NCBI RefSeq assembly: GCF_009363855.1 | Contig: NZ_CP045423.1 | Location: forward strand, 960,001-1,024,000 | From: Microvirga thermotolerans | Lineage (GTDB): Bacteria; Pseudomonadota; Alphaproteobacteria; Rhizobiales; Beijerinckiaceae | Length of the DNA: 64,000 nucleotides | Reading direction: 5' to 3' | Part shown: in pieces, positions 1 through 64,000 of the stretch | Layout of the letters: each line of letters begins with the position of its first letter | Position numbering within the stretch: the first letter of the stretch is position 1 | The notes under the pieces: generated by a model | Told to the model about the DNA's origin: nothing | Database searches by the model: none | The model's input: the letters and a program-made list of their open reading frames with translations, nothing else | Translations under genes and position numbers: made by a program

Positions 1-1709
1 GCGGAGAGCAGGAAGAGTTCGGACAGGATGTCGCCGAACCGGGCCGAGATCAGCTCCCTTCGCTTCAGCGCGCCGCCCATGGTCAGGAACGCGAAGTCCG
101 CGGCGAGGGCGAAGCCTGCCGCATAGCGCCCGAGCTGCCGGTAGAACCGCGTCGCCGCGCCGGCGCGCGGGGCCGGCGCAAGCAGGCCGCCGCTCCAGCT
201 GCGCAGCCAGGCGCGGAGGAACGTCCTCGCGGTGTGCCCCACATGCCTCCACAGGAGCCGGTCGAAAGCCGCAAGGCCGCGCACCTCGTCCGCGTCGCCC
301 AGCGCGAGGATTTCCTGCAGGAGGAACGGATGGCTGCGGATCGCGCCCTGGCCGAAGACGATGAGGCAGCGGGTCAGGATGTTGGCGCCCTCCACCGTGA
401 TGCCGACGGGGATCGCGCGATAGAAGTTGCCGAGATAATTGAGCGGCCCGTCGATGACGGCCTTGCCGCCGTGAATGTCCATCGCGTCGTTCAGCGCCGT
501 GCGCATGCGCTCCGTGGCCTGGAGCTTCATGATGCCGGAGATCACCGCCGGGTGATGTCCCCGGTCGAGCCCGGCGCAGGTGAAGCGGCGCGCCGCATCG
601 AGCAGATAGGCGGTTCCGGCGAGGGCCGCCAGCTTCTCCTGCACGCCTTCGAAGCGGCCGATAGGGAGGTGGAACTGCTCGCGCACCCGCGCATAGGCGC
701 CGCTCGTATGCGCCGCGAAGGCGGCGCCGGCCGCGGAGAGGGACGGGAGCGAGATGCCCCGTCCGGCGGCAAGGGCGCTCATCAGCATGCGCCAGCCCTG
801 TCCGACGCGCTCCGGGCCGCCGATCACCTGGTCGAGGGGAATGAAGACGTCGCGCCCCTCGTTCGGCCCGTTCTGGAACATCTGGAAGCTCGGAATGTGC
901 CGCCGGCCGATCGACACGCCCGGCGCGTCCGTGCGCACCAGCGCCACCGTGATGCCGATCTCCTCCTCCCTGCCGAGGAGGCGCTCGGGATCCCGCAGCT
1001 TGAAGGCGAGGCCGAGCACCGTCGCGACCGGTCCGAGGGTAATGTAGCGCTTGTGCCAGTTGAGGCGGATGCCCAGGACCTCCCGGCCTTCGTGCTCGCC
1101 GCGGCAGACGATTCCCTCGTCGGTCATCGAGGCGGCATCCGAGCCCGCTTCGGGGCTGGTGAGCCCGAAGCAGGGGATCTCCCGGCCGTCGGCGAGGCGG
1201 GGCAGCCAATAGTTGCGCTGCTCCTCGGTGCCGAAGCGCAGCAGCAGTTCGCCGGGCCCGAGGGAATTGGGAACCATGACCGCGACCGCGGCGGCGACGG
1301 ACCGGGTGGAGACCTTCCGCACGACTTCCGAATGAGCGTAGGCGGAGAAGCCGAGGCCGCCGTATTCCCGGGGAATGATCATGCCGAGGAAGCGATGCTG
1401 CTTCAGGAAGCTCCAGGCCTCCTCGGGCAGGTCCCTGTCCGTCCAGGTGATGCGCCAGTCGTCCAGCATGGCGCAGAGAGTTTCGACCGGGCCGGCGAGG
1501 AAGGCCTCCTCCTCGGCGGACAGGCGCGCCGGCGGGACCGCGAGGAGCTTGTCCCAGTCGGGATTGCCGGTGAACAGGTCTCCGTCCCACCAGACATCCC
1601 CCGCCTCGATCGCTTCCCGCTCGGTTGCGGACAGGCCGGGCATGGCCTTTCTGGCCATGCGGAAGGCGGGGCGTGACAGCCATCTCAGGCGAAAGCTCTC
1701 TTCGGTCAT
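1..1709 (-). CDS. fadE: FadE-type acyl-CoA dehydrogenase, 3' end beyond window
   Basis: First step of fatty-acid beta-oxidation: FAD-dependent oxidation of acyl-CoA to trans-2-enoyl-CoA. The reading frame starts at ATG 1709 and runs off the left edge after about 569 codons; the family is usually 750-815 residues, so the C-terminal third is missing from the window. The N-terminus matches E. coli FadE closely, including the segments TEREAIEAG, VWWDG and GPVETLC (E. coli GPVEELC), followed by acyl-CoA dehydrogenase motifs such as IIPREYGG and GLTSPEAGSDA (flavin/substrate region). FadE of this long type is a membrane-associated enzyme in enterobacteria. It stands alone here, head-to-head with the HARP-like gene and 32 kb from the beta-oxidation locus at 34271-40591. 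No FadR-like operator was recognised upstream. The family assignment is secure; chain-length preference cannot be read. Confidence 0.93.
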   Translation of the reverse strand, partial: MTEESFRLRWLSRPAFRMARKAMPGLSATEREAIEAGDVWWDGDLFTGNPDWDKLLAVPPARLSAEEEAFLAGPVETLCAMLDDWRITWTDRDLPEEAWSFLKQHRFLGMIIPREYGGLGFSAYAHSEVVRKVSTRSVAAAVAVMVPNSLGPGELLLRFGTEEQRNYWLPRLADGREIPCFGLTSPEAGSDAASMTDEGIVCRGEHEGREVLGIRLNWHKRYITLGPVATVLGLAFKLRDPERLLGREEEIGITVALVRTDAPGVSIGRRHIPSFQMFQNGPNEGRDVFIPLDQVIGGPERVGQGWRMLMSALAAGRGISLPSLSAAGAAFAAHTSGAYARVREQFHLPIGRFEGVQEKLAALAGTAYLLDAARRFTCAGLDRGHHPAVISGIMKLQATERMRTALNDAMDIHGGKAVIDGPLNYLGNFYRAIPVGITVEGANILTRCLIVFGQGAIRSHPFLLQEILALGDADEVRGLAAFDRLLWRHVGHTARTFLRAWLRSWSGGLLAPAPRAGAATRFYRQLGRYAAGFALAADFAFLTMGGALKRRELISARFGDILSELFLLS

Positions 1710-1903
1710 GATGCGCTCGCTCCGCATGAAACGGCGCCGCCCCGAGGAGCCTGAGCCGAACCGTTTCGGTCCTTCCCATTTGTAGGGGAGGGGCGGCCTT
1801 CGCCCAGGGGCGGCGCCCGGCGCGGCCGCGATCCTTCTCCCCGCCGGATCGAACGGCCGGGCGCCCGGGTTGTTCTCCGAGCGAAACGGGAAAAGGAAAA
1901 CGC

Positions 1904-2797
1904 GTGGCTCTGGAACTCGCATCCGCCTTCCAGGTCAGGCCTGCCGAGGGCGACAGGCCGGGAGCCTTCGCGTCCTTTCCCTACGACCGCGACCTCGTCC
2001 GCCGCTTCCGCGACGCCTTTCCCCGCGCCCGCTGGCGGGAGGAAGAGCATTGCTGGTTCGTGCCCGGCACGACGGCCCTGCGCCGCCTCGACACCTGGAT
2101 GACGCGGGAGCTGGAGACCCTCGACCGCCATGCGGACGAGCGGGGGCGGGACGCCTTCGCCTTCGAGCCCCTGGAGAGCCCCTATCTCGCCGTGGGGGAC
2201 GAACTGGTCGTGCGCACGCCCTATTCGCGCACCGTGGTCGAGGCCATGCGCCGGATCCCCTGGGCCCGCTGGGATCCGCAGGGAAAGGTCTGGCGCGTGC
2301 CGTTCCGCTCCTACGGGGAGCTTCGCGCCCGGTGGCAGGAGATCGAGGAGGCGGCGCGGCGCAACGAGCCGGCGGCGCGCCGGGCGCGGGCGGAAAGCCG
2401 CGAGGAGCGGGAGGCCGCGCTGGCGTTGCAGGCGGAGCGCCGCCGCCATCGTTATCCCGTGCCGGGCGACGATCTGCCGCCCCTGGACCGGCCGGTCGCC
2501 ACGCTCGCCTGGGGTATCGTCGTCTTCGAGGACATCGGGCCGGAGCCCCTCTCGGACCTCCGGCTGCGCGACCGTTATCCTCATCTCAAGGACCCGCTCG
2601 GCCGCTATGTGTTCGCGCGCTGGCGAAGGCCGACCCTGCAGGAGGTCTATCGCGCCCGTCCGGCCCGGGAGCCGGACGATGCGGATCTCAGGGCGGACCG
2701 GGGCTGGTGGCTGCCGGACCGCGGGGAACTGCGCGAAGCCGCCCGAAGGCTGCGGCAGGCGGAGCGGGCCGCCGCCGTGCGCTCATCCCTTCGGTAG
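1904..2797 (+). CDS. Hypothetical protein with two HARP-like motifs
   Basis: Protein of 297 residues with a GTG start at 1904 preceded by a purine-rich AAAAGGAAAA. Two segments look like tandem copies of a HARP-type motif (the DNA-annealing module of SMARCAL1/HepA-related proteins). Residues 22-66 contain FPYDRDLVRRFR, then ARWREEEHCWFVP; residues 100-148 contain TPYSRTVVEAMRRIP, then ARWDPQGKVWRVP. The shared pattern is Y-D/S-R, a short helix, then A-R-W, a turn, and W-x-V-P. The C-terminal half (about 150-297) is rich in Arg and Glu and has no motif I know. No helicase motifs are present, so this is a stand-alone annealing-like module and not a SMARCAL1 enzyme. It is convergent with ssb and lies at the edge of the SOS-controlled island, but no full LexA box was found upstream. 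The HARP relationship is my inference from pattern. Confidence 0.6.
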   Translation: MALELASAFQVRPAEGDRPGAFASFPYDRDLVRRFRDAFPRARWREEEHCWFVPGTTALRRLDTWMTRELETLDRHADERGRDAFAFEPLESPYLAVGDELVVRTPYSRTVVEAMRRIPWARWDPQGKVWRVPFRSYGELRARWQEIEEAARRNEPAARRARAESREEREAALALQAERRRHRYPVPGDDLPPLDRPVATLAWGIVVFEDIGPEPLSDLRLRDRYPHLKDPLGRYVFARWRRPTLQEVYRARPAREPDDADLRADRGWWLPDRGELREAARRLRQAERAAAVRSSLR

Positions 2798-2798
2798 A

Positions 2799-2830
2799 GC
2801 GGCTTGCAGCGTCATGGAACCGCAAGCCGC
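2799..2830. terminator. Stem-loop between convergent genes
   Basis: A perfect 9-bp inverted repeat, GCGGCTTGC at 2799-2807 and GCAAGCCGC at 2822-2830, with a 14-nt loop. It overlaps or follows the stop of the HARP-like gene and precedes the stop of ssb on the opposite strand. No T-tract follows, so it may only be a transcript-end stabiliser. A bidirectional terminator role is inferred from position. Confidence 0.45.
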
Positions 2831-2853
2831 CACGGTTCGATGTTTCGTGTGGT

Positions 2854-3366
2854 TCAGAACGGGATGTCGTCGTCGAGATCGCCGAAGCGCGAGCCGCCGC
2901 CGCTGCCGCCGGAGGCCGCCGCCGGCCGCCGCTCCAGCGGCGAGGAGCGCCCGAACTCGCCGCCCCGGCTCACCTGGCCCGGCTCCTCCTCGCCGTACTC
3001 CGCCGAGCCGCCGCCGCGCCCGTCCAGGATCGTCAGCTCGCCCCTGAACCGCTGCAGCACCACCTCGGTCGTGTAGCGCTCCTGCCCCGACTGGTCCTGC
3101 CACTTGCGCGTCTGAAGCTGCCCTTCCACGTAGACCTTCGAGCCCTTCTTCAGGTACTGCTCCGCCACGCGGCCCAGGTTCTCGTTGAAGATCACCACCG
3201 AGTGCCACTCGGTCTTCTCCTTGCGCTCGCCGGTCGCCTTGTCCTTCCAGCTCTCCGACGTGGCGATCCGCAGGTTCACCACCGGCTCCCCCGAGTTCAG
3301 CCGCCGCACCTCCGGATCCCGCCCCAGGTTCCCGACCAAAATCACCTTGTTCACACTGCCTGCCAT
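2854..3366 (-). CDS. ssb: Single-stranded DNA-binding protein
   Basis: Binds and protects ssDNA and recruits repair partners. The protein has 170 residues: an OB-fold domain at about 1-110 with the typical start [16 protein letters not shown] and motif WHSVVIFNE, a Gly/Arg/Ser-rich linker, and the acidic tip DLDDDIPF that docks partner proteins. Length and tail are normal for a functional SSB. It has its own LexA box 79 bp upstream (3445-3459) and sits in a cluster of repair genes, not beside uvrA, where the housekeeping alphaproteobacterial ssb is often found. It is therefore probably a second, damage-inducible SSB; that paralogue status is inferred, since the rest of the genome is not visible. 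Confidence 0.95.
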
Positions 3367-3444
3367 CGGCGCATCTCCACTTCATCTCTCCCGACGATCG
3401 GTCGGGCCGGTTTCGCTCTCCTGTCCCGATCGGACATCGGTTTC

Positions 3445-3459
3445 GTTCTACATTTGTTC
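3445..3459 (-). promoter_or_regulatory. LexA (SOS) box upstream of ssb
   Basis: GTTCTACATTTGTTC matches exactly the alphaproteobacterial LexA operator GTTC-N7-GTTC. It lies 79 bp before the ssb ATG, a normal position for promoter overlap. It also shares the pattern GTTCT-NNN-TTT-GTTC with three other boxes in this island (4916, 8959, 9165), which makes chance matches unlikely. Confidence 0.85.
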
Positions 3460-3570
3460 CCTAAGAATGGCAAGGCCATCACGAAACGAAATGGGCGGCA
3501 TTCCGGGGGATGATGGGGAGGGAAACAAAACGCGAAAGGAGGCTCCGCCGCGGGGTCGCGACGGAGGGAA

Positions 3571-3846
3571 TCATTCGGCGGCCTGGAGATAGACGACGCT
3601 GGACTGCGCCCCTTCGACCTCGCGCAGGGTCTTGGCCATGTAGGCCAGGCGCTCGATGATCTTCCCGAGATCGGCCCTGGCGCCGTCGCTCAGATCGTAG
3701 GCGTTGCGGCCGCGATAGAGCCTGTTGATCTGGCTCTCCATCTCGACCGCGCTCTCGCGGACCCGGTGGACGAGGTTGTCCGCGATGACGTCGGCATTGC
3801 TGTCGACGACGCAGAAGCCCACATCGCTTGCTCGTTCCTTTGACAT
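3571..3846 (-). CDS. Small hypothetical protein, third gene of SOS operon
   Basis: Protein of 91 residues that I do not recognise. ATG 3846 is preferred over a GTG nine bases upstream because AGAGG lies 8 nt before the ATG, whereas it abuts the GTG with no spacing. The sequence is mostly predicted helix, including VRESAVEMESQINRLY and LGKIIERLAYMAKTLREVEG, which look amphipathic and may pack or dimerise. No signal peptide or membrane segment is seen. It follows the truncated glycosylase homologue by 34 nt and is probably cotranscribed from the SOS box at 4916, then followed by ssb, which has its own box. A damage-related accessory role is inferred from context only. Confidence 0.65.
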   Translation of the reverse strand: MSKERASDVGFCVVDSNADVIADNLVHRVRESAVEMESQINRLYRGRNAYDLSDGARADLGKIIERLAYMAKTLREVEGAQSSVVYLQAAE

Positions 3847-3880
3847 CGGTGACACCTCTTCTTGTCGTTCTTGTTCGGTT

Positions 3881-4282
3881 TCAGGCAGCGGCCCGGTGGT
3901 CCGGCGCGGGCAGCAGGCCGAGCCGGCGGGCCAGGATTCTCTTCGTCACGGGTCCGATCCACGGCAGGGTCGAAAGGAACCCGAGCTTGTCGTTGCTGGC
4001 CGCGTAGTCCCGAAAAAGGCGGTCGCGCTCGCGCCAGACGCGGTCGACCGCATCCGCCTTGGCGGGGTGACGGAAGCCCATCCGGGCGGTCGCCCCCAGG
4101 GCGAGCGCCTGCATGCACCGGTCGTAGGCGCGCCGGCCCACGGAGGGGGTGACGCTGGCCTGGCAGATCGCGAAGATCACGTGGCCGGCGAAATCCTCCG
4201 CCGTCACGGGCGGGGCCGGATCCCCGGTCGTCCGGTTACCGGCAGGCGGCGAGCTTGGCCGTAAGTTCACTTTATGTTCCAT
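3881..4282 (-). CDS. Truncated HhH-GPD DNA glycosylase-like protein
   Basis: Protein of 133 residues starting at ATG 4282, inside the end of the upstream gene (16-bp overlap), which suggests translational coupling. Residues 104-122 (STLPWIGPVTKRILARRLG) look like the helix-hairpin-helix of HhH-GPD base-excision glycosylases. The preceding helices (RHPAKADAVDRVWRERDRL) fit the alpha-helical core of that fold. After the hairpin comes APDHR, which lines up with the catalytic Asp region of the family, but the protein stops three residues later, whereas full enzymes normally continue for a further domain. The next 35 nt lead straight into another gene, so no lost tail is visible. It may be a DNA-binding remnant or a minimal form. 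The family link is an inference from motif order. Confidence 0.55.
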   Translation of the reverse strand: MEHKVNLRPSSPPAGNRTTGDPAPPVTAEDFAGHVIFAICQASVTPSVGRRAYDRCMQALALGATARMGFRHPAKADAVDRVWRERDRLFRDYAASNDKLGFLSTLPWIGPVTKRILARRLGLLPAPDHRAAA

Positions 4283-4845
4283 GCCGCTTGAATCATCCGA
4301 ACGAGGTTCGTCCCCGTCCTGCGGATCCGCTTCGGAGCCTGCGCGAGGTCGAAACGGGGCTGGCGCGCCCGGGTGCGCGTCGCGTGAGGGCGCAACCCCT
4401 CCGCGAGGCGCGCCCGCCCGTTGGCGGCAGGTGGAAAAGCTTCGCAATTGTCTGAATTCTCAATGCGTTCCCGCTCCAGATAGATGGGATTCCGAGGGGG
4501 CCGCTGCAAGGCCTGGAGCGTCGGGAGGGGCGCCGTTGCCGCATCCGCCGGTTGCGGCCAGCGGGCGATGTCCCGCCTCGCGATGGAGAGGCTCCGGGCG
4601 AGGTCGATGTCGGACTCGATCCTGTGAAAAGCCACTGCGCAGGTGAACGCCTCGGTGAACGGCGTCATGGCGCACCAGGTCTTTTCCGCCATGTGCAGGG
4701 GCCAGGCCCACAGGCCGTCCCCCCGCTTGGCGCCCAGGCTCTCGCGCTCGATGAAGTAGCCCGTCGCCTTGTGCTCCAGGCCGCTCTCCGTCACGAGCCA
4801 TTCTTCGTTCTCGAAGATCGATCCTTCGTCCGCCACGGCTGTCAT
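4267..4845 (-). CDS. Hypothetical protein, first gene of SOS operon
   Basis: Protein of 192 residues from ATG 4845; I do not recognise the family. The N-terminal half (about 1-100) looks like a folded domain with many aromatic residues (EEWLVTE, LWAWPLHMAEKTWC, FTEAFTCAVAFHR). The C-terminal half is Arg/Ala/Pro-rich and low in predicted structure, ending AAWNIK. The start lies 71 bp from the LexA box at 4916-4930, and the stop codon overlaps the next gene, so this is the promoter-proximal gene of a three-gene SOS-regulated operon (4845 down to 3571). An upstream in-frame extension to 4959 was not chosen because it would cover the operator. Function unknown. Confidence 0.6.
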   Translation of the reverse strand: MTAVADEGSIFENEEWLVTESGLEHKATGYFIERESLGAKRGDGLWAWPLHMAEKTWCAMTPFTEAFTCAVAFHRIESDIDLARSLSIARRDIARWPQPADAATAPLPTLQALQRPPRNPIYLERERIENSDNCEAFPPAANGRARLAEGLRPHATRTRARQPRFDLAQAPKRIRRTGTNLVRMIQAAWNIK

Positions 4846-4915
4846 TCCGACATCCTCCAGGCGACGGCAGCGGTGCCACAAAGGCGCCATCTCCGACGCG
4901 CATGAGTTGAAACAG

Positions 4916-4930
4916 GAACAAAAAGAGAAC
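4916..4930. promoter_or_regulatory. LexA (SOS) box in divergent promoter region
   Basis: GAACAAAAAGAGAAC is GAAC-N7-GAAC, the LexA operator of alphaproteobacteria read on the other strand. It lies 71 bp upstream of the leftward three-gene operon and 199 bp upstream of the rightward coiled-coil/ATPase/nuclease operon. Control of the leftward operon is likely; control of the rightward one is possible but the distance is long. Confidence 0.82.
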
Positions 4931-5128
4931 ATACCGCAGGGTGAGTCGGTGTCAAGCAAATGCGCTCGTGCGGACTGTAATCTCGGAGTAACCGATATTA
5001 TCTGGGAAGGAGTGGGGTAGGATTAAAGAGCTCGCGGCATCGGCGTCCGAAAATGAGACGAAGCACTCGCGGGCCTTCACTGCTCAGCTTGACTTCGGAA
5101 ACGGCTGCCTGACGAGGGGAGGAGCCAC

Positions 5129-5428
5129 ATGACGACGAGCCCGAAACGGCCGGGGGGCGACAGCCTTGGGCGTCTCGAGGAGATGCGCGCGGCCTACGAG
5201 CGGCTGCGCGCGGAGCGGATCAGGGCCGAGGGAGAGGTCGAGCGGCTGGGGCGCGAACTGGACCAGGCGCGCGCCCGGGCGCGCGAGGCGTTCGGCACCG
5301 ACGACGAGGCGGAGCTGCAGCGGCTGATCGAGGCCGCCATGTCGGAGAATGCGAAGCGGGTGGAGGATTTCGAGGCAATCCTCGGCGAGGTCGAGACGCG
5401 GCTCAGGCAACTGGGGAGCGAGCCGTGA
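5129..5428 (+). CDS. Small coiled-coil protein preceding Rad50-like ATPase
   Basis: Protein of 99 residues, start ATG 5129 with GGGGAGGAG 6-10 nt upstream. Nearly the whole chain is charged heptad-like helix (LEEMRAAYERLRAERIRAEG, EVERLGRELDQARARAREAF), broken near residue 55 by GTDDE. That is the layout of a short helical hairpin. Its stop overlaps the start of the ATPase gene by four bases (5425-5428), so the two are translationally coupled. Because the ATPase lacks a normal internal return coil, this protein may supply or cap coiled-coil material in the complex; that is inference. It has no catalytic motif and no membrane segment. Confidence 0.75.
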   Translation: MTTSPKRPGGDSLGRLEEMRAAYERLRAERIRAEGEVERLGRELDQARARAREAFGTDDEAELQRLIEAAMSENAKRVEDFEAILGEVETRLRQLGSEP

Positions 5429-7248
5429 CGGGCGAAGACGCCGTCGAACGGAAGCTCGGCCTCGCGGCGGCTGCCCTCGCGCGGCTCGAGGGGCGCCGCG
5501 GCGCCCTGGCGGCGCGCAGCGAGGAGCTGACGCGCGCAATCGAGCTCGCCAAGGGGCGCCTTGCGGTGAAGGACGAGGTGGAGGCCTTCATCGAGGCCGT
5601 CCACGGCAGCGCCAGCCGGCGCAATCTCGAAGCGTTCGAGACGCTGCTCTCGGCCCTCGTGCAGGAGGTCCTGCCGGGGGAGAAGCCGGTGGCGCTGGAC
5701 CTTTCGACGGAGCGCGGGCTCGCCGCCCTCGACATCTGCGTCAGGCGTCCCGACGGCTCTCTCGAGGACGTGCTCGAGGACAACGGGGGCGCGCTCACCA
5801 ACGTCGTGGGCATGGCGCTGCGCCTCATCGCCGTGGTGAAGGCCGACGTGGCGCGCTTCCTCGCTCTCGACGAGGCCGATTGCTGGATCGCTCCGGACCG
5901 GGTGGCCGCGTTCTACCGCGTGCTCGAGGACGGCGCCCGGCGGCTCGGCGTCCAGTGCCTCGCGGTCTCGCACCACGACCTCACGCAGTTCTCCGAGCGG
6001 TTCCACATCGCGCGCATCGAGGGCGAGCCGCTCTCCGGCGTGACGGTGCAGTCGGCCGACTGCAGCGGCCTCTGGGACGACGCGGCGCCGGGCCTGCGCT
6101 TCATCCGCCTCGTCAACGTCCAGGCCTGCGCGGATGCGACGCTTCGGCTGAGCCCGGGCGTCAACGCGCTGATCGGGCCCAACAACCGCGGCAAGTCCAC
6201 CTTCATCCGCGCCCTGCGCGCGGTGTTCTACGGCGAGGCGCGCGACAGCCTCGTGCGTGCCGGCGCGAAGACGGCGACGGTCGAGATCGGCGTCGCCGGA
6301 CACAGGACCCTGCGCTTCACGCGCCAGCCGCGTCGCACGCCGGTGAACGTCTGGTCGCTTCATGAGCCCGACGGGGGCGTCGTGGAGACCGAAGGGATGC
6401 GCTACGAGACGGGCGGCCGAACCGTGCCGGACTGGGTGGCCGCGCTCTTCCGGATCCGGAAGGTGGAGGACCTCGACGTCCACATCGCCCATCAGAAGTT
6501 TCCGGTGTTCCTGCTGGGAGAGCCTGCATCCCGCCGCTCGGCGGTTCTCTCCATCGGCCAGGAGGCGAGCTACATCCGCGACATGCTCGCGATCCATCGC
6601 GAGCGCTGCAGCCGCGACAACGCGCTGGTGCGCAACGGCGAGCGCGAACTCGCGGCCTTGCGGGAAGAGATGGAATCCCTCGCCGGCCTCGACGGGATCG
6701 GGCGCTCTCTCGCGGAGGCCCGCGCGAAGGCGGAGCGGATCGATCTCGCCCGTCGCCGCGTGCAGGCGCTCCGGGACGCGCTGGCCCGGCTGGAGGATCT
6801 CGCCTGCCGCCTGAGGCGCGCGCGGGCGCGGGCCGCAGCGACGGATCTCCTGCCGGATCCCGCGCGCGTCGCGACGCTTTCCGCCGATCTGCGGCGGGAG
6901 AAGGAGCGGAGCCGCGTCGCCCGCGACGTCATCGATGCCGCCGGCCGCCTGCGCCGTGCCGAAGCGCGCCTGTCCTGCCTGCGGTCCCTGCCGGAGGCGC
7001 TGCCCGCTCTCGAAGACCCGCGGCCGGCGCAGGACATGCTGAAGCGTCTCGCCGACCTGCGCAGCGGGTCCGAACGGGCGCGCGAGCGCCTGGCGCGCGT
7101 CGACGCGGAGGCGGAGCTTCTGCGGGTCGAGATGGAACGCCTCGTCGAGGAGAACGGCGGCCTCTGCCCGACCTGCGGCGCACCGGTGAGCGCCGAGACT
7201 CTCCTCAACCACCAGGCCCATTCCGCCACGGAGCGCATGACCGCATGA
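5425..7248 (+). CDS. Rad50/SbcC-like ATPase with permuted lobe order and terminal zinc hook
   Basis: Protein of 607 residues whose ABC-type ATPase halves are in reverse order compared with Rad50/SbcC. Residues 1-55 are coiled coil. Then come the elements of the usual C-terminal lobe: a degenerate signature (NGGALTNVVGMALRL, 120-134), Walker B FLALDEAD (145-152) and an H-loop VSHHD (181-185). The elements of the usual N-terminal lobe follow: Walker A GPNNRGKST (251-259) and a Q-loop region HQKFPVFLLGEPASRRS (356-372), the segment that in Rad50 precedes the first coil. A long coiled coil (about 385-575) then leads to a CPTCG zinc-hook motif (581-585) only 22 residues from the C-terminus. The termini thus lie at the hook, as if the protein had been circularly permuted there. 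It overlaps the small coiled-coil gene and the nuclease gene by four bases each. The expected role is DNA-end processing with the nuclease. Serine of the signature is replaced by Asn. Confidence 0.85.
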   Translation: MTGEDAVERKLGLAAAALARLEGRRGALAARSEELTRAIELAKGRLAVKDEVEAFIEAVHGSASRRNLEAFETLLSALVQEVLPGEKPVALDLSTERGLAALDICVRRPDGSLEDVLEDNGGALTNVVGMALRLIAVVKADVARFLALDEADCWIAPDRVAAFYRVLEDGARRLGVQCLAVSHHDLTQFSERFHIARIEGEPLSGVTVQSADCSGLWDDAAPGLRFIRLVNVQACADATLRLSPGVNALIGPNNRGKSTFIRALRAVFYGEARDSLVRAGAKTATVEIGVAGHRTLRFTRQPRRTPVNVWSLHEPDGGVVETEGMRYETGGRTVPDWVAALFRIRKVEDLDVHIAHQKFPVFLLGEPASRRSAVLSIGQEASYIRDMLAIHRERCSRDNALVRNGERELAALREEMESLAGLDGIGRSLAEARAKAERIDLARRRVQALRDALARLEDLACRLRRARARAAATDLLPDPARVATLSADLRREKERSRVARDVIDAAGRLRRAEARLSCLRSLPEALPALEDPRPAQDMLKRLADLRSGSERARERLARVDAEAELLRVEMERLVEENGGLCPTCGAPVSAETLLNHQAHSATERMTA

Positions 7249-8243
7249 TCCTGTTCGGTGACCGTCTCGAATCCCGCACCTGCAACGGCCTGCTGGTGAT
7301 CGGAGACCCGCATGTGGGATCCCGCCGCCCGGGCCGCCGCAAGGACCCGCTCTGGCCGCAGCCCGTGCTGGCCAAGCTCGAACACTGCGTCGCCATCGCC
7401 AACGCGCGCGATCTCGCCGTCGTCATCCTCGGCGACCTGTTCGACCGCCCGGTCGAAACCGACGAGGGGCTGAAGAGCCAGCTCATCCGTATCCTGAAGG
7501 GATTCCGGCACCGGCCCCTGGTCAATGTCGGGAACCACGACATCCGGCACATGACCCTGACCGACGGCGACACGCTCGCGCTCCTCGGCCTCTGCGACGT
7601 CGTCGACGTGGTGGCCGCTTCCGCGCCGGTCGCCAGCTACGGGATCGGGGGGCGCCGGGTCGGCATCGGCATGACGCCCTACGGACAGGCCATTCCCACC
7701 GACATCCGGGGATCGTTCGCCGACGTGGACGGGCAGGCCTGGTTCAGCCACCACGACATCGCCTTCGATGCCGCCTATCCCGGCGCGGTGCCGCCCTTCG
7801 CCGTCGAGGGATGCGACCTGCTCGTCAACGGCCACATCCACAAGACGCAGAAGAGCGTGACGGTCGGCCGGACCCGCTGGACGAATCCGGGCAACATCAC
7901 CCGCCAGTCCATCGATCTCGTCGATCACGTGCCGCGCGCATGGGTGCTCGGCGCGGACGGGGAGCTGACCCCGGAGCCGCTGCCGTTCGAGGCGGATGTG
8001 TTCGATCTCACGGGACGCCTGGTCGAGGCGGCGGACGACGCCGCCGTGGCGCAGGCGGTCGAGAGCGCCTTCGTGACCCTGCTCCAGGCCGAGACCGCGA
8101 CCGAGCTGAAGCGCAGCGGCGACGGCTCGATCCTGCGCGACGAGATCGAGGCGCGGTTCGCGTCCGACGCGCCCTCGGAGGCGGTGCGCGCCATCGTCCG
8201 CTCGCTCCTGGACGAGGCCGTGGAGCGGCACGCCCGCTCCTGA
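7245..8243 (+). CDS. Mre11/SbcD-like metallophosphoesterase nuclease
   Basis: Protein of 332 residues with the complete calcineurin-like metal site: GDPHVG (Asp21, His23), GDLFDR (Asp64), GNHD (Asn97, His98), SHHD (about 169-171) and GHIH (His197, His199). That pattern is shared by Mre11/SbcD nucleases, which cleave DNA ends with a Rad50/SbcC ATPase. The catalytic domain ends near 235; the C-terminal about 95 residues are helical and could hold the ATPase-binding segment. The start codon overlaps the ATPase stop (ATGA, 7245-7248), so equal expression and complex formation are expected. It is shorter than E. coli SbcD (about 400 residues), like phage nucleases of the gp47 type. Substrate specificity is not readable. 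Confidence 0.88.
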   Translation: MILFGDRLESRTCNGLLVIGDPHVGSRRPGRRKDPLWPQPVLAKLEHCVAIANARDLAVVILGDLFDRPVETDEGLKSQLIRILKGFRHRPLVNVGNHDIRHMTLTDGDTLALLGLCDVVDVVAASAPVASYGIGGRRVGIGMTPYGQAIPTDIRGSFADVDGQAWFSHHDIAFDAAYPGAVPPFAVEGCDLLVNGHIHKTQKSVTVGRTRWTNPGNITRQSIDLVDHVPRAWVLGADGELTPEPLPFEADVFDLTGRLVEAADDAAVAQAVESAFVTLLQAETATELKRSGDGSILRDEIEARFASDAPSEAVRAIVRSLLDEAVERHARS

Positions 8244-8249
8244 GCGGCG

Positions 8250-8897
8250 TCAGAACGCGAACGGATCGGAATAGGGCAGGCGCCGGCGCCGCACGGGGGT
8301 TTCCGGCAGGATCGGGCGGCCGATGTCGACCGCGACCAGCCCCTCGCATGCGAGCGCCAGGACGGCGGCGACGCCGTCGGCGGCGTTCATGGCCGCGCCC
8401 GCGCAATCCACGAGCCGCATGGTGCCGCATTCGTCGAGCTGATGGAGAATCCGCACCCGGTCGCCGGCCGTCACGGGCGTTCGCCTGCAGGCCATGATGA
8501 GGCGCACCGTGGTGAAGCGCGGCTCTGCGCGGATGCTCGCGGCCGTCTCGAGCACGAAGGGCCGCCCGTCCTCCGCCACGGAGCCGTGGAGGGCGGCGGC
8601 GCGAAGAGGATGGCCGAGCAGGTCGGCCTCCGCGACCACGTCGACGAGGACCGGCCCGCCCTCGCGGACGATCTCGAAATCCGCCACGTGCTCGACGGTT
8701 GTCTCGCCCAGCACGAAAGTGGCCGCAGGAGCGGGCGCCCGCAGCGCCTCCACCTCCGGGTCGAGCTCGCAGATGGCGAGGAAGTCGGCGATCAGGGCGG
8801 GGCGCGTGGGGGCGGGGGCGGCGCTCCTGCGGACCCGCTTCGCCCCGGGCCGGATCATGCGCCGCGGGGCGAGGTCGAGAATGGCTTGCGCTGTCAT
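8250..8897 (-). CDS. TnsA-like protein with degenerate active site
   Basis: Protein of 215 residues. Residues 35-90 follow the layout of TnsA-type PD-(D/E)XK endonucleases: an E/DPEV helix (CELDPEVEALRAPAP, 43-57), a strand pair, then HVADFEIVREGGPVLVDVV (70-88). In active TnsA the last strand carries an acidic or Gln residue and a Lys; here the Lys position is Val, so catalysis is doubtful. The C-terminal part (about 135-215, TAGDRVRILHQLDECG and onwards) could be the winged-helix domain of TnsA. No TnsB or TnsC gene is near, so this is not an active transposon. The gene ends 6 bp from the nuclease gene on the opposite strand and has a LexA box 62 bp upstream (8959-8973). The assignment is an inference from pattern. 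Confidence 0.5.
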   Translation of the reverse strand: MTAQAILDLAPRRMIRPGAKRVRRSAAPAPTRPALIADFLAICELDPEVEALRAPAPAATFVLGETTVEHVADFEIVREGGPVLVDVVAEADLLGHPLRAAALHGSVAEDGRPFVLETAASIRAEPRFTTVRLIMACRRTPVTAGDRVRILHQLDECGTMRLVDCAGAAMNAADGVAAVLALACEGLVAVDIGRPILPETPVRRRRLPYSDPFAF

Positions 8898-8958
8898 CCA
8901 ATCCTCCGGAGCAGGGGAAAGCGGAACCGCCGGACGAAATCCCGGCTACGGTCGAATG

Positions 8959-8973
8959 GAACAAATACAGAAC
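8959..8973 (-). promoter_or_regulatory. LexA (SOS) box of TnsA-like gene
   Basis: GAACAAATACAGAAC is GAAC-N7-GAAC; on the minus strand it reads GTTCTGTATTTGTTC, nearly identical to the ssb box (GTTCTACATTTGTTC). It lies 62 bp upstream of ATG 8897. The exact spacing and the shared inner TTT support LexA binding. Confidence 0.85.
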
Positions 8974-9164
8974 ATGATCGCAAGCGTCAATTCCCGCAGG
9001 CTCGAGACCCGTTCTCGCCAGGTCCGCACCTTGAGAACTGCTTTCGCACATTCGAGGCTGACCTTGAGGCAAAACGACGCGACCATAAAGATATTGGAAA
9101 ATAACGGGTTTCAACCTTGGCAATACTGCCTTGAAGCTGGATCCGGGAGGTCCGATCTGCTATA

Positions 9165-9179
9165 GAACAAACAAAGAAC
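9165..9179 (+). promoter_or_regulatory. LexA (SOS) box of annealing-like gene
   Basis: GAACAAACAAAGAAC is GAAC-N7-GAAC and lies 72 bp upstream of ATG 9251. The preceding TATAGA (9161-9166) may be part of a -10 element overlapped by the operator, which would let LexA occlude RNA polymerase; the matching -35 is not clear. Confidence 0.85.
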
Positions 9180-9250
9180 AAGCACGCTGCCGCGGCGGTC
9201 CGGAAGGCCCTCGGGCCGGCGTGCTCCCTCCGTCGAGACGAGGATCGAGC

Positions 9251-9901
9251 ATGAATACGACAGACAAGAAGATCGCCGAGGTTCTGGCCAAGTTCGGCGA
9301 GCCGATGGCCGGCAACATCTGGCGCGTCCAGGGAACGGCCGTGATCTATCACAAGGCGCTCGAGCGCATCGCGGCGCAGGCCGCGATCCAGTTCGAGCCG
9401 CCGACGATCATCCGCGCGGAGCGGGACGAGGCGGTGATCCTGGTCACCGGACGCATGGGCGAGCGGGTGGAGTGGTCCATCGGCGAGGCTCTGGTGGGCA
9501 CCAACTACCGCGTTTCGGGCAAGCAGGCGGCCTATGTCTACGCCATGGCCGAGAAGCGGGCGAAGGACCGGGTGATCCTGAAGCTGATCGAGCTCCACGG
9601 CCTCGTCTACTCCGAGGAGGAGGCGGACGAATTCAAGAACAGCCGCCCCGCGCCCGCCGAGCCGCAGGCGGCGAGCGAGAGGACGGCGGTCGAGATCGTC
9701 GGGCCCGAGGCCGGCGTCGAAGCGGAGCTCAAGGGAAAGATCTCCAAGGCGAAGAGCATCAACGCCGTGACCGACCTGATGCTGCACGCCGATACGCAGC
9801 GCATCCTGAACGACCTGCCGGAGGGCGTGCGCGACGAGATCCGCGACTTCGCGAAGGCCCGCCTGGTCGAGCTGGGCTGGCCCTCGAAGAAGGCGGCCTG
9901 A
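9251..9901 (+). CDS. Phage-type recombination protein, possible ssDNA-annealing protein
   Basis: Protein of 216 residues from ATG 9251; an in-frame upstream extension to 9131 was rejected because it would cover the LexA box. Residues 1-130 form one domain with WRVQGTAVIYHKALERIA, then strands, WSIGEA (75-80), and the strongly patterned AMAEKRAKDRVILKLIELHG (98-117), followed by YSEEEADEF. The layout of a beta-sheet followed by an Arg/Lys-rich helix recalls Rad52, Erf and DdrA annealing proteins of phages and damage-tolerant bacteria, but I cannot name the family with certainty. A linker and a small helical C-terminal domain follow (about 160-216). It is SOS-controlled and near ssb and the ATPase/nuclease pair, which fits an annealing role. 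It ends in a strong terminator. Confidence 0.6.
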   Translation: MNTTDKKIAEVLAKFGEPMAGNIWRVQGTAVIYHKALERIAAQAAIQFEPPTIIRAERDEAVILVTGRMGERVEWSIGEALVGTNYRVSGKQAAYVYAMAEKRAKDRVILKLIELHGLVYSEEEADEFKNSRPAPAEPQAASERTAVEIVGPEAGVEAELKGKISKAKSINAVTDLMLHADTQRILNDLPEGVRDEIRDFAKARLVELGWPSKKAA

Positions 9902-9920
9902 TCCGGAAAGTCGTGCAGAT

Positions 9921-9960
9921 AAGGGGGCAGGGAGCGTGAGTTTCCTGTCCCCTTTCTTAT
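9921..9960 (+). terminator. Intrinsic terminator after annealing-like gene
   Basis: A 13-bp stem (9921-9933 paired with 9942-9954, two G-T pairs) contains GGGGGCAGG against CCTGTCCCC, with an 8-nt loop and a T-rich tail TCTTAT. It begins 20 bp after the stop of the annealing-like gene and marks the right end of the SOS island on the plus strand. Confidence 0.75.
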
Positions 9961-10011
9961 GGGCCCGGGCCGGCCTATGCTGGAGAAATTCGGAAAGGAT
10001 CGTGGAACGGC

Positions 10012-10188
10012 ATGAGCATCGGATCGCGGACGTCGCGAGGCGAAGGGCGGCACGACCGGCTGCTCGGCCGCGTTCTCATCGCGGGCGCCGTCCTCTGCCT
10101 CGTCGGGGCGGGCGGGCTGCTCTGGTGGCGTCAGGGCGCCGCCGTGTTCAGCGACGTGGTTTCCGCCGCGCTCGCCTGGTGCTTCTGA
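10012..10188 (+). CDS. Small single-pass membrane protein
   Basis: A 58-residue protein starting at ATG 10012 and ending at TGA 10186-10188. The N-terminus is charged (SRTSRGEGRHDR), followed by one hydrophobic helix (VLIAGAVLCLVGAGGLLWW, about 21-39) and a short tail ending ALAWCF. By the positive-inside rule the N-terminus should be cytoplasmic. Its 3' end overlaps the convergent glycosyltransferase gene by 58 bp, so one of the two ends might be mis-set; the glycosyltransferase tail past residue 625 is low-complexity. No family recognised. The codon-like composition is consistent with a real gene, but evidence is limited by size. Confidence 0.5.
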   Translation: MSIGSRTSRGEGRHDRLLGRVLIAGAVLCLVGAGGLLWWRQGAAVFSDVVSAALAWCF

Positions 10189-12068
10189 AGCCACCCGCTC
10201 CGTGACGTGCGCGCCAGCCCGTGGCTGGTCTTGTTCCAGCGGAACGGCTCCCGCGTCACCTCCCATAACGCCCGCCAGGCCGCCGCGCTCACGAGCAGGT
10301 AATAGGCCGGCAGGAGCGGCACCCAGGGCAGCAGGCGCCACAGGCGCCGGCGAGCGAGGGCGACGCAGGCCGGCAGGACGGCGGCGGCAATTCCCATGAC
10401 GAAGAGGGTGCCGCTCGCGGCCCGCCAGTAGGGCGAGCGCAAGGCCGCCCCGCGCAGGGCGTCGTCGGACGAAGCTGCGAGAAAGAGCCCGGTGAGGAAC
10501 GGGAATCCGAGCGCGCTCAGCACGGTCCCCCAGGTCAGGGCGAGGGCGCTCAGGAAGCGCCAGGGGCCGAGCCGGATCAGCGTTCGCGCCGGTTTCCGGA
10601 AATGGCAGAGGCCGGTCTGCATGAAGCCTTTCATCCAGCGCGTGCGCTGGTCCATCCATGCGCCGAGGGTCGCCGGCGCCTCCTCGAAGGTCGAGGAGGG
10701 AAGGTCCCGCACCCGGAAGCCCATCCGGGCAAGCCGGATGCCGAGATCCGCGTCCTCGGTCACGTTCCATGCGTCCCAGCCGTGGACGCGCCGGAGCAGG
10801 TCGGTCCGGAAGTGGTTGGACGTGCCGCCCAGGGCGATGGGGCTTCCCAGCTCGGCGAGGCCCGGGTTGAGGACGTCGAAGAGCGCCGCGTATTCGATGG
10901 TGAAGAACCGCGTCAGCCAGCTGTCGTCCGTGTTGTCGATGGTGAGCCGCGCCTGAAGGCACGCCACGTCCGCGGGAGCCGTGGCGAAGGCGGCCACCGC
11001 CTGCCGGAGCTGGTCCCGGTCCGGCACGTCCTCTGCATCGTAGACCACCGTGTAGCGTCCCCGCGCCAGGGGCAGGGCGATGTTGAGCGCCCGCGGCTTC
11101 GTGCGCGGCTGGCCGGGAGGCGCCACGATGATCTCGACGAAGCCCGGCAGGCGGATCTTCGAGAGCGCCGCGGACGTCTCCCGGTCGTCCGCCTCCAGGA
11201 CGAACTTGATGTCGAGCCTGGCCGCCGGGTAGTCGAGCCGCGACAGCGCCGCCACGAGCCGCGACGCGATCCGGTGCTCCCGGTAGAGGGGCACGATGAT
11301 CGTATAGTCGGGGAGGGCCGGGTCGCGCAGGCGCGGCCCGCCACGGGACGCCTGCACGGGAGCGGGAAGGAGCGCCGATGCAAGGCGCAGGGTGACGCCC
11401 GCGAGGAAGAGGGGGCTCAGGATGGCCGCCGCCGTCGCGAGCGCCGGACCGGGAGCGGCGACGCCGCCGTAGGAGGCGAGGCATGCGAGGGCGCTCAGGC
11501 CGGCCACCTGCCCCGTGTCGAAGCCGGTTCCGATCGAAAGGTCCGGCGCCGCCTCGGAAAGGGCGTTCGCGCCCCGATCCGCGATGGCACGGGCGCAGGC
11601 GCGCATGACCGCCCGGCGCAGGGCGCCGGGGGGCGTGACGACGAGCCGGCCCACAGTTCTTCCGGGACGCTTCAGAAGCCAGGCGAGAAGCGGCCCTGCC
11701 GGTGCCACGGCGAAGCCCTCCCCCTCGATGGGTGCGAGGCCGGCCAGGATGCTTTCCGGGTAGCGGACATGGCCGGACAGGCGGGGGAAGAGGGTGAAGG
11801 GAAGGCCGAGCTCCCGGGCGAGGGCCCGGTAATACTCCGTTTCGCCGACGAGGCCGTTCCTGAGGAGGAAGGTCTCCGCGGGAACGCCGGCGGCCTCGGC
11901 GCGTCGGGCCGCCTCCCGCAGAAGGCCGGGCGAGACGCCCTGAAAAGCGAGAAACGCCGTTTCCGGCGGCAGCGGCGCGGCGGCGCCGGTTGACTGTCGT
12001 CCGGTCTCCGCTAGACCCTCGTGCGAAGAGACGGACGTCCATGACGGGTGTGGCGGGACCGTTTGCAA
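10131..12068 (-). CDS. Family 2 glycosyltransferase with MshEN-like N-terminal domain
   Basis: Membrane glycosyltransferase of 645 residues of the processive (cellulose/hyaluronan synthase-like) GT2 type. Residues 47-100 (LLREAARRAEAAGVPAETF, then ELGLPF) resemble the N-terminal MshEN/GspE-N domain, which in other proteins binds cyclic-di-GMP or mediates assembly. Two hydrophobic segments at about 185-230 precede the catalytic GT-A domain (about 254-480), which has IIVPLYRE, a DAED metal motif (344-347), TEDADLG (437-443) and QRTRW (474-478). Membrane segments follow near 500-610. It likely polymerises or transfers a cell-surface sugar, but the product is unknown. ATG 12068 lies only 11 bp from the divergent binding-protein gene, so the true start may be further in; no better ATG is present before residue 154. 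Confidence 0.88.
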   Translation of the reverse strand: MQTVPPHPSWTSVSSHEGLAETGRQSTGAAAPLPPETAFLAFQGVSPGLLREAARRAEAAGVPAETFLLRNGLVGETEYYRALARELGLPFTLFPRLSGHVRYPESILAGLAPIEGEGFAVAPAGPLLAWLLKRPGRTVGRLVVTPPGALRRAVMRACARAIADRGANALSEAAPDLSIGTGFDTGQVAGLSALACLASYGGVAAPGPALATAAAILSPLFLAGVTLRLASALLPAPVQASRGGPRLRDPALPDYTIIVPLYREHRIASRLVAALSRLDYPAARLDIKFVLEADDRETSAALSKIRLPGFVEIIVAPPGQPRTKPRALNIALPLARGRYTVVYDAEDVPDRDQLRQAVAAFATAPADVACLQARLTIDNTDDSWLTRFFTIEYAALFDVLNPGLAELGSPIALGGTSNHFRTDLLRRVHGWDAWNVTEDADLGIRLARMGFRVRDLPSSTFEEAPATLGAWMDQRTRWMKGFMQTGLCHFRKPARTLIRLGPWRFLSALALTWGTVLSALGFPFLTGLFLAASSDDALRGAALRSPYWRAASGTLFVMGIAAAVLPACVALARRRLWRLLPWVPLLPAYYLLVSAAAWRALWEVTREPFRWNKTSHGLARTSRSGWLQKHQASAAETTSLNTAAP

Positions 12069-12079
12069 GAGGATGACGC

Positions 12080-12961
12080 GTGCAGAAACGTTACCAAGTT
12101 ACGTCATTCGTTGCCCGCTTTCTGCGTAAGATCAAGCACCCCGCTTTCCTGGCGACCCTCCTTGCCCTCGGGCTGGCCTCGGCGGCGCAGGCCCAGGAGG
12201 TCGCCATCCCGAATTTCTGGGATCCGAAGGCGCAGCTCGAGCGGCCGGACCTTACGGGCCTGCGCCCGATCCGCTTCCTGATCGACGACGACTTCCCGCC
12301 GCTGCATTTCAGCGGGCTCGACGGCAACCCCACGGGATTCTCCGTCGAACTCGCCCGGGCCATGTGCGAACGGCTCGCCATCGCCTGCACCGTCCAGGTG
12401 CGCCGTTTCGACACGCTCCTCGACGCCCTGGCCGACCGTCAGGGCGACGTGGTGGCCGCCGCCGTCCCGATCACCGCGTCCCTCAGGCAGCGCTTCCTGG
12501 TGACGGGACCCTACTTCAAGATCCCCGCGCGCTTCGCGGTGAGGAAGGACCGCAACCTGCCGGCGCCCCAGCTCAAGGCGCTGAGCGGCAGGACCGTGGG
12601 CGTGGTGGGCGGCACGGCTCACGAGGCCTACGCCAAGGCCTTCCTGACGGGGGCCGTCCTGAAGCCTTTCCCGGAGCTTCAGGAGGCGCAGGGCGCCCTG
12701 AGGGCGGGGCAGATCGACTATCTCTTCGCCGACGGCCTCGGGCTGGCCGTCTGGCTGGGCGGCGAGGATTCCGCGGGGTGCTGCGACTTCGCCGGCGGCC
12801 CTTACCTGGAGAGCCGGTTCTTCGGGGAAGGGATCGGGTTCGTGGTCCGGCAGGACGAGGAGAATCTGCGCCGGGCCTTCGACTATGCGCTCCAGCAGCT
12901 CTGGAAGGAGGGAAAGTACGCGGAGCTTTACCTGCGCTTCTTCCCGATCAGCCCCTTCTGA
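12080..12961 (+). CDS. Periplasmic amino-acid-type binding protein (SBP family 3)
   Basis: Protein of 293 residues with an N-terminal signal peptide: basic start RKIKH, hydrophobic core FLATLLALGLASA, cleavage expected near AQAQE (residue 39). The rest fits the family 3 solute-binding fold: IRFLIDDDFPPLHF, NPTGFSVELARAMCERL, then DVVAAAVPITASLRQRF, and a second lobe beginning LSGRTVGVVGGTAHEAY. Such proteins deliver amino acids or related solutes to ABC permeases, but no permease gene is adjacent, so it could instead act as an orphan sensor or chemoreceptor partner. It has a pair of cysteines, GCCD (about 233-236), which is unusual. Ligand is not readable. Confidence 0.85.
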   Translation: MQKRYQVTSFVARFLRKIKHPAFLATLLALGLASAAQAQEVAIPNFWDPKAQLERPDLTGLRPIRFLIDDDFPPLHFSGLDGNPTGFSVELARAMCERLAIACTVQVRRFDTLLDALADRQGDVVAAAVPITASLRQRFLVTGPYFKIPARFAVRKDRNLPAPQLKALSGRTVGVVGGTAHEAYAKAFLTGAVLKPFPELQEAQGALRAGQIDYLFADGLGLAVWLGGEDSAGCCDFAGGPYLESRFFGEGIGFVVRQDEENLRRAFDYALQQLWKEGKYAELYLRFFPISPF

Positions 12962-13123
12962 GCCGCATTGACCCCGGGCGGCAGGGTCCCTAGAGGTCAT
13001 GTCCGAAGAGCCGGGTTCCGGGCGGACCCGCGAACCGGCTTTCCCTTGCCCGGTGCGGGTTTCGGTTCCATCGGGACGAGAACCGCTCTAGGGTTGCCGC
13101 GTTTTCCATCAGCTTCTGGTCAC

Positions 13124-14857
13124 ATGTCCCAACCGCTTTCTTTCGACCCCGCCCTGATCGATGCCGCCCAGACCGCGACCGCGTGGCCCTTCGAGGAGGC
13201 CCGCAAGCTCGTGGAGCGGCTCAAACGGACGGGCAAGAAGGAGGTGCTGTTCGAGACCGGCTACGGCCCCTCGGGCCTGCCGCACATCGGGACTTTCGGA
13301 GAGGTGGCGCGCACGAGCATGGTGCGCTACGCCTTCCGCCTGCTGACCGGGGATGCGATCCCCACACGCCTCGTCGCCTTCTCCGACGACATGGACGGCC
13401 TGCGCAAGGTTCCGGACAACATCCCGAACAAGGAGCTGGTGGCGGCCTCGCTCGGCAAGCCCCTGACCCAGGTGCCGGACCCCTTCGGCACCCACCAGAG
13501 CTTCGCGCACCACAACAACGCCCGCCTGCGCGAATTCCTCGACGCCTTCGGCTTCGACTACGAGTTCATGTCCGCGACCGAGTGCTACCGCTCGGGCCGG
13601 TTCGACCGGACCCTGCTGACGGTGCTGGAGCGGTACGAGGCCGTGATGGCGATCATGCTGCCGTCCCTGCGCGAGGAGCGGCAGCAATCCTACTCGCCCT
13701 TCCTGCCCGTCCACCCGAAGACCGGGGTCGTGATGCAGGTCCCCATCGAGGAGCGCAAGCTCGATGCGGGCACCATCGTCTGGCGCGATCCGGACACCGG
13801 CGAGCGGTTCGAGACGCCCGTCACGGGCGGGCATGCCAAGCTGCAGTGGAAGCCGGACTGGGCGATGCGCTGGGTCGCGCTCGGCGTCGACTACGAGATG
13901 GCGGGCAAGGACCTGATCGACAGCGTGAAGCTCTCCGGCGAGATCGCCAGGGCCCTCGGCGGCCTGCCGCCGGAAGGTTTCAACTACGAGCTCTTCCTGG
14001 ACGAGAAGGGGCAGAAGATCTCGAAGTCGAAGGGCAACGGCCTCACCATCGACGAGTGGCTCACCTACGGCACGCCGGACAGTCTCGCCCTGTTCATGTA
14101 CAACAAGCCGCGCGAGGCGAAGAAGCTCTACTTCGACGTGATTCCGCGGCAGGTGGACGACTACCTCACCTTCCTCGAAAAGTACCCGGCGCAGGACGCC
14201 AAGGCGCGTCTCATGAACCCGGTCTGGCACATCCATGCGGGTCACCCGCCCGCAGCGGAGCTGGTGTCGTCGGGGGGCGGCAACCAGCCCGGCACGACCA
14301 TCTCCTTCTCCATGCTGCTCAACCTCGTGGCGGTGGCCAATTCCGAGGATCCCGGCGTCATCTGGGGCTTCATCCGCCGCTACGCGCCGACCGTCTCGCC
14401 GGAGACCCATCCGCGGCTCGATGCCCTGGTGAAGCGCGCCGCGCGCTATTTCGAGGACTTCGTGAAGCCGCAGAAGGCCTACCGCCTGCCGGACGAGGTG
14501 GAGGCCGCCTCCCTGCGCCGTCTCTGGGAGGCGCTCGCCGCCTTCGAGCGGGGCGAGCGCCCCGTGACGGCGGAGGCGATCCAGGAAGAGATCTACAATG
14601 TCGGCCGCGCCGAGCCGCGCTACCAGGACTTCAAGGCCAAGGGCGCCACGCCCGAGCGTCCCGGCGTGTCGATCGAGTGGTTCAACACGATCTACCAGGT
14701 GCTGCTGGGCGAGCCCCGTGGGCCGCGGTTCGGCTCGTTCGTGGCGCTGTTCGGTGTGAAGGAGACGCGAGAGCTGATCCAGAAGGCTCTCGAGGGCAAG
14801 CTCGTGACCGAGCACGAGGCTTTCCTGAAGACGAGGGGCGGCGAGCGGGCAGCCTGA
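13124..14857 (+). CDS. lysK: Class I lysyl-tRNA synthetase
   Basis: Charges tRNA-Lys with lysine. The 577-residue protein is of the class I (archaeal-type) LysRS found in many alphaproteobacteria in place of the class II enzyme. The Rossmann catalytic domain has the HIGH-like motif [13 protein letters not shown] (48-60) and the KMSKS-like KISKSKG (about 296-302); both are intact. The C-terminal half (about 400-577) is the helical anticodon-binding region. ATG 13124 is preferred over an in-frame upstream start at 12968, which would add a low-complexity segment absent from the family. It faces the S24-type repressor gene tail to tail, seven bases apart. Confidence 0.95.
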
Positions 14858-14864
14858 CGCCCGT

Positions 14865-15500
14865 CTACTGCCGGGCCCACATGATGCGGGCGACCCAGGC
14901 GACATCCTCGGCCGGGATCGTCCGGTCCTCCTGCCCGGCCTCGAAAGTGGCGAGCTCCAGGGTCTTGGCCGAGCGGCGGCGGAGTTCCTTCGCGAGGATC
15001 TCGCCGCTGTTCAGGCGCACGACCACCCGGTCGCCCTTGCGCATGCTGGCGGTGGGGGAAACGATGAGGATGTCCCCGTCGCGGTAGAGCGGCGCCATGG
15101 AATCGCCCGTCACCTCCAGGGCGAACACCTTTTCCTGCCCGAAATCGGGAAAGTCGATCTCGTCCCAGCCGGGTCCCCCGGCGGGCATGCCCTCTTCGGT
15201 GAAGAGCTTCGCGCCCGATGCCGCCTGCGTCAGGCCGATCAGCGGGATCGTCGAGCGGCGCAGGGAGCCCGAGGGCTCCACGAGACGCAGGAAATCCTCC
15301 AGGGTCGCGCCGGTCGCGCGGAGGATCTTCGCGATGGACTCGGTGGAGGGCCAGCGGTCCCGGCCTTCCGGACTGGTGCGCTTCGACTTGTTGAAGCTGG
15401 TGGCGTCGAGCCCGGCCTTGCGGGCGAGGCCCGACGCGGTCATGCCGTGGCGTGCAGCCAGGGCGTCGATGGCGGCCCAAACGCGCTCATGGGACAGCAT
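14865..15500 (-). CDS. XRE/S24 (LexA-fold) transcriptional repressor
   Basis: Protein of 211 residues with an N-terminal helix-turn-helix (about 12-45, GMTASGLARKAGLDATSFNK) and a C-terminal S24 peptidase fold. The Ser-Lys dyad of self-cleaving repressors is present: Ser134 in VTGDSMAPLYRDGD and Lys171 in EILAKEL. A canonical Ala-Gly cleavage pair is not clear; ASG (about 95-97) is the nearest candidate. This is a CI-like repressor and not LexA itself, which in this group has a winged-helix N-terminus of different sequence. ATG 15500 is chosen over an upstream start at 15617 because the extension covers the promoter. It is divergent from the DUF952 gene, with an inverted repeat between them (15566-15595) as a possible operator. 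Confidence 0.87.
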   Translation of the reverse strand: MLSHERVWAAIDALAARHGMTASGLARKAGLDATSFNKSKRTSPEGRDRWPSTESIAKILRATGATLEDFLRLVEPSGSLRRSTIPLIGLTQAASGAKLFTEEGMPAGGPGWDEIDFPDFGQEKVFALEVTGDSMAPLYRDGDILIVSPTASMRKGDRVVVRLNSGEILAKELRRRSAKTLELATFEAGQEDRTIPAEDVAWVARIMWARQ

Positions 15501-15565
15501 ATGATGAACCTTCGAGAGGTTGCCGAAACTGTACTGGAAACCGGACCTATGATTAGGAATTAAGG

Positions 15566-15595
15566 TTGTTCTGTGACCCGCACAATGGAGAACAA
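15566..15595. promoter_or_regulatory. Inverted repeat between repressor and DUF952 gene
   Basis: TTGTTCT (15566-15572) and AGAACAA (15589-15595) form a perfect 7-bp inverted repeat with a 16-bp spacer, centred 80 bp from both starts. This fits a dyad operator for the S24-type repressor. The arms resemble LexA half-sites, but the arrangement is inverted, not a direct GTTC repeat, so it is not scored as an SOS box. Binding is inferred. Confidence 0.45.
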
Positions 15596-15661
15596 GGTTT
15601 AGCGACAATGTGCCCATGTTCCGGTTGCTCCTGGGAAGACCGGGCGCTACTCACATGCACC

Positions 15662-16006
15662 ATGGGAATTATCTATAAAATCTGTTCCGAGCCGCTCTGG
15701 AAGGCAGCGGAGGCGGAAAAAGTCTTCCGCGGCGCCCCGGTCGATAGCCAGGATGGGTACATCCACTTTTCTACTGCCGCCCAGGTTCGCGAGACGGCCG
15801 CAAGGCATTTCGCCGGCCAGGACGGACTCGTCCTCGTGGCGGTGGACGAGGAACGCCTTGGGGAGGCTCTCCGCTACGAGCCCTCCCGGGGCGGCGATCT
15901 GTTTCCCCATCTCTACGCCCTCCTGCCCCTGTCCGCCGTCCTCTGGGTGAAGCCGCTGCCCTTAGGGGATGATGGCCGGCACGTCTTTCCGGATCTCGCC
16001 GCATGA
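15662..16006 (+). CDS. DUF952 family protein
   Basis: Protein of 114 residues matching the DUF952 family: start [16 protein letters not shown], then the conserved [16 protein letters not shown] and a C-terminal [19 protein letters not shown]. Members are small cytoplasmic proteins related in fold to ADP-ribosyl-handling enzymes, but their role is not established. ATG 15662 is chosen over 15566 because the family starts there and the extension runs through the operator. The stop overlaps the pyrD start by four bases (16003-16006), so it is cotranscribed and translationally coupled with pyrD; this pairing is common in alphaproteobacteria as far as I recall. Confidence 0.88.
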
Positions 16007-17088
16007 TCGAGAGCCTGTTCCCCCTCGCGAGGCCGATCCTTCACGCCCTGGATGCGGAAACGGCCCATCAGCTGACGATCCGGAGCCTCTCCCTCCTGCC
16101 GGCGCGGGCTCCGGCGCCGGACGATCCCCGCCTCGCCGTGGAGGCGTTCGGCCGCCGGTTCCCCAACCCGGTCGGGCTTGCGGCCGGCTTCGACAAGCAG
16201 TGCGAGGTCCCCGATCAGCTCCTGTCGCTCGGCTTCGGTTTCGTGGAGACCGGCGGCGTCGTTCCGAACCCCCAGGAAGGCAACCCGAGGCCGCGGGTGT
16301 TCCGGCTCGCCCGCGACGAGGCGGTCATCAACCGCTTCGGCCTGAACAGCGAGGGCCTCGAGGTCGTCCGCCGCCGGCTCGAGGCGCGGCGCGGCCGGCC
16401 CGGCATCGTCGGCGTCAACATCGGCGCGAACAAGGATTCCGCCGACCGCATCGCGGACTACGCGCGCTGCGTCCGCGGGCTTGCGGGACTCGTCGACTTC
16501 CTCACCATCAACGTCTCCTCGCCCAACACGCCGGGCTTGCGGGACCTCCAGGGCGAGGCCTTCCTCGACGATCTCCTCGCCCGCTGCATCGAGGCGCGGG
16601 ACGAGGCCGACCGCCAGCGGGAGAAGACCACGATCCTCCTGAAGATCGCACCCGACATCTCCCTGGACACGCTCGATGCCATCGTCGCCACCGCCCTGCG
16701 GCGCGGGGTCGACGGCCTGATCGTCTCGAACACCACCGTGGCGCGGCCCGACAGCCTGAAGGAGAAGGGACTGGCCCGGGAGACCGGCGGCCTCTCGGGA
16801 CGGCCGCTCTTCGTCCCCTCGACGGTCCTGCTGGCGCAGACCTTCCTGCGGGTCGGGCGAAGGATTCCCCTGATCGGAGTCGGCGGGGTCGACTCCGCCG
16901 AGGCGGCCTGGGCGAAGATCCGCGCGGGGGCGCACCTCGTTCAGCTCTATTCCGCGCTGGTCTACAAGGGGCCGGGCCTCGTCGGCGAGATCAAGCGCGG
17001 GCTCGCGAGGACGCTGGACCGGGAGGCCACGTCCCTGGAGCGGGCGGTCGGGCGCGACGCGGCGGCCATGGCCGAGGGCCGGTGCTGA
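16003..17088 (+). CDS. pyrD: Dihydroorotate dehydrogenase (quinone), class 2
   Basis: Fourth step of de novo pyrimidine synthesis: FMN-dependent oxidation of dihydroorotate to orotate with electrons passed to membrane quinone. The 361-residue protein has the class 2 N-terminal helical membrane-docking segment ([20 protein letters not shown]), then the TIM-barrel with [11 protein letters not shown], the flavin/substrate loops [14 protein letters not shown] and [21 protein letters not shown] (containing the class 2 catalytic Ser region) and the C-terminal [13 protein letters not shown] phosphate-binding segment. Length is normal. Coupled by ATGA overlap to the DUF952 gene. Confidence 0.96.
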
Positions 17089-17091
17089 AAT

Positions 17092-18438
17092 TCACGCCGC
17101 GTCACGCCCTTCGGCGAAGGTCCGGCGCGTCAGCCGCGGGCAGAGGAAGGCCTGACCGAGGCCGCGCACGCCGAGGAAGACGAGGAGCGCGATCCACAGG
17201 CCCGTGTTGCCGAGCGTGCCCGTGGCGAGGATCATGCCGCCATAGACCGCGAGGGCGAGGAGCATGAGGTCGCGCATCGCCTTGGTCCACGTGGCGCCGG
17301 TATAGATCCCGTCGAAGGCGAAGGCGGCGGCGCCGACCAGGGGCGTCAGCGCCGCATAGGCGAGGTAGTCGCGCGCATAGGCGCGCACCTCCGGGCTCGT
17401 GGTGACGAAGTCGATGAACGGGCCGCCCGCCGCGAGGAAGATCGCCGAGACCGCGAGGCCGAACCCGAAGCTCCAGCCGAGGCTTAAGGTGACGGCGCGG
17501 CCGAAGCCGCGCTCGTCGCGGGCCCCGATGCTCTGCCCGCACAGGGTCTCGGCGGCGGTGGCGAACCCGTCGAGGAAATAGCCGCCGATCAGGAACATGT
17601 TGTAGAGCACCGCATTCGCGGCGAGTGTCACGTCCCCCGCGCGGGCGCCCATGGCGCTGAAGATGCCGAAGGCCAGCATGAGCGCGATGTTGCGGATCAT
17701 GATGTCCCTGTTCATGCTCAGGGTCTGCATCATGGCCGCGCGGTCGAGGGTCTCGCGCCAGGCGACCGAGAAGGGGTTCGAGCCGAGCCGCCGGAGGACG
17801 AGGATGCCGAGCCCCACGCCGAAGACCTCCGCCGCCGCCGTGCCGATCGCCGCGCCGGCCACACCCCACCCGAAGGCGAGCACCAGGACGGAGGTGAGCA
17901 GGATGTTCGCGACGTTGATCGCAACCTGCAGGAACAGCCCGAGATCCGTGCGTCCCCGTCCGAGCGTCGAGCCGAGAATGACGTAGTTCGCCAAGGTGAA
18001 CGGCGCCGCCCAGATGCGGATGTAGAAGTAGGTGGCGAGCGCGCCCTTCACCGCCTCGCTCGCCCCGGTCAGCGGAAACGCGATCGCCGCGATCGGCCAT
18101 TGCAGGAGGATGAGCAGGAGCCCGGCGACGGTCGCGACGAGGAGGGCGCGGGCGAGGGCGCGGTCCACCTCGTGCCGGTCGCCGGCCCCGGTCGCCTGCG
18201 CGGTCATGCCGGCGGTGGCCATGCGCAGGGAACCGAAGCTCCAGAACAGGAAGTCGAACACCACGGCGCCCAGGGCGACGGCACCGAGGAGATGGGCCTG
18301 GCCGAGCCGCCCGATCACGGTCGCGTCCACGAGGCCGAGCAGCGGCGTCGTGACGTGAGACAGGGTCATGGGGAGCGCGAGCGCCAGGATGCGCCCGTGC
18401 GTGACGGCGATCCGCCGCGAGGAGATGGAGCCTTCCAT
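17092..18438 (-). CDS. MATE family efflux transporter (DinF type)
   Basis: Inner-membrane multidrug/cation antiporter of 448 residues with about 12 hydrophobic segments in two halves, the usual MATE layout. The N-terminus LALPMTLSHVTTPLLGLVDATVIGRLG is the DinF-subfamily signature (Asp in helix 1), and the second half has NAVLYNMFLIGGYFLDGFATAAETLCGQ. In E. coli dinF follows lexA and is SOS-induced; no LexA box was found upstream here. It ends tail to tail with pyrD (3-bp gap) and is followed upstream by the DUF6460-like gene on the same strand, 9 bp away, so the two may form an operon. Substrate unknown. Confidence 0.92.
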   Translation of the reverse strand: MEGSISSRRIAVTHGRILALALPMTLSHVTTPLLGLVDATVIGRLGQAHLLGAVALGAVVFDFLFWSFGSLRMATAGMTAQATGAGDRHEVDRALARALLVATVAGLLLILLQWPIAAIAFPLTGASEAVKGALATYFYIRIWAAPFTLANYVILGSTLGRGRTDLGLFLQVAINVANILLTSVLVLAFGWGVAGAAIGTAAAEVFGVGLGILVLRRLGSNPFSVAWRETLDRAAMMQTLSMNRDIMIRNIALMLAFGIFSAMGARAGDVTLAANAVLYNMFLIGGYFLDGFATAAETLCGQSIGARDERGFGRAVTLSLGWSFGFGLAVSAIFLAAGGPFIDFVTTSPEVRAYARDYLAYAALTPLVGAAAFAFDGIYTGATWTKAMRDLMLLALAVYGGMILATGTLGNTGLWIALLVFLGVRGLGQAFLCPRLTRRTFAEGRDAA

Positions 18439-18447
18439 GGGTCTGTC

Positions 18448-18708
18448 TCAGTGCCTGCCGAGGAGCCGCGCGATCAGCCAGAGGGGAACGACGATCGCCG
18501 CCCCGTAGGCGATCCAGCGCCCCACCTCGATCACCGTATCCAGGCTCAGGCCGAGAAGCGAGCGCAGCCAGTTGTAGAGACCCTCGATCAGGCCGAACGG
18601 CGTGATGTCGAGAAAGGCCATGAAGGCTCCCACGAGGAGGGACAGAAAGACGAGCTTGACGAGAACGGAGCCGGGCGAGCCGCCGAGTAGCCGAGTCAAG
18701 TTGGACAT
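18448..18708 (-). CDS. Small two-helix membrane protein (DUF6460-like)
   Basis: Protein of 86 residues with two hydrophobic helices: LVKLVFLSLLVGAFMAFL (about 16-33) and WIAYGAAIVVPLWLIARLL (about 65-83), linked by a segment with TPFGLIEGLYNWLRSL. It resembles the small DUF6460 membrane proteins of Hyphomicrobiales, whose role is unknown. It precedes the MATE transporter gene by 9 bp on the same strand and probably shares its transcript. No catalytic motif is visible. Confidence 0.75.
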   Translation of the reverse strand: MSNLTRLLGGSPGSVLVKLVFLSLLVGAFMAFLDITPFGLIEGLYNWLRSLLGLSLDTVIEVGRWIAYGAAIVVPLWLIARLLGRH

Positions 18709-18804
18709 TGTCCCATCCTTATTCCTTTGCCGTGCTGGACCGCGGCCGGCGCCTGTGCTTCATCGCAAGGGTCGGCGACGAAGGCAACCTCATCCGGGAT
18801 TGGC

Positions 18805-19746
18805 ATGATCGACCCCACCCTTTTCGACCCCTCGGCCGTGAGCGAGGAAATCAAGGCCCAGAACGCGGAGATCGTCTCCCGCCTGTCCGCGCTGCCGGAC
18901 CCGTGGTCGGTTCCCCTCGAGACGGTGCGCGAGCGGCGCCGTCAGGGGCTGGGTCCGTTCCCGCCGCTCCCGAAGAGCCCGCGCGCGAAGGTGATCGAGA
19001 TCGAAGGGCCTGCGGGCCCCCTGCCGCTGCGCATGATCGTGCCGGACGCCCCGAAAGGGGTTTACCTCCACATCCACGGCGGCGGATGGACCTGGGGAAC
19101 CGCGGACGAGCAGGATCCCTACCTCGAACGCATGGCCGACAGATGCGGCCTCGCGGTGGTCTCCGTGGAATACCGCCTCGCGCCGGAGAACCCCTATCCC
19201 GCCGCCCATGACGACTGCGAGGCCGCGGCGCTGTGGCTCGTCCGCGAGGCCAGGGCCCGCTTCGGAACGGAGCGCCTCTTCATCGGAGGCGAGTCGGCCG
19301 GGGCGCACCTGTCCGCCGCGACGCTCCTGCGCCTGCGCGACCGGCACGGGCTGACCCCCTTCAGGGGCGCCAACCTCTTCGCCGGCTGCTACGACCTGAG
19401 CCTGACCCCGAGCGTGCTGAACTGGGGCGCCGAAAAGCTCGTGCTCAACACCCGCGACGTCAGGATCTTCGCCGACAACCTGTGCGGCCCGCACGCGGAC
19501 CGGCGCGATCCGGACATCTCGCCCCTCTATGCCGACCTCAAGGGCATGCCGCCCGCCCTGTTCTCGGTCGGCACGCGGGACCTTCTCCTCGACGACACCC
19601 TGTTCATGGCGGCCCGGTGGGCGTCCTTCTCCAACCGCACCGACCTCGCCGTCTGGCCCGGCGGCTGCCATGTGTTCATCCGCTACGAGAGCGCAATGAC
19701 GGAGCAGGCCCTCGCCCGCATCGACGCCTTCGTGAACGGGCTCTGA
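18805..19746 (+). CDS. Alpha/beta hydrolase, HSL-type esterase
   Basis: Carboxylic-ester hydrolase of 313 residues in the hormone-sensitive-lipase family. Visible motifs: oxyanion-hole HGGGW (about 93-97), VEYRLAPENPYPAA, nucleophile elbow GESAG (about 164-168), DLLLDD (acid region, about 264-269) and the catalytic His in GGCHVF (about 289-294). No signal peptide, so cytoplasmic. ATG 18805 (MIDPTLFD) is chosen because the upstream in-frame segment to 18727 is unlike the family. It has no operon partner: the upstream gene is divergent and the downstream response regulator is convergent. Natural substrate unknown. Confidence 0.9.
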   Translation: MIDPTLFDPSAVSEEIKAQNAEIVSRLSALPDPWSVPLETVRERRRQGLGPFPPLPKSPRAKVIEIEGPAGPLPLRMIVPDAPKGVYLHIHGGGWTWGTADEQDPYLERMADRCGLAVVSVEYRLAPENPYPAAHDDCEAAALWLVREARARFGTERLFIGGESAGAHLSAATLLRLRDRHGLTPFRGANLFAGCYDLSLTPSVLNWGAEKLVLNTRDVRIFADNLCGPHADRRDPDISPLYADLKGMPPALFSVGTRDLLLDDTLFMAARWASFSNRTDLAVWPGGCHVFIRYESAMTEQALARIDAFVNGL

Positions 19747-19800
19747 CCGGGACGGCGCGAAGCCACGCCGCCGATTCGGGACATCGGACGGCGGAACGGT

Positions 19801-20472
19801 TCAATCGGCGCTGGCGGGAGAGGGGCGCTGCGTCACGCCGATCTTGGAGGCCGCGATCACCGCCTGGGTGCGGCTGTCGACGCCCAGCTTGTCGAGGATC
19901 GCCGACACGTGGGCCTTCACGGTCGCTTCCGAAACCGAGAGCTCATAGGCGATCTGCTTGTTGAGGAGCCCTTCGGACAGCATCGTCAGCACCCGCACCT
20001 GCTGCGGGGTGAGGGTGGCGAGCCGCCGCACCAGATCGGCGGTTTCCTTGTCCTCGGCGGCGGAGAGGTCCACGTCCGGGGGCGTCCAGACGTCGCCCGC
20101 GAGGACGGCGCCGATGGCGCCGCCGATGCTGTCGGTGTCGATGGATTTCGGAATGAAGCCGGAGGCGCCGAATTCCAGGGCCCGGCGGATGACCGTCGGC
20201 TCCTCCGTGGCCGAGACGATCACCACGGGAAGTTCCGGATGCTGGGCCCTGAGGGACAGGAGGCCGGAAAAGCCCTGGACGCCCGGCATGGTCAGGTCCA
20301 GCAGGATCAGGTCGATGTCCCGCTCGTGGCCGAGCGCGGCGTTCAGCTCGTCCATGCCGTTCGCCTCGATGACGCGCGCCTTCGGCATGACGGAACCGAT
20401 CGCCTGACGCAGCGCGCCGCGGAAGAGCGGGTGGTCGTCGGCGATGATGATCGTGGTATTCTGACCCTGCAC
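19801..20472 (-). CDS. Orphan NarL/LuxR-type response regulator
   Basis: DNA-binding response regulator of 223 residues. Receiver domain 1-120 with the acidic pair DD (12-13), phospho-acceptor Asp59 (LLDLTMPG) and Lys109; C-terminal LuxR helix-turn-helix beginning LTPQQVRVLTMLSEGLLNKQ, with SEATVKAHVSAILDKLG. Translation most likely begins at GTG 20472, because GGAGGAG lies 5-6 nt upstream; another in-frame GTG at 20487 overlaps that Shine-Dalgarno sequence. No histidine kinase is adjacent, so its partner is elsewhere in the genome. It is convergent with the esterase gene. Confidence 0.92.
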   Translation of the reverse strand: MQGQNTTIIIADDHPLFRGALRQAIGSVMPKARVIEANGMDELNAALGHERDIDLILLDLTMPGVQGFSGLLSLRAQHPELPVVIVSATEEPTVIRRALEFGASGFIPKSIDTDSIGGAIGAVLAGDVWTPPDVDLSAAEDKETADLVRRLATLTPQQVRVLTMLSEGLLNKQIAYELSVSEATVKAHVSAILDKLGVDSRTQAVIAASKIGVTQRPSPASAD

Positions 20473-20614
20473 TCTGTCTCCTCCCACGCAACCCTTCGAG
20501 CCTTATCCGCTTCCCGCCCGGCCTGGCAAGGCGGAGCCTGACGAGGCCCGTTCGCCATTCTAGCCGAATTCCCGCGCCATGGAGGCGGAAAACGAGAGGC
20601 GGCGCCCTTCCTCC

Positions 20615-21079
20615 TCAGGCTCCGATCAGATGGAACAGGATGTCCCGGCGGTGGGGCCGGTCGCGGTGCTCGACGAGGAACAGCCCCTGCCAGGTTCCGA
20701 GCGCCATCTGCCCCTCCGTCACGGGAATGGTCACGCTGGAGCCGCTGAGCATGGTCCTGATATGGGCGGGCATGTCGTCGGGCCCTTCGGTCGCATGGAC
20801 ATAGGCGGCCTCGCGCGGGGCCAGGCGGTTCAGAGCCGCAAGCAGGTCGCGGCGCACGTCCGGGTCGGCGTTCTCCTGGATCAGGAGCGAGGCCGAGGTG
20901 TGCCGGCAGAAGACCGTCAGGATCCCGTGCAGGATTCCGGTGCCGAAGACCCACCGGGCCGCGGGCTCCGTCAGCTCGGTGAAGCCCTGCCCGGCAGTCT
21001 CGACGACGAGGCGTCCCAGGGCCTGCTGCGTCACGCTGCCTTCCGTGAGGGTTTCCACCGTCGGCGCTGTCATGGTCAT
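20615..21079 (-). CDS. YjbQ/UPF0047 family protein
   Basis: Protein of 154 residues of the YjbQ (UPF0047) family, which has weak thiamine-phosphate-synthase activity in E. coli but whose main role is unsettled. Family features are TVFCRHTSASLLIQENADPD (conserved His and Ser) and the C-terminal GTWQGLFLVEHRDRPHRR, with a third metal-site His nearby. Start at ATG 21079 overlaps the ligase stop by four bases (21076-21079), so it is the last gene of the exonuclease-ligase operon. Why this enzyme travels with ligase-associated repair genes is unknown. Confidence 0.92.
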   Translation of the reverse strand: MTMTAPTVETLTEGSVTQQALGRLVVETAGQGFTELTEPAARWVFGTGILHGILTVFCRHTSASLLIQENADPDVRRDLLAALNRLAPREAAYVHATEGPDDMPAHIRTMLSGSSVTIPVTEGQMALGTWQGLFLVEHRDRPHRRDILFHLIGA

Positions 21080-22833
21080 GGCTCCCGGTCCTCCGCTTCC
21101 TGTCCGGCGAGCATACGCCCCTTGAGCGGATGAATCTCCTTTTCGCCCCGCTCCAGGATCCGTTCCAGGGTCTCGATGCGGTCCGCCTCCGCCGCGGGCT
21201 TGTCCCAGCGGATGCGGTTGATGCGGGGAAACCGCATGGCGAGGCCGGACTTGTGCCGGGTCGAGCGCTGCAGCCCCTCGAACGCGACTTCCAGCACCAG
21301 GCCCCGGTCCTTGCCGTACTCGACCTCGCGCACGGGGCCGAAGCGGTTGACCGTGTGGTTGCGGACGTAGCGGTCGAGCTTGATGAGCTCCTCGTCCGTG
21401 AAGCCGTGATAGGCCTTGCCGACGGGCACCAGCTCCTCGCCGTCCGGCCCGTCGCGCCAGACGCCGAAGGTGTAGTCCGAGTAGTAGGACGAACGCTTCC
21501 CGTGCCCGCGCTGGCCGTACATCATGACCGCGTCGACCAGATAGGGGTCGCGCTTCCACTTGTACCAGTAGCCCTTGGGCCGGCCGGGCAGGTAGGGGCT
21601 GTCCGCCCGCTTCACCATGCAGCCCTCGATGGCGTCCGCGTCGGGGCCGGCGCCCACCGAGGCCGGATCGGACCTCGCCGCGGCGAGCGCCTCCCAGGAG
21701 GCGAATTCCACAAGGGGAGACAGGTCGATGCGCGGGTCGCCCAGGCGGGCGACGAGGGCTTCGAGGCGCCGGCGGCGCTCCGTGAAGGGCAGGTGGCGCA
21801 GGTCCTCGTCTCCCTCGGTGAGGATGTCGTAGACCCGCAGGTGGGCCGGGAACTCGGCCATCAGCCTGGGCGTCACGGCCTTCCGGTTGAGGCGCTGCTG
21901 GAGCACGTTGAAGCTCTGCACGCGCCCCTCCCTGACGATCAGCAGCTCCCCGTCGATGGCCCCCTCGAAGGCGAGGGCCTCGACGAGATCGGGAAAGGCG
22001 GCCGACACGTCCTCGCCGGTGCGCGAATAGATGCGCCGGACGGGCCTGCCGTCGCCCGCGCGGCCGGAAACGGCCTGGAGGCGGATGCCGTCCCACTTCC
22101 ATTCGGCCAGGAACTCGGCCGGGTCGAGCTTCGCCATGTCCTCCTCCTCCAGCGGATGGGAGAGCATCGGCGGGCGGAACGGCGCGGGATTGCTGCTCTC
22201 CGGCTTCGCGGCGCGTCCTTCGACCCAGGCGAACAGGTCCTCGTAGGGCGGCTCCAGGCCATGCCAGATCAGCTCCACCTCGTCCGCCTCGACGCCGCCG
22301 AGCTGGGCCACGGCGGTCTTGGCGAGCCGGGCGGACACGCCGACCCGCAGCTCCCGGGTGATGAGCTTGATGAGCGCCCAGCGCCCGGTCTCGTCGAGGG
22401 CGTCCAACCATCCCGCGACCCGGGCCGGGAGGTCGCTCTTGCCCGTCGTCGCGAGCGCCTCGACGACCTCGGAGATGGTCGGGACGTGAAGGGGCGGGTC
22501 GTTGTGGCCGGGGCCCGGCGCCGCAATCTCTCTCTCCCGCAAGGGGGAGGGGAGGTGGCCCGGGGCAGGCCAGATGAGGGCTGCGGTCTCCGCCAGATCG
22601 CCGACATAGTGATAGGACATGCGGAACAGGACGGGATCAGTGCGTTCCTCCACCAGGCCGCGGATCAGGCCGGGCTTGGCCTCCTTGAACATCAGCGAGT
22701 TGGTGAGCGCCGCGAGCGCGTAGCCCCGGTCGGGGTCGGGCGTGTGGCTGAAATAGTCCACGAGGAGCCGCAGATTGGCATTGCGGCGCGGCTCGTAGGC
22801 GAGCCGGTCGAGGAGGGCGGCGAAGCGGTTCAT
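21076..22833 (-). CDS. Ligase-associated repair: ATP-dependent DNA ligase
   Basis: Seals nicks in duplex DNA through a lysyl-AMP intermediate. The 585-residue protein has an N-terminal DNA-binding domain (1-220), the nucleotidyltransferase domain with motif I EWKWDGIRL (Lys246) and the downstream GELLIVREG, GCMVKR and YWYKWKRDPY motifs, then an OB-fold domain. This is the bacterial ligase type that travels with an exonuclease, an Lhr-like helicase and a phosphoesterase; all four are within 8 kb here. ATG 22833 overlaps the exonuclease stop by four bases. Residues 90-113 (HLPSPLRERE) look like an inserted low-complexity segment encoded by a palindromic repeat at 22528-22552. Confidence 0.95.
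   Translation of the reverse strand: MNRFAALLDRLAYEPRRNANLRLLVDYFSHTPDPDRGYALAALTNSLMFKEAKPGLIRGLVEERTDPVLFRMSYHYVGDLAETAALIWPAPGHLPSPLREREIAAPGPGHNDPPLHVPTISEVVEALATTGKSDLPARVAGWLDALDETGRWALIKLITRELRVGVSARLAKTAVAQLGGVEADEVELIWHGLEPPYEDLFAWVEGRAAKPESSNPAPFRPPMLSHPLEEEDMAKLDPAEFLAEWKWDGIRLQAVSGRAGDGRPVRRIYSRTGEDVSAAFPDLVEALAFEGAIDGELLIVREGRVQSFNVLQQRLNRKAVTPRLMAEFPAHLRVYDILTEGDEDLRHLPFTERRRRLEALVARLGDPRIDLSPLVEFASWEALAAARSDPASVGAGPDADAIEGCMVKRADSPYLPGRPKGYWYKWKRDPYLVDAVMMYGQRGHGKRSSYYSDYTFGVWRDGPDGEELVPVGKAYHGFTDEELIKLDRYVRNHTVNRFGPVREVEYGKDRGLVLEVAFEGLQRSTRHKSGLAMRFPRINRIRWDKPAAEADRIETLERILERGEKEIHPLKGRMLAGQEAEDREP
22528..22552. repeat. Palindromic repeat-like segment inside ligase gene
   Basis: A CTCTCTCCC/GGGGGAG near-palindrome around GCAA, of the kind common as short dispersed intergenic repeats in GC-rich alphaproteobacteria. 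Here it is inside the ligase reading frame and encodes part of HLPSPLRERE. The frame stays open. Being a dispersed repeat is inferred; only one clear copy is in the window. Confidence 0.4.
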
Positions 22834-23891
22834 GCGGCGCTCCCGCCGGCGTCCCGCGCGGGTGCGGGCGAGGCCTCGTCCGCCTCGCCCTCGTCGCCGT
22901 ATCCCAGCATGTGGAGGGGGCGGGCCGCGATCCCTCGCGTCGTGCACCAATGGACGAGGGCGTCTTCCTGCCCGTGCGTCACCCAGACCTCTCCCGCGCC
23001 GGTCTCGAGGATCGTGCGGCAGAGGTCGTCCCAGTCGGAATGGTCGGAGACGACGAGGGGCAGCTCGACGCCCTTCTGGCGTGCCCGCGCCCGCACGCGC
23101 ATCCAGCCGGAGGCGAAGCAGATGACGGGATCCGGGAACCGCCGCGACCACAGGTCCTGGATCGAGGAGGGCGGGCAGAGCACGATGGCGCCCGCCAGCT
23201 TCGCGCGCTCGGACGCGGCCACCTTCGGCGTCTCGCCGAGGGGGATCCCCTCGCTCTTGTAGAGCTCGGTCAGGCGCTCGAGGGCGCCGTGCAGGTAGAT
23301 CGGCCCGTCGAAACCCTCCTCCCGCAGGAGAGCCATGACCCGCTGCGCCTTGCCGAGCGCGTAGGCGCCGACGATGTGGGTCCGCTCGGGGAACAGCCGG
23401 GTGGAATCGAGCAGCTTGCGCACCTCGCCCCTGGCGTCGGGGTGGCGGAAGACCGGCAGGCCGAAGGTGGCCTCGGTGATGAAGACGTCGCAGGGCACGA
23501 CCTCGTAGGGCAGGCAGGTCGGGTCCTCGTCGCGCTTGTAGTCGCCCGAGACCACGATGCGGGTGCCGCCCGCCTCGATGGCGATCTGGGCCGAGCCGAG
23601 CACGTGGCCCGCGGGCGTGAAGCGCACGGTCGCGTCGCCGATGCGGATGCTCTCGCCCAGCGGGGCTTCCTGCGTCGCGCCGGCGAAGTCGCCGCCGTAG
23701 CGCACGTCCATGATCCGCAGGGTCTCGCGGGTGGCGAGGACCGCCCGGTGGCCCGAGCGGGCGTGGTCCGAATGGCCGTGGGTGATCAGCGCCCGCTTCA
23801 CCGGCCGGACCGGATCGATGTGGAAATCGCCGAGGGGGCAGTAAAGCCCCTGCGGGGTCTGGGTCAGGATATCGGTGGAACGCAGCGCCAT
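22830..23891 (-). CDS. Ligase-associated repair: MBL-fold exonuclease
   Basis: Protein of 353 residues of the metallo-beta-lactamase/beta-CASP fold, the exonuclease partner of the ligase-associated repair set. Visible metal ligands: HGHSDHA (38-44), with further GHVLGSAQ and SGDYKRDEDP motifs; a beta-CASP-like domain follows (GAYALGKAQRVMALL, SDHSDW). Members of this family degrade DNA from the end with metal ions; the biochemistry comes from relatives, not from this sequence. It is the first gene of a leftward operon exonuclease-ligase-YjbQ, each joined by four-base overlaps. No LexA box was found upstream. Confidence 0.93.
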   Translation of the reverse strand: MALRSTDILTQTPQGLYCPLGDFHIDPVRPVKRALITHGHSDHARSGHRAVLATRETLRIMDVRYGGDFAGATQEAPLGESIRIGDATVRFTPAGHVLGSAQIAIEAGGTRIVVSGDYKRDEDPTCLPYEVVPCDVFITEATFGLPVFRHPDARGEVRKLLDSTRLFPERTHIVGAYALGKAQRVMALLREEGFDGPIYLHGALERLTELYKSEGIPLGETPKVAASERAKLAGAIVLCPPSSIQDLWSRRFPDPVICFASGWMRVRARARQKGVELPLVVSDHSDWDDLCRTILETGAGEVWVTHGQEDALVHWCTTRGIAARPLHMLGYGDEGEADEASPAPARDAGGSAA

Positions 23892-24011
23892 GATCCTGGG
23901 AATATAGGCGACGCGGACCGATTTTCAGCGCGGGATCGCCGCTCCGGCCCCGATTGACAGCGCTCCCGCTCTCGCGCATGGCAGAGGCGATCCCATCCGT
24001 CTCTGCCCTCC

Positions 24012-24941
24012 ATGTCGCCCGCTTCGACCTATCGCTCCTCCGGCGATCTCCTGGCCGACCGCCGGTACGAATATGCCCGCAGCGCCTTCGAGGAGAACGA
24101 CTTCGAGGCCGCCGCGGATCTTGCCCGTCAGGTCCTGGAACTTGCGCCGGACTTCGCCGCGGCCCGTGCCCTCCTCGGGCGGGCGGCCGCCGAACTCGGC
24201 CGCCGGGAGGAAGCCCTGGAGGAACTGGGCAGGGCGCTCGCGCTCGAACCTGACGACGCCCTCGGCGTCCGGCTCGACCTGGCGCGGCTCGGGGCCGTGC
24301 CTCCGGACGAGGCGATCACCGGCGGCTACGTGCGGGCGCTCTTCGACGATTATGCCCCGCGCTTCGAGCGGCACCTGACCCGCAGCCTCGCCTATCGCGG
24401 CCCCGAGCTTCTCGCCGATGCGATCAGGCGCGCCTGCTCCAGGCGGCTTCGCTCGGACCGCTTCGGCCTTGCCCTCGACCTCGGCTGCGGCACGGGGCTC
24501 ATGGGGAAGGTCCTGGCGGACCGCTGCCACCGCATCGAGGGAGTCGATCTTTCGCCCCGGATGCTCGACAAGGCGCGCGAGCTGAAGCTCTACGACGCCC
24601 TGCACGAACAGGAGCTCGTCGCCTTCCTGTCGGGCCGGCCGGCCGGCGAGGCCGACCTCGCGGCCGCCGCCGACGTGTTCGTCTACATGGCGAGCCTCGA
24701 GGCCGCCTTCCGCGAGGTCGCCCGCGTCCTCAGGCCGGGGGGCCTGTTTGCCTATACGGTGCAGGCCCACGAGGGCCCCGGCTATGCCCTCGGCGAGGAT
24801 GCCCGCTATGCCCACGGGGAGGCCTACCTGCGGGACGAGGCCGCCGCGAGCGGCCTGACGGTCGTCCTGTTCGAGCGGGTCTCGACCCGGCAGGACCGGG
24901 GACGGCCGGTCCCCGGCTTCCTTGTCGTTCTGGAACGCTGA
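24012..24941 (+). CDS. TPR-domain SAM-dependent methyltransferase
   Basis: Protein of 309 residues. The N-terminal about 100 residues form tetratricopeptide-like helix pairs (YARSAFEENDFEAAADLARQ, then LELAPDFAAARALLGRAAA). The C-terminal domain is a class I methyltransferase with the SAM-binding DLGCGTGLMG (about 156-165), VDLSPRMLDKA and VLRPGGLF. TPR-linked methyltransferases often act on proteins or peptides, but the target is unknown. It lies within the ligase-associated repair locus, divergent from the exonuclease gene and convergent with the SDR gene (4-bp gap). It is not a usual member of that system. Confidence 0.9.
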   Translation: MSPASTYRSSGDLLADRRYEYARSAFEENDFEAAADLARQVLELAPDFAAARALLGRAAAELGRREEALEELGRALALEPDDALGVRLDLARLGAVPPDEAITGGYVRALFDDYAPRFERHLTRSLAYRGPELLADAIRRACSRRLRSDRFGLALDLGCGTGLMGKVLADRCHRIEGVDLSPRMLDKARELKLYDALHEQELVAFLSGRPAGEADLAAAADVFVYMASLEAAFREVARVLRPGGLFAYTVQAHEGPGYALGEDARYAHGEAYLRDEAAASGLTVVLFERVSTRQDRGRPVPGFLVVLER

Positions 24942-24945
24942 GGGC

Positions 24946-25767
24946 TCACGCCGCTGCGGGCGTCGACGGGTGCGGCGCGGACTCGTAGCAGCCGAGCACC
25001 GACTGGTCGAAGTCGATGATGGAGCCGGTCATGAGGCCGGATTCCCGGCTCGCCAGGAAGGCGGCGGCACGGGCGACCTCGGCGGGGTCGAGGAGACGGC
25101 CGAAGGGCTGCGACTTGGCCGCCTGCTCCAGCCAGCCATCCTGCGCGCCGTGATAGGTGCGCATGATCCGGTCCTCGCCGGGCGTGTTCATCCAGCCGAT
25201 GTTGAGCCCGTTCACCCGGATGCGCCACGGCATCAGGCTGAAGGCGACGTTCTTGGTAAGTGTCGCCAGCGCCCCCTTGGAGCCGCAATAGGCGCTGATG
25301 AAGGGCTGTCCGCCATGGGCGGACATGGAGAGGATGTTGACCATCGCGCCCTCGATCCTCTCCCGCCGCATGATCCTGGCGGCCTCCTGCATCAGGAAGA
25401 ACGGCGCCCGTACGTTCACGGCGAACATGCGGTCGAAGAGTTCCGGCGTGGTGTCGAAGATCGTGCCGCGGTCCGTCATGCCGGCCGCGTTCACGAGCAC
25501 GTCCACCCGGCCGAAGGTCGCGTCCGCCCGCGCGGCGACCGCCCGGGCCTGCTCCACGTCCGCGAGATCGGCCTGGACGAATTCCGTCCGGCATCCCTGC
25601 GCCGAAAGGTCCTTCGCCACGGCCTCGCCCCTTCCGGCATTACGGCCGCAGATCACGAGACCGGCGGCCCCGCGCTCGGCAAGGGTGCGGGCGATGGTTT
25701 CCCCCAGTCCCTGGGTGCCTCCGGTGACGATGGCGACGGCGTTCGAGAATTGAGCTGGCTGCGGCAT
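24946..25767 (-). CDS. Short-chain dehydrogenase/reductase
   Basis: NAD(P)-dependent oxidoreductase of 273 residues, classical SDR family. Cofactor motif TGGTQGLG (about 15-22), NAAGM (91-95), and the catalytic Ser/Tyr/Lys set around ILSMSAHGG and SAYCGSKGA (Tyr and Lys present). Length is normal. It ends next to the methyltransferase gene and starts 148 bp from the helicase gene, on the opposite strand, so the intervening gap holds two divergent promoters. Substrate unknown; probably a sugar, polyol or acyl alcohol. Confidence 0.92.
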   Translation of the reverse strand: MPQPAQFSNAVAIVTGGTQGLGETIARTLAERGAAGLVICGRNAGRGEAVAKDLSAQGCRTEFVQADLADVEQARAVAARADATFGRVDVLVNAAGMTDRGTIFDTTPELFDRMFAVNVRAPFFLMQEAARIMRRERIEGAMVNILSMSAHGGQPFISAYCGSKGALATLTKNVAFSLMPWRIRVNGLNIGWMNTPGEDRIMRTYHGAQDGWLEQAAKSQPFGRLLDPAEVARAAAFLASRESGLMTGSIIDFDQSVLGCYESAPHPSTPAAA

Positions 25768-25915
25768 GACGTTGTCGTTTGTCGTTGTGAGGGTCGGGCG
25801 GACAAGGTGAACCGGCTAAGGAACCGGGGCAAGCCACCCCGAGGCCACGATCCACACCGGACACGGAGAAACGGCGCCATGGCGGTTTTGCCCGGGACGC
25901 CTATCTTGGACCTCG

Positions 25916-28423
25916 ATGGCGAAACCTTCCGCGACGATTCTCCCCAAGGTCTTCCGTGACTGGTTCCGTGCCCGCGGCTGGAAACCGCGGGAGCACCAGC
26001 TCGAGCTCGTCGCCAAGGCGCGGGAGGGGCGTTCCGTCCTCCTCGTGGCGCCCACGGGCGCGGGCAAGACCCTGGCCGGGTTCCTGCCGAGCCTCGTGGA
26101 GCTTGCAGAACAGGCGGAGCTTCGGAAGGGGAGGCGGGAGGCGGCGCTCCACACCCTCTACGTCTCGCCCCTCAAGGCGCTCGCCACGGACGTCGCCCGC
26201 AACCTCGAGACGCCGGTCCGGGAGATGGGGCTTCCCATCCGCATCGAGACCCGCACGGGGGACACGCCCGCCCACAAGCGCGCGCGGCAGATCGAGCGGC
26301 CGCCGGACGTCCTGCTCACCACCCCGGAGCAGCTCGCCCTTCTCCTTGCGCACCGGGAGGCGCGGGAGCTGTTCAAGGATCTGCGCCGCGTGGTGCTCGA
26401 CGAGCTGCATTCCCTCGTCACGTCGAAGCGCGGGGACCTCCTTTCCCTCGATCTCGCGCGCCTGTTCTCCATCGCTCCCGGGATGACGACGGTCGGGCTG
26501 TCCGCGACGGTGCGGGAGCCGGACGACCTGCGGAGATATCTTGTGCCGCAAGGGAAGGATGCGGCTCTCGCCGACCTCGTCGTGGTGAAGGGCGGGGCGC
26601 GGCCCGACATCCGCATGATCGAGCTCGACGAGCGCCTGCCCCTGGCCGGGCATACGGCGGCGCTCTCGATGCCCGCCATCTACGACCTGATCCGCCGGCA
26701 CAGGACGACGCTCGTCTTCGTGAACACGCGCATGCAGGCGGAATACACCTTCCAGGAACTCTGGAACCTGAACGAGGACGGGCTGGCGATCGCGCTCCAT
26801 CACGGCTCCCTCGACGTGTCGCAGCGCCGCCGGGTGGAGGAGGCGATGGTCGCCGGCAGGCTGCGGGCCGTGGTCTGCACGGCGACCCTCGACCTCGGCA
26901 TCGACTGGGGTGACGTGGATCTCGTGGTGAACGTGGGCGCGCCGAAAGGGGCCTCGCGCATCATGCAGCGCATCGGGCGCTCCAACCACCGCATGGACGA
27001 GCCTTCCAAGGCCTATCTGGTGCCCGCGAACCGCTTCGAGATCCTGGAATGCCGCGCCGCGCTCGATGCCGTGCACGAGGCGGCGCAGGACACGCCCGAC
27101 GCGCGCACCGGCGCCCTCGACGTGCTGTGCCAGCACATCCTCGGGGTCGCCTGTGCGGAGCCCTTCCGGATGGAGGAGCTCTACGAGGAGGTCCGTTCGG
27201 CGGCGCCCTACGCCTCGCTCTCCTGGGAGGATTTCGAGGCCTGCGTCGCCTTCGTCGCGACGGGCGGCTATGCGCTGCGCGCCTACGAGCGCTTCGCCAA
27301 GATCGTGAAGGGCAAGGACGGCCTGTGGCGCGTTCGGGACGCCCGCGTCGCGCAGCAGTACCGGATGAACGTCGGCACCATCGTCGAGGCGACCATGATC
27401 AAGGTGCGGCTCGGCAGGGCGAGCCGCGCGCGGCCCGGGACCGTGCTGCCGCTGGGCAAGGTGCTCGGCGAGATCGAGGAGTACTTCGCCGAGACGCTGA
27501 CACCCGGCGACACCTTCCTGTTCGCGGGGGAGGTGCTGCGCTTCGAGGGGCTTTCGGAGGACGCCGTTCTCGTCACCCGGGCGAGCCGGGGCACGGATCC
27601 CAAGATCCCGTCCTACGAGGGCGGCAAGTTTCCTCTCTCCACCTTTCTCGCGACGCGGGTCCGCGAGATCCTGGCCGATCCTTTCGAATGGGACAGGCTG
27701 CCGCCTCAGCTCACCGAATATCTCCTGCAGCAGCGCCGCCGGTCCATCGTGCCCGGACCGCGGGACCTCCTCGTGGAGACCTTCCCGCGGGGAGGCCGGT
27801 TCTACATGACCTGCTTCCCCTTCGAGGGACGGCTCGCGCACCAGACCCTCGGCATGCTCCTCACCCGGCGTCTCGAACGAGCGGGGCTGAAGCCCCTCGG
27901 CTTCGTCGCCAACGATTACGGCCTCGCGGTCTGGGGCAACGGCGACATCGCCGCCCGTGCCCTTCGGGAGTCCGGATTCCTCGACGCGCTCTTCTCCGAG
28001 GACATGCTCGGCGACGACCTGGAGGACTGGCTCGCCGAGGCGGCGCTCATGAAGCGCACCTTCCGCCATTGCGCGGTGATCGCCGGCCTCATCGAGCGCC
28101 GCTTCCCGGGCCAGGAGAAGACCCAGCGGCAGGTGACGATCTCCACCGACCTCGTCTACGACGTGCTGCGCAAGCACGAGCCCGGCCACGTGCTGCTGCG
28201 CGCGGCCCGGGCCGATGCGGCAACGGGACTCCTCGACGTGAGGCGCCTCGGCATGATGCTTTCGCGCATCCGGGGGCGAATCATCCACAAGCCGCTCGAC
28301 CGGGTTTCTCCCTTGAGCGTCTCCGTCATGCTGGAGATCGGCCGCGAGCGCGTCTACAGCGACGATGCGGACGAGATTCTGGCCGAGGCGGAAGCGGCGC
28401 TTCTCGACGAGGCTTTGGCGTGA
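25916..28423 (+). CDS. Ligase-associated repair: Lhr-like DEXH helicase
   Basis: ATP-dependent 3'-5' DNA helicase of 835 residues, the Lhr-core type found with bacterial ATP-dependent ligases. RecA1 domain: Walker A APTGAGKT (45-52), YVSPLKALATD, LLTTPEQ, DEXH box LDELHSL (about 159-165), GLSATV. RecA2: VFVNTRMQAEYTF, CTATLDLGIDWGDVD, QRIGRSNHR. A winged-helix and Lhr-specific domain complete the protein; the length fits Lhr-core and not the about 1500-residue E. coli Lhr. Its stop overlaps the PdeM start by one codon frame shift (GTGA), so the two are translationally coupled. Confidence 0.95.
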   Translation: MAKPSATILPKVFRDWFRARGWKPREHQLELVAKAREGRSVLLVAPTGAGKTLAGFLPSLVELAEQAELRKGRREAALHTLYVSPLKALATDVARNLETPVREMGLPIRIETRTGDTPAHKRARQIERPPDVLLTTPEQLALLLAHREARELFKDLRRVVLDELHSLVTSKRGDLLSLDLARLFSIAPGMTTVGLSATVREPDDLRRYLVPQGKDAALADLVVVKGGARPDIRMIELDERLPLAGHTAALSMPAIYDLIRRHRTTLVFVNTRMQAEYTFQELWNLNEDGLAIALHHGSLDVSQRRRVEEAMVAGRLRAVVCTATLDLGIDWGDVDLVVNVGAPKGASRIMQRIGRSNHRMDEPSKAYLVPANRFEILECRAALDAVHEAAQDTPDARTGALDVLCQHILGVACAEPFRMEELYEEVRSAAPYASLSWEDFEACVAFVATGGYALRAYERFAKIVKGKDGLWRVRDARVAQQYRMNVGTIVEATMIKVRLGRASRARPGTVLPLGKVLGEIEEYFAETLTPGDTFLFAGEVLRFEGLSEDAVLVTRASRGTDPKIPSYEGGKFPLSTFLATRVREILADPFEWDRLPPQLTEYLLQQRRRSIVPGPRDLLVETFPRGGRFYMTCFPFEGRLAHQTLGMLLTRRLERAGLKPLGFVANDYGLAVWGNGDIAARALRESGFLDALFSEDMLGDDLEDWLAEAALMKRTFRHCAVIAGLIERRFPGQEKTQRQVTISTDLVYDVLRKHEPGHVLLRAARADAATGLLDVRRLGMMLSRIRGRIIHKPLDRVSPLSVSVMLEIGRERVYSDDADEILAEAEAALLDEALA

Positions 28424-29121
28424 CGGCACTGCTCAGGAACAAACGGACGACGACCGAGATCGGGCTGAGCGGATGGGCGGCGGTCCTGGATCTGACCGGG
28501 GCCCTCTACCTGCCGGACGCGGACGCGCTCCTCGTGGCCGACCTCCACTTCGAGAAGGGGTCCTCCTTCGCCCGGCGCGGCATGATGCTGCCGCCCTACG
28601 ACACCCGCGAGACCCTCTCTGCCCTGAAGGAGGCCGTTCTCCGCTTCGACCCCCGGGTCGTCGTGGCGCTCGGGGACAGCTTCCACGACGTCGGGGGACC
28701 CGACCGGCTCGGCGAGGAGGAGCGCGCCGCCCTCGGCGAGGTCCGGAGCGGGCGGGACTGGATCTGGGTGACGGGGAACCACGACCGCACGCTTCCCCCG
28801 AGCATCGGCGGCGAGGTCGCGCCGGAGCTGGCGATGGGACCGCTCGTCCTGCGGCACGAGCCCCTTGCGGGGGAGGAGGCGGAGGTCGCGGGACATCTGC
28901 ATCCGGTCGGGAAGGTCGTGATGCGCGGACGCGCGACGCGCCGGCGCTGCTTCGTGACCGACGGGAAGCGCTGCGTCATGCCGGCGCTTGGGGCCTATGC
29001 GGGCGGGCTGAATGCGTGCGATGCGGCGTTCAGGTCCCTTTTCCCGAACGGCTTCACCGCGCATCTCATCGGGACGGAGCGGATCTTCGCCATCGCCCGC
29101 GCGATGCTCTGCCGCGACTGA
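28420..29121 (+). CDS. pdeM: Ligase-associated repair: PdeM metallophosphoesterase
   Basis: Calcineurin-like phosphoesterase of 233 residues starting at GTG 28420, which overlaps the helicase stop. All metal motifs are present: ADLHFEKG, GDSFHD, GNHD, RHEP and GHLHP. This is the fourth member of the ligase-associated set (helicase, phosphoesterase, exonuclease, ligase); relatives have manganese-dependent phosphodiesterase or nuclease activity. Its place directly behind the helicase matches the arrangement seen in other proteobacteria. Convergent with the TIGR02186-type gene. Confidence 0.95.
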   Translation: MTALLRNKRTTTEIGLSGWAAVLDLTGALYLPDADALLVADLHFEKGSSFARRGMMLPPYDTRETLSALKEAVLRFDPRVVVALGDSFHDVGGPDRLGEEERAALGEVRSGRDWIWVTGNHDRTLPPSIGGEVAPELAMGPLVLRHEPLAGEEAEVAGHLHPVGKVVMRGRATRRRCFVTDGKRCVMPALGAYAGGLNACDAAFRSLFPNGFTAHLIGTERIFAIARAMLCRD

Positions 29122-29129
29122 AACCCTCT

Positions 29130-29897
29130 TCAGTCGCGCCGGAACACGGCGTTCGCCGTCCAGCCGAAGAACAGGGCGAGAAGCGCGGTGCCGAATCCGT
29201 AGAAGAGGCTCCAGTCGCGGGCGACCTCGCCGACCTGCTGCTCGAACCCGGTCTTGACCAGCTCGAAATGGGTCACCGTCCTGGCCAGGATCACGGTGTC
29301 GGCGAGCAGGGCCACCTCCACGTCGTAGTTGCCGGGCGGCGCGGTGGCCGGCAGGGGAATGCTCGCATTGAAGATGCTCGGCGTGAGAAAGGTCACCCCG
29401 CGTTCGTTCTCCCGGTAGAGCCCCTCCCTGCTCTTGATCCGCAAGAGCGCCTCCCGGAAGAGCTCGTCGATGCCGCCGCGGTCGTTGGTGAAGTCCGGGG
29501 CGTGAACGATGGCCCTGAGCCCGATCTTCTGGCGCCTGCGCAACGGCTCGGTCGTGATCTCGGCGATGGGACGCGAGGTCAGCACCGTCAGATAGGCCGG
29601 GGCGGTTGGAAACTTCTGCTGGTCCTGGTTGAGCCAGAAGGGACCGAACCGCTCCTTCTCGCGGACCACGAGGAACTGCTGCGGGCCCCGGATCGTCACC
29701 ACCGCGTCGTATCCCGACGCGCGCGAGACGGTCTGCGCATCCCGCTCGATGGCCCCGAAGACGGCGATCGAGGTGCCCGTGTAGTTGGAATTGATCAGAA
29801 CCCGATGGTTGGAGAGGGAGGTGACCAGGTTCTCCGCCAGGGCGGGCGAGGCGCCGGCGAGAAGCATGGGCAGCAGGAGCGCGGCGATCGTCCTCAT
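29130..29897 (-). CDS. TIGR02186-type membrane-anchored periplasmic protein
   Basis: Protein of 255 residues of a conserved alphaproteobacterial family. A signal peptide (IAALLLPMLLAGASPALA, cleavage near residue 21) is followed by a beta-rich periplasmic domain (NHRVLINSNYTGTSIAVFGA, then GPQQFLVVREKERFGPFW) and a C-terminal membrane helix (LFYGFGTALLALFFGWTA) with a basic tail FRRD. It overlaps the end of the TauE gene by four bases (29894-29897), so the two are coupled and probably form one transport unit. Role unknown; perhaps substrate recruitment for the exporter. Confidence 0.85.
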   Translation of the reverse strand: MRTIAALLLPMLLAGASPALAENLVTSLSNHRVLINSNYTGTSIAVFGAIERDAQTVSRASGYDAVVTIRGPQQFLVVREKERFGPFWLNQDQQKFPTAPAYLTVLTSRPIAEITTEPLRRRQKIGLRAIVHAPDFTNDRGGIDELFREALLRIKSREGLYRENERGVTFLTPSIFNASIPLPATAPPGNYDVEVALLADTVILARTVTHFELVKTGFEQQVGEVARDWSLFYGFGTALLALFFGWTANAVFRRD

Positions 29898-30823
29898 GAG
29901 CGCTGCTCCTGCACGGTGATCGAGAAGGGCTCCTCGGGCTTTATCATGAGCTCGAGCGCGAAGCGCAGGCCGACCGCGAGAAGGAGGATGGCGAGCAGGA
30001 AGCGGAACAGCTCGGCGCGCAGGTTGCGCCCCGCCCGGGCGCCGAACTGCGCCCCGAAGACGCCGCCGAGGATCAGCAGGATCGCCAGGACGATGTCCAC
30101 CGCTTGGTTGGCGACCGCATGGAGGACGAGGGCCACCAGGGTGGTGCAGACGATCTGGAACTGCGAGGTGCCGACCACGACCCCCGTCGGCACGCGGAAG
30201 ACGTAAAGAAGCGCGGGCACCACGATGAAGCCGCCGCCGATGCCCAGGAGCGCGCCCGCGAAGCCGACGAACAGGGCGAGCCCGATGATGGGGATGACGC
30301 TGGCATAGAGCTTCGACCGGTAGAAGCGCATGCGCAGCGGCCATCCGAGGAAGGGCGGGTGCTTGCCGCCGTTGCGCCGCGGCTTGGGAGCCATGCCCTT
30401 GCGCTTGAGCCAGAACTCCCGGACGCTCTCCTTCATCATCAGGCTGCCGACGACCGTGAAGAGGGTCACGTAGGAAACCACGATGACGAGGTCGAGCTGG
30501 CCCGCCCGCCGCGCCGCGGCGAAGAACCAGACGCCGAGCGCCGAACCGACGAAGCCCCCGAGCACCAGGATACCGCCGAGCCTGAAGTCCAGGGCTCCGC
30601 GCCTCAGCGCGCCGAGAACGCTCGTGGTGGAGGAGGCGACGATCTGTGCCGATTGCGTCGCCACCGCCACCGCGGGAGGAATGCCGAGAAAGATGAGCAG
30701 CGGGGTCATCAGGAACCCGCCGCCGATGCCGAACAGGCCCGAGATGAAGCCGACCGCCGCGCCCAACCCGAGGATCAGGAGAACGCTCACAGGCATTTCG
30801 GCGATAGGCAAATATATTTGCAC
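29894..30823 (-). CDS. TauE/SafE family sulfite/anion exporter
   Basis: Membrane permease of 309 residues with two repeated halves each starting with a Gly-rich helix: GFISGLFGIGGGFLMTPLL and GFAGALLGIGGGFIVVPALL. This duplicated GIGGG motif defines the TauE/SafE family, which moves sulfite, sulfoacetate or related organic anions. GTG 30823 is chosen because the resulting start QIYLPIAEMPV matches relatives; an ATG at 30796 is the alternative. About eight membrane segments. Cotranscribed with the TIGR02186-type gene. Substrate not readable; no sulfur-metabolism gene is adjacent. Confidence 0.9.
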   Translation of the reverse strand: MQIYLPIAEMPVSVLLILGLGAAVGFISGLFGIGGGFLMTPLLIFLGIPPAVAVATQSAQIVASSTTSVLGALRRGALDFRLGGILVLGGFVGSALGVWFFAAARRAGQLDLVIVVSYVTLFTVVGSLMMKESVREFWLKRKGMAPKPRRNGGKHPPFLGWPLRMRFYRSKLYASVIPIIGLALFVGFAGALLGIGGGFIVVPALLYVFRVPTGVVVGTSQFQIVCTTLVALVLHAVANQAVDIVLAILLILGGVFGAQFGARAGRNLRAELFRFLLAILLLAVGLRFALELMIKPEEPFSITVQEQRS

Positions 30824-30923
30824 CCCGGTCCCCCTATGGCCGGTGCAGCCACGTTCCGGTCGTCGTCGTTCGGTCGACTTTAGACGCTGCCCCGTGAATG
30901 AAAACTGACAGAGGCAATCCGCG

Positions 30924-33900
30924 TCAGCTCCTCCCGTCCGGTGCCGGCGCGACGGCGGCGGTACGCTCCGCCGTCCGCGGCGGAACGTCGTTGGCAAGGG
31001 GATCGGACGGTCTCGGGCGCCAGGCTTCCACGGCCGCCCTCGCGGCGGCCAATTCCTCGGGGGAAAGGCGGGCGGCGACCTCGTCGCGCTTCCGGGCCGC
31101 CTCGGCGTCGCCCTGCGCGGCGGCGAGCGCGAACCAGCGGAAGGCCTGGGCCGGGTCCTTGCGGGTCCCCGCGCCGCTGGCGTGGAGGACGCCCAGGTTG
31201 AACTGGCTGTCCCTGATGCCGGCTTCGGCGGCCTCGCGGTACCAGCGCAGGGCGGCGGCATAATCGGCCCTGCCCAGGGCGCCGGCGGCGAGCAGGGTCG
31301 CGAGGTTGTGCATGGAGCGCAGGTTGCCGCCCCGGGCGGCCCGTTCGTACCAGGCGACGGCGAGCTTCGCGTCGCGCTGGGTGCCGATCCCCTTGTCGTA
31401 GAGGGCGGCCAGCCGCTCCTGGGCCGGCGCGAGCCCGGCCTGCGCCGCCCGCTCGAAGAGCCGGAAGGCCAGCGCCGGATCGCGGGGAAGGCCGCGCCCC
31501 TCGGCAGCCTTGAGCGCGATCTCGTAGACCGCCGCGGCATCGCCGGAAAGGGCCGCCTGCCGGAGGTCGGCCGGGGTCTCGGCGGGCAGGGCGCCGAGCG
31601 TGCCCGGGTCGAGGACGAACCGGGCCGACGGGACGCCTGGGGCGGAGGCCACCGTGAGGCTCGACGGCTGGAACAGGTTTTCTTCGGCGTGGGCCAGATG
31701 CGCCGGCAACGCGGCGGCGGGGGCGGCCTCGTGCACGACGGGTTCCGACGCCTTCGCCCCGCCGGGAACGGGCGCGGGAGCGGCGTCGCGGGGCGCGTTC
31801 GTCAGGATCTGCGACGTGCCCGCGGCCAGGACGAGACAGGCGAAGCCGAACAGGAGGGAGCGCCGGTGGGCGTCGAAGGTCCTGCGGAGGCGCTCGAGGA
31901 AGGAGGAGACGGGACGGTCCTCCCCGCCGGGCGCCTCGGCAGGTTCGTCGTCGGCGGACGGAGATGCTTCCGCCGCCGGGTCGTCCCGCTGCGGGTGCGG
32001 TTCGGAATCCGTCGGCGGGAGGGTCCGGGAGGCGCGGCGCGCGGCGGCGATGAAGCTCGCGCGGACCTCGTCCAGGCCGGGCTCCGCGGCAGGGGCCGCC
32101 GCATCCTGCGGGATCGTCGCCGCGATCTCCTCGATCTGGGCCATTGCCGACGCCTGCAGCCTGCGCACGGCCGCTTCGAGGCGATCCGGCGCGGGCAGGT
32201 CGGGGGCGGCTGACTCAGGCCCCCGGGACGCGGCCGGCGGTCCGGAGGACCGGGACAGGAGAGCCGCCAGGGCATCGTGAACGGCGACCAGGGTCTGCTG
32301 GGTCTTGCGCTCCGCCCGCGCCTGCAGGGCCTTCAACTCGACGAGGCTCGCCTTGATCTCGTCGATCTCGCTTCCGGACGAGAGGCCGGCCTGCGCCTTT
32401 TCCGCAGCCGCCGCGGCCGTGCGCTCGGCGATGCGGAGCGCCTCGCCCTGAAGGGACTTCATCCGGGCGGCCGCCTCGTCGAAGGCCTGCCGGCAGGCGT
32501 CGGGGATCCGGGAGAGCTCGTCGGCGCAAGCGGCGAGGCGCTCCTCCAGCCCGCTCGGGATCGGCAGATCTGCGGACGCGCCGAGCTTCTCCTCGAGCCG
32601 GTCGAAGCGTTCGAGGAGGGGGGCGTCGCGGTTTGCCGCGCCCTCGACCGCCTTCGCGACCTGGGCCGAAAGGCGGTCGAAGAGGCCGTCGAGGGTCCCG
32701 GCCTGCTCCCGGCGTTCCTCGGCCATGCGCGCCATGCGCTCCGTGAGGGCGGCGAGCTGGTCCGCGATGGAATCGAGGCGGGCGGGATCCGGTGCCGGCC
32801 TGTCCGCCAGGAGGTCGAGCCGGCGGCTCATGTCCTGGAGCTGCCGCGGCACGTCGCTCTCTTCCTGGAGGGCGACCGTGCGGTTCAGGGCGCCGCAGAC
32901 CTCCTCCAGGGAGCGCTTGAGAGCCGCGAGGTCGCCGTGTCCGGCCTGCTCGGCCCGGACGTCCTCGACCTTGCGGCTCAGGGCGGCGACGGATTCGGTC
33001 AGGCGCTCGATCTGCTGCGGCTCCGCCCGGCGCGCGAGGTCCTGCCGCAGGTCGACGATCTGGCTGCTCAGGAAGTCGATGACGGAGCGATCCACGCTCG
33101 ACCGGGCGAGCTCCCCGATCTTCGCCTTGAGCTCCTCGATCTCGGCGCCGATCCGCTCGCGCACGCTGTGGGCAATAGTCTCGGACAGGGTTCCCACCTT
33201 CCTGTCGAGTCCCGCCACCGAGCCGGCGAGCGTGAGGAGGTCCTTGCTGGAGGGCGCCCGCTCCAGGTCGCGGGAGAGCATGCGAAGGGCTTCGTCGAGG
33301 GTGGCGACCTCGCTTCGCGTGGCGAGGCCCTCCAGGCCCTCGCGCAGGCGCTCCATATGCCGGCGGATCTCGTCGACAGCGGCCGCCGCGGGCGCATCGA
33401 GCCGCTGCGCCAGCCGGGAGAGGTCGAGACGCAGCCCGTCGAGCGCGTCCGTGAGCGGCGTCAGCGCCCTCGCGGCCTCTTCCGCCGGGGTTGCGGCGCG
33501 GCGCTCCACGGCTTCGAGACGGCTCCTGATGAAGGAGAGGTTGCGCGAAAGGATGTCGGAAAGGTGCTCCTGACGGTCGGCGAAGGCTCTTGCGGTCTCC
33601 TCGAGACGGTCCTCGGTCTGCTCGATCCAGAGAGCCATGGCCTCCAGCGCCGCGACGTTGCGGGACGCCTGATCGGGGAGAGGGCGCTCGGCCTCTTCCG
33701 TCTCGGCCGCGGCAAGGACGGCCTCGAACGCGCCGCCGCGGTTTTCGACGGCGGGAGCCTGGCTGCCCGCACCGGACTTCTCCATCTGCGAACCGTCGGC
33801 CCCGTAGCGCTCCATGGCGGCCGCGATCCAATCCTCCAGGCTCAGGCCCGCCTGCCGCGCGGCCTTTTCCGCGGCGGCCCGGATCTGCGGGTCGAGGGCA

Positions 33901-33929
33901 TCGAGATGTGCCGGGTCGGGTCGTTTCAT
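30924..33929 (-). CDS. PodJ-like coiled-coil/Sel1-repeat polarity protein
   Basis: Large protein of 1001 residues with a tripartite layout: a cytoplasmic N-terminal half rich in coiled coil (about 60-640, many segments such as RRAATPAEEAARALTPLTDA), one membrane helix near 700 (FGFACLVLAAGTSQIL) and a periplasmic C-terminal region with several Sel1-like repeats (for example AAQAGLAPAQERLAALYDKG, GIRDSQFNLGVLHASGAGT). This is the build of PodJ-type localisation factors, which mark the cell pole and organise division and appendage proteins in alphaproteobacteria. ATG 33929 (MKRPDPAHLDAL) is chosen over upstream in-frame starts because it begins the conserved part. An intrinsic terminator lies 140 bp upstream on the same strand. 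Confidence 0.85.
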   Translation of the reverse strand: MKRPDPAHLDALDPQIRAAAEKAARQAGLSLEDWIAAAMERYGADGSQMEKSGAGSQAPAVENRGGAFEAVLAAAETEEAERPLPDQASRNVAALEAMALWIEQTEDRLEETARAFADRQEHLSDILSRNLSFIRSRLEAVERRAATPAEEAARALTPLTDALDGLRLDLSRLAQRLDAPAAAAVDEIRRHMERLREGLEGLATRSEVATLDEALRMLSRDLERAPSSKDLLTLAGSVAGLDRKVGTLSETIAHSVRERIGAEIEELKAKIGELARSSVDRSVIDFLSSQIVDLRQDLARRAEPQQIERLTESVAALSRKVEDVRAEQAGHGDLAALKRSLEEVCGALNRTVALQEESDVPRQLQDMSRRLDLLADRPAPDPARLDSIADQLAALTERMARMAEERREQAGTLDGLFDRLSAQVAKAVEGAANRDAPLLERFDRLEEKLGASADLPIPSGLEERLAACADELSRIPDACRQAFDEAAARMKSLQGEALRIAERTAAAAAEKAQAGLSSGSEIDEIKASLVELKALQARAERKTQQTLVAVHDALAALLSRSSGPPAASRGPESAAPDLPAPDRLEAAVRRLQASAMAQIEEIAATIPQDAAAPAAEPGLDEVRASFIAAARRASRTLPPTDSEPHPQRDDPAAEASPSADDEPAEAPGGEDRPVSSFLERLRRTFDAHRRSLLFGFACLVLAAGTSQILTNAPRDAAPAPVPGGAKASEPVVHEAAPAAALPAHLAHAEENLFQPSSLTVASAPGVPSARFVLDPGTLGALPAETPADLRQAALSGDAAAVYEIALKAAEGRGLPRDPALAFRLFERAAQAGLAPAQERLAALYDKGIGTQRDAKLAVAWYERAARGGNLRSMHNLATLLAAGALGRADYAAALRWYREAAEAGIRDSQFNLGVLHASGAGTRKDPAQAFRWFALAAAQGDAEAARKRDEVAARLSPEELAAARAAVEAWRPRPSDPLANDVPPRTAERTAAVAPAPDGRS

Positions 33930-34068
33930 GGCCGCGCTCGTGGGGCCTCGACAACCTGATCCGGGCGGGCCGTGACCCCACGTCATCCCCGCGCCGGCGG
34001 CCCGAGGCCTGCGATTCGCCTGCGCGCTGTCGCCCCGTGCCGATGAGGCAGCTTTCGGCAGGCGTGGT

Positions 34069-34100
34069 AAAAAAGCCGTTAAGCTGAATGGCTTAACGGC
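34069..34100 (-). terminator. Intrinsic terminator upstream of PodJ-like gene
   Basis: A perfect 10-bp stem, GCCGTTAAGC (34075-34084) and GCTTAACGGC (34091-34100), loop of 6, followed on the minus strand by six T. This is a canonical Rho-independent terminator, yet no minus-strand gene lies upstream of it within 2 kb except the antisense of the MerR gene. It may end a short leader/small RNA or block readthrough into the PodJ-like gene. Confidence 0.7.
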
Positions 34101-34173
34101 CCCCCGGAGGAGCCCGGTCCCCGGACGCGGAGGGGCGCTCCCGATGCCCCAGGAGCGTTGCACTTGCGGAAGC

Positions 34174-34191
34174 GATAGTCAATGTTCTATC
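34174..34191. promoter_or_regulatory. GATAG-N8-CTATC dyad at MerR promoter
   Basis: GATAG (34174-34178) and CTATC (34187-34191) flank 8 bp inside the spacer and -10 of the likely promoter, the usual place for a MerR-family operator. A second dyad with the same half-sites lies before the acyl-CoA dehydrogenase gene (35114-35135). Autoregulation by the MerR protein is inferred. Confidence 0.5.
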
Positions 34192-34270
34192 ATTGCATTA
34201 TAAACGCTTCGGACGGTGCCCTAAGGGGTTGCCGTCTCCACAAGCAGAGCAAAGAAAGACGGGGCAAAAG

Positions 34271-34696
34271 ATGAGCAACAGCGTCGCAATGAATTTCGCC
34301 GTCCTCTCCGAAACGCGAGAGGAGGCTGCGGAAACCAAATCCTACACGATCGGCGATCTCGCACGGGAGTTCGGCGTCACGTTGAGGACGCTGCGCTTCT
34401 ACGAGGACCGCGGCCTCCTGTCGCCGCGCCGTGAGGGAACGGCCCGCATCTACGACGCGCGGGACCGGGAGCGGCTTTCGGTGATTCTCAAGGGCAAGCA
34501 GCTCGGCTTCACCCTGACCGAGATCCGCGCCATGCTCGCGGAGGAGCGGGGGAGCAACGGCGTCGCCGCGAACCTCAATCTGTCCTTGCCTCAGGTCGAG
34601 GACCAGATCCGCCATCTGGAGCAGCAGCGGGCGGAGATCGAGGAGGCCCTGGCGGAGCTCCGGGCCTGCCGCGCCCGCCTGATCGACGCCGCCTGA
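34271..34696 (+). CDS. MerR family regulator of beta-oxidation locus
   Basis: Transcriptional regulator of 141 residues. The N-terminal winged helix-turn-helix (about 25-90) has YTIGDLAREFGVTLRTLRFY and EDRGLLSPRREGTARIYDA, typical of MerR proteins; a dimerisation coiled coil follows (LPQVEDQIRHLEQQRAEIEE). There is no metal-binding Cys cluster. It precedes an acyl-CoA dehydrogenase/thiolase/FadB locus, as LiuR-type MerR regulators of branched-chain and fatty acid catabolism do in alphaproteobacteria; that role is inferred. ATG 34271 is used because the upstream extension to 34193 overlaps the promoter. Confidence 0.88.
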   Translation: MSNSVAMNFAVLSETREEAAETKSYTIGDLAREFGVTLRTLRFYEDRGLLSPRREGTARIYDARDRERLSVILKGKQLGFTLTEIRAMLAEERGSNGVAANLNLSLPQVEDQIRHLEQQRAEIEEALAELRACRARLIDAA

Positions 34697-35199
34697 TCCT
34701 GCGGCTTTCGGCCTGCGGGCCCGGAAAGCCGGACTTCAAAAGGGCGGGACTTGCCGGGCAGGTCCCGCCGACATTCATTGTCAGGCCCGAAATTCCCTGC
34801 CGGGCCCCGTGCCGTCGGGCCTCCTGCCCTGCGAGGGCGGACGGGGTGCGGGCAAGGGTGCGTCCGGCGAGCCGAGACGGAACCCGGTGCCGGGAGCGGC
34901 CTGCGTCCCCGGCCGGGCAGCGCCCGGACAGCCATGACGGGGATCGCTCCCTCTTCATCCCGGAAGCGCCGAAGGAGGGCTGCCGAGGCCGCACGCGCCT
35001 CCCGGCTCTTCCGGCGTAGGCAAGCCCGGTCCCGCCTCCTGAATCGCATCGCCATGGGCCGGCGTTCCGTGGCGCGGCGCGAGCGGCGCCCTACCTCTTC
35101 CCCAGCGCGCCTCGATAGTTTATATGTGAACTATCTTGTCGACCGGCAGGTTCGGGTCAGGCGACCGAAACTGCCGGCGAGCGATCTGGGAGGAGTTTC
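34697..35199. other. Long gap between MerR gene and acyl-CoA dehydrogenase
   Basis: A 503-bp gap. It starts with a hairpin (GGCGGGAC at 34743-34750, GTCCCGCC at 34762-34769; 8-bp stem, no T-tract) that may end the MerR transcript. It ends with a 22-bp palindrome (35114-35135) before the acyl-CoA dehydrogenase. The 340 bp between them have short frames on both strands, with no start or composition that persuades me of a gene. Confidence 0.5.
35114..35135. promoter_or_regulatory. Palindromic operator before acyl-CoA dehydrogenase
   Basis: GATAGTT (35114-35120) and AACTATC (35129-35135) form a perfect 7-bp inverted repeat with an 8-bp AT-rich spacer, 65 bp before the start codon. It is AT-rich in a very GC-rich setting and shares GATAG/CTATC half-sites with the MerR promoter. 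Likely a repressor or activator site of the beta-oxidation operon. Confidence 0.6.
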
Positions 35200-36993
35200 A
35201 TGCCGGTCTACAAGGCCCCCGTCGAAGACGTGACGTTCCTGCTGAACGACGTCTTCTCCATCGAGCGCTACAACAACCTTCCCGGTTTCGCCGATGCGAC
35301 GCCGGACGTGCTGGAGGCGATCCTGGCCGAGGGCGCCAAGCTCTGCGAGGAGGTCTTCGCTCCCCTGAACCGGGTCGGGGACCTGGAGGGCTGCACCCGC
35401 CATCCGGACGGGACCGTGACCACGCCGAAGGGATTCAAGGAGGCCTATCGGGCCTTCACGGCCGGCGGCTGGATGGGATTGTCCGTGCCGGAGGAGTTCG
35501 GCGGCCAGGGGCTTCCGGCGACCCTCAACTCCGTGATGCAGGAATTCCTGTCCTCGGCCAACCTCGCGCTCGGCATGTATCCGGGGCTGACCCAGGGCGC
35601 CATCGCCGCCCTGATCGTGCACGGGTCCGAGGCGATCAAGAGGACCTATCTGCCGAAGATGGTCGAGGGGGCGTGGACCGGCACCATGAACCTCACCGAG
35701 CCCCATTGCGGCACCGATCTCGGCCTCCTCAAGGCCAAGGCCGTTCCCAACGGCGACGGCAGCTACGCGATCACGGGGACGAAGATCTTCATCTCGGCGG
35801 GCGAGCACGACCTTGCGGAGAACATCGTGCATCTGGTCCTGGCCCGGATCGAAGGCGCGCCGGCGGGCACCAAGGGCATCTCCCTCTTCGTCGTGCCCAA
35901 GTTCCTCGTCAACGAGGACGGCTCGCTCGGGGCGCGCAACGGCGTCTCCTGCGGCTCGCTCGAGCACAAGATGGGAATCCATGGCAACGCCACCTGCGTG
36001 ATGAACTACGACGGCGCCACGGGCTGGCTGGTCGGCGAGGAGAACCGCGGCCTCAACGCCATGTTCGTGATGATGAACGAGGCCCGCCTGGCGGTCGGCG
36101 TGCAGGGGCTGGCCCAGTCGGAGGTCGCCTATCAGAATGCCGTCGCCTACGCGAAGGACCGCCTCCAGGGCCGCGCGCTCACCGGCCCGAAATTCCCGGA
36201 CAGGCCCGCGGATCCGATCATCGTCCACCCGGACGTGCGCCGCACGCTCCTCTCCATCAAGGCCTTCAACGAGGCGGCTCGCGCCCTGGTGCTCTGGACG
36301 GCCCTGAACGGCGACGTGGCGCACCGTTCCTCGGACGAGGGCGAGCGCCGCGCCGCGGACGACCACATGGGCCTCCTCACCCCGGTTGTGAAGGGCGTGC
36401 TCACCGATCGCGGGTTCGAGAACGCCGTCAAGGCGCAGCAGATGTTCGGCGGCCACGGCTACATCGAGGAATGGGGCATGTCGCAGTTCGTGCGCGATGC
36501 CCGCATCACCATGATCTACGAGGGCGCGAACGGCATCCAGGCCATGGATCTGGTCGGCCGGAAGCTCGGAAAGGACGGAGGCCGCGCCGTCATGAGCTTC
36601 TTCAACGAGGTCGGCGCATTCTGCCAGGAGAATGCCGGCGACGAGACCCTCAAGGGCTTCGTTGCGCCCCTGCAGCAGGGGCTCGGACATCTCCAGCAGG
36701 CGACCATGTGGTTCATGCAGAACGCCATGGCGAAGCCGGACAATGCCGGCGCGGGCGCGACCGACTACATGCACCTCTTCGGTCTCGTGGCGCTCGGCTA
36801 CATGTGGGCCCGCATGGCGAAGGCCGCCCTCGCGAAGAAGGCGCAAGGAAACGGCGTCGCCGAGAGGATGGATGCGAAGCTCCTGACCGGCCGCTTCTTC
36901 ATGGAGCGCACGATGCCGGAAACGGCGACGCGCCTCGCCCGCATCACGACGGGCGCCGACGCGACCATGGCGATGCCGGTCGAAATGTTTTGA
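35200..36993 (+). CDS. Acyl-CoA dehydrogenase (about 600-residue type)
   Basis: FAD-dependent oxidation of acyl-CoA thioesters. The 597-residue protein has the acyl-CoA dehydrogenase core: GLSVPEEFGGQGLP, MNLTEPHCGTDLG (flavin loop), a middle beta-domain with GTKIFISAGEHD, and GHGYIEEWGMSQFVRDARI, IYEGANGIQAMDL near the active-site Glu. An extra C-terminal helical domain (about 470-597) makes it longer than the usual 380-residue enzymes and places it with the DmdC/FadE5-like group. GGGAGGAG lies 6-9 nt before ATG 35200. First gene of the locus with thiolase and FadB/FadJ; substrate chain type not readable. Confidence 0.93.
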   Translation: MPVYKAPVEDVTFLLNDVFSIERYNNLPGFADATPDVLEAILAEGAKLCEEVFAPLNRVGDLEGCTRHPDGTVTTPKGFKEAYRAFTAGGWMGLSVPEEFGGQGLPATLNSVMQEFLSSANLALGMYPGLTQGAIAALIVHGSEAIKRTYLPKMVEGAWTGTMNLTEPHCGTDLGLLKAKAVPNGDGSYAITGTKIFISAGEHDLAENIVHLVLARIEGAPAGTKGISLFVVPKFLVNEDGSLGARNGVSCGSLEHKMGIHGNATCVMNYDGATGWLVGEENRGLNAMFVMMNEARLAVGVQGLAQSEVAYQNAVAYAKDRLQGRALTGPKFPDRPADPIIVHPDVRRTLLSIKAFNEAARALVLWTALNGDVAHRSSDEGERRAADDHMGLLTPVVKGVLTDRGFENAVKAQQMFGGHGYIEEWGMSQFVRDARITMIYEGANGIQAMDLVGRKLGKDGGRAVMSFFNEVGAFCQENAGDETLKGFVAPLQQGLGHLQQATMWFMQNAMAKPDNAGAGATDYMHLFGLVALGYMWARMAKAALAKKAQGNGVAERMDAKLLTGRFFMERTMPETATRLARITTGADATMAMPVEMF

Positions 36994-37103
36994 GGACTCG
37001 CGGCGCCGCCCGGACTTGAGAGACCGGGCGGCGCCGCACATGGTACAAGTCCGAGGACCGGCGGCGCCGGCCGGGGACGATGGGCAGGTTCAGGGAGAAC
37101 ATC

Positions 37104-38312
37104 ATGGCTGAAGCCTTCATTTACGATGCCGTCCGCACGCCGCGCGGGCGCGGCAAGCCGGACGGCTCGCTGCACGAGGTCCCGGCGGTCGACCTTGCCG
37201 TCACGACGCTCGACGCGATCCGCCGCCGCAACGAGCTCGACCCGATGCTGGTGGAGGACGTGGTGCTCGGCTGCGTCGATCCGGTGGGCGAGGCCGGCGG
37301 CGACATCGCCCGCGCGGCGGCGCTCAAGGCAGGCTTCGGCAAGGAGGTGCCCGGCATCCAGATCAACCGCTTCTGCGCCTCCGGGCTGGACGCGATCAAC
37401 TTGGCGGCCGCGCAGGTCATGACCGGCATGAAGGACCTCGCCATCGGCGGCGGCGTCGAATCCATGAGCCGCGTCGGCATGGGCGCCTCGGGCGGCGCCT
37501 GGCCCGTCGATCCCGGCATCGCCGTTCCCAACTACTTCCTGCCCCAGGGCATCTCCGCGGACCTGATCGCGACGAAATACGGCTTCACCCGGGACGACGT
37601 GGACGCCTATGCGGTGGAATCCCAGAAGCGCGCCGCCCGCGCCTGGGAGGAGGGCCGGTTCGGCAACTCCGTCGTTCCCGTGAAGGACATCAACGGCCTC
37701 ACGATCCTCGACCGGGACGAGCACATGCGGCCGCAGACCGACATGCAGTCCCTCGGCCAGCTCAAGGCGGCCTTCGAGCAGATCGGCGAGATGGGCGGCT
37801 TCGACGCGGTGGCGATCGCCGCGCATCCGGACGTCGAGTTCATCAACCACGTCCACCACGCGGGCAACTCCTCCGGCATCGTGGACGGCGCATCCGCCGT
37901 GCTGATCGGCTCGGAGGAGGGCGGACGCAAGGCCGGGCTGAAGCCGCGCGCCAGGATCAGGTCCTTCGCCTCCATCGGCTCCGACCTCGCCCTCATGCTC
38001 ACCGGCCCCATCGAGGTGTCGGAACTCGCCCTCAGGAAGGCGGGGATGACCAAGGCCGACATCGACCTGTTCGAGATCAACGAGGCCTTCTCGGCCGTCG
38101 TGCTCCGCTACATGCAGGCGCTCGATCTCGATCCGGCCACGGTGAACGTGAACGGCGGAGCCATCGCCATGGGCCATCCGCTCGGCGCGACGGGCGGCAT
38201 GATCCTCGGAACGGTGCTCGACGAACTCGAGCGCACGGGCAAGCAGACGGCGCTGGTGACCCTCTGCGTCGCCGCCGGAATGGGCACCGCCACGGTCATC
38301 GAGCGGGTTTGA
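37104..38312 (+). CDS. fadA: Acetyl-CoA acetyltransferase (thiolase)
   Basis: Thiolytic cleavage of 3-ketoacyl-CoA, last step of beta-oxidation. The 402-residue protein has the nucleophilic Cys in NRFCASGLDA (about 89-98), the NEAFSAV motif, GGAIAMGHPLGATGG with the catalytic His, and the C-terminal CVAAGMGTA with the second catalytic Cys. ATG 37104 (MAEAFIYD) is preceded by CAGGGAG. It is 110 bp after the acyl-CoA dehydrogenase and 71 bp before the FadB/FadJ-type gene, all on the same strand, so one operon is likely. The gene symbol is by context. Confidence 0.94.
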   Translation: MAEAFIYDAVRTPRGRGKPDGSLHEVPAVDLAVTTLDAIRRRNELDPMLVEDVVLGCVDPVGEAGGDIARAAALKAGFGKEVPGIQINRFCASGLDAINLAAAQVMTGMKDLAIGGGVESMSRVGMGASGGAWPVDPGIAVPNYFLPQGISADLIATKYGFTRDDVDAYAVESQKRAARAWEEGRFGNSVVPVKDINGLTILDRDEHMRPQTDMQSLGQLKAAFEQIGEMGGFDAVAIAAHPDVEFINHVHHAGNSSGIVDGASAVLIGSEEGGRKAGLKPRARIRSFASIGSDLALMLTGPIEVSELALRKAGMTKADIDLFEINEAFSAVVLRYMQALDLDPATVNVNGGAIAMGHPLGATGGMILGTVLDELERTGKQTALVTLCVAAGMGTATVIERV

Positions 38313-38383
38313 GTTGAGGCTGCCGCTCCGGGGCGCGCCTCGGCGCGGGCCCGGGATGACGGTGCGAGATACGGGAGGACGAC

Positions 38384-40591
38384 GTGACGAATTTCAGGAA
38401 TTTCCGCTTCGAGGTCGATGGCGACGGAATCGCGCTTGCCACCTGGGACATGCCCGACCGCTCGATGAACGTCATCACCAACGAGGTGATGGGCGAGCTG
38501 TCGCAGATCGTCGAGAAGGTGGCGGAGGACGCGGCCATCAAGGGCTGCGTCATCACCTCGGGCAAGGAGAGCTTCTCCGGCGGCGCCGACCTTTCGATGC
38601 TGCAGGAATCGAAGTCGCAGTTCGAGAGGCTCGCCCGGGAAAAGGGCGAGGAGGCCGCCATGGCCGCCTTCTTCGAGGAGTCCCGCCGCCTCTCGCTGCT
38701 CTACCGGCGCCTGGAGACCTGCGGCAAGCCGTTCGTCGCGGCGATCCACGGCGTCTGCCTCGGCGGCGCCTTCGAGCTGGCGCTCGCCTGCCATCACAGG
38801 GTCGTCTCGGACGCGGACGCGACCCGCGTCGGCCTGCCCGAGATCAAGGTGGGCCTGTTCCCCGGCGCGGGGGGCACCCAGCGCGTCGCGCGGCTGATGC
38901 AGACGGGCGACGCCCTGCAGATGCTGCTCAAGGGCGACCAGATCCGGGCGCTCATGGCGCGCAACATGGGCCTCGTCCATGCGGTCGTGCCGCGCGATGA
39001 GCTCGTCCGGACGGCGAAGGACTGGATCCGGAACGGCGGCTCGGCCGAGGCGCCCTGGGACCAGAAGGGATTCAAGCTGCCGTCCAACAAGGTCTATTCC
39101 CCCGCCGGAATGCAGATCTGGCCGGCGGCGAACGCCATCTACCGCCGCGAGACGCAGGACAACTACCCGGCCGCCCGCGCCATCCTGGAGTCCGTCTACC
39201 AGGGCCTTCAGCTGCCCATGGACCAGGCGCTGAAGGTGGAGTCCCGCCATTTCGCCAGGATCCTGCGCTCGAAGGAGGCGGCGGCGATGATCCGCACCCT
39301 CTTCCTCTCCATGCAGGAGCTGAACAAGGGCGCGCGCCGCCCCAAGGACGTTGCGCCGTCGAACCTCAGGAAGATCGGCGTCGTGGGCGCAGGCTTCATG
39401 GGCGCGGGCATCGCCTACGTGGCCGCGAATGCGGGCATGGAGGTCGTTCTCATCGACCGGGACGTGGAGGCGGCCGAGAAGGGCAAGGCCCATTCCCACA
39501 AGCTCATGACCGACCAGGTCATGAAGGGCCGCGCCAAGACCGCGGACCGCGATGCGCTCCTTGCGCGCATCAGGACCTCCGCCGATTACGCCGACCTGAA
39601 GGATTGCGACCTTGTCGTCGAGGCGGTGTTCGAGGATCCGAAGGTGAAGGCGGACGTCATCCAGAAGGTGGAGGCGGCGGTCCGGCCGGACTGCATCTTC
39701 GCGTCGAACACGTCGACGCTGCCGATCACCGGCCTCGCCAAGTCCTCGAAGCGGCCCGACGCGTTCATCGGCATCCACTTCTTCTCGCCGGTCGAGAAGA
39801 TGATGCTGGTCGAGGTCATCCTCGGCAAGGAGACCGGGGACAAGGCCCTCGCCACGGCGCTCGACTTCGTGCGCGCCATCAAGAAGACGCCCATCGTTGT
39901 CAACGATTCCCGCGGCTTCTTCGCCAACCGCTGCGTGCTCGGCTACATCCTCGAAGGCCATCTGATGTTCCTCGAGGGCGTGCCTCCGGCGATGATCGAG
40001 AATGCCGGCAAGCAGGCCGGCATGCCCGTCGGCCCCCTGTCCCTCAATGACGAGGTGGGCGTCGACCTCGGCCTCAAGATCCTGCGGGCAACCAAGGAGC
40101 AGCTCGGAGAGGCGGCCGTCGTGCCCGCGCAGGAGGAGCTGCTCGCCAGGCTCGTGGAGAAGGAGGGCCGTCTCGGCCGCAAGAACCGCAAGGGCTTCTA
40201 CGACTATCCCGAAAGCGGCTCGAAGCGCCTGTGGCCCGGCCTCAAGGAGCTTCAGTCGAGGCACCTGAACGCCGAGACTCTGGACATGCAGGAGCTGAAG
40301 CGCCGCCTCCTCGTGACGCAGGCTCTCGAGGCCGCGCGCACCGTGGAGGAGGGGGTCGTCACGGATCCCCGCGAGGCGGATGTGGGCTCCATCCTCGGGT
40401 TCGGCTTCGCGCCCTACACGGGCGGCGTCCTGTCGTACATCGACTTCATGGGCGCCAAGGCCTTCGTGGAGATCTGCCGGGATCTGCAGGCGAGGCACGG
40501 AGACCGTTTCGCGCCTCCGCGGATCCTGCTCGACATGGCCGCGTCCGGCGAAACGTTCTATGGCAGGGCGGGGGCGAAGAAGGCCGCCTGA
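38384..40591 (+). CDS. fadJ: Bifunctional enoyl-CoA hydratase/3-hydroxyacyl-CoA dehydrogenase
   Basis: Two middle steps of beta-oxidation in one 735-residue protein. The N-terminal crotonase domain (1-260) has the oxyanion-hole segments FSGGADLSML and HGVCLGGAFELALACH, with GLPEIKVGLFPGAGGTQR. The NAD-binding domain starts near 328 with GVVGAGFMGAGIA and includes ASNTSTLPI and GIHFFSPVEKMMLVE (catalytic His); the C-terminal dehydrogenase domains include NDSRGFFANR. The start is GTG 38384 with GGGAGGACG upstream. It pairs with the thiolase gene before it to form the trifunctional unit; fadB versus fadJ naming is by convention. Confidence 0.95.
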   Translation: MTNFRNFRFEVDGDGIALATWDMPDRSMNVITNEVMGELSQIVEKVAEDAAIKGCVITSGKESFSGGADLSMLQESKSQFERLAREKGEEAAMAAFFEESRRLSLLYRRLETCGKPFVAAIHGVCLGGAFELALACHHRVVSDADATRVGLPEIKVGLFPGAGGTQRVARLMQTGDALQMLLKGDQIRALMARNMGLVHAVVPRDELVRTAKDWIRNGGSAEAPWDQKGFKLPSNKVYSPAGMQIWPAANAIYRRETQDNYPAARAILESVYQGLQLPMDQALKVESRHFARILRSKEAAAMIRTLFLSMQELNKGARRPKDVAPSNLRKIGVVGAGFMGAGIAYVAANAGMEVVLIDRDVEAAEKGKAHSHKLMTDQVMKGRAKTADRDALLARIRTSADYADLKDCDLVVEAVFEDPKVKADVIQKVEAAVRPDCIFASNTSTLPITGLAKSSKRPDAFIGIHFFSPVEKMMLVEVILGKETGDKALATALDFVRAIKKTPIVVNDSRGFFANRCVLGYILEGHLMFLEGVPPAMIENAGKQAGMPVGPLSLNDEVGVDLGLKILRATKEQLGEAAVVPAQEELLARLVEKEGRLGRKNRKGFYDYPESGSKRLWPGLKELQSRHLNAETLDMQELKRRLLVTQALEAARTVEEGVVTDPREADVGSILGFGFAPYTGGVLSYIDFMGAKAFVEICRDLQARHGDRFAPPRILLDMAASGETFYGRAGAKKAA

Positions 40592-40641
40592 TCCCTCCGC
40601 CACACAAGGGCTCTCCCCGAGGCGGAGAGGTTGGCAAGGAA

Positions 40642-40675
40642 GGGGGCGCCGGCTTCGCGGCTTCAGGGCGCCCCC
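40642..40675 (+). other. Strong hairpin after fadJ
   Basis: A perfect 9-bp GC stem, GGGGGCGCC (40642-40650) and GGCGCCCCC (40667-40675), with a 16-nt loop, in the 121-bp gap between fadJ and the DinB gene. No T-tract follows, so intrinsic termination is not assured; it may protect the fadJ mRNA end or cut downstream expression. Confidence 0.45.
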
Positions 40676-40712
40676 TCGGTTCGGATCTTTCTGCCAAGGG
40701 AACCCAAGTGCC

Positions 40713-41222
40713 ATGAAACAGCACATCGTCATGCTGGCGGCCTACAACGCCTGGTGCAATCAGCGCCTCTACGACGCCGCGGCCGAATTGCCCGACGCGG
40801 ATTACAGGGCCGACCGCGGCGCCTTCTTCAAGTCGATCCACGGCACGCTCAACCACCTGCTCGTGGCCGACCGGATCTGGATGAGGCGCTTCACGGGACA
40901 GGGAGAGGCGCCCGCGCGCCTCGACGCGATCCTGTTCGAGGATCTCGGTTCCCTGCGCGACGCGCGCTGGAAGGAGGACGAGCGGATCATGAGCTATGCG
41001 GAGGGCCTGACGGAGGCGGATCTCGCAGGCCGCATCCGCTATCGGACCCTGACGAACCCGGCGGACATCGAGCAGCCGCTGGCGCCGGCCCTGCTGCACT
41101 TCTTCAACCACCAGACGCATCACCGGGGGCAGGTGCATGCGCTCCTCACCGGCCTGGGGCGCGATGCGCCCTCCCTCGATCTCATCCTGTTCCAGCGCAT
41201 CAGCGGCATGGGGACGAAGTGA
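40713..41222 (+). CDS. DinB family protein
   Basis: Protein of 169 residues of the DinB/YfiT four-helix superfamily. It has the three metal-ligand histidines typical of the family: His in KSIHGTLNHLLVADRIWM and the C-terminal pair in NHQTHHRGQVHALLTG. Members are putative thiol-dependent S-transferases or metal-binding proteins; the name comes from a damage-inducible Bacillus gene and is unrelated to DNA polymerase IV. It follows fadJ on the same strand and is followed 13 bp later by a thioesterase gene. Role here unknown. Confidence 0.92.
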   Translation: MKQHIVMLAAYNAWCNQRLYDAAAELPDADYRADRGAFFKSIHGTLNHLLVADRIWMRRFTGQGEAPARLDAILFEDLGSLRDARWKEDERIMSYAEGLTEADLAGRIRYRTLTNPADIEQPLAPALLHFFNHQTHHRGQVHALLTGLGRDAPSLDLILFQRISGMGTK

Positions 41223-41235
41223 CGGCAGTCCTCGC

Positions 41236-41784
41236 ATGAATCTCTGGCTGCGCCTCCTTCATCTCATCCTGGCTTCGTTCTTCCGTCCGAGGCTCGATCC
41301 GGTCCATGACGTCTCCCGCCTCTCGTTCCGGGTCTGGCCGCACGACCTCGACACCTCGCTCCACATGAACAACGGGCGCTACTGGACCCTCATGGACCTG
41401 GGGCGGACCGACATCATGATCCGCTCGGGATTGTGGCGGGCGGTGTTCCGGAACGGCTGGGTGCCCGTGGTCAGCGCCGGCAAGATCCGCTTTCGCCGGG
41501 AGCTGAGAGCGTTCCAGCCCTTCCATCTGGAGACGCGCATCGTCACATGGGCGGAGTCCTGGGTCGTGATCGAGCATAGGGTCCTGGCAAGGGCCAAGGA
41601 CGGCAGCCCCATCGTCTCCGCCATCGCCCTCGTCAGGGCCGGGCTCTACGACCGCCGGGCCCGGAGCTTCGTCGCCGTGGAGCGGCTGTTCGGCGAGATC
41701 GGCGTCCACGCCGAGCCTCCGCAGGCCTCGCCGGAGGTGGCGGCCTTCCTCGCGGCGGAGGAGGCGCTGAAGGGCGCGACTTGA
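41236..41784 (+). CDS. Hotdog-fold acyl-CoA thioesterase-like protein
   Basis: Protein of 182 residues with a hydrophobic N-terminus (LWLRLLHLILASFF) and a hotdog-fold domain: RLSFRVWPHDLDTSLHMNNG, with the typical D-x-x-x-H-x-N-N catalytic layout, and FRRELRAFQPFHLETRIVTW. This matches 4-hydroxybenzoyl-CoA-thioesterase-like/THEM6 proteins. It lies 13 bp after the DinB gene in the beta-oxidation locus, so hydrolysis of an acyl-CoA is plausible. The N-terminal segment could anchor it to the membrane. ATG 41236 is used. Confidence 0.85.
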   Translation: MNLWLRLLHLILASFFRPRLDPVHDVSRLSFRVWPHDLDTSLHMNNGRYWTLMDLGRTDIMIRSGLWRAVFRNGWVPVVSAGKIRFRRELRAFQPFHLETRIVTWAESWVVIEHRVLARAKDGSPIVSAIALVRAGLYDRRARSFVAVERLFGEIGVHAEPPQASPEVAAFLAAEEALKGAT

Positions 41785-41841
41785 TCCTCCCCGACGGTGC
41801 GGTAGCTTCCCAGTGCCTGCACCAACCGTGAAGACGATTCC

Positions 41842-42465
41842 ATGCCCCGCACCATCGACTACTATTTTTCCATGGTAAGCCCCTGGGCTTACATCGGCCA
41901 CGCCCCCTTCATGGAGATCGTCCGGCGGCACGGGGTCGAGGTCAATTACAAGCCCGTCTTCCTCGGCCGGGTCTTCGCGGAGACCGGCGGCCTGCCCTTG
42001 GCGCAGCGCCATCCCGCACGCCAGCGCTATCGCCTCATCGAGCTTCAGCGCTGGCGCGAGAAGCGTGGGCTCAGCTTCAACATCAAGCCGAAACACTGGC
42101 CCTTCGACGTCAACCTCGCCGACCGCTTCGTCATCGCGGTGACCGTCTCGGGCAAGGATCCGGATCCTTTCCTCCGGCGGGCCTTCGCCGCCGTGTGGGA
42201 GGAGGAGCGGGACCTGGCGGACCCCCTCGTCCTGGCGGAGCTTGCGGAGGCCGCCGGGCTCGACTCCACGGCGCTGATGGATGTCGCGACCGGCAGCACG
42301 ACCGAGGCGATTTACGCGCTGAACCTGGAAAACGCCGTGGCCGGCGACGTCTTCGGTTCGCCCGCCTACGTGCTCGACGGGGAGGTCTTTTGGGGCCAGG
42401 ACCGGCTGGAGCTCCTCGAGGACGCCCTCGCCAGCGGGCGGGCGCCCTACAGCGCCGCCGTCTGA
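41842..42465 (+). CDS. DsbA-fold 2-hydroxychromene-2-carboxylate isomerase-like
   Basis: Protein of 207 residues of the DsbA/kappa-GST family. The active-site region DYYFSMVSPWAYIGH has Ser in place of the redox Cys, as in 2-hydroxychromene-2-carboxylate isomerases, which act with glutathione in naphthalene breakdown. The C-terminal FGSPAYVLDGEVFWGQDRL is the family hallmark. No other aromatic-catabolism gene is near, so the true substrate is probably different. Last gene of the rightward locus, convergent with the histidine kinase gene (4-bp gap). Confidence 0.9.
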   Translation: MPRTIDYYFSMVSPWAYIGHAPFMEIVRRHGVEVNYKPVFLGRVFAETGGLPLAQRHPARQRYRLIELQRWREKRGLSFNIKPKHWPFDVNLADRFVIAVTVSGKDPDPFLRRAFAAVWEEERDLADPLVLAELAEAAGLDSTALMDVATGSTTEAIYALNLENAVAGDVFGSPAYVLDGEVFWGQDRLELLEDALASGRAPYSAAV

Positions 42466-42469
42466 CGGA

Positions 42470-45400
42470 TCACTCCGCCGCCACGCGCGTGGCGCGCCAT
42501 TGGGTGAGCAGGGCCCTGAGCGCCGCAGGCTTCACGGGCTTGTTGAGCACGTGGACGTTCATGGCCGCCGCCGCATCCCGTACCGCCGGCGTGCGGTCGG
42601 CGGTGACCAGCACCGCGGGCGTGTCGACCTGGGTCTTCCAGCGCAGGGTCTTGATCAGGTCGAGCCCGTCGCCCTCGTCCAGATGGTAATCGGCGACGAT
42701 CGCGTCGGGGTTCGCCCGCTGGGCCTTGAGGACGCCGTGGGCGCCCTCCAGGTCGGACGCCGTCCAGACCTCGCATCCCCAGTTCTTCAGGAGAAGGCGC
42801 ATGCCTTCCAGGATCGCGGGCTCGTTGTCGACCACGAGCACGCGCATCTCCGAGAGCGCCGTCACGGGGGCGGCCGGCGTTTCCGGAACCGCGCCGGACG
42901 CGGGGAGGGCCGCCACCACCGGGACCTGCACCCGGAACACGGAGCCGCGCCCGGCCTCCGACTTCAAGGTCACGGGATGCGACAGCACGCGCCCGAGGCG
43001 CTCCACGATGGAGAGGCCGAGCCCGAGGCCCCGCGCGACCTTGGCGCCCTGGTCGAGGCGCTGGAACTCCCGGAACACGATCCGCTGCTTCGAGGGCGGG
43101 ATGCCGAGCCCCGTATCCCAGACCTCGAGGAGGAGGTGGTGGCCGCGCCGGCGCCCGCCGACGAGCACGCGTCCGCTCGGGGTGTACTTGATGGCGTTGG
43201 AGATCAGGTTCTGCAGGAGCCGCCGCAGGAGGCGCCGGTCCGACCGGACGGTGAGCGTCGAGGGAACGAAGGTGAGCTTCAGCCCCTTCTCGCGGGCGAT
43301 GGGATCGAACTCGCGCTGGAGCTGGCGGAACAGCTCGTCGATCCGGAAGCTCGACCATTGCGGCTTCATGGCGCCCGTGTCGAGGCGCGAGATGTCGAGG
43401 AGCGCGGTGAGGATTTCCTCGACCGCGTCGAGGGAGGCGTCGATGTTCTCGGCGAGAGTCGCATCGCCCGCCTCCCGGTCGCGCTCGACGAGAGAGGTGG
43501 CGTAGAGGCGCGCCGCGTTGAGAGGCTGGAGGATGTCGTGGGACGCGGCGGCGAGGAAGCGCGTCTTCGAGATGTTCGCCTCGTCCGCCTCGGCCTTCGC
43601 CTGGGTCAGCGCCTCGTTGAGACGGGTGAGTTCCTCCGTGCGTTCGCGCACGCGCTGCTCCAAGGTCTCATTCGCGCGGCGGCTCTCCTCCTCCGCAGCC
43701 ACGGTGTCGGTGACGTCCGTGTAGGTGGTGACGAGGCCGCCATCGGGGAGCGGGTTGGAGCGGATCTCGATGACCTTGCCCGAGGGATAGAGCTTGAGGC
43801 GCACCGGCTCCAGATCGTGGAGAAAGGAATGGATCCTGGCCTCGACGAGCTCTTCGAGCGTTCCGGGACCGTAGGATCCGCGTTCCGCGTTGAACCGGAT
43901 GATGCTGTCCATGCCGACCCCGATCCGCACCAGGTTGGGCGGGAGGTCGTAGAGGTCGACGAAGGCCTGATTCCAGGCCAGCAGGCGCAGGTCGCGGTCC
44001 AGCACCGTGATGCCCTGCCTGGCATAGTTGATGGCGTGCTGCAGGAGGTCGCGGCTGTGCTGGATCGCCGCCGACGCGTCGTCGAGAAGCTTCAGGGCCG
44101 CCTTCGTGGAAACCGTCCGCCGGCGCAGGACGAGGGATAGGGCGAGGCGGGACGAGGCGGTGCCGATGGCCGAGGCGAGGAGGTGCTCCGCGTAGCGCAG
44201 GAGGTGGATGTCCGCCTCGGCGCGGAGCTCCAGCACCTGGCCGCGGCTGTGGGCGAAGCCCTCGAAGGAGCGGCTCGTGCGCTCCTCGCCCAGATACCGC
44301 GCCACCGTCGCGCGCAGTTCCTCGACCGTGATGCTCGGCCGGAACAGGCGGAAGCTCGGGGCGGCGGACGTCTCGTTCTCACCCACGAACACATGGGCCT
44401 GGATCCGCTCCAGGGCGGTGGCCGGCCGCCACAGGGAAAAGACGACATAGGCAAGAATGTTGAGGGACAGGCTCCAGACGACCCCATGGGTCAGCTGCGG
44501 CAGGTCGACCCCGAAGAGGGCCGTGGGCTTGAGGGCGGCGATGCCGAAGGGCCCCGTCACCACCACGTCCGACCAGAACACCCCGTCCCAGACGAGGCTG
44601 GGCAGCAGCAGGGTATAGGCCCAGGTCACGAAACCGACGGTGAGGCCGACGCTGGCGCCGAGCGCGGTGCCGCGCGACCAGATCAGGCCGCCGAGGAAGG
44701 CGGGCGCGATCTGCGCGATGGCGGCGAAGGAGAGAAGGCCGATGGCCGCGAGCGCGGCCTCGCCCGAGGCCCTGTAATAGGCATAGGCAAGCAGGATCAC
44801 CAGGACGATGGAGACGCGGCGCATGCCGAGCACGAAGCTGCCCGGATCGATCCCCGCGAAGGCGCGGCGGCGCAGGACGATCGGCATCGCCAGATGGTTC
44901 GAGATCATCACGGCGACCGCGACGGAGTCGACGATGACCATTGCGGTCGCCGCAGAGAATCCGCCGAGGAAGGCGACGATCGCGATCTTGCCCGCTCCGT
45001 CGAAGAGCGGCAGGGCGAGAACCGTCATGTCCCGGTCCACCGTGCCCTCCTGGAAGACGGCGAGGCCGCCGAGGGCGATGGGAATGACGAAGATGTTGAT
45101 GGCGATGAGGTAGGCCGGGAACATCCAGGCGGCCCGCTTCACGTCCTCGATGGCCCGGTTCTCCACGACCGTCATGTGGAACTGCCGGGGCAGGAGGAGC
45201 GCTGCGCAGCTCGAGAGCAGGATCAGGGTGATGTAGCTGCCGAAGCCGGAGGTGCGCTCCAGGAGGCTCGCGCTGATGCCCTGCGCGTGCAGGCGGGCCA
45301 CGATCCCGTCGTATCCGTCGAACATGACGAAGGTGACATAGGCGCCCACGACGAGAAAGGCGGCGAGCTTCACCACCGACTCGAGCGAGATCGCCATCAT

Positions 45401-45979
45401 CAGCCCGTCCTGGTGTTCGGTCGCATCGGTGTGGCGGGTGCCGAAGGCGACGGCGAAGCCCGCGAGCACCAGGGCGACGGCGAGGGCGAGGTCTCCGAAG
45501 ACCGGGACGCTCTGGGGCGTAAAGCCGCTCGCCGCCTTGAGGAACACGTCGAGCGAGGACGACACGGCCTTGAGCTGGAGGGCGATGTAGGGAATGGAGC
45601 CGACGAGCGCGATCAGGCTCACGAGCGCCGCCACGCGCTCGCTCTTGCCGTAGCGGGCCGCGACGAAGTCCGCGATGGACGAGATGTTCTGGGTCTTGGC
45701 GATGCGGACGACGCGGGACACCAGGAGGTGGCCGAACCCGATCACCAGGATGGGGCCGATGTAGATGGTGAGAAAGTCGAGGCCCGAATGGCTCGCGAGG
45801 CCCACCGATCCGAAGAAGGTCCAGGAGGTGCAATAGACGCCGAGCGACAGGGCGGCGATGGTCGAGCGCGCCCGCCCCTCGACGAGGCGGCGCCCCCCGT
45901 TGTCGCCCCAATAGGCGACGGCGAAGAGAAGGCAGAGATAGACCAGTGCCGATAGAATTACCGCCCAGCTGGCGACCAT
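42470..45979 (-). CDS. SLC5 transporter-fused hybrid histidine kinase
   Basis: Signalling protein of 1169 residues. Residues 1-510 are a sodium:solute symporter-like domain with about 13 membrane helices (SLGVYCTSWTFFGSVGLASH, PRQFHMTVVENR). A STAC-like linker (FRLFRPSITVEELRATVARYL) follows, then a PAS domain from about 650 (NYARQGITVLDRDLRLLAW), a HisKA domain with AASHDILQPL (His about 814), an ATPase domain (NLISNAIKYTPSG, DTGLGIPPS) and a C-terminal receiver with phospho-acceptor Asp about 1096 (VADYHLDEGDG). This is the CbrA/CrbS type, in which a PutP-like domain senses a carbon or nitrogen source and drives a kinase. No separate response regulator is adjacent. Ligand unknown. Confidence 0.93.
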   Translation of the reverse strand: MVASWAVILSALVYLCLLFAVAYWGDNGGRRLVEGRARSTIAALSLGVYCTSWTFFGSVGLASHSGLDFLTIYIGPILVIGFGHLLVSRVVRIAKTQNISSIADFVAARYGKSERVAALVSLIALVGSIPYIALQLKAVSSSLDVFLKAASGFTPQSVPVFGDLALAVALVLAGFAVAFGTRHTDATEHQDGLMMAISLESVVKLAAFLVVGAYVTFVMFDGYDGIVARLHAQGISASLLERTSGFGSYITLILLSSCAALLLPRQFHMTVVENRAIEDVKRAAWMFPAYLIAINIFVIPIALGGLAVFQEGTVDRDMTVLALPLFDGAGKIAIVAFLGGFSAATAMVIVDSVAVAVMISNHLAMPIVLRRRAFAGIDPGSFVLGMRRVSIVLVILLAYAYYRASGEAALAAIGLLSFAAIAQIAPAFLGGLIWSRGTALGASVGLTVGFVTWAYTLLLPSLVWDGVFWSDVVVTGPFGIAALKPTALFGVDLPQLTHGVVWSLSLNILAYVVFSLWRPATALERIQAHVFVGENETSAAPSFRLFRPSITVEELRATVARYLGEERTSRSFEGFAHSRGQVLELRAEADIHLLRYAEHLLASAIGTASSRLALSLVLRRRTVSTKAALKLLDDASAAIQHSRDLLQHAINYARQGITVLDRDLRLLAWNQAFVDLYDLPPNLVRIGVGMDSIIRFNAERGSYGPGTLEELVEARIHSFLHDLEPVRLKLYPSGKVIEIRSNPLPDGGLVTTYTDVTDTVAAEEESRRANETLEQRVRERTEELTRLNEALTQAKAEADEANISKTRFLAAASHDILQPLNAARLYATSLVERDREAGDATLAENIDASLDAVEEILTALLDISRLDTGAMKPQWSSFRIDELFRQLQREFDPIAREKGLKLTFVPSTLTVRSDRRLLRRLLQNLISNAIKYTPSGRVLVGGRRRGHHLLLEVWDTGLGIPPSKQRIVFREFQRLDQGAKVARGLGLGLSIVERLGRVLSHPVTLKSEAGRGSVFRVQVPVVAALPASGAVPETPAAPVTALSEMRVLVVDNEPAILEGMRLLLKNWGCEVWTASDLEGAHGVLKAQRANPDAIVADYHLDEGDGLDLIKTLRWKTQVDTPAVLVTADRTPAVRDAAAAMNVHVLNKPVKPAALRALLTQWRATRVAAE

Positions 45980-46076
45980 GGCAGGATCCTCGCAAGAGCC
46001 AGGGGGCAGATTTACTCCCTCGGCGGGCGGATGGCCACCGCGCCAGGGAGTGCCCGGCGGGCGCGCCAGGGGGCGC

Positions 46077-46991
46077 TCACAGCCCCCGGTCCCAGTGCGG
46101 CTCGGGGCCGAAGCGCGCGGCCAGGAAGGCGACGATGGCGCGGACCTTGGCCGGAGCCTGCCGGCCGGAGGGCAGAACGGCGTGGACCGCCAGCTCGTAG
46201 GTGGGCTCGTCGGGCAGGATGCGTACCAGGTCGCCGCTGCGGAGGCTGTCCCCCACGAGGAAGGTCGGCTGGTAGATCAGGCCCTGTCCCGCCAGGGCCG
46301 CGGCGAGCAGGGCATCGCCGTTGTTGGCCCGCAGGTTGCCCTTGACCGGCACCGCGGTCTCCCCGTCGTGCCCGAAAAGCCAGCGGTCGGCGCTCACGGC
46401 GCTGGAGAGGGTGTAGCCGAGGCAGTTGTGGCGGGAGAGATCCTCCACGGTTCGGGGCTCCCCATGCTCCGCGAGATAGGAGGGGGCGGCGCACACCGCG
46501 ACGCGGCAGGGCGCGAGCCTGCGGACGACGAGGCTCGAATCCTTCAGCCGTCCGATCCGGATCGCCAGGTCCCACCCCTCCTCGATCAGATCCACGTAGC
46601 GGTCCGCGAGGCCCAGGTCGACGTTCACGGCGGGGTAGAGGCGGCTGAACTCCGAAAGGGCAGGCGCAATCTCCCGAAAGCCGAAGGTCACCGGGGCATT
46701 CAGGCGCAGGGTGCCGCGCGGCTCGACCCGGTCCAGTCCGGCCGAGGTCTCCGCCTCCTCGATGTCGGCCAGGATGCGCTCCACCGCCGCCAGGTAATGG
46801 CGCCCGCCTTCCGTCAGGACGAGCCTGCGCGTGGAGCGGTGCAGCAGCTTGATCCCCAGGCGCTCCTCGAGGGAGGCTACGTGCTTGGTGACCATGGTCT
46901 GCGACAGGCCGAGCGCCCGCGCCGCGGCCGAGAAGCTCCCGAGCGCCGCGACCCGGGCGAAGACCTGCATGCTGGTGATGCGGTCGAGCAT
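46077..46991 (-). CDS. LysR family transcriptional regulator
   Basis: Regulator of 304 residues with the N-terminal LysR winged helix (FARVAALGSFSAAARALGLS, then LLHRSTRRLVLTEGG) and a periplasmic-binding-like effector domain (from about 90, GTLRLNAPVTFG). It is divergent from the DoxX gene, with 106 bp between the two starts, the classic arrangement for LysR control of the neighbour. Inverted TCAA/TTGA (47049-47058) lies in the gap. Effector unknown. Most similar in build to the CrgA-type subgroup. Confidence 0.93.
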   Translation of the reverse strand: MLDRITSMQVFARVAALGSFSAAARALGLSQTMVTKHVASLEERLGIKLLHRSTRRLVLTEGGRHYLAAVERILADIEEAETSAGLDRVEPRGTLRLNAPVTFGFREIAPALSEFSRLYPAVNVDLGLADRYVDLIEEGWDLAIRIGRLKDSSLVVRRLAPCRVAVCAAPSYLAEHGEPRTVEDLSRHNCLGYTLSSAVSADRWLFGHDGETAVPVKGNLRANNGDALLAAALAGQGLIYQPTFLVGDSLRSGDLVRILPDEPTYELAVHAVLPSGRQAPAKVRAIVAFLAARFGPEPHWDRGL

Positions 46992-47097
46992 GACCCTGCC
47001 TCACTCTTCGGGTGTGAGCTGATATTCCGAACGAGAGATTATCGTATTCAAGGTTTGAGATCATATGGAAGCAACCGTTCCCACCAGGAGACCCCCA

Positions 47098-47532
47098 GTG
47101 ATCGACAACCGTACCGCTCCCTATGCCGCGCTCGTCCTGCGCATCGCCCTAGGCGTGCTGTTCCTCGCCCATGCGGGACTGAAGATCTTCGTGTTCACGC
47201 CGGCGGGCACGGCGCAGTTCTTCGGCAGCCTTGGGCTCCCGCCGGCGCTCGCCTACCTGACCATCCTTGCCGAAGTGGCCGGCGGCATCGCTCTGATCCT
47301 GGGCTTCCATGCCCGTATCGCCGCGCTCGCCCTGGTTCCCATCCTGCTCGGCGCGATCTTCACCGTGCACGGTTCGGCCGGCTTCTTCTTCACCAATCCC
47401 AAGGGCGGGTGGGAATTCCTGGCGCTCTGGATCGCCGGGCTCCTGGCCCTGGCCCTCGTCGGGGACGGTGCGTTCGCTCTCGGGCCCACCCACAGGACGA
47501 CGTCCGCCGCCCTCCAACCCCGTTCAGCGTGA
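47098..47532 (+). CDS. DoxX family membrane protein
   Basis: Protein of 144 residues with four membrane helices (LRIALGVLFLAHAGLKIFVF, LAYLTILAEVAGGIALILG, IAALALVPILLGAIF, LALWIAGLLALALVG), the DoxX/YphA layout. GTG 47098 is preferred because AGGAGA lies 6 nt upstream; ATG 47065 adds 11 residues and has no clear ribosome site. Such proteins are linked to redox or thiol stress. It probably forms an operon with the VOC gene (8-bp gap) under the divergent LysR regulator. Confidence 0.9.
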   Translation: MIDNRTAPYAALVLRIALGVLFLAHAGLKIFVFTPAGTAQFFGSLGLPPALAYLTILAEVAGGIALILGFHARIAALALVPILLGAIFTVHGSAGFFFTNPKGGWEFLALWIAGLLALALVGDGAFALGPTHRTTSAALQPRSA

Positions 47533-47540
47533 GGCATGCC

Positions 47541-48071
47541 ATGACCGCATCCGCCACTCCCCTCGTCCCGTCGGAACCGGCGGCGGCGCGTCCCATCCAT
47601 CCGGGCGTCCGGATCGGCCATGTCCACCTGAAGGTGGCCGATCTGGAGCGCGCGCTGGCCTTCTACTGCGGCGTCCTGGGCTTCGAGCTCATGCAGCGCT
47701 ACGGCACGCAGGCCGCCTTCGTCGCCGCGGGCGGCTATCACCACCATATCGGCCTCAACACCTGGGAGAGCGCAGGCGGCCGGCCGCCGCCGCCCGGCAC
47801 CACGGGCCTCTACCATGTGGCGATCCTCTACCCGACCCGCGAGGCCCTCGCCGATGCCCTGCGCCGCCTCGTCGTGGCGGGTATCCTGCTCGACGGGGCC
47901 AGCGATCACGGGGTGAGCGAGGCGCTCTACCTCCGCGACCCCGACGGGAACGGGATCGAGCTCTACTGGGACCGTCCCGAGGAGCAGTGGCCCCGTTCGC
48001 CCGACGGGCAGCTCCTGATGACCACCCGCCGCCTCGACCTGGAAAACCTCCTCGCCCTCGCGAAGGATTGA
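47541..48071 (+). CDS. VOC family (glyoxalase/extradiol-dioxygenase-like) protein
   Basis: Protein of 176 residues of the vicinal-oxygen-chelate fold. Two beta-alpha-beta-beta-beta units carry the metal ligands: IGHVHLKVADLERALAFY (His), GLYHVAILYPTREALADAL (His) and DPDGNGIELYWD (Glu). It resembles CatE-type catechol-2,3-dioxygenases, though many such proteins have other activities. Cotranscribed with the DoxX gene; a DoxX-VOC pair under a LysR regulator is a recurring quinone/catechol-stress arrangement (AzpR/MhqA-like in other phyla), which makes detoxification plausible. Confidence 0.9.
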   Translation: MTASATPLVPSEPAAARPIHPGVRIGHVHLKVADLERALAFYCGVLGFELMQRYGTQAAFVAAGGYHHHIGLNTWESAGGRPPPPGTTGLYHVAILYPTREALADALRRLVVAGILLDGASDHGVSEALYLRDPDGNGIELYWDRPEEQWPRSPDGQLLMTTRRLDLENLLALAKD

Positions 48072-48128
48072 CGGAAATCCCAGGGGCCCCAGCTTAGGCT
48101 TACGGCCGTTGCTGGAGGTCCCGGGATC

Positions 48129-48563
48129 ATGTGGCAGGAATTCAAGCAGTTCGCCCTGCGCGGCAACGTGGTCGATCTGGCGATCGGCGTCATCATCGGC
48201 GCCGCCTTCGGCCGGATCGTCGAGTCCCTCGTCGGCGACATCTTCATGCCGGTCATCGGCGCCGTTTCGGGCGGGCTCGATTTCTCCAACTACTTCATCC
48301 CCCTCTCCAAGAATGTCACGGCGCCGTCCCTGGCCGAGGCGAAGGCGCAGGGCGCGGTCCTGGCCTGGGGGAATTTCGTCACCGTCGCGATCAACTTCGC
48401 CATCATCGCCTTCATCCTCTTCCTGGTCGTGAAGGCGATCAACCGCATGCAGCGGCTCGCGGATGCCAAGGCGGAGGAGGCGAAGAAGGCTCCTGAGATC
48501 CCCGCGGACGTGAAGCTCCTGGGCGAGATCCGCGACCTGCTGCGCGACCGGCGGCCCGTGTGA
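48129..48563 (+). CDS. mscL: Large-conductance mechanosensitive channel
   Basis: Inner-membrane homopentameric emergency valve that opens on hypo-osmotic shock. The 144-residue protein has the amphipathic start [20 protein letters not shown] (first helix, Gly/Ala-rich pore lining), the periplasmic loop and the second helix [20 protein letters not shown], followed by a charged cytoplasmic helix ending LLGEIRDLL. All family hallmarks are present. Monocistronic by context: 57 bp after the VOC gene and 108 bp before the aminotransferase gene. Confidence 0.97.
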
Positions 48564-48671
48564 TCCATCACCGGTTTTCATGGCATCCGCGGCTTCTTGT
48601 GATGGGTCGCCGTTGACCCTTGCCTTCGGGAGGCGATGCGGCCATCCCTGAGACATGCCAGGGAGCTGCCC

Positions 48672-49874
48672 ATGAACGCGTCCGTCTCCGTCCCGTCCCT
48701 CTTCAATCTCCGGCCGGAGGCCGAGCAGGCGCCGGCGAGCGGAATCGTCGACGTGTACAACTACGGGCGCAATCGCGAGGGGCTGATCCCTCTCTGGGTG
48801 GGCGAGGGGGACCTGCCGACTCCGTCCTTCATCTGCGATGCCGCCGCCCGCTCCCTGGCCGCGGGGGAGACCTTCTACACCTATCAGCGCGGCATTCCGG
48901 AACTCCGGCAGGCCCTGGCCCGCTATCACGAGCGCGTCTATGGCGGGTCCGCCGACCCGGAGCGCTTCTTCGTGACCTCCGGCGGCATGCCGGCCATGCA
49001 GATCGCCATGCGCATGGTGTCCGGCCCCGGCGACGAGGTCCTCGTCCCCACCCCGGCCTGGCCGAACTTCGTCGGCGCGATCACGGTTGCGGGAGCCCGG
49101 CCCGTCGCCGTGCCCATGGTCTTCGGGCAGAACGGCTGGAACCTCGACTTCGAGCGCATCGAGCGGTCCGTGACGCCGCGCACGCGCGCCATCGTCGTCA
49201 ATTCCCCCGCCAATCCGACCGGCTGGACCGCCACTCTCTCGGACCTGCGCGCGGTCCTGGATCTGGCCCGGCGGCACGGTCTCTGGATCGTGGCGGACGA
49301 GATCTACGGCCGCTTCGTGCACGATCCGGCCATTGCCCTCGACGGGCGCGCGCCCTCGTTCCGGGACGTGATGTCCCCCGAGGACCGCATCCTCTTCGTC
49401 CAGACCTTCTCCAAGAACTGGGCCATGACCGGCTGGCGCCTGGGATGGCTCGAGGCTCCCGCCGCCCTCGGCCAGGTGATCGAGAACCTGATCCAGTACC
49501 AGACCTCCGGCACGCCGGTCTTCGTCCAGCGGGGCGGGATCGCGGCCATCGAGCAGGGGGAGGAGTTCGTCTCCCAGCAGATCGCCCGTGCGAGGACAGG
49601 CCGGGAGATCGTCGGCCGGCTCGCCGAAACGGGCCTCGTCGAACTGCCGCCGCCGGGCGGTGCATTCTATGCCTTCTTCAAGGTGAAGGGCGGCAAGACC
49701 TCGAAGGAGGTCGCGATGGCCCTCATCGCGGAGGCGAATGTGGGCCTTGCGCCCGGCTCCGCCTTCGGGGAGGCGGGGGAGGGATATCTGCGGCTCTGCT
49801 ATGCCCGCAAGGCCCAGGACCTCGAGGAGGCGGTCCGCCGCATCGCCGCGGCCCTGCCCCGGATCGCCGGCTGA
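48672..49874 (+). CDS. Class I/II pyridoxal-phosphate aminotransferase
   Basis: Fold-type I aminotransferase of 400 residues. PLP site: SGGMPAMQ, NSPANPTGW, ADEIYGRFVH, the Schiff-base Lys in FSKNWAMTGWRLGW (about 251) and a C-terminal Arg for the substrate carboxylate (LRLCYAR). It resembles aspartate/aromatic aminotransferases and related amino-acid transaminases; the donor is not readable. ATG 48672 is chosen because AGGGAG lies 7-8 nt upstream; an in-frame ATG at 48636 has no such site. Not in an obvious operon. Confidence 0.92.
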   Translation: MNASVSVPSLFNLRPEAEQAPASGIVDVYNYGRNREGLIPLWVGEGDLPTPSFICDAAARSLAAGETFYTYQRGIPELRQALARYHERVYGGSADPERFFVTSGGMPAMQIAMRMVSGPGDEVLVPTPAWPNFVGAITVAGARPVAVPMVFGQNGWNLDFERIERSVTPRTRAIVVNSPANPTGWTATLSDLRAVLDLARRHGLWIVADEIYGRFVHDPAIALDGRAPSFRDVMSPEDRILFVQTFSKNWAMTGWRLGWLEAPAALGQVIENLIQYQTSGTPVFVQRGGIAAIEQGEEFVSQQIARARTGREIVGRLAETGLVELPPPGGAFYAFFKVKGGKTSKEVAMALIAEANVGLAPGSAFGEAGEGYLRLCYARKAQDLEEAVRRIAAALPRIAG

Positions 49875-49971
49875 TCCTTTCCGTGCATGGCATGTCTGCG
49901 CGCACGACATTGACGCGCGTACCGTCAATGTCCATTGAGCGTTGCGGGCTGCCTCCGCCCGATCTCCTGTC

Positions 49972-51018
49972 ATGCGCACGGTTGCCGCTCACCTCGTCCA
50001 GATCCTGATCGCCGCTCTCGGAGGCCTGATCCTCGATGCGGCCGGAATTCCGGCCGCATGGCTGTCGGGTTCCGCGCTCGCGATCGTGCTCTGGGGATGG
50101 GCCGGCCGCGCCCTGCCCATGCCCCGCGCCCTGGCCGACGCGGCGATGCTGATCTCGGGCGCATCCATGGGCGCGGCCGTGACGCCGGCGGCCATCGCCG
50201 CCATGGGGCGCTATCCGTCGAGCCTCGTTCTCCTGGTTCTTGCCGTCATCGCCATTTCCGGCGCTTCCGCCCTCTGGCTGACCCGCGTCTCCGGCTGGCG
50301 GCGGGACGACGCGGTGCTCGCCTCCGTTCCGGGGGCGCTGTCGACCGTGCTCGCCATCGCAGCCGACCGGAACGCGTCCGTGGCGCCCATCGCCATCGTC
50401 CAGAACCTGCGGCTCTTCGTGCTGATCGCGCTTCTGCCGAGCGCGGTCGTGCTCAGCGGCGGCGGAGCGGGCGACGCGCTCATCGGCCAGGGACAGCCCA
50501 TCCAGAGCGCGGGAGCCATGGCCTTCATCCTGCTCGGCGGTCTGGCCGTCGGCCTCGTCTTCAAGCGCCTGAACGTCGCCGCGCCGATCCTGCTCGGCGC
50601 CACCCTCGTGAGCACCGTGAGCCACGGGACCGAGTGGGTGAGCGGGGTCATTCCGCCGGTCATCACCACCGGCGGGCTCGTGCTGATCGGCATGTTCATC
50701 GCCGAGCGCTTCCGCGACATCCGGCGCTCGACCCTGCGCACCACGCTTCTCGCGGCTCTAGGGTCCTTCGCCATCGGCATGGCAGTGGCGGCGCTCTTCG
50801 CCGCCGTCGCCGCGTGGCTCGCAGGGGTGAGCTTCGCCAACGGCCTCGTCGCCTTCGCTCCGGGAGGGCTGGAGGCCATGACGGTCCTGGCCCTCATCCT
50901 CGGGCTCGACCCGCTCTACGTGGGCATCCACCACCTCGTCCGCTTTCTCGGCATCGGCCTGTTGGTGCCCTTCGTGGTCGCCTGGCTCCAGAGGGGCGAT
51001 CCTCCGGCGGCGGAGTGA
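49972..51018 (+). CDS. AbrB (AmoA-like) family membrane protein
   Basis: Membrane protein of 348 residues with about ten hydrophobic segments in two similar halves, each with a Gly-rich helix (AALGGLILDAAGIPAAWLSG; LGGLAVGLVFKRLNVAAPIL). The motif SVPGALSTVLAIAADRN and FAPGGLEAMTVLA are the duplicated hallmarks of the COG3180/AbrB duplication family, some of which are annotated as ammonia-monooxygenase-like regulators or transporters. Not related to the DNA-binding AbrB of Bacillus. ATG 49972 is used; convergent with the RpiR gene. Substrate unknown. Confidence 0.88.
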   Translation: MRTVAAHLVQILIAALGGLILDAAGIPAAWLSGSALAIVLWGWAGRALPMPRALADAAMLISGASMGAAVTPAAIAAMGRYPSSLVLLVLAVIAISGASALWLTRVSGWRRDDAVLASVPGALSTVLAIAADRNASVAPIAIVQNLRLFVLIALLPSAVVLSGGGAGDALIGQGQPIQSAGAMAFILLGGLAVGLVFKRLNVAAPILLGATLVSTVSHGTEWVSGVIPPVITTGGLVLIGMFIAERFRDIRRSTLRTTLLAALGSFAIGMAVAALFAAVAAWLAGVSFANGLVAFAPGGLEAMTVLALILGLDPLYVGIHHLVRFLGIGLLVPFVVAWLQRGDPPAAE

Positions 51019-51025
51019 GGGCGCT

Positions 51026-51895
51026 TCAGCCTTCGTTCCGCAGGCGCTCGACGGCCTCCATCCGCGGCTTCGCCGTCTTCCACAGCCGCCGCGTGACGGC
51101 GCCGACCAGCGCTTCCACGATGAGCAGAAGTCCGGCGGAGGAATCCCAGTTCGACGGGGCCGCGATGTGGGCGGGCAGCACGTGGCGGGCCACGCGGGCG
51201 ATGGGAGACAGCCAGGGATCGGTGAGGAGCACCACCGTGGCGCCCTGCCGGGCGGCGGTCTCGCACAGGGCGATCACGTCCTCCTGGTAGCGCCGGATGT
51301 CGAAGGCGACGAGGACGTCCCTGCGGCCGATCTCGATCACGCGGTCGCGCCACAGGGCCGGCTGCCCCTCGATGTAGTCCACATGGCTGCGCACGATCCG
51401 GAAATGGCTTTCCGCGTAGCGGGCGAGCGCGCCCGTGAACCGGCCGCCGGTGAAGTGGATGTGCCGGCGCGGGTCGCTCAGCAGGGCGACCACCGCCTCG
51501 AACTCCGCGGGCGCGATCGTCTCGACCGTTGCCCTCAGGTTGCCGACGGTCGCATCCGCGAAGGCGGCAAGGTCGGAGGCGCCCTGGCCGGCTCCTCCCG
51601 GTCCCGCCTTGGCGAGCGGCGACAGGAGGCGCGCCTCCAACTCCTCGCGCAGGTGCTTCTGAAAGTCGGGGAAGCCGCTGAAGCCGAGGCGGGTGACGAA
51701 GCGCAGGACGGACGGCGCCGAGATGCCCGCGCGCGCCGCGAACTCGGCCACGGTTTCGAGGCCCGCGAAAGGGTAATGGCTCAGGAGCACGTGGGCCGCA
51801 CGCTTCTCGCGCGGCGTGAAGGCTTCCATCTCGTGCCGGATCCGGTCCGCCAGACTCAACGCCGCTCCGGAATGCATCGTGCCGTCGTTACCCAT
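51026..51895 (-). CDS. MurR/RpiR family transcriptional regulator
   Basis: Regulator of 289 residues with the RpiR N-terminal helix-turn-helix (LADRIRHEMEAFTPREKRAA, then AEFAARAGISAPSVLRFVTRLGF) and a C-terminal SIS sugar-phosphate-type domain (IHFTGGRFTGALARYAE, VLVAFDIRRYQEDVIALCE). It is divergent from the amidohydrolase/permease/GS/ALDH/ADH group, so local control of that locus is likely. Two candidate operators lie in the shared promoter gap. In this group some RpiR-family proteins sense compounds other than sugars; the effector here is unknown. Confidence 0.9.
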   Translation of the reverse strand: MGNDGTMHSGAALSLADRIRHEMEAFTPREKRAAHVLLSHYPFAGLETVAEFAARAGISAPSVLRFVTRLGFSGFPDFQKHLREELEARLLSPLAKAGPGGAGQGASDLAAFADATVGNLRATVETIAPAEFEAVVALLSDPRRHIHFTGGRFTGALARYAESHFRIVRSHVDYIEGQPALWRDRVIEIGRRDVLVAFDIRRYQEDVIALCETAARQGATVVLLTDPWLSPIARVARHVLPAHIAAPSNWDSSAGLLLIVEALVGAVTRRLWKTAKPRMEAVERLRNEG

Positions 51896-51937
51896 GAGCT
51901 GCCCGTCCACATCCCGTCCTTGACGGGTTTCGAATCC

Positions 51938-51953
51938 TGTACCAAAAATTACA
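51938..51953. promoter_or_regulatory. Candidate RpiR operator, TGTA-N8-TACA
   Basis: TGTACCAAAAATTACA is a dyad (TGTA/TACA) close to the binding pattern known for HexR and other RpiR-family repressors (TGTA, AT-rich core, TACA). It lies 43 bp upstream of the regulator and 78 bp upstream of the amidohydrolase gene, so it could control both directions. Confidence 0.55.
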
Positions 51954-51972
51954 AAACGACAATATCGAGCGG

Positions 51973-51989
51973 GAACGTACCGGACGTTC
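51973..51989. promoter_or_regulatory. Inverted repeat GAACGT-N5-ACGTTC
   Basis: A perfect 6-bp dyad, GAACGT (51973-51978) and ACGTTC (51984-51989), 42 bp before the amidohydrolase start. It may be a second operator in the shared promoter region. The half-sites are inverted, so it is not a LexA box. Binding factor unknown. Confidence 0.45.
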
Positions 51990-52030
51990 AATAACGTCAT
52001 TTCGCCTGCGGGCGAGCGAGGGAGGGCCGC

Positions 52031-52819
52031 ATGGTCCATGCGAGACCGGTGCCGGACGGAGAGGGACGCGGCGAGCCTGCCGAAGGGCCGGTGGCCTGCC
52101 TCGAAAATGCCGAGGGCCGGTTCCCGGTTCTGCTCGTCTGCGAACACGCCTCCAACCATCTCCCGGCCCGGTACGGCACCCTGGGCCTCGGGCCGGCCGA
52201 GCTCGAGAGCCACATCGCATGGGATCCCGGCGCTCTGGGCGTGGCGCGCCGCCTGGCCCGCAGCCTGGATGCGCCGCTGATCCACGCTACCGTCTCCCGT
52301 CTCGTCCTCGACCTGAACCGGGATCCGTCTGCGCCGGATTCGATCGCGGCGCTGAGCGAGACCACCGCCGTCCCCGGCAATGCGGCGCTTCCGCCCGACG
52401 AGCGCGCCCGGCGGGTGCGCGAGGTCTACGAGCCGTTCCATCGCGCGGTGGAGGAGTTCGCCGCCGCCCGCGCGGCAGCCGATGGGATTGCCGCCGTGGT
52501 GTCGATCCACTCCTTCACCCCCGTCTATCGGGGCGTTCACCGCCCGTGGCAGATCGGCCTCATCTTCGACCGGGACGCGCGCCTTGCGCGAAGCGTCGCC
52601 GAAGGCCTCTCGCGAGAGGCGGATCTGCACGTGGGCATGAACGAGCCCTACAGCCCGGCGGACCGGGTCTTCCATACCCTCGACCGCCATGCGCAGCGGC
52701 GCGGGCTGGCGCCTCTCATGATCGAGATCCGCAACGACCTGATCCGCACGGAAGACGGACAGGCGTCGTGGGCGAGCCGTCTCGCACCCTTGTTGAGGGA
52801 GGGCGTGCGGAGGCTGTGA
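52031..52819 (+). CDS. N-formylglutamate amidohydrolase-like enzyme
   Basis: Zinc-type amidase of 262 residues of the N-formylglutamate amidohydrolase (HutG-like) family. Family motifs: LLVCEHASNHLPARYG, HIAWDPGALGVARRLA (His), DLNRDP, VVSIHSFTP (His) and IGLIFDRDARLA, MIEIRNDLI. In histidine breakdown this family hydrolyses N-formylglutamate, but no hut gene is present. Here it heads the amine-catabolism locus, and cleavage of a gamma-glutamyl amide at the end of that pathway is an alternative role; that is inference. Probably first gene of the operon with the permease 65 bp downstream. Confidence 0.9.
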   Translation: MVHARPVPDGEGRGEPAEGPVACLENAEGRFPVLLVCEHASNHLPARYGTLGLGPAELESHIAWDPGALGVARRLARSLDAPLIHATVSRLVLDLNRDPSAPDSIAALSETTAVPGNAALPPDERARRVREVYEPFHRAVEEFAAARAAADGIAAVVSIHSFTPVYRGVHRPWQIGLIFDRDARLARSVAEGLSREADLHVGMNEPYSPADRVFHTLDRHAQRRGLAPLMIEIRNDLIRTEDGQASWASRLAPLLREGVRRL

Positions 52820-52883
52820 CGACGGCCACGGCGCGCGCGGTGCCGTGGCCACAGAAGGCAGACTACTCTTGGAGGAAGAGTCC

Positions 52884-54419
52884 ATGTCAGTCGGACAAGG
52901 GAGTGGCGGGGTCCATGCCCCGCCGGCCGGGGCGCAGAATGCGGCCGGCGTCACCTACACCGTCGTCGACGAGAGCTATTTCGAAGCCCGGCGCCTGAAG
53001 CGGCACGCACGTGTCTGGTCGCTCTGGGCGCTCGGGGTGGGCGCCGTGATCTCGGGCCATTACTCGGGCTGGAACCTCGGCCTCGCCAACGGCTTCGGAT
53101 CGATGTTCTTCGCGACCGTCATCATCGCCGTCATGTATCTCGGCCTGACCTTCTCCATCGCCGAGATGTCGCCGGCCCTGCCGCACACGGGCGGCGCCTA
53201 TTCGTTCGCCCGCACGTCGATGGGGCCATGGGCAGGCTACGTCACGGGGATCGCGGAGAACATCGAGTTCGTCCTCACGCCGGCCGTGATCGTGTTCTTC
53301 ATCGGCTCCTACCTGAGCGGGATCTTCGGAACCGAACCGGCCTACCAGCCGGTCTACTGGATCGTCTGCTACGCCATCTTCGTGGGGCTGAACATCGTGG
53401 GGGTCGAACTGTCCTTCAAGGTGACCGTCACCGTCACGCTGCTGGCGCTCGCCTGCCTCGTGGTGTTCTACGTGTCCGTGCTGGTCTCGGGCAAGTACGA
53501 CTTCGCCCGCTGGGCGCTCAACATGGGGCCGGGCGGTGTGGAGCTGCCGAACGGGAACGGGCCGTTCCTGCCCATGGGCATCGGCGGCATCTTCGCGACC
53601 ATGCCCTTCGCCGTGTGGCTCTTCCTCGCCATCGAGCAGCTGCCGCTGGCGGCAGAGGAATCCCACGACCCCCAGAAGGACATGCCGAAGGGCATCATCG
53701 CAGGCATCCTGACCCTGATCGCCTCGGCCTTCTGCGTGATCTTCCTGAACACGGGCATCGCCCCCGGCGCCACGGGATACGCCAAGTCCACCGAGCCCCT
53801 GCTCGACGGTTTCCGCACCCTCTTCGGCTCCGACATCGCGAAGATCCTGGCGGCGATCGCCGTGATCGGCCTCATCGCGTCGTTTCACACGATCATCTTC
53901 GCCTTCGGCCGGCAGATCTATTCCCTGTCCCGCGCCGGATACTTCCCGAGCTTCCTGTCCATCACCCACGGGCAGCGGAAGACGCCGCACGTGGCGCTGA
54001 TCACCGGCGCGCTCGTCGGCCTCCTGGTGATGATGGTCATCTGGTTCTCCCTCGGCGCCGACGCGGGAGGCTCCGTGATCGGCGGGACCCTGCTCAATAT
54101 GGCCGTGGCGGGCGCGATGCTGGCCTATTTCATGCAGGGCATGTCCTACATCGTCCTGAAGAAGAAGTTCGCGCATCTGCACCGGCCCTATGTGAGCCCC
54201 TTCGGGGTCTGGGGCGCGATCACCTGCATGGTCATCGCGGCGGTGACGCTCTACTTCCAGTTCACCGATCCGGTCTTCCAGACGGCGGTGATGGGGGTTG
54301 CGGTCTATTATGCCGTCATGATGGCCTATTTCCTGGTTCACGGGCGGCACAAGCTGATCCTCTCTCCCGAGGAGGAGTTCGCCGTGTCCAAGGGAGCGGC
54401 CGAGTACCGGTCCTATTGA
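52884..54419 (+). CDS. Ethanolamine-type amino-acid/amine permease
   Basis: APC-superfamily permease of 511 residues with 12 membrane helices. The early segment SGHYSGWNLGLANGFGSMFF is typical of ethanolamine permeases (Eat family), and EMSPALPHTGGAYSFARTSM is the substrate-binding helix of the APC fold. ATG 52884 is preceded by GGAGGAAGAG. It sits between the amidohydrolase and the PuuA-like synthetase. Together with those genes, import of ethanolamine or a similar small amine is the best reading; the substrate is inferred. Confidence 0.9.
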   Translation: MSVGQGSGGVHAPPAGAQNAAGVTYTVVDESYFEARRLKRHARVWSLWALGVGAVISGHYSGWNLGLANGFGSMFFATVIIAVMYLGLTFSIAEMSPALPHTGGAYSFARTSMGPWAGYVTGIAENIEFVLTPAVIVFFIGSYLSGIFGTEPAYQPVYWIVCYAIFVGLNIVGVELSFKVTVTVTLLALACLVVFYVSVLVSGKYDFARWALNMGPGGVELPNGNGPFLPMGIGGIFATMPFAVWLFLAIEQLPLAAEESHDPQKDMPKGIIAGILTLIASAFCVIFLNTGIAPGATGYAKSTEPLLDGFRTLFGSDIAKILAAIAVIGLIASFHTIIFAFGRQIYSLSRAGYFPSFLSITHGQRKTPHVALITGALVGLLVMMVIWFSLGADAGGSVIGGTLLNMAVAGAMLAYFMQGMSYIVLKKKFAHLHRPYVSPFGVWGAITCMVIAAVTLYFQFTDPVFQTAVMGVAVYYAVMMAYFLVHGRHKLILSPEEEFAVSKGAAEYRSY

Positions 54420-54480
54420 TGGCCTCCGGGGGAGCGCGGCCTTGCGCTCCCTCCCATTTCTCATTCGTCAGGTTTCCGGC

Positions 54481-55872
54481 ATGAACGCCCCCACATTTCG
54501 CATGGATACACCCAGGATCAGGACGGCGGCGGATGCCGCGGCCTATGTGCGCAGCCGCGATCTTCCCTTCGTGAAGATCGGCCTCGTCGACATCGACGGC
54601 ATCATGCGCGGGAAGTACATGGCCCGCGACAAGTTCGAATCCGCGCTGGAAAAGGGCTTCGGCTTCTGCGACGTGGTGCTGGGCTGGGACTCGAACGACC
54701 AGCTCTACGACAATACCACGCTGACGGGCTGGCACACGGCCTATCCCGACGCCACGGCCCGGATCCTGCCCGAGACGATGCGGCTGATCCCGTTCGAGAA
54801 CGACCTGCCGTTCTTCCTCGCCGAGTTCGACGGCTATGCGGAAGCGGCCTGTCCGCGCGGCGTTCTGCGCCGCGTCCTCGACCGCGCCAGGGACATGGGC
54901 TTCGCGGTCTCGGCCGCGGCCGAGTTTGAGTTCTTCCTGTTCGAGGAAACGCCGCACTCGGTCCGCGAGAAGAACTACCGCGACCTGAAGAACATCACCC
55001 CGGGCTTCTTCGGCTATTCCGTGCTGCGCTCGGGGGTCCATTCGGAATTCTACCACGACCTTCTCGACATGGCCGCGAGGATGGACTTCGAGATCGAGGG
55101 CCTTCATACGGAAACCGGGCCCGGCGTCCTGGAGGCGGCGATCAGGGTCGACGATGCGCTGCGGGCCGCCGACAAGGCCGTCCTGTTCAAGACCTTCACC
55201 AAGATCCTCGCCCAGCGCCGCGGCTGGATGGCGACCTTCATGGCCAAGTGGTCCCGCGACTGGCCGGGCCAGTCGGGTCATCTCCACACCTCCCTCAGCG
55301 ACATCGAGTCCGGAAAGGGCGTCTTCTACGACCCGTCGAAGCCCCACAACATGTCGGACGTCATGCGCTGGTTCGTGGGCGGCCAGCAGCAGCTGATGCC
55401 CGAGATCCTGGCGATGGTGTCCTGCACCGTGAACAGCTACACGCGACTCATCCCGGGATACTGGGCTCCGACCGACGCCGCCTGGGGCGTCGAGAACCGC
55501 ACCACGGCGCTGCGAGTCATTCCGGGCTCCGAGAAGTCCCAGCGCGTCGAGTACAGGGTCGCGGCCGCGGACATCAATCCCTACATCGCGCTTGCGGCGG
55601 CGGTCGGATCGGGTCTCTGGGGCATCGAGCACAGGATCGAACCGGGTGACCCCGTCCGGGGCAACGCCTACGAGGTGAAGCACCCGAAGAAGCGTGCGCT
55701 GCCCCGCTCGCTCGGCGAGGCGGCGGAACGCCTGAAAGCCTCGAAGCCCGCGCGGGAGCTTTTCGGCGACACCTTTGTCGACCATTATGCGGCAACCCGC
55801 GAGTGGGAGGAGCGCGAGGCCCGGAAAGCCATTACGGACTGGCAGCTCGCCCGATATTTCGAGATCATCTGA
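54481..55872 (+). CDS. PuuA-like gamma-glutamyl amine synthetase (glutamine synthetase family)
   Basis: Type III-like glutamine synthetase family enzyme of 463 residues. Core motifs: FVKIGLVDIDGIMRGKYM, the metal-binding AAEFEFFLFEE (about 147-157), GHLHTSLSD (metal/ammonia side), and RVEYRVAAADINPYIALAA. This branch includes PuuA and GlnA3/GlnA4, which couple glutamate to polyamines or ethanolamine in place of ammonia. The neighbouring permease, aldehyde and alcohol dehydrogenases point to amino-alcohol use: Glu + amine to a gamma-glutamyl amide. ATG 54481 chosen because the family begins near there. Housekeeping glutamine synthetase it is not, by sequence. Confidence 0.92.
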   Translation: MNAPTFRMDTPRIRTAADAAAYVRSRDLPFVKIGLVDIDGIMRGKYMARDKFESALEKGFGFCDVVLGWDSNDQLYDNTTLTGWHTAYPDATARILPETMRLIPFENDLPFFLAEFDGYAEAACPRGVLRRVLDRARDMGFAVSAAAEFEFFLFEETPHSVREKNYRDLKNITPGFFGYSVLRSGVHSEFYHDLLDMAARMDFEIEGLHTETGPGVLEAAIRVDDALRAADKAVLFKTFTKILAQRRGWMATFMAKWSRDWPGQSGHLHTSLSDIESGKGVFYDPSKPHNMSDVMRWFVGGQQQLMPEILAMVSCTVNSYTRLIPGYWAPTDAAWGVENRTTALRVIPGSEKSQRVEYRVAAADINPYIALAAAVGSGLWGIEHRIEPGDPVRGNAYEVKHPKKRALPRSLGEAAERLKASKPARELFGDTFVDHYAATREWEEREARKAITDWQLARYFEII

Positions 55873-55899
55873 ATTCACGCACCAACGAACAGCACGCTC

Positions 55900-57291
55900 A
55901 TGGCCGATACCGACATCGTCTGCATTTCACCCATCGACGGGCGCGAGCTCGTCCGCCGTCCCATCATGTCCGACGCGGCCATCGATTCCGCCATCGGGGC
56001 GGCGAGGGAGGCGCAGAGAGCCTGGCGGCAGGTGCCCCTGGACGAACGCGCCGCCAAGGTGCTGGGCATGCTCGATGCGCTCGTCGCCATGAACCAGGAA
56101 GTGGTGCCGGAGCTCGCGCAGCAGATGGGCCGCCCGGTCCGCTACGGGGGCGAGTTCAGGGGCGTGGAGGAGCGGGCGCGCTACATGGTCCGCATCGCCG
56201 GGGACAGCCTGAAGCCGATCCCCGCGGACGACGGGAAGCCGGGCTTCCGCCGCATGATCAAGCGCGAGCCGGTCGGCCTCGTTCTGGTCATCGCGCCGTG
56301 GAACTATCCCTATCTGACGGCCATCAACACCATCGCGCCGGCGCTGATGGCGGGCAACGCGGTGCTGCTCAAGCATGCGTCGCAAACCGTTCTGGCGGGC
56401 GAGCGCTTCCAGATGGCTGCGGACCGCGCGGGTCTCCCGAAGGGACTCTTCCAGAACCTCCATCTGAGCCACGACCAGACGAGCCGCATCCTGCAGAGGG
56501 GGCTGGTCGACCATTGCAACTTCACCGGCTCGGTGGCGGGAGGCCGGGCCATCGAGCGCGCGGCGGCGGGAAGCTTCACGTCGCTCGGCCTCGAGCTCGG
56601 CGGCAAGGATCCGGCCTACGTGCGGGAGGACGCCGACATCGAGCACGCCATCGAGAACCTGGTGGACGGCGCCTTCTTCAACTCCGGCCAGTGCTGCTGC
56701 GGCATCGAGCGGATCTATGTGCACGAGCGGCACTACGACCGCTTCGTTGAGGGAGCCATCGCGCTCGTGAACGGGTACGTGCTCGGCAATCCGCTGGACG
56801 AGGCGACGACCCTCGGGCCCATGGCGCACCGGCGCTTCGCCGATGTCGTCAGGCAGCAGAACGCGGAGGCCGTGGCGAAGGGGGCGACGGCCCATATCGA
56901 CCCGAAACGCTTCCCCGCCGACACGGGCGACACCGCCTATCTCGCGCCGCAGGTGCTCACGAACGTGGACCATTCCATGAGCGTGATGCGGGAGGAGAGC
57001 TTCGGCCCGACCGTCGGCATCATGAAGGTGAAGGGCGACGAGGAGGCGATCCGCCTGATGAACGACTCGCCCTACGGCCTTTCGGCCGCGATCTGGACCT
57101 CCGATGTCGAGGCCGCCGAAGCGATCGGCGACAGGCTCGAGACAGGGACCGTGTTCATGAACCGCTGCGACTACCTCGACCCCGCCCTTGCCTGGACAGG
57201 CGTGAAGGAGACCGGCCGCGGCGCCAGCCTCTCCAGGCTCGCCTACGAGTCCCTCACCCGCCCGAAATCCTTCCACCTCCGTCAGATCTGA
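55900..57291 (+). CDS. Aldehyde dehydrogenase
   Basis: NAD(P)-dependent aldehyde oxidation, 463 residues. Catalytic Cys in NSGQCCCG (about 265-270), catalytic Glu in LELGGKDPAYV (about 232), NAD-binding IAPWNYPYL and FTGSVAGG. The stretch of three Cys at the active site is typical of one ALDH subgroup. It follows the synthetase gene by 27 bp and precedes the alcohol dehydrogenase gene by 11 bp. In the proposed pathway it oxidises a gamma-glutamyl aminoaldehyde to the acid. Confidence 0.95.
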   Translation: MADTDIVCISPIDGRELVRRPIMSDAAIDSAIGAAREAQRAWRQVPLDERAAKVLGMLDALVAMNQEVVPELAQQMGRPVRYGGEFRGVEERARYMVRIAGDSLKPIPADDGKPGFRRMIKREPVGLVLVIAPWNYPYLTAINTIAPALMAGNAVLLKHASQTVLAGERFQMAADRAGLPKGLFQNLHLSHDQTSRILQRGLVDHCNFTGSVAGGRAIERAAAGSFTSLGLELGGKDPAYVREDADIEHAIENLVDGAFFNSGQCCCGIERIYVHERHYDRFVEGAIALVNGYVLGNPLDEATTLGPMAHRRFADVVRQQNAEAVAKGATAHIDPKRFPADTGDTAYLAPQVLTNVDHSMSVMREESFGPTVGIMKVKGDEEAIRLMNDSPYGLSAAIWTSDVEAAEAIGDRLETGTVFMNRCDYLDPALAWTGVKETGRGASLSRLAYESLTRPKSFHLRQI

Positions 57292-57302
57292 GTTCGACCG
57301 TC

Positions 57303-58466
57303 ATGACCGCTTCTCCCCGCTCCAACTGGAACTATCCGACGACGATCCGCTTCGGCGCCGGCCGCATCGCCGAGCTGGCGGAGGCCTGCAAGGCCGTCGG
57401 CATGAAGGCTCCGCTCATCGTCACGGATCCGTTCCTCGCCACGCAGCCGATGACGAAGAGCGCCCTGGAGGCTCTGAAGGCGGCCGGGCTGAAGGCGGCG
57501 ATCTTCTGCGACATCAAGCCGAACCCGGTGGAGACCAACGTCTACAAGGGGCTTGAGGCCATGAAGGCTGGCGGGCACGAAGGCGTGGTCGCGTTCGGCG
57601 GCGGCTCGGCGCTCGATGCGGGCAAGGTCATCGCCTTCATGAAGGGTCAGACGCGGCCCATGTGGGACTTCGAGGATATCGGCGACTGGTGGACGCGCGC
57701 GGATCCGAACGGGATCGCGCCCATCGTCGCCGTTCCGACCACGGCGGGCACCGGATCGGAAGTGGGGCGCGCGGGCGTCATCACGCAGGAGGCGACCCAC
57801 ACCAAGAAGGTGATCTTCCACCCGCTCATGATGCCGAAGATCACGATCTGCGATCCGGAGCTGACGGTGGGCATGCCGCCGCACATCACGGCGGGAACGG
57901 GCCTCGACGCGCTCGCTCACTGCATCGAGGCCTATTGCGCTCCCGGCTATCATCCCATGGCGGACGGGATCGCGGTGGAGGGCATCCGCCTGGTGAAGGA
58001 ATATCTGCCGCGCGCCTACAAGGACGGCACGGACATCGAGGCCCGCGCCAACATGATGTCGGCCGCGGCCATGGGAGCCACGGCGTTCCAGAAGGGGCTG
58101 GGGGCGATCCACGCGCTCTCGCACCCGGCCGGTGCGCTCTACGACACGCATCACGGCCTGACCAATGCCGTCTTCATGCCCTACGTGCTCGTCTACAACC
58201 GCCCGGCCATCGAAACGAGGATCGAGCGCCTGGCGGCCTATATCGGGCTTCGCCCCTCGTTCCAGGCCTTTCTCGACTGGGTGCTGCAGCTGCGCGCGGA
58301 TCTCGGCGTGCCGCATACCCTCGCGGGCTTGAAGATCGATGCGGCCCGTTTCGACGAGATGTCGGAAATGGCGCCCAACGACCCGACCGCCGGCGGCAAT
58401 CCGGTGCCGGTCACGAAGGAGAGCGCCCGCAGGCTCTACGAGAACGCCCTCGCAGGCGTGGTATAG
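57303..58466 (+). CDS. Iron-containing alcohol dehydrogenase
   Basis: Group III (iron-type) alcohol dehydrogenase of 387 residues. Nucleotide site GGGSALDAGK (about 100-109), PTTAGTGSEV, and the metal His/Asp set: ITAGTGLDALAHCIEAY, HALSHPAGALYDTHHGLTNA. It follows the aldehyde dehydrogenase gene by 11 bp and is the last gene of the operon. With an amino-alcohol substrate it would oxidise the gamma-glutamyl alcohol to the aldehyde consumed by the preceding enzyme. Confidence 0.95.
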   Translation: MTASPRSNWNYPTTIRFGAGRIAELAEACKAVGMKAPLIVTDPFLATQPMTKSALEALKAAGLKAAIFCDIKPNPVETNVYKGLEAMKAGGHEGVVAFGGGSALDAGKVIAFMKGQTRPMWDFEDIGDWWTRADPNGIAPIVAVPTTAGTGSEVGRAGVITQEATHTKKVIFHPLMMPKITICDPELTVGMPPHITAGTGLDALAHCIEAYCAPGYHPMADGIAVEGIRLVKEYLPRAYKDGTDIEARANMMSAAAMGATAFQKGLGAIHALSHPAGALYDTHHGLTNAVFMPYVLVYNRPAIETRIERLAAYIGLRPSFQAFLDWVLQLRADLGVPHTLAGLKIDAARFDEMSEMAPNDPTAGGNPVPVTKESARRLYENALAGVV

Positions 58467-58522
58467 AGCCGTTCCGGACCCTCATGCGAAGCGGCGGAGA
58501 CCCGCTCCGCCGCTTTCACCGC

Positions 58523-59089
58523 TCAGCCGCGCATCGGCTTGAGAGCCTCCGCCCAGCGATGGAGCTCGTCCAGAAGCGGCGCGACCGAAGCCGTAATCAG
58601 CTCGTTGGGGTGGAACTTCTTCTCGGCGTCGAGATGCTGGGCGAAGTTCGGAACCGAAACGCCTTCCATCATCGGCATCATCTTCAGCGCCGTGACGAGG
58701 AGCTTCGCCGCCTGCACCGCGCGGAGGCCGCCCGAGACGCCGCCGTAGCTCACGAAGCCCGCCGGCTTGTAGTTCCACTCGGAATAGACATAGTTCAGCG
58801 CGTTCACGAGGGACGGCGACGGGTTGAAGTTGTATTCCGGCGTGACGAACACATAGGCGTCCGCCGCAGCGACGCTCCTGCTCCAGGCCTTCGTGTGCTC
58901 GTTCCTGTATTTCTGCAGGCGCGGATGCTCCGGCTCGTCGTAGACCGGCAGCTTGAAGTCCGCCAGGTCCACGAGTTCGACCTCGAACTTGCCATGCTTG
59001 ACCGCTTCCTCATGGAACCAGCGGGCAATGGAGGGGCCGGCCCGGCCGGGGCGGGTGCTGGCGATAATGACATGCAGCTTGAGCGCCAT
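58523..59089 (-). CDS. NAD(P)H-dependent FMN reductase
   Basis: Flavodoxin-fold reductase of 188 residues: phosphate loop ASTRPGRAG (about 10-18), PEYNFNPSPSLVNALNYVYSE (isoalloxazine loop) and YGGVSGGLRAVQ. Members reduce FMN or quinones and protect against electrophiles. It is divergent from an HxlR regulator gene, 102 bp between starts, with two operator-like repeats in the gap; this matches the YodB/AzoR2-type logic in which a redox-sensing HxlR regulator controls a quinone reductase. Confidence 0.93.
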   Translation of the reverse strand: MALKLHVIIASTRPGRAGPSIARWFHEEAVKHGKFEVELVDLADFKLPVYDEPEHPRLQKYRNEHTKAWSRSVAAADAYVFVTPEYNFNPSPSLVNALNYVYSEWNYKPAGFVSYGGVSGGLRAVQAAKLLVTALKMMPMMEGVSVPNFAQHLDAEKKFHPNELITASVAPLLDELHRWAEALKPMRG

Positions 59090-59115
59090 GATGTTTCCTC
59101 GGTTGTCGGGAGAAT

Positions 59116-59161
59116 GGAACCAGAATAGGTTCCGATTAGTAACCGAGGCTCATTAAGTAAC
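59116..59161. promoter_or_regulatory. Operator-like repeats between FMN reductase and HxlR genes
   Basis: Two features: a perfect inverted repeat GGAACC-AGAATA-GGTTCC (59116-59133) and a direct repeat AGTAAC at 59138-59143 and 59156-59161, 18 bp apart. HxlR-family regulators bind repeated AGTAAC-like sites in Bacillus (YodB, CatR), so the direct repeat is the better candidate. Binding is inferred. Confidence 0.5.
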
Positions 59162-59191
59162 TTCCCGGGTCGTCTGCAAGGAGGCACATTT

Positions 59192-59599
59192 ATGGCACCC
59201 AGTCACATCCATGTGCCTACGAACTGCCGGACCGTGACGGAGATCCTGTCTCGGGTCGGGGACAAGTGGAGCATCCAGGTCGTCGTTCAGCTCGGAGACG
59301 GACCGAAGCGGTTCAACGAGCTGCGCCGGATCGTCGACGGAATTTCGCAGCGCATGCTGACTCTTACCCTGAGGGGCCTGGAGCGGGACGGGCTCGTTCA
59401 CCGCACCGTCTATCCAACCATTCCGCCCCGGGTCGAGTATCGCCTGACGGAGATGGGCTGCTCCCTGCTCAAGATCGTGCGCGCGCTCGGCGAATGGGTG
59501 ATCTGCAACAGGGACATGATCCTGGAGGCGAGGCGCCGGTTCGATGCGGCGGAAGGAGCGGTGCAGAGCCCGCCGGCCTATCGTTCGGACACGGCCTGA
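59192..59599 (+). CDS. HxlR family transcriptional regulator
   Basis: Winged-helix regulator of 135 residues of the HxlR/DUF24 family: GDKWSIQVVVQLGDGPKRFN, then ELRRIVDGISQRMLTLTLRG and LERDGLVHRTVY. An N-terminal cysteine (Cys12 in TNCRTV) is in the position used for redox sensing in YodB-type regulators. It is divergent from the FMN reductase gene, which is its likely target, and convergent with the HAD phosphatase gene (12-bp gap). Confidence 0.93.
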   Translation: MAPSHIHVPTNCRTVTEILSRVGDKWSIQVVVQLGDGPKRFNELRRIVDGISQRMLTLTLRGLERDGLVHRTVYPTIPPRVEYRLTEMGCSLLKIVRALGEWVICNRDMILEARRRFDAAEGAVQSPPAYRSDTA

Positions 59600-59611
59600 G
59601 GCCGCGACCGT

Positions 59612-60271
59612 TCAGGATCGGGCCCGGTCCTCCAGGATCTCCCAAAGGGCGCGGTCGTGGAAGTCGGCGATGGTGCGGTCGGCGCCGAGCGCCGCCATTT
59701 CCTCGGCCTTCAGGCCCGTCAGCATGCCGAAGGAGAACAGGCCGGCGCCCTTCGCCGCCTTCATGCCCGAAGGAGAATCCTCGAAGGCGATCGCCTCGTG
59801 GGCCGCGATCCCGAGCCGGTCCAGGGCCGTGAGGTAGGGAAGGGGATCCGGCTTGCCCCGGGCCACGTCCTCGATGGTGACCTTGACCGCGAACCGCTCC
59901 GTCACGCCGATGATGTCGAGCATGTGCGTGGCGTTCAGGATCGGCGCATTGGTGACGAGAGCGAGGTGAATGCCGCTGGCATCCGCCCAGTCGAGCAGAT
60001 CCGGCAGGCCGTCGAGCGGCTTCAGGTTCGTGGCGAGGCGGCGGAAGGCCGCTTCCTTCCGGCGCGCGAACTCCTCGTGCTCCTCGACGGAATGGTTTGG
60101 CAGGAGAGTCGCGAAGATCGACTCGTTGGTATGACCGATGATGGAGTTGCGGAACACCACGTCGTCGATCACGACCCCTTCGGGCCCGAGGACCTCCACG
60201 AACGCCTGGAGGTGGATCGGATCGCTGTGGACGAGCGTGCCGTCCATGTCGAAAATCAGGGCCTTGAGCAT
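59612..60271 (-). CDS. HAD family phosphatase (beta-PGM-like)
   Basis: Haloacid-dehalogenase-fold phosphatase of 219 residues: motif I FDMDGTLVHSD (nucleophilic Asp8), motif II VTNAP, a Lys in GKPDP, and motif IV FEDSPSGM. A helical cap lies between about 15 and 80. It belongs to the beta-phosphoglucomutase/phosphoglycolate phosphatase group. Substrate not readable. No operon partner; the upstream 315-bp gap should hold its promoter. Confidence 0.93.
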   Translation of the reverse strand: MLKALIFDMDGTLVHSDPIHLQAFVEVLGPEGVVIDDVVFRNSIIGHTNESIFATLLPNHSVEEHEEFARRKEAAFRRLATNLKPLDGLPDLLDWADASGIHLALVTNAPILNATHMLDIIGVTERFAVKVTIEDVARGKPDPLPYLTALDRLGIAAHEAIAFEDSPSGMKAAKGAGLFSFGMLTGLKAEEMAALGADRTIADFHDRALWEILEDRARS

Positions 60272-60586
60272 CGGAAAGAATCTTGTCGGATCGTGGCTTC
60301 GCGGGCGGCTCGTCCGGCCCGCCTGCTGGAGTTCGAATGAAGACTTAGTACAGATTCGGGCGCGGCCGATAAACCCGTTCCGAACGGCATCGTCAGGAAA
60401 CGCACAGGCGGTCGCCTGTTGCCGCGGGGAGCGTCAGGACGGCAATCGACAGGCCGAGGTCCCTCTACGAAGGGGATCCGCGAGCCGCGGATCGGCCTCG
60501 TCGTCCTTGCCGCTTCTTCCGCCCGACCGGCCATGAGCCGGATGCCCTGACCCGTTGCGCCTGTCCCTACACCGGACACATCTTGT
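60272..60586. other. Gap between HAD gene and ABC ATPase gene with nested stem-loop
   Basis: A 315-bp gap on a leftward strand. At 60441-60511 several inverted repeats are nested: GGCAA/TTGCC (60441-60445, 60507-60511), AGGCCG/CGGCCT (60451-60456, 60493-60498) and GATCCGC/GCGGATC (60475-60481, 60487-60493). It lies 75 bp after the stop of the ABC ATPase gene on that strand, so it may be the end of the transporter transcript, but no T-tract follows. No coding frame seen. Confidence 0.45.
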
Positions 60587-61711
60587 TCAGGCGTTCGGAA
60601 TGACCGCGATGCCCCGCTGCAGGGGAAACGAGATGGAGACCGGTGTCCCGGGCGCGATCGGCTCCTTGCGTCCGTACTGGACGACGAACAGGGAACCGAT
60701 GGGGCTCTCCACGTCGTACTCGATCTGGGTGCCGAGATAGGAGGCTTTCCTGACGGTTCCCGATAGGGAGCCTTCCTGCGCGCGCCCTTCCTCCAGAAGA
60801 ATGGCGTCGGGCCGGACGGCCAGCTTGACGGGACCGGGGCCGACGCCGCGATGGGGGAGGGTGAGGACCATGCCGCCGATGCGCACCTGCGCCTCGGCCC
60901 CCTGCCGGTCGAGGAGCGTGCCGTCGAGAATGTTCGCGTCGCCGATAAAGTCCGCCACGAACAGGTCGGCCGGCTCCTCGTAGAGTTCCCGCGGGGTGCC
61001 CGTCTGCGCGATGCGGGCGTTCGACATCACGATGATGCGGTCGGAGACGGCGAGCGCCTCCTCCTGGTCGTGGGTCACGTAGGCGACCGTCAGGTTCAGG
61101 CTCCGCTGCAGCTCGCGGATGTCCTCGCGCACCCGGCGCCGCAGCTTGGCGTCGAGGTTCGAGAGCGGCTCGTCGAAGAGCAGGACCTGCGGCTCCAGAA
61201 CGAGGGCCCGCGCGACGGCGACCCGCTGCTGCTGGCCGCCGGACAGCTCGGAGGGGGCGCGCTTCTCGAGGCCGGCGAGGCCGACGAGGGCGAGCTTCTC
61301 CATCGCCATCGCATGGGCGTCCTTCCTCGGCACGCCCTGCACGGTGGGCCCATAGGCCACGTTCTCGAGCACGGACATGTGCGGGAACAGCGCGTAGGAC
61401 TGGAACACCATGCTCACGTCCCGGTCGGCGGCGGAGAGGTGGGTGACGTCCCGGTTCCCGATCAGGATCTGTCCCTCGCTCGCCATCTCCAGCCCTGCGA
61501 TCATCCGCAGGGTGGTGGTCTTGCCGCAGCCGGAGGGGCCGAGCAGCGTCACGAGCTCTCCCGGCGCGATGCTGAAGGATACGCTGTCCACGGCGGTGAC
61601 CTTGCCGTAGCGCTTTGTCACGTTCCGGAATTCGACGGAGGCCGCCTCCTTTCGAGGCGCCTTCGCTGTCCCGGAGAGGGAGATCGAGGATACGGAGGAC
61701 ATCTGGTTCAT
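60587..61711 (-). CDS. ABC transporter ATPase, iron(III)/thiamine type
   Basis: ATP-binding subunit of 374 residues. Walker A LLGPSGCGKTTT (about 57-68), Q-loop FQSYALFPHM, signature LSGGQQQRVAVARAL, Walker B VLLFDEPLSNLDAKLR and H-loop VTHDQEEAL are intact. The C-terminal about 120 residues are a TOBE-type domain (ILDGTLLDRQG, KLAVRPDAILLEEG). With the fused permease this is an FbpC/AfuC-like unit. ATG 61711 overlaps the permease stop by four bases. Confidence 0.93.
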   Translation of the reverse strand: MNQMSSVSSISLSGTAKAPRKEAASVEFRNVTKRYGKVTAVDSVSFSIAPGELVTLLGPSGCGKTTTLRMIAGLEMASEGQILIGNRDVTHLSAADRDVSMVFQSYALFPHMSVLENVAYGPTVQGVPRKDAHAMAMEKLALVGLAGLEKRAPSELSGGQQQRVAVARALVLEPQVLLFDEPLSNLDAKLRRRVREDIRELQRSLNLTVAYVTHDQEEALAVSDRIIVMSNARIAQTGTPRELYEEPADLFVADFIGDANILDGTLLDRQGAEAQVRIGGMVLTLPHRGVGPGPVKLAVRPDAILLEEGRAQEGSLSGTVRKASYLGTQIEYDVESPIGSLFVVQYGRKEPIAPGTPVSISFPLQRGIAVIPNA

Positions 61712-63891
61712 GGCGCGGCCTGGACGGCAAGAGGAGCGGCGTTGGCGCCGGCGGTGCGGCGCCCGAGGCGCCGCTCGCCGACGGCGAGCTGGATGGCGAC
61801 GATGGCAAGGAGCATCACCACGATGAGGACCGTGGAGTAGGCGATGGCGAGGCCGAACTCGCCAGCCTCGACGCGCCCGACGATGTAGGTCGTCGCCATG
61901 TTGTACTCGGCGGTGACGAGGAAGATGACCGCGCTGACGGCCGTCATCGCGCGCACGAAGGAATAGACGAGCGAGGCCACGATGGCGGGGCGCAGCAGCG
62001 GCAGCACGATCCGGCGCATGGTGGTGGCGGAGCGGGCGCCGAGCGTCAGCGACGCCTCGTCGAGGCTCTTGTCGATCTGGCTCAGCGTCGCGATGCCGGA
62101 GCGCACGCCCACCGGCATGTTGCGGAAGACGAAGCACATCACGAGGATGAAGCCCGTGCCGGTGATCTCGATGGGCGGGACGTTGAAGGCGAGGATGTAG
62201 GACACGCCGACGACGGTGCCGGGAATGGCGAAGCTCAGGAGCGTGCCGAACTCGAAGGCCCGCTGCCCCGAGAAGCGCTGGCGCGTGAGCAGGTAGGCCG
62301 TGAGGAGGCCGATGGCGGCGGTGAGCGGCGCCGAGAGAGCCGCCACCTTCACGGTGGCGAAGAAGGAGTCCCAGGCCGAGCCGGAGAAGTAGAGTCCCCG
62401 GTCGGTCCGCTCGATCCGGAAGGCGGTGAGGAAATGGTCCAGGGTCGGCGTGTAGTCGCGCCCCATGGAGCGCACGAAGCCGCCGACCGCGATGATCGCG
62501 TAGATCACCAGGGTGAACAGCGCCCACGGGATCGCGGTGAAATAGGAGGCGAGGGCCACCCGGCGCGGCAGGGGGAGCGGGATGCCCGCGTCGCCCTTGC
62601 CCGTGACCGTGGTGTAGACCTTCTTGCCGAGCCAGGCATGCTGCAGCCAGAAGGCGCCGAGGGTGAAGCCGAGCAGGATGATCGAAAGCACCGCGGCCCG
62701 TCCCTGGTCCTGCTGGGCGCCGACCACGGCGAAGAAAATCTTCGTGGAGAGCACCTCGTAGTTGCCGCCCAGGACGAGCGGGTTGCCGAAATCGGCGAGG
62801 CTTTCCACGAAGCCGAGGAGGAACGCATTGGCGAGGCCGGGCCGCATCAGCGGGAGCGTCACGGTCAGGAACGTCGTCCAGCTCTTCGCGCGCAGCGTCT
62901 GCGACGCCTCCTCAAGGGTGGGGCTGATGCCCTGGACGACGCCGATCAGCACGAGGAAGGCGATGGGCGTAAAGGCCAGGAGCTGGGCGATGAAGACGCC
63001 GGGGAGCCCGTAGATCCAGCGGGAGCGCGGAATGCCGAACCACTCGTAGAGCACGGCCGAGAGCGCGCCGGAGCGGCCGAACAGCAGGATCAGCGCAAGG
63101 CCGATCACGAAAGGCGGCGTGATGATCGGCAGGACGCTCATCACGCGCAGGATCTTCTTGAAGCGGAAGCCCGTCCGCGTGGCGATGAGGGCGAAGGCGA
63201 GGCCGAGCGCCGTCGTCCCGAAGGCGACCAGGATGCCGAGGAAGAGCGTGTTCCAGGCGACGCCGCAGCGCAGGTCGCTCGTCAGGCAGTCCAGGCCCCA
63301 GATCGAGCGGTCCGTGAACTTCGCCAGGAACACCAGGGGGGCGAAGTGGCCGCGGTCGTCGGCGAAGGCGCTGGCGAGAATGGTCGTGACCGGGAAGAAG
63401 ACGAAGACGACGATGAGGGCGATGACCACGCCGATGGACGACGTCACGAAGGCGTCGCCCCGGCACCAGCCGCGCGCCGCCAGCCCGTGGCAGAGCACGA
63501 TGAGGAATGCGGTGGAGGTGAGCGCCGCGCCGTAGCCCATGCCGCCCTGACGCGGACCGGGTTCTCCGAACAGCGTCCTGAGCACCTCGAAGCTCCAGCC
63601 GTCGAGGCCGATGGAGAAGCCCTGCAGCAGGACGAGGCCGAGGCCGAGGATGCCGGACGCGGTGAGCCAGCCGGACAGCGATGCCGGATCGGACCGCACG
63701 ACCGGGCGCAGCAGCATCAGGAGCGGGACGGCCGCCGGCAGGAGCCACCATGCTCCCCTGAGGCCGAGCACGAGGCCGGATCCGCCCACGACGGCGTCCG
63801 TCCAGGAGGCGGCGCGATCGAAACCGTACCAGGGCAGGACCGCGTAGCCGATCCAGCCCAGGACGATCCAGCCGAGGGTTGCCCGCGACAT
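61708..63891 (-). CDS. Fused double ABC permease, iron(III) type
   Basis: Membrane protein of 727 residues with two permease domains, each with the EAA-type cytoplasmic loop: EASQTLRAKSWTTFLTVTLP (about residue 325) and EASLTLGARSATTMRRIVLP (about 615). About 12-13 membrane helices. The fused, FbpB/AfuB-like layout suits a ferric-iron or related (phosphonate, thiamine) importer. ATG 63891 is preferred because GAGG lies 6 nt upstream; another ATG at 63897 abuts that sequence. Coupled to the ATPase by ATGA overlap. Its binding protein is expected to the right of the window. Confidence 0.92.
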   Translation of the reverse strand: MSRATLGWIVLGWIGYAVLPWYGFDRAASWTDAVVGGSGLVLGLRGAWWLLPAAVPLLMLLRPVVRSDPASLSGWLTASGILGLGLVLLQGFSIGLDGWSFEVLRTLFGEPGPRQGGMGYGAALTSTAFLIVLCHGLAARGWCRGDAFVTSSIGVVIALIVVFVFFPVTTILASAFADDRGHFAPLVFLAKFTDRSIWGLDCLTSDLRCGVAWNTLFLGILVAFGTTALGLAFALIATRTGFRFKKILRVMSVLPIITPPFVIGLALILLFGRSGALSAVLYEWFGIPRSRWIYGLPGVFIAQLLAFTPIAFLVLIGVVQGISPTLEEASQTLRAKSWTTFLTVTLPLMRPGLANAFLLGFVESLADFGNPLVLGGNYEVLSTKIFFAVVGAQQDQGRAAVLSIILLGFTLGAFWLQHAWLGKKVYTTVTGKGDAGIPLPLPRRVALASYFTAIPWALFTLVIYAIIAVGGFVRSMGRDYTPTLDHFLTAFRIERTDRGLYFSGSAWDSFFATVKVAALSAPLTAAIGLLTAYLLTRQRFSGQRAFEFGTLLSFAIPGTVVGVSYILAFNVPPIEITGTGFILVMCFVFRNMPVGVRSGIATLSQIDKSLDEASLTLGARSATTMRRIVLPLLRPAIVASLVYSFVRAMTAVSAVIFLVTAEYNMATTYIVGRVEAGEFGLAIAYSTVLIVVMLLAIVAIQLAVGERRLGRRTAGANAAPLAVQAAP

Positions 63892-63956
63892 GTTCATCCT
63901 CACACATGGCCCGGACGGGGCGCCGGACGCCCTTGTCCAGGATTGCACATTATTCG

Positions 63957-63988
63957 AAAAAAACGGCGAGGCGCAAAACGCCTCGCCG
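63957..63988 (-). terminator. Intrinsic terminator of a gene right of the window
   Basis: A perfect 10-bp stem, CGGCGAGGCG (63964-63973) and CGCCTCGCCG (63979-63988), loop of 5, followed on the minus strand by seven T. Orientation means it ends a leftward transcript from beyond the right edge, 66 bp before the permease start. The likely upstream gene is the transporter's binding protein, with partial readthrough into the permease genes. Confidence 0.85.
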
Positions 63989-64000
63989 CATGGGAGATCG

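Follow-up and report, generated by a model that had tools for sequence, protein, structure and literature searches.

A Rad50/SbcC-like ATPase with its lobes in reversed order, encoded between a helical-hairpin protein and an SbcD-like nuclease in Microvirga thermotolerans

The gene set and the motif order of the ATPase

The window that we analysed is a stretch of 64,000 nucleotides from Microvirga thermotolerans (assembly GCF_009363855.1, contig NZ_CP045423.1, positions 960,001-1,024,000, forward strand), and all coordinates refer to it. It carries adjoining genes for a helical-hairpin protein, an ATPase and a metallophosphoesterase (Table 1). The stop of the hairpin gene overlaps the start of the ATPase gene by 4 bases, and the start of the nuclease gene overlaps the ATPase stop to the same extent; a 4-base overlap is found at these junctions in 59 and 74 of 89 loci, respectively. 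The ATPase chain begins with helices (residues 3-82) and then runs, as the initial annotation had claimed, through a coil, a degenerate signature, Walker B, H-loop, Walker A, Q-loop region, a further coil and CPTCG, after which 22 residues remain; the motif names, those of the signature, Walker A and B, H-loop and Q-loop, are our own presumptive assignments. The two lobes are joined directly, as had been proposed, through a linker of about 20 residues. Sequence comparison confirms Rad50-like lobes in reversed order, C-lobe then N-lobe. At the position of the Rad50 LSGGE the protein reads NGGA (DNGGA); without the Ser and Glu of the signature, the way in which ATP drives the heads to engage may be different in this family.

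Table 1. Features of the locus in window coordinates.
Feature	Coordinates	Strand	Remarks
Divergent neighbour, conserved	4267..4959	-	No family match
Helical-hairpin protein, 99 aa	5129..5428	+	Helices 8-55 and 60-96 around an FGTD turn
Lobe-swapped Rad50/SbcC-like ATPase	5425..7248	+	607 aa, GTG start, one ORF
Coil root and C-lobe, residues 1-224	5425..6096	+	Profile matches to Rad50 C-lobe and split phage C-lobe
Degenerate signature NGGA, residues 120-123	5782..5793	+	G122 invariant 21/21
Walker B FLALDEAD, residues 145-152	5857..5880	+	D149, E150 invariant 21/21
H-loop SHH, residues 182-184	5968..5976	+	H183 invariant 21/21
N-lobe, arm and terminal hook motif, residues 225-607	6097..7245	+	Matches to Rad50 5f3w_B, 6zff_A, 1l8d_A and split phage N-lobe
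Walker A GPNNRGKST, residues 251-259	6175..6201	+	G251, G256, K257 invariant 21/21
Q-loop glutamine Q357 in AHQKFPVFLL	6493..6495	+	Invariant 21/21
Helical arm with breaks, residues 379-576	6559..7152	+	Length variable among alphaproteobacterial homologues
Zinc-hook-like CPTCG, C-terminal, residues 581-585	7165..7179	+	Both Cys invariant 21/21; terminal CxxC 63/63
SbcD/Mre11-like metallophosphoesterase	7245..8243	+	Motifs GDPH, GDLFD, GNHD, HHD, NGHIH
Conserved neighbour	8250..8897	-	Weak TnsA-like nuclease match, E 0.027, 13.9 bits, cut-off 110
Conserved neighbour	9131..9901	+	No family match

The hairpin protein, for which 20 homologues were aligned, is modelled by AlphaFold2 at a pLDDT of 89.3, and its profile gave 3 weak matches in the PDB. 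Its helices are similar in length to the steps of about 40 residues by which the arm of the ATPase changes among alphaproteobacterial homologues. The nuclease matches Pfam Metallophos (E 6.8e-5, 23.8 bits, cut-off 21.5) and phrog_100 (E 1.3e-7), and its profile found no sequence match in the PDB, whether gamma members were included or left out. The motif residues are retained in all ten aligned alpha- and betaproteobacterial nucleases; in the five aligned gammaproteobacterial ones, without exception, most catalytic motifs are gone.

Identity of the lobes and conservation of their order

A profile built from the N-terminal halves of 17 family members matches the Rad50 C-lobe chain 3qkr_B (E 1.2e-5, profile positions 28-208 on chain residues 3-177), and the top nine of its 15 PDB matches are all Rad50 entries, several of them constructs of one protein; the alignment of residues ~1-220 with the Rad50 C-lobe, which the initial annotation had inferred, is therefore borne out. 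The full family profile places positions 224-440 on residues 5-222 of the N-lobe in Rad50 5f3w_B, so that each half has its counterpart lobe in solved Rad50 structures, with the positions of the two exchanged. The C-terminal stretch of the same profile matches Rad50 entries 6zff_A (E 1.9e-5) and 1l8d_A (E 0.001), both of which we take to be zinc-hook constructs. Single sequences match Rad50 weakly: when the window protein is the only query, its C-lobe stretch taken on its own falls short of significance, and the C-lobe stretch of the full profile scores 3.3 bits on 5f3w_B. The full profile also matches SMC, RecN and other ABC ATPases at the P-loop. Foldseek returned for the model of the window ATPase a chain of the P. 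furiosus Mre11-Rad50 complex as best match and a P. furiosus Rad50 ATPase chain as second, only one match having E < 0.001; the model has a pTM of 0.52, and its residues 347-379 have pLDDT < 50.

The window gene set thus resembles Rad50/SbcC with Mre11/SbcD in its ABC lobes, an N-lobe with Walker A and Q-loop and a C-lobe with Walker B and H-loop, in a CPxCG hook motif (a predicted zinc site, by motif and profile match) and in an adjoining SbcD-like partner gene, recognised by its motifs and weak family matches. The ATPase differs from Rad50/SbcC in that the order N-lobe, coil, CxxC hook, coil, C-lobe is absent: the lobes are swapped, the hook is C-terminal, the second coil is nearly absent and LSGGE is lost. 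The SbcC equivalog TIGR00618 has a strict cut-off of 478.5 bits, which a single one of 14 control genomes attained and none of 61 relatives reached; the window gene is not among the matches listed.

Across 21 aligned homologues, the most distant of which is 21% identical to the window ATPase, 18 columns are invariant, among them G122, R133, D149, E150, Q177, H183, G251, G256, K257, Q357, C581 and C584. Since these residues are invariant, the motif set is not due to chance. LSGGE is absent from all 21. Moreover, the order Walker B, Walker A and CxxC at most 70 residues from the end was found in every one of 63 distinct complete proteins, the window protein included, which represent 89 complete loci. 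The hosts are Microvirga, Methylobacterium and large plasmids of alpha-, beta- and gammaproteobacteria: three queries against 72,556 plasmid records all recovered one identical set of 21, 32 of 37 genomes of the genus have a full-length homologue, a further homologue search found 51 loci, and a megaplasmid of Methylorubrum extorquens AM1 carries a copy, so that a host suited to laboratory work is at hand. A rearrangement or assembly error confined to the M. thermotolerans genome, in whose favour nothing was found, can be set aside with near certainty, because all 63 proteins share the order and the genome is one contig of 100% completeness with a single copy of the gene.

Relatives of the swapped ATPase

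By sequence, the closest relatives that we found are the half-proteins of a split phage system and not canonical SbcC. In the phage loci, separate genes encode, in this order, an N-lobe with arm and terminal CPxC, a small coil protein, a C-lobe and a nuclease; in the window, the small gene comes first, then a fusion of C-lobe and N-lobe, and the nuclease last. In each of the 27 viral loci the N-lobe ORF carries its CPxC at a distance of 5-16 residues from the C-terminus, and the C-lobe is preceded by a coil ORF of 77-79 aa; a homologous nuclease follows downstream in 26. The halves match nearly end to end the N-lobe (phrog_16465) and C-lobe (phrog_15167) proteins, exemplified by gp32 and gp35 of Bacillus phage vB_BboS-125; hhalign gave E 1.2e-31 for the N-lobe pair and E 6.9e-24 for the C-lobe pair, against a probability of 0.2% for a control pairing. 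Of the 17 N-halves, 16 match phrog_15167, and phrog_77, phrog_3940 and phrog_293 are matched by one each. Both systems have a degenerate xGG signature and a CPxC near the chain end, after N-lobe and arm. The small proteins share their position only: no homology between the window-type and the phage protein was detectable.

Canonical SbcC served as control, with four complete frames from five regions of the same taxonomic order (the fifth, L145, was left out because the frame picked there lies on the other strand). Three of these genes read Walker A, mid-chain CPxC and LSGGE, and the fourth Walker A and LSGGE without CPxC; their open frames, of 970-1254 aa, are longer than the 607 aa of the window ATPase. 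On the 27 split loci the N-half profile scored 48.6-77.5 bits and the C-half profile 64.8-125.3 bits, compared with 8.3 and 9.4 bits for the best stretch in canonical SbcC; loci L137 and L138, which have the C-lobe and are cut before the N-lobe, are not valid for the C-half control.

The fused form was not found in the phage sequences searched. The full window protein has no match in phage records, for its two halves 2 and 25 matches were obtained, all weak, and an Aeromonas homologue has three partial ones; none of 20 candidates from a scan of viral contigs by pattern and family alignment was confirmed as permuted. Four phage loci were inspected more closely, and two of them yielded nothing but a C-lobe standing by itself. 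Microbacterium phage Magritte does not encode a C-lobe/N-lobe pair, since gp4 matches clamp loaders and only gp2 is a C-lobe, and gp53 of a Pararheinheimera phage belongs to another family, phrog_1499.

The best NCBIfam match of the window ATPase is the ASRP model NF045487, reached via the N-lobe (E 9.6e-14, 50.9 bits) and below its cut-off of 300. These archaea-specific, SMC-related proteins (ASRP/ClsN/Sph) are close to it in length, the model having 593 positions, and according to the available text of one source they have a zinc hook, as the window family has by motif, and the canonical order, with Walker A N-terminal and Walker B C-terminal, which the window ATPase reverses (PMC9389158). 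Mre11-Rad50 fusions, another unusual architecture of the same complex, also occur on plasmids and in a phage, and the available passages place the nuclease ahead of the Rad50 part and describe no lobe swap (PMC3175470). In the open-licence PMC literature we found no description of a circularly permuted or lobe-swapped Rad50/SbcC, in agreement with the initial annotation, which is no proof of novelty. Within the passages available, 'permutation' refers to the genomes of T4 or Mimivirus (PMC3175470, PMC7326373), to methylases (PMC7824862) or to the KEN/HEPN domain (PMC3710099), and it is not mentioned in those of two further papers (PMC3482391, PMC9389158).

Proposed architecture, alternatives and meaning

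From the observed lobe order, the homologous and conserved halves, the terminal CxxC, the gene set and the split relatives we propose, with a probability of about 0.72, that the locus encodes a lobe-swapped, topologically circularly permuted ATPase of the Rad50/SbcC type in the middle of a hairpin-ATPase-nuclease set, derived most likely from split phage-type halves fused C-lobe first and N-lobe second; the change may have run from split to fused or the reverse. A circular permutation had been suggested at the outset, and the swapped order agrees with it; a single intact rad50 is the less fitting source. Because the closest relatives found are split half-proteins, two half-genes fused in reverse fit better than the permutation of an intact gene. 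Similarly, of the new ends placed at the hook, the C-terminus is there, but the N-terminus, with some 120 residues between it and the signature, lies close to the base of the coil, so that this chain has almost none of the coil half that would follow the hook. The fused lobes would fold into one head, two heads would clamp ATP and DNA, and a nuclease dimer would attach near the heads by means of its conserved C-terminal tail. The arm, a single chain, would extend from the head, and two terminal CxxC motifs would share a zinc ion, closing a ring or tethering DNA ends. The hairpin protein, as a candidate arm partner, may pack against the arm and replace part of the missing second coil. Since its length does not track that of the arm, simple pairing along the arm is disfavoured, and pairing over the whole arm length is rejected. 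The likely role would be the processing and tethering of DNA breaks or fork ends; the gamma plasmid versions would retain the tether or clamp role alone, because their nuclease motifs are largely gone.

It is possible, although we consider it the less probable view of the tail, that the CxxC forms a self-contained zinc knuckle with His residues of the tail rather than an intermolecular hemi-hook, the arms then not being joined by zinc. At least one His follows the CxxC in all 63 tails and at least two in 60, His makes up 12.6% of tail residues compared with 2.5% overall, and a weak Pfam zinc-finger match lies at residues 580-596 (E 0.07). However, the spacing of these His is not conserved, the sole His of the Aeromonas tail adjoins a Cys, and the profile over this stretch matches the presumed hook constructs of Rad50 described above. 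A more tentative elaboration of the proposed architecture would be an SMC/Rad50-like machine with an open-chain modular arm, made of helical units of about 40 residues each capped by copies of the hairpin subunit, with zinc closing it at the chain ends and a gamma megaplasmid form acting as clamp or tether with a dead nuclease.

Heads might also form in trans, from the C-lobe of one chain and the N-lobe of another, head and hook links then yielding a polymer or closed oligomer; the short linker of the window protein would suit this, and, to judge from the split phage form, lobes carried by two different chains can come together, but a head in cis is simpler and we judge the trans arrangement unlikely. 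Circular permutations are classically explained by tandem duplication followed by loss of the outer halves. Such an origin from an intact canonical rad50/sbcC, with no split intermediate, follows that usual route and is about equally unlikely here, as each half resembles the split phage proteins much more closely than canonical SbcC of the same taxonomic order, and those phage proteins already have their chain end at the hook and have the xGG[AGS] signature in common with the family. Still less probable is an anti-phage defence ATPase in place of a DNA repair or maintenance complex. The ATPase does match 35 PADLOC models (E up to 0.01), LmuB best (E 3.8e-10), followed by mads_3, GajA and others; among the best 25 of the 35, however, nearly all matches are confined to the P-loop region, the exceptions among those listed being one LmuB model that spans 239-591 and mads_8, which covers 114-184. 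The nuclease and three neighbours have no PADLOC match, the neighbours of the ATPase gene are conserved in most Microvirga loci, and recJ, recQ, helicase, ligase, topoisomerase or rdgC genes lie near 8 of the 12 plasmid loci seen.

Rad50, SbcC and SMC proteins are usually pictured as one chain that runs out to the hook or hinge and back. In the family of the window ATPase the return coil is nearly missing and the lobes are joined in reverse, and in some phages these parts are spread over several genes. Together this suggests that a machine of the Rad50 kind need not have a single looped-back chain. The need for a continuous arm-hook-arm chain thereby becomes testable, in end tethering, in signalling from hook to head and in DNA entrapment. 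Moreover, the gamma versions with degenerate nucleases may, as a natural series, part the ATPase and tether function from cutting.

Lobe order and structural matches

The initial annotation had described the window protein as a Rad50/SbcC-like ATPase with its two lobes in swapped order, and this observation is confirmed: Walker B precedes Walker A, which in turn precedes a terminal CxxC, in 63 of 63 distinct complete proteins, a count that leaves out L069, L076, L080 and L081 (loci truncated by contig ends), a second homologue in G008, a fragment in G026, three weak partial matches and nine of the 21 plasmid records. Across the 21 diverse sequences aligned, neither the catalytic residues nor the two hook cysteines vary. 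Searched separately, the N-half (residues 1–224) indeed falls on the C-lobe of Rad50: a profile of 17 N-halves matched 15 PDB sequences at E ≤0.1, the top nine all Rad50 entries and the best 3qkr_B (E 1.2e-5; profile 28–208 on chain 3–177). The full-protein profile matched 64 PDB sequences at E ≤0.01, headed by Rad50 5f3w_B; profile positions 224–440 align to residues 5–222 (N-lobe) of this chain, and positions 126–187 to residues 289–350 (C-lobe), that is, in swapped order, the latter at 3.3 bits, which alone is not significant. Among the best 60 of the 64, Rad50 entries 6zff_A and 1l8d_A match the C-terminal stretch, and numerous SMC, RecN and other ABC ATPases also match, at the P-loop. In Pfam, the sole match covers the N-lobe (AAA_23, E 2.1e-8), and a search with the N-half by itself gave none at E ≤1. 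An AlphaFold2 model of the window protein (32 sequences, pLDDT 77.3, pTM 0.52) has a single Foldseek match at E <0.001, 9a9j_B of the P. furiosus Mre11-Rad50 complex (E 8.8e-5, TM 0.62 on target), followed by Rad50 and SMC chains; we infer which lobe each chain covers.

Split phage relatives and origin of the order

Canonical Rad50 runs N-lobe, coil, hook, coil, C-lobe. The swapped order had been explained as a circular permutation of this chain with the new ends at the hook; the topology stands, but of the two ends only the C-terminus lies at the hook, as the stretch before the signature, unlike that of canonical Rad50, contains the coil root only (118–123 residues in 15 of 21 proteins, 77–136 across all 21). 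The likely origin needs correcting too, the protein being closer to split phage halves. The best phage family for the N-half is phrog_15167, a stand-alone C-lobe of 211 aa matched by 16 of 17 N-halves (phrog_77, which is SbcC-like, phrog_3940 and phrog_293 have one N-half match each), and the top family for the C-half (residues 225–607) is phrog_16465, an N-lobe protein encoded on its own (E 2.5e-15). Bacillus phage vB_BboS-125 carries the two as gp35 and gp32, respectively, separated by gp34, a coil gene of 78 aa; the C-terminal end of gp32 is CPLCEQTHKGGGC. Scanning viral_contigs with gp35 gave 27 loci on viral or prophage contigs, vB_BboS-125 itself included and many closely similar. All 27 have an N-lobe ORF with CPxC 5–16 residues from its end and, upstream of the C-lobe, a coil ORF of 77–79 aa, whose end falls between 4 bases inside the C-lobe stretch that was matched and 293 bases ahead of it; 26 have a nuclease resembling that of the window (E 6.9e-25 to 6.6e-9), and none such was found in L126.

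In hhalign, N-halves align to phage C-lobes with a probability of 99.6 (E 6.9e-24), as against 0.2 for the control alignment to phage N-lobe proteins; the full protein aligns to the latter at 99.9 (E 1.2e-31), through the terminal CxxC. Four complete canonical SbcC genes from the same order, used as a control, differ in having Walker A near the start and LSGGE near the end, with a mid-chain CPxC in three. On these the best stretch of the N-half profile scores 8.3 bits, versus 48.6–77.5 on the 27 split loci, and that of the C-half profile 9.4 bits, versus 64.8–125.3. Scores so much higher on the split loci mark the window protein as the counterpart of the phage pair, with its halves joined the other way round. 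It is not a Rad50/SbcC protein in the strict sense, in either lobe order or signature.

A 5.3-kb unannotated phage record, MT838391.1, matches residues 214–440 of the Aeromonas homologue at 1914–2564(-) (E 7e-4). The PADLOC models mads_3 and mads_8 match residues 229–338 (N-lobe region) and 114–184 (C-lobe region) of the window protein; since these lie in different halves, the MADS defence system may contain another split pair.

Arm, small protein and nuclease

From Q357 to the hook, alphaproteobacterial arms measure 184, 188, 224, 261–264 or 303 residues, and LP-motif prolines repeat every 39–46 residues in several of them; beta- and gammaproteobacterial arms (212–299 residues) fall off this ladder of about 40 residues. 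Of the 20 small proteins aligned, 16 have 96–112 residues and four have 134–213, some start sites having been chosen by us. Together, arm steps, prolines and small-protein lengths argue for a modular helical arm rather than a length-matched two-strand coil. A helix of 48 residues and one of 37 are predicted in the small protein, whose gene precedes the C-lobe in window-type and split systems alike; no sequence homology was detected between window-type and phage small proteins.

All 10 alpha- and betaproteobacterial nucleases aligned share, without variation, D21, H23, G63, D64 and the residues of GNHD, HHD and NGH.H. Five gammaproteobacterial nucleases (two from Pseudomonas, one each from Vibrio, Aeromonas and Alteromonas) have lost GNHD, HHD and NGHxH; those of Pseudomonas keep GDP and GD and lack the first-motif His. 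Judged by these motifs, the gammaproteobacterial complexes would not cut DNA. All 15 nucleases aligned share F276, close to the C-terminus, and the nuclease tail would bind the ATPase.

Features of the window and of related plasmid loci
Feature	Position	Strand	Remarks
Conserved neighbour	4267-4959	-	no Pfam or PHROG match
Small gene	5129-5428	+	ORF, 99 aa; 4-base overlap with ATPase ORF
Lobe-swapped ATPase	5425-7248	+	ORF, 607 aa
Helical arm of the ATPase	6559-7152	+	length varies in ~40-residue steps among alphaproteobacterial homologues
Metallophosphoesterase	7245-8243	+	332 aa; 4-base overlap with ATPase ORF
Conserved neighbour, weakly TnsA-like	8250-8897	-	no Pfam or PHROG match
Conserved neighbour	9131-9901	+	no Pfam or PHROG match
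Nucleases without GNHD, HHD, NGHxH	downstream genes of L085, L086, L087, L088, L092		plasmid partners of ATPase (gammaproteobacterial)

Distribution and gene neighbourhood

Matches were found in 36 of 61 relatives. The full-length ATPase is present in 32 of the 37 same-genus genomes; G026 has only a fragment, and G005, G010, G012 and G022 have no match. A full-length ATPase is absent from all 24 other genomes of the order, three of which (G038, G053 and G058) match weakly over part of the protein. In wider samples, own genome included, matches number 17 of 248 (family), 1 of 385 (class) and 2 of 398 (phylum). The own genome, a single 3.82-Mb contig, has one copy; same-genus G008 has a second homologue, 33% identical (C33:235783-237336), and the G622 homologue spans two frames (C1:2698728-2700643), perhaps through a frameshift or sequencing error. 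The genome_contigs collection gave 51 loci, from Microvirga, Methylobacterium, Antarcticirhabdus, an Aurantimonadaceae MAG and a Rhizobiales isolate. In a collection of 72,556 plasmid records, three queries picked out the identical 21. These range from 253 kb to 1.3 Mb, are without exception typed as non-mobilizable and come from Bosea, Rhizobium, Methylorubrum, Acidiphilium, Variovorax, Pseudomonas, Vibrio, Aeromonas and Alteromonas; 12 of the 21 loci were examined, two being read from ORFs as they had no annotated genes there.

In a scripted scan of 89 loci, redundant between two collections, the 4-base overlap with the ATPase recurs for the small gene in 59 and for the nuclease in 74; the small gene was not found in 4 and the nuclease in 3. 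Most Microvirga loci conserve the order 4267(-), small gene, ATPase, nuclease, 8250(-), 9131(+), and Methylobacterium retains parts of it; the counterparts of 8250(-) and 9131(+) are inverted in L063 and L074. A gene for a single-strand DNA-binding protein (2854-3366(-); Pfam SSB, E 4.8e-38) lies shortly upstream and is retained in most Microvirga loci.

With TIGR00618, no score in the 37 same-genus genomes exceeded 29.8 bits, versus 136–152 bits for five other genomes of the order; no more than 10 candidates were scored in each genome, so that an SbcC could have been missed. The window ATPase probably works like Rad50/SbcC, its mechanism past the anatomy being what we infer, and its complex may be the sole one of its kind in cells of the genus.
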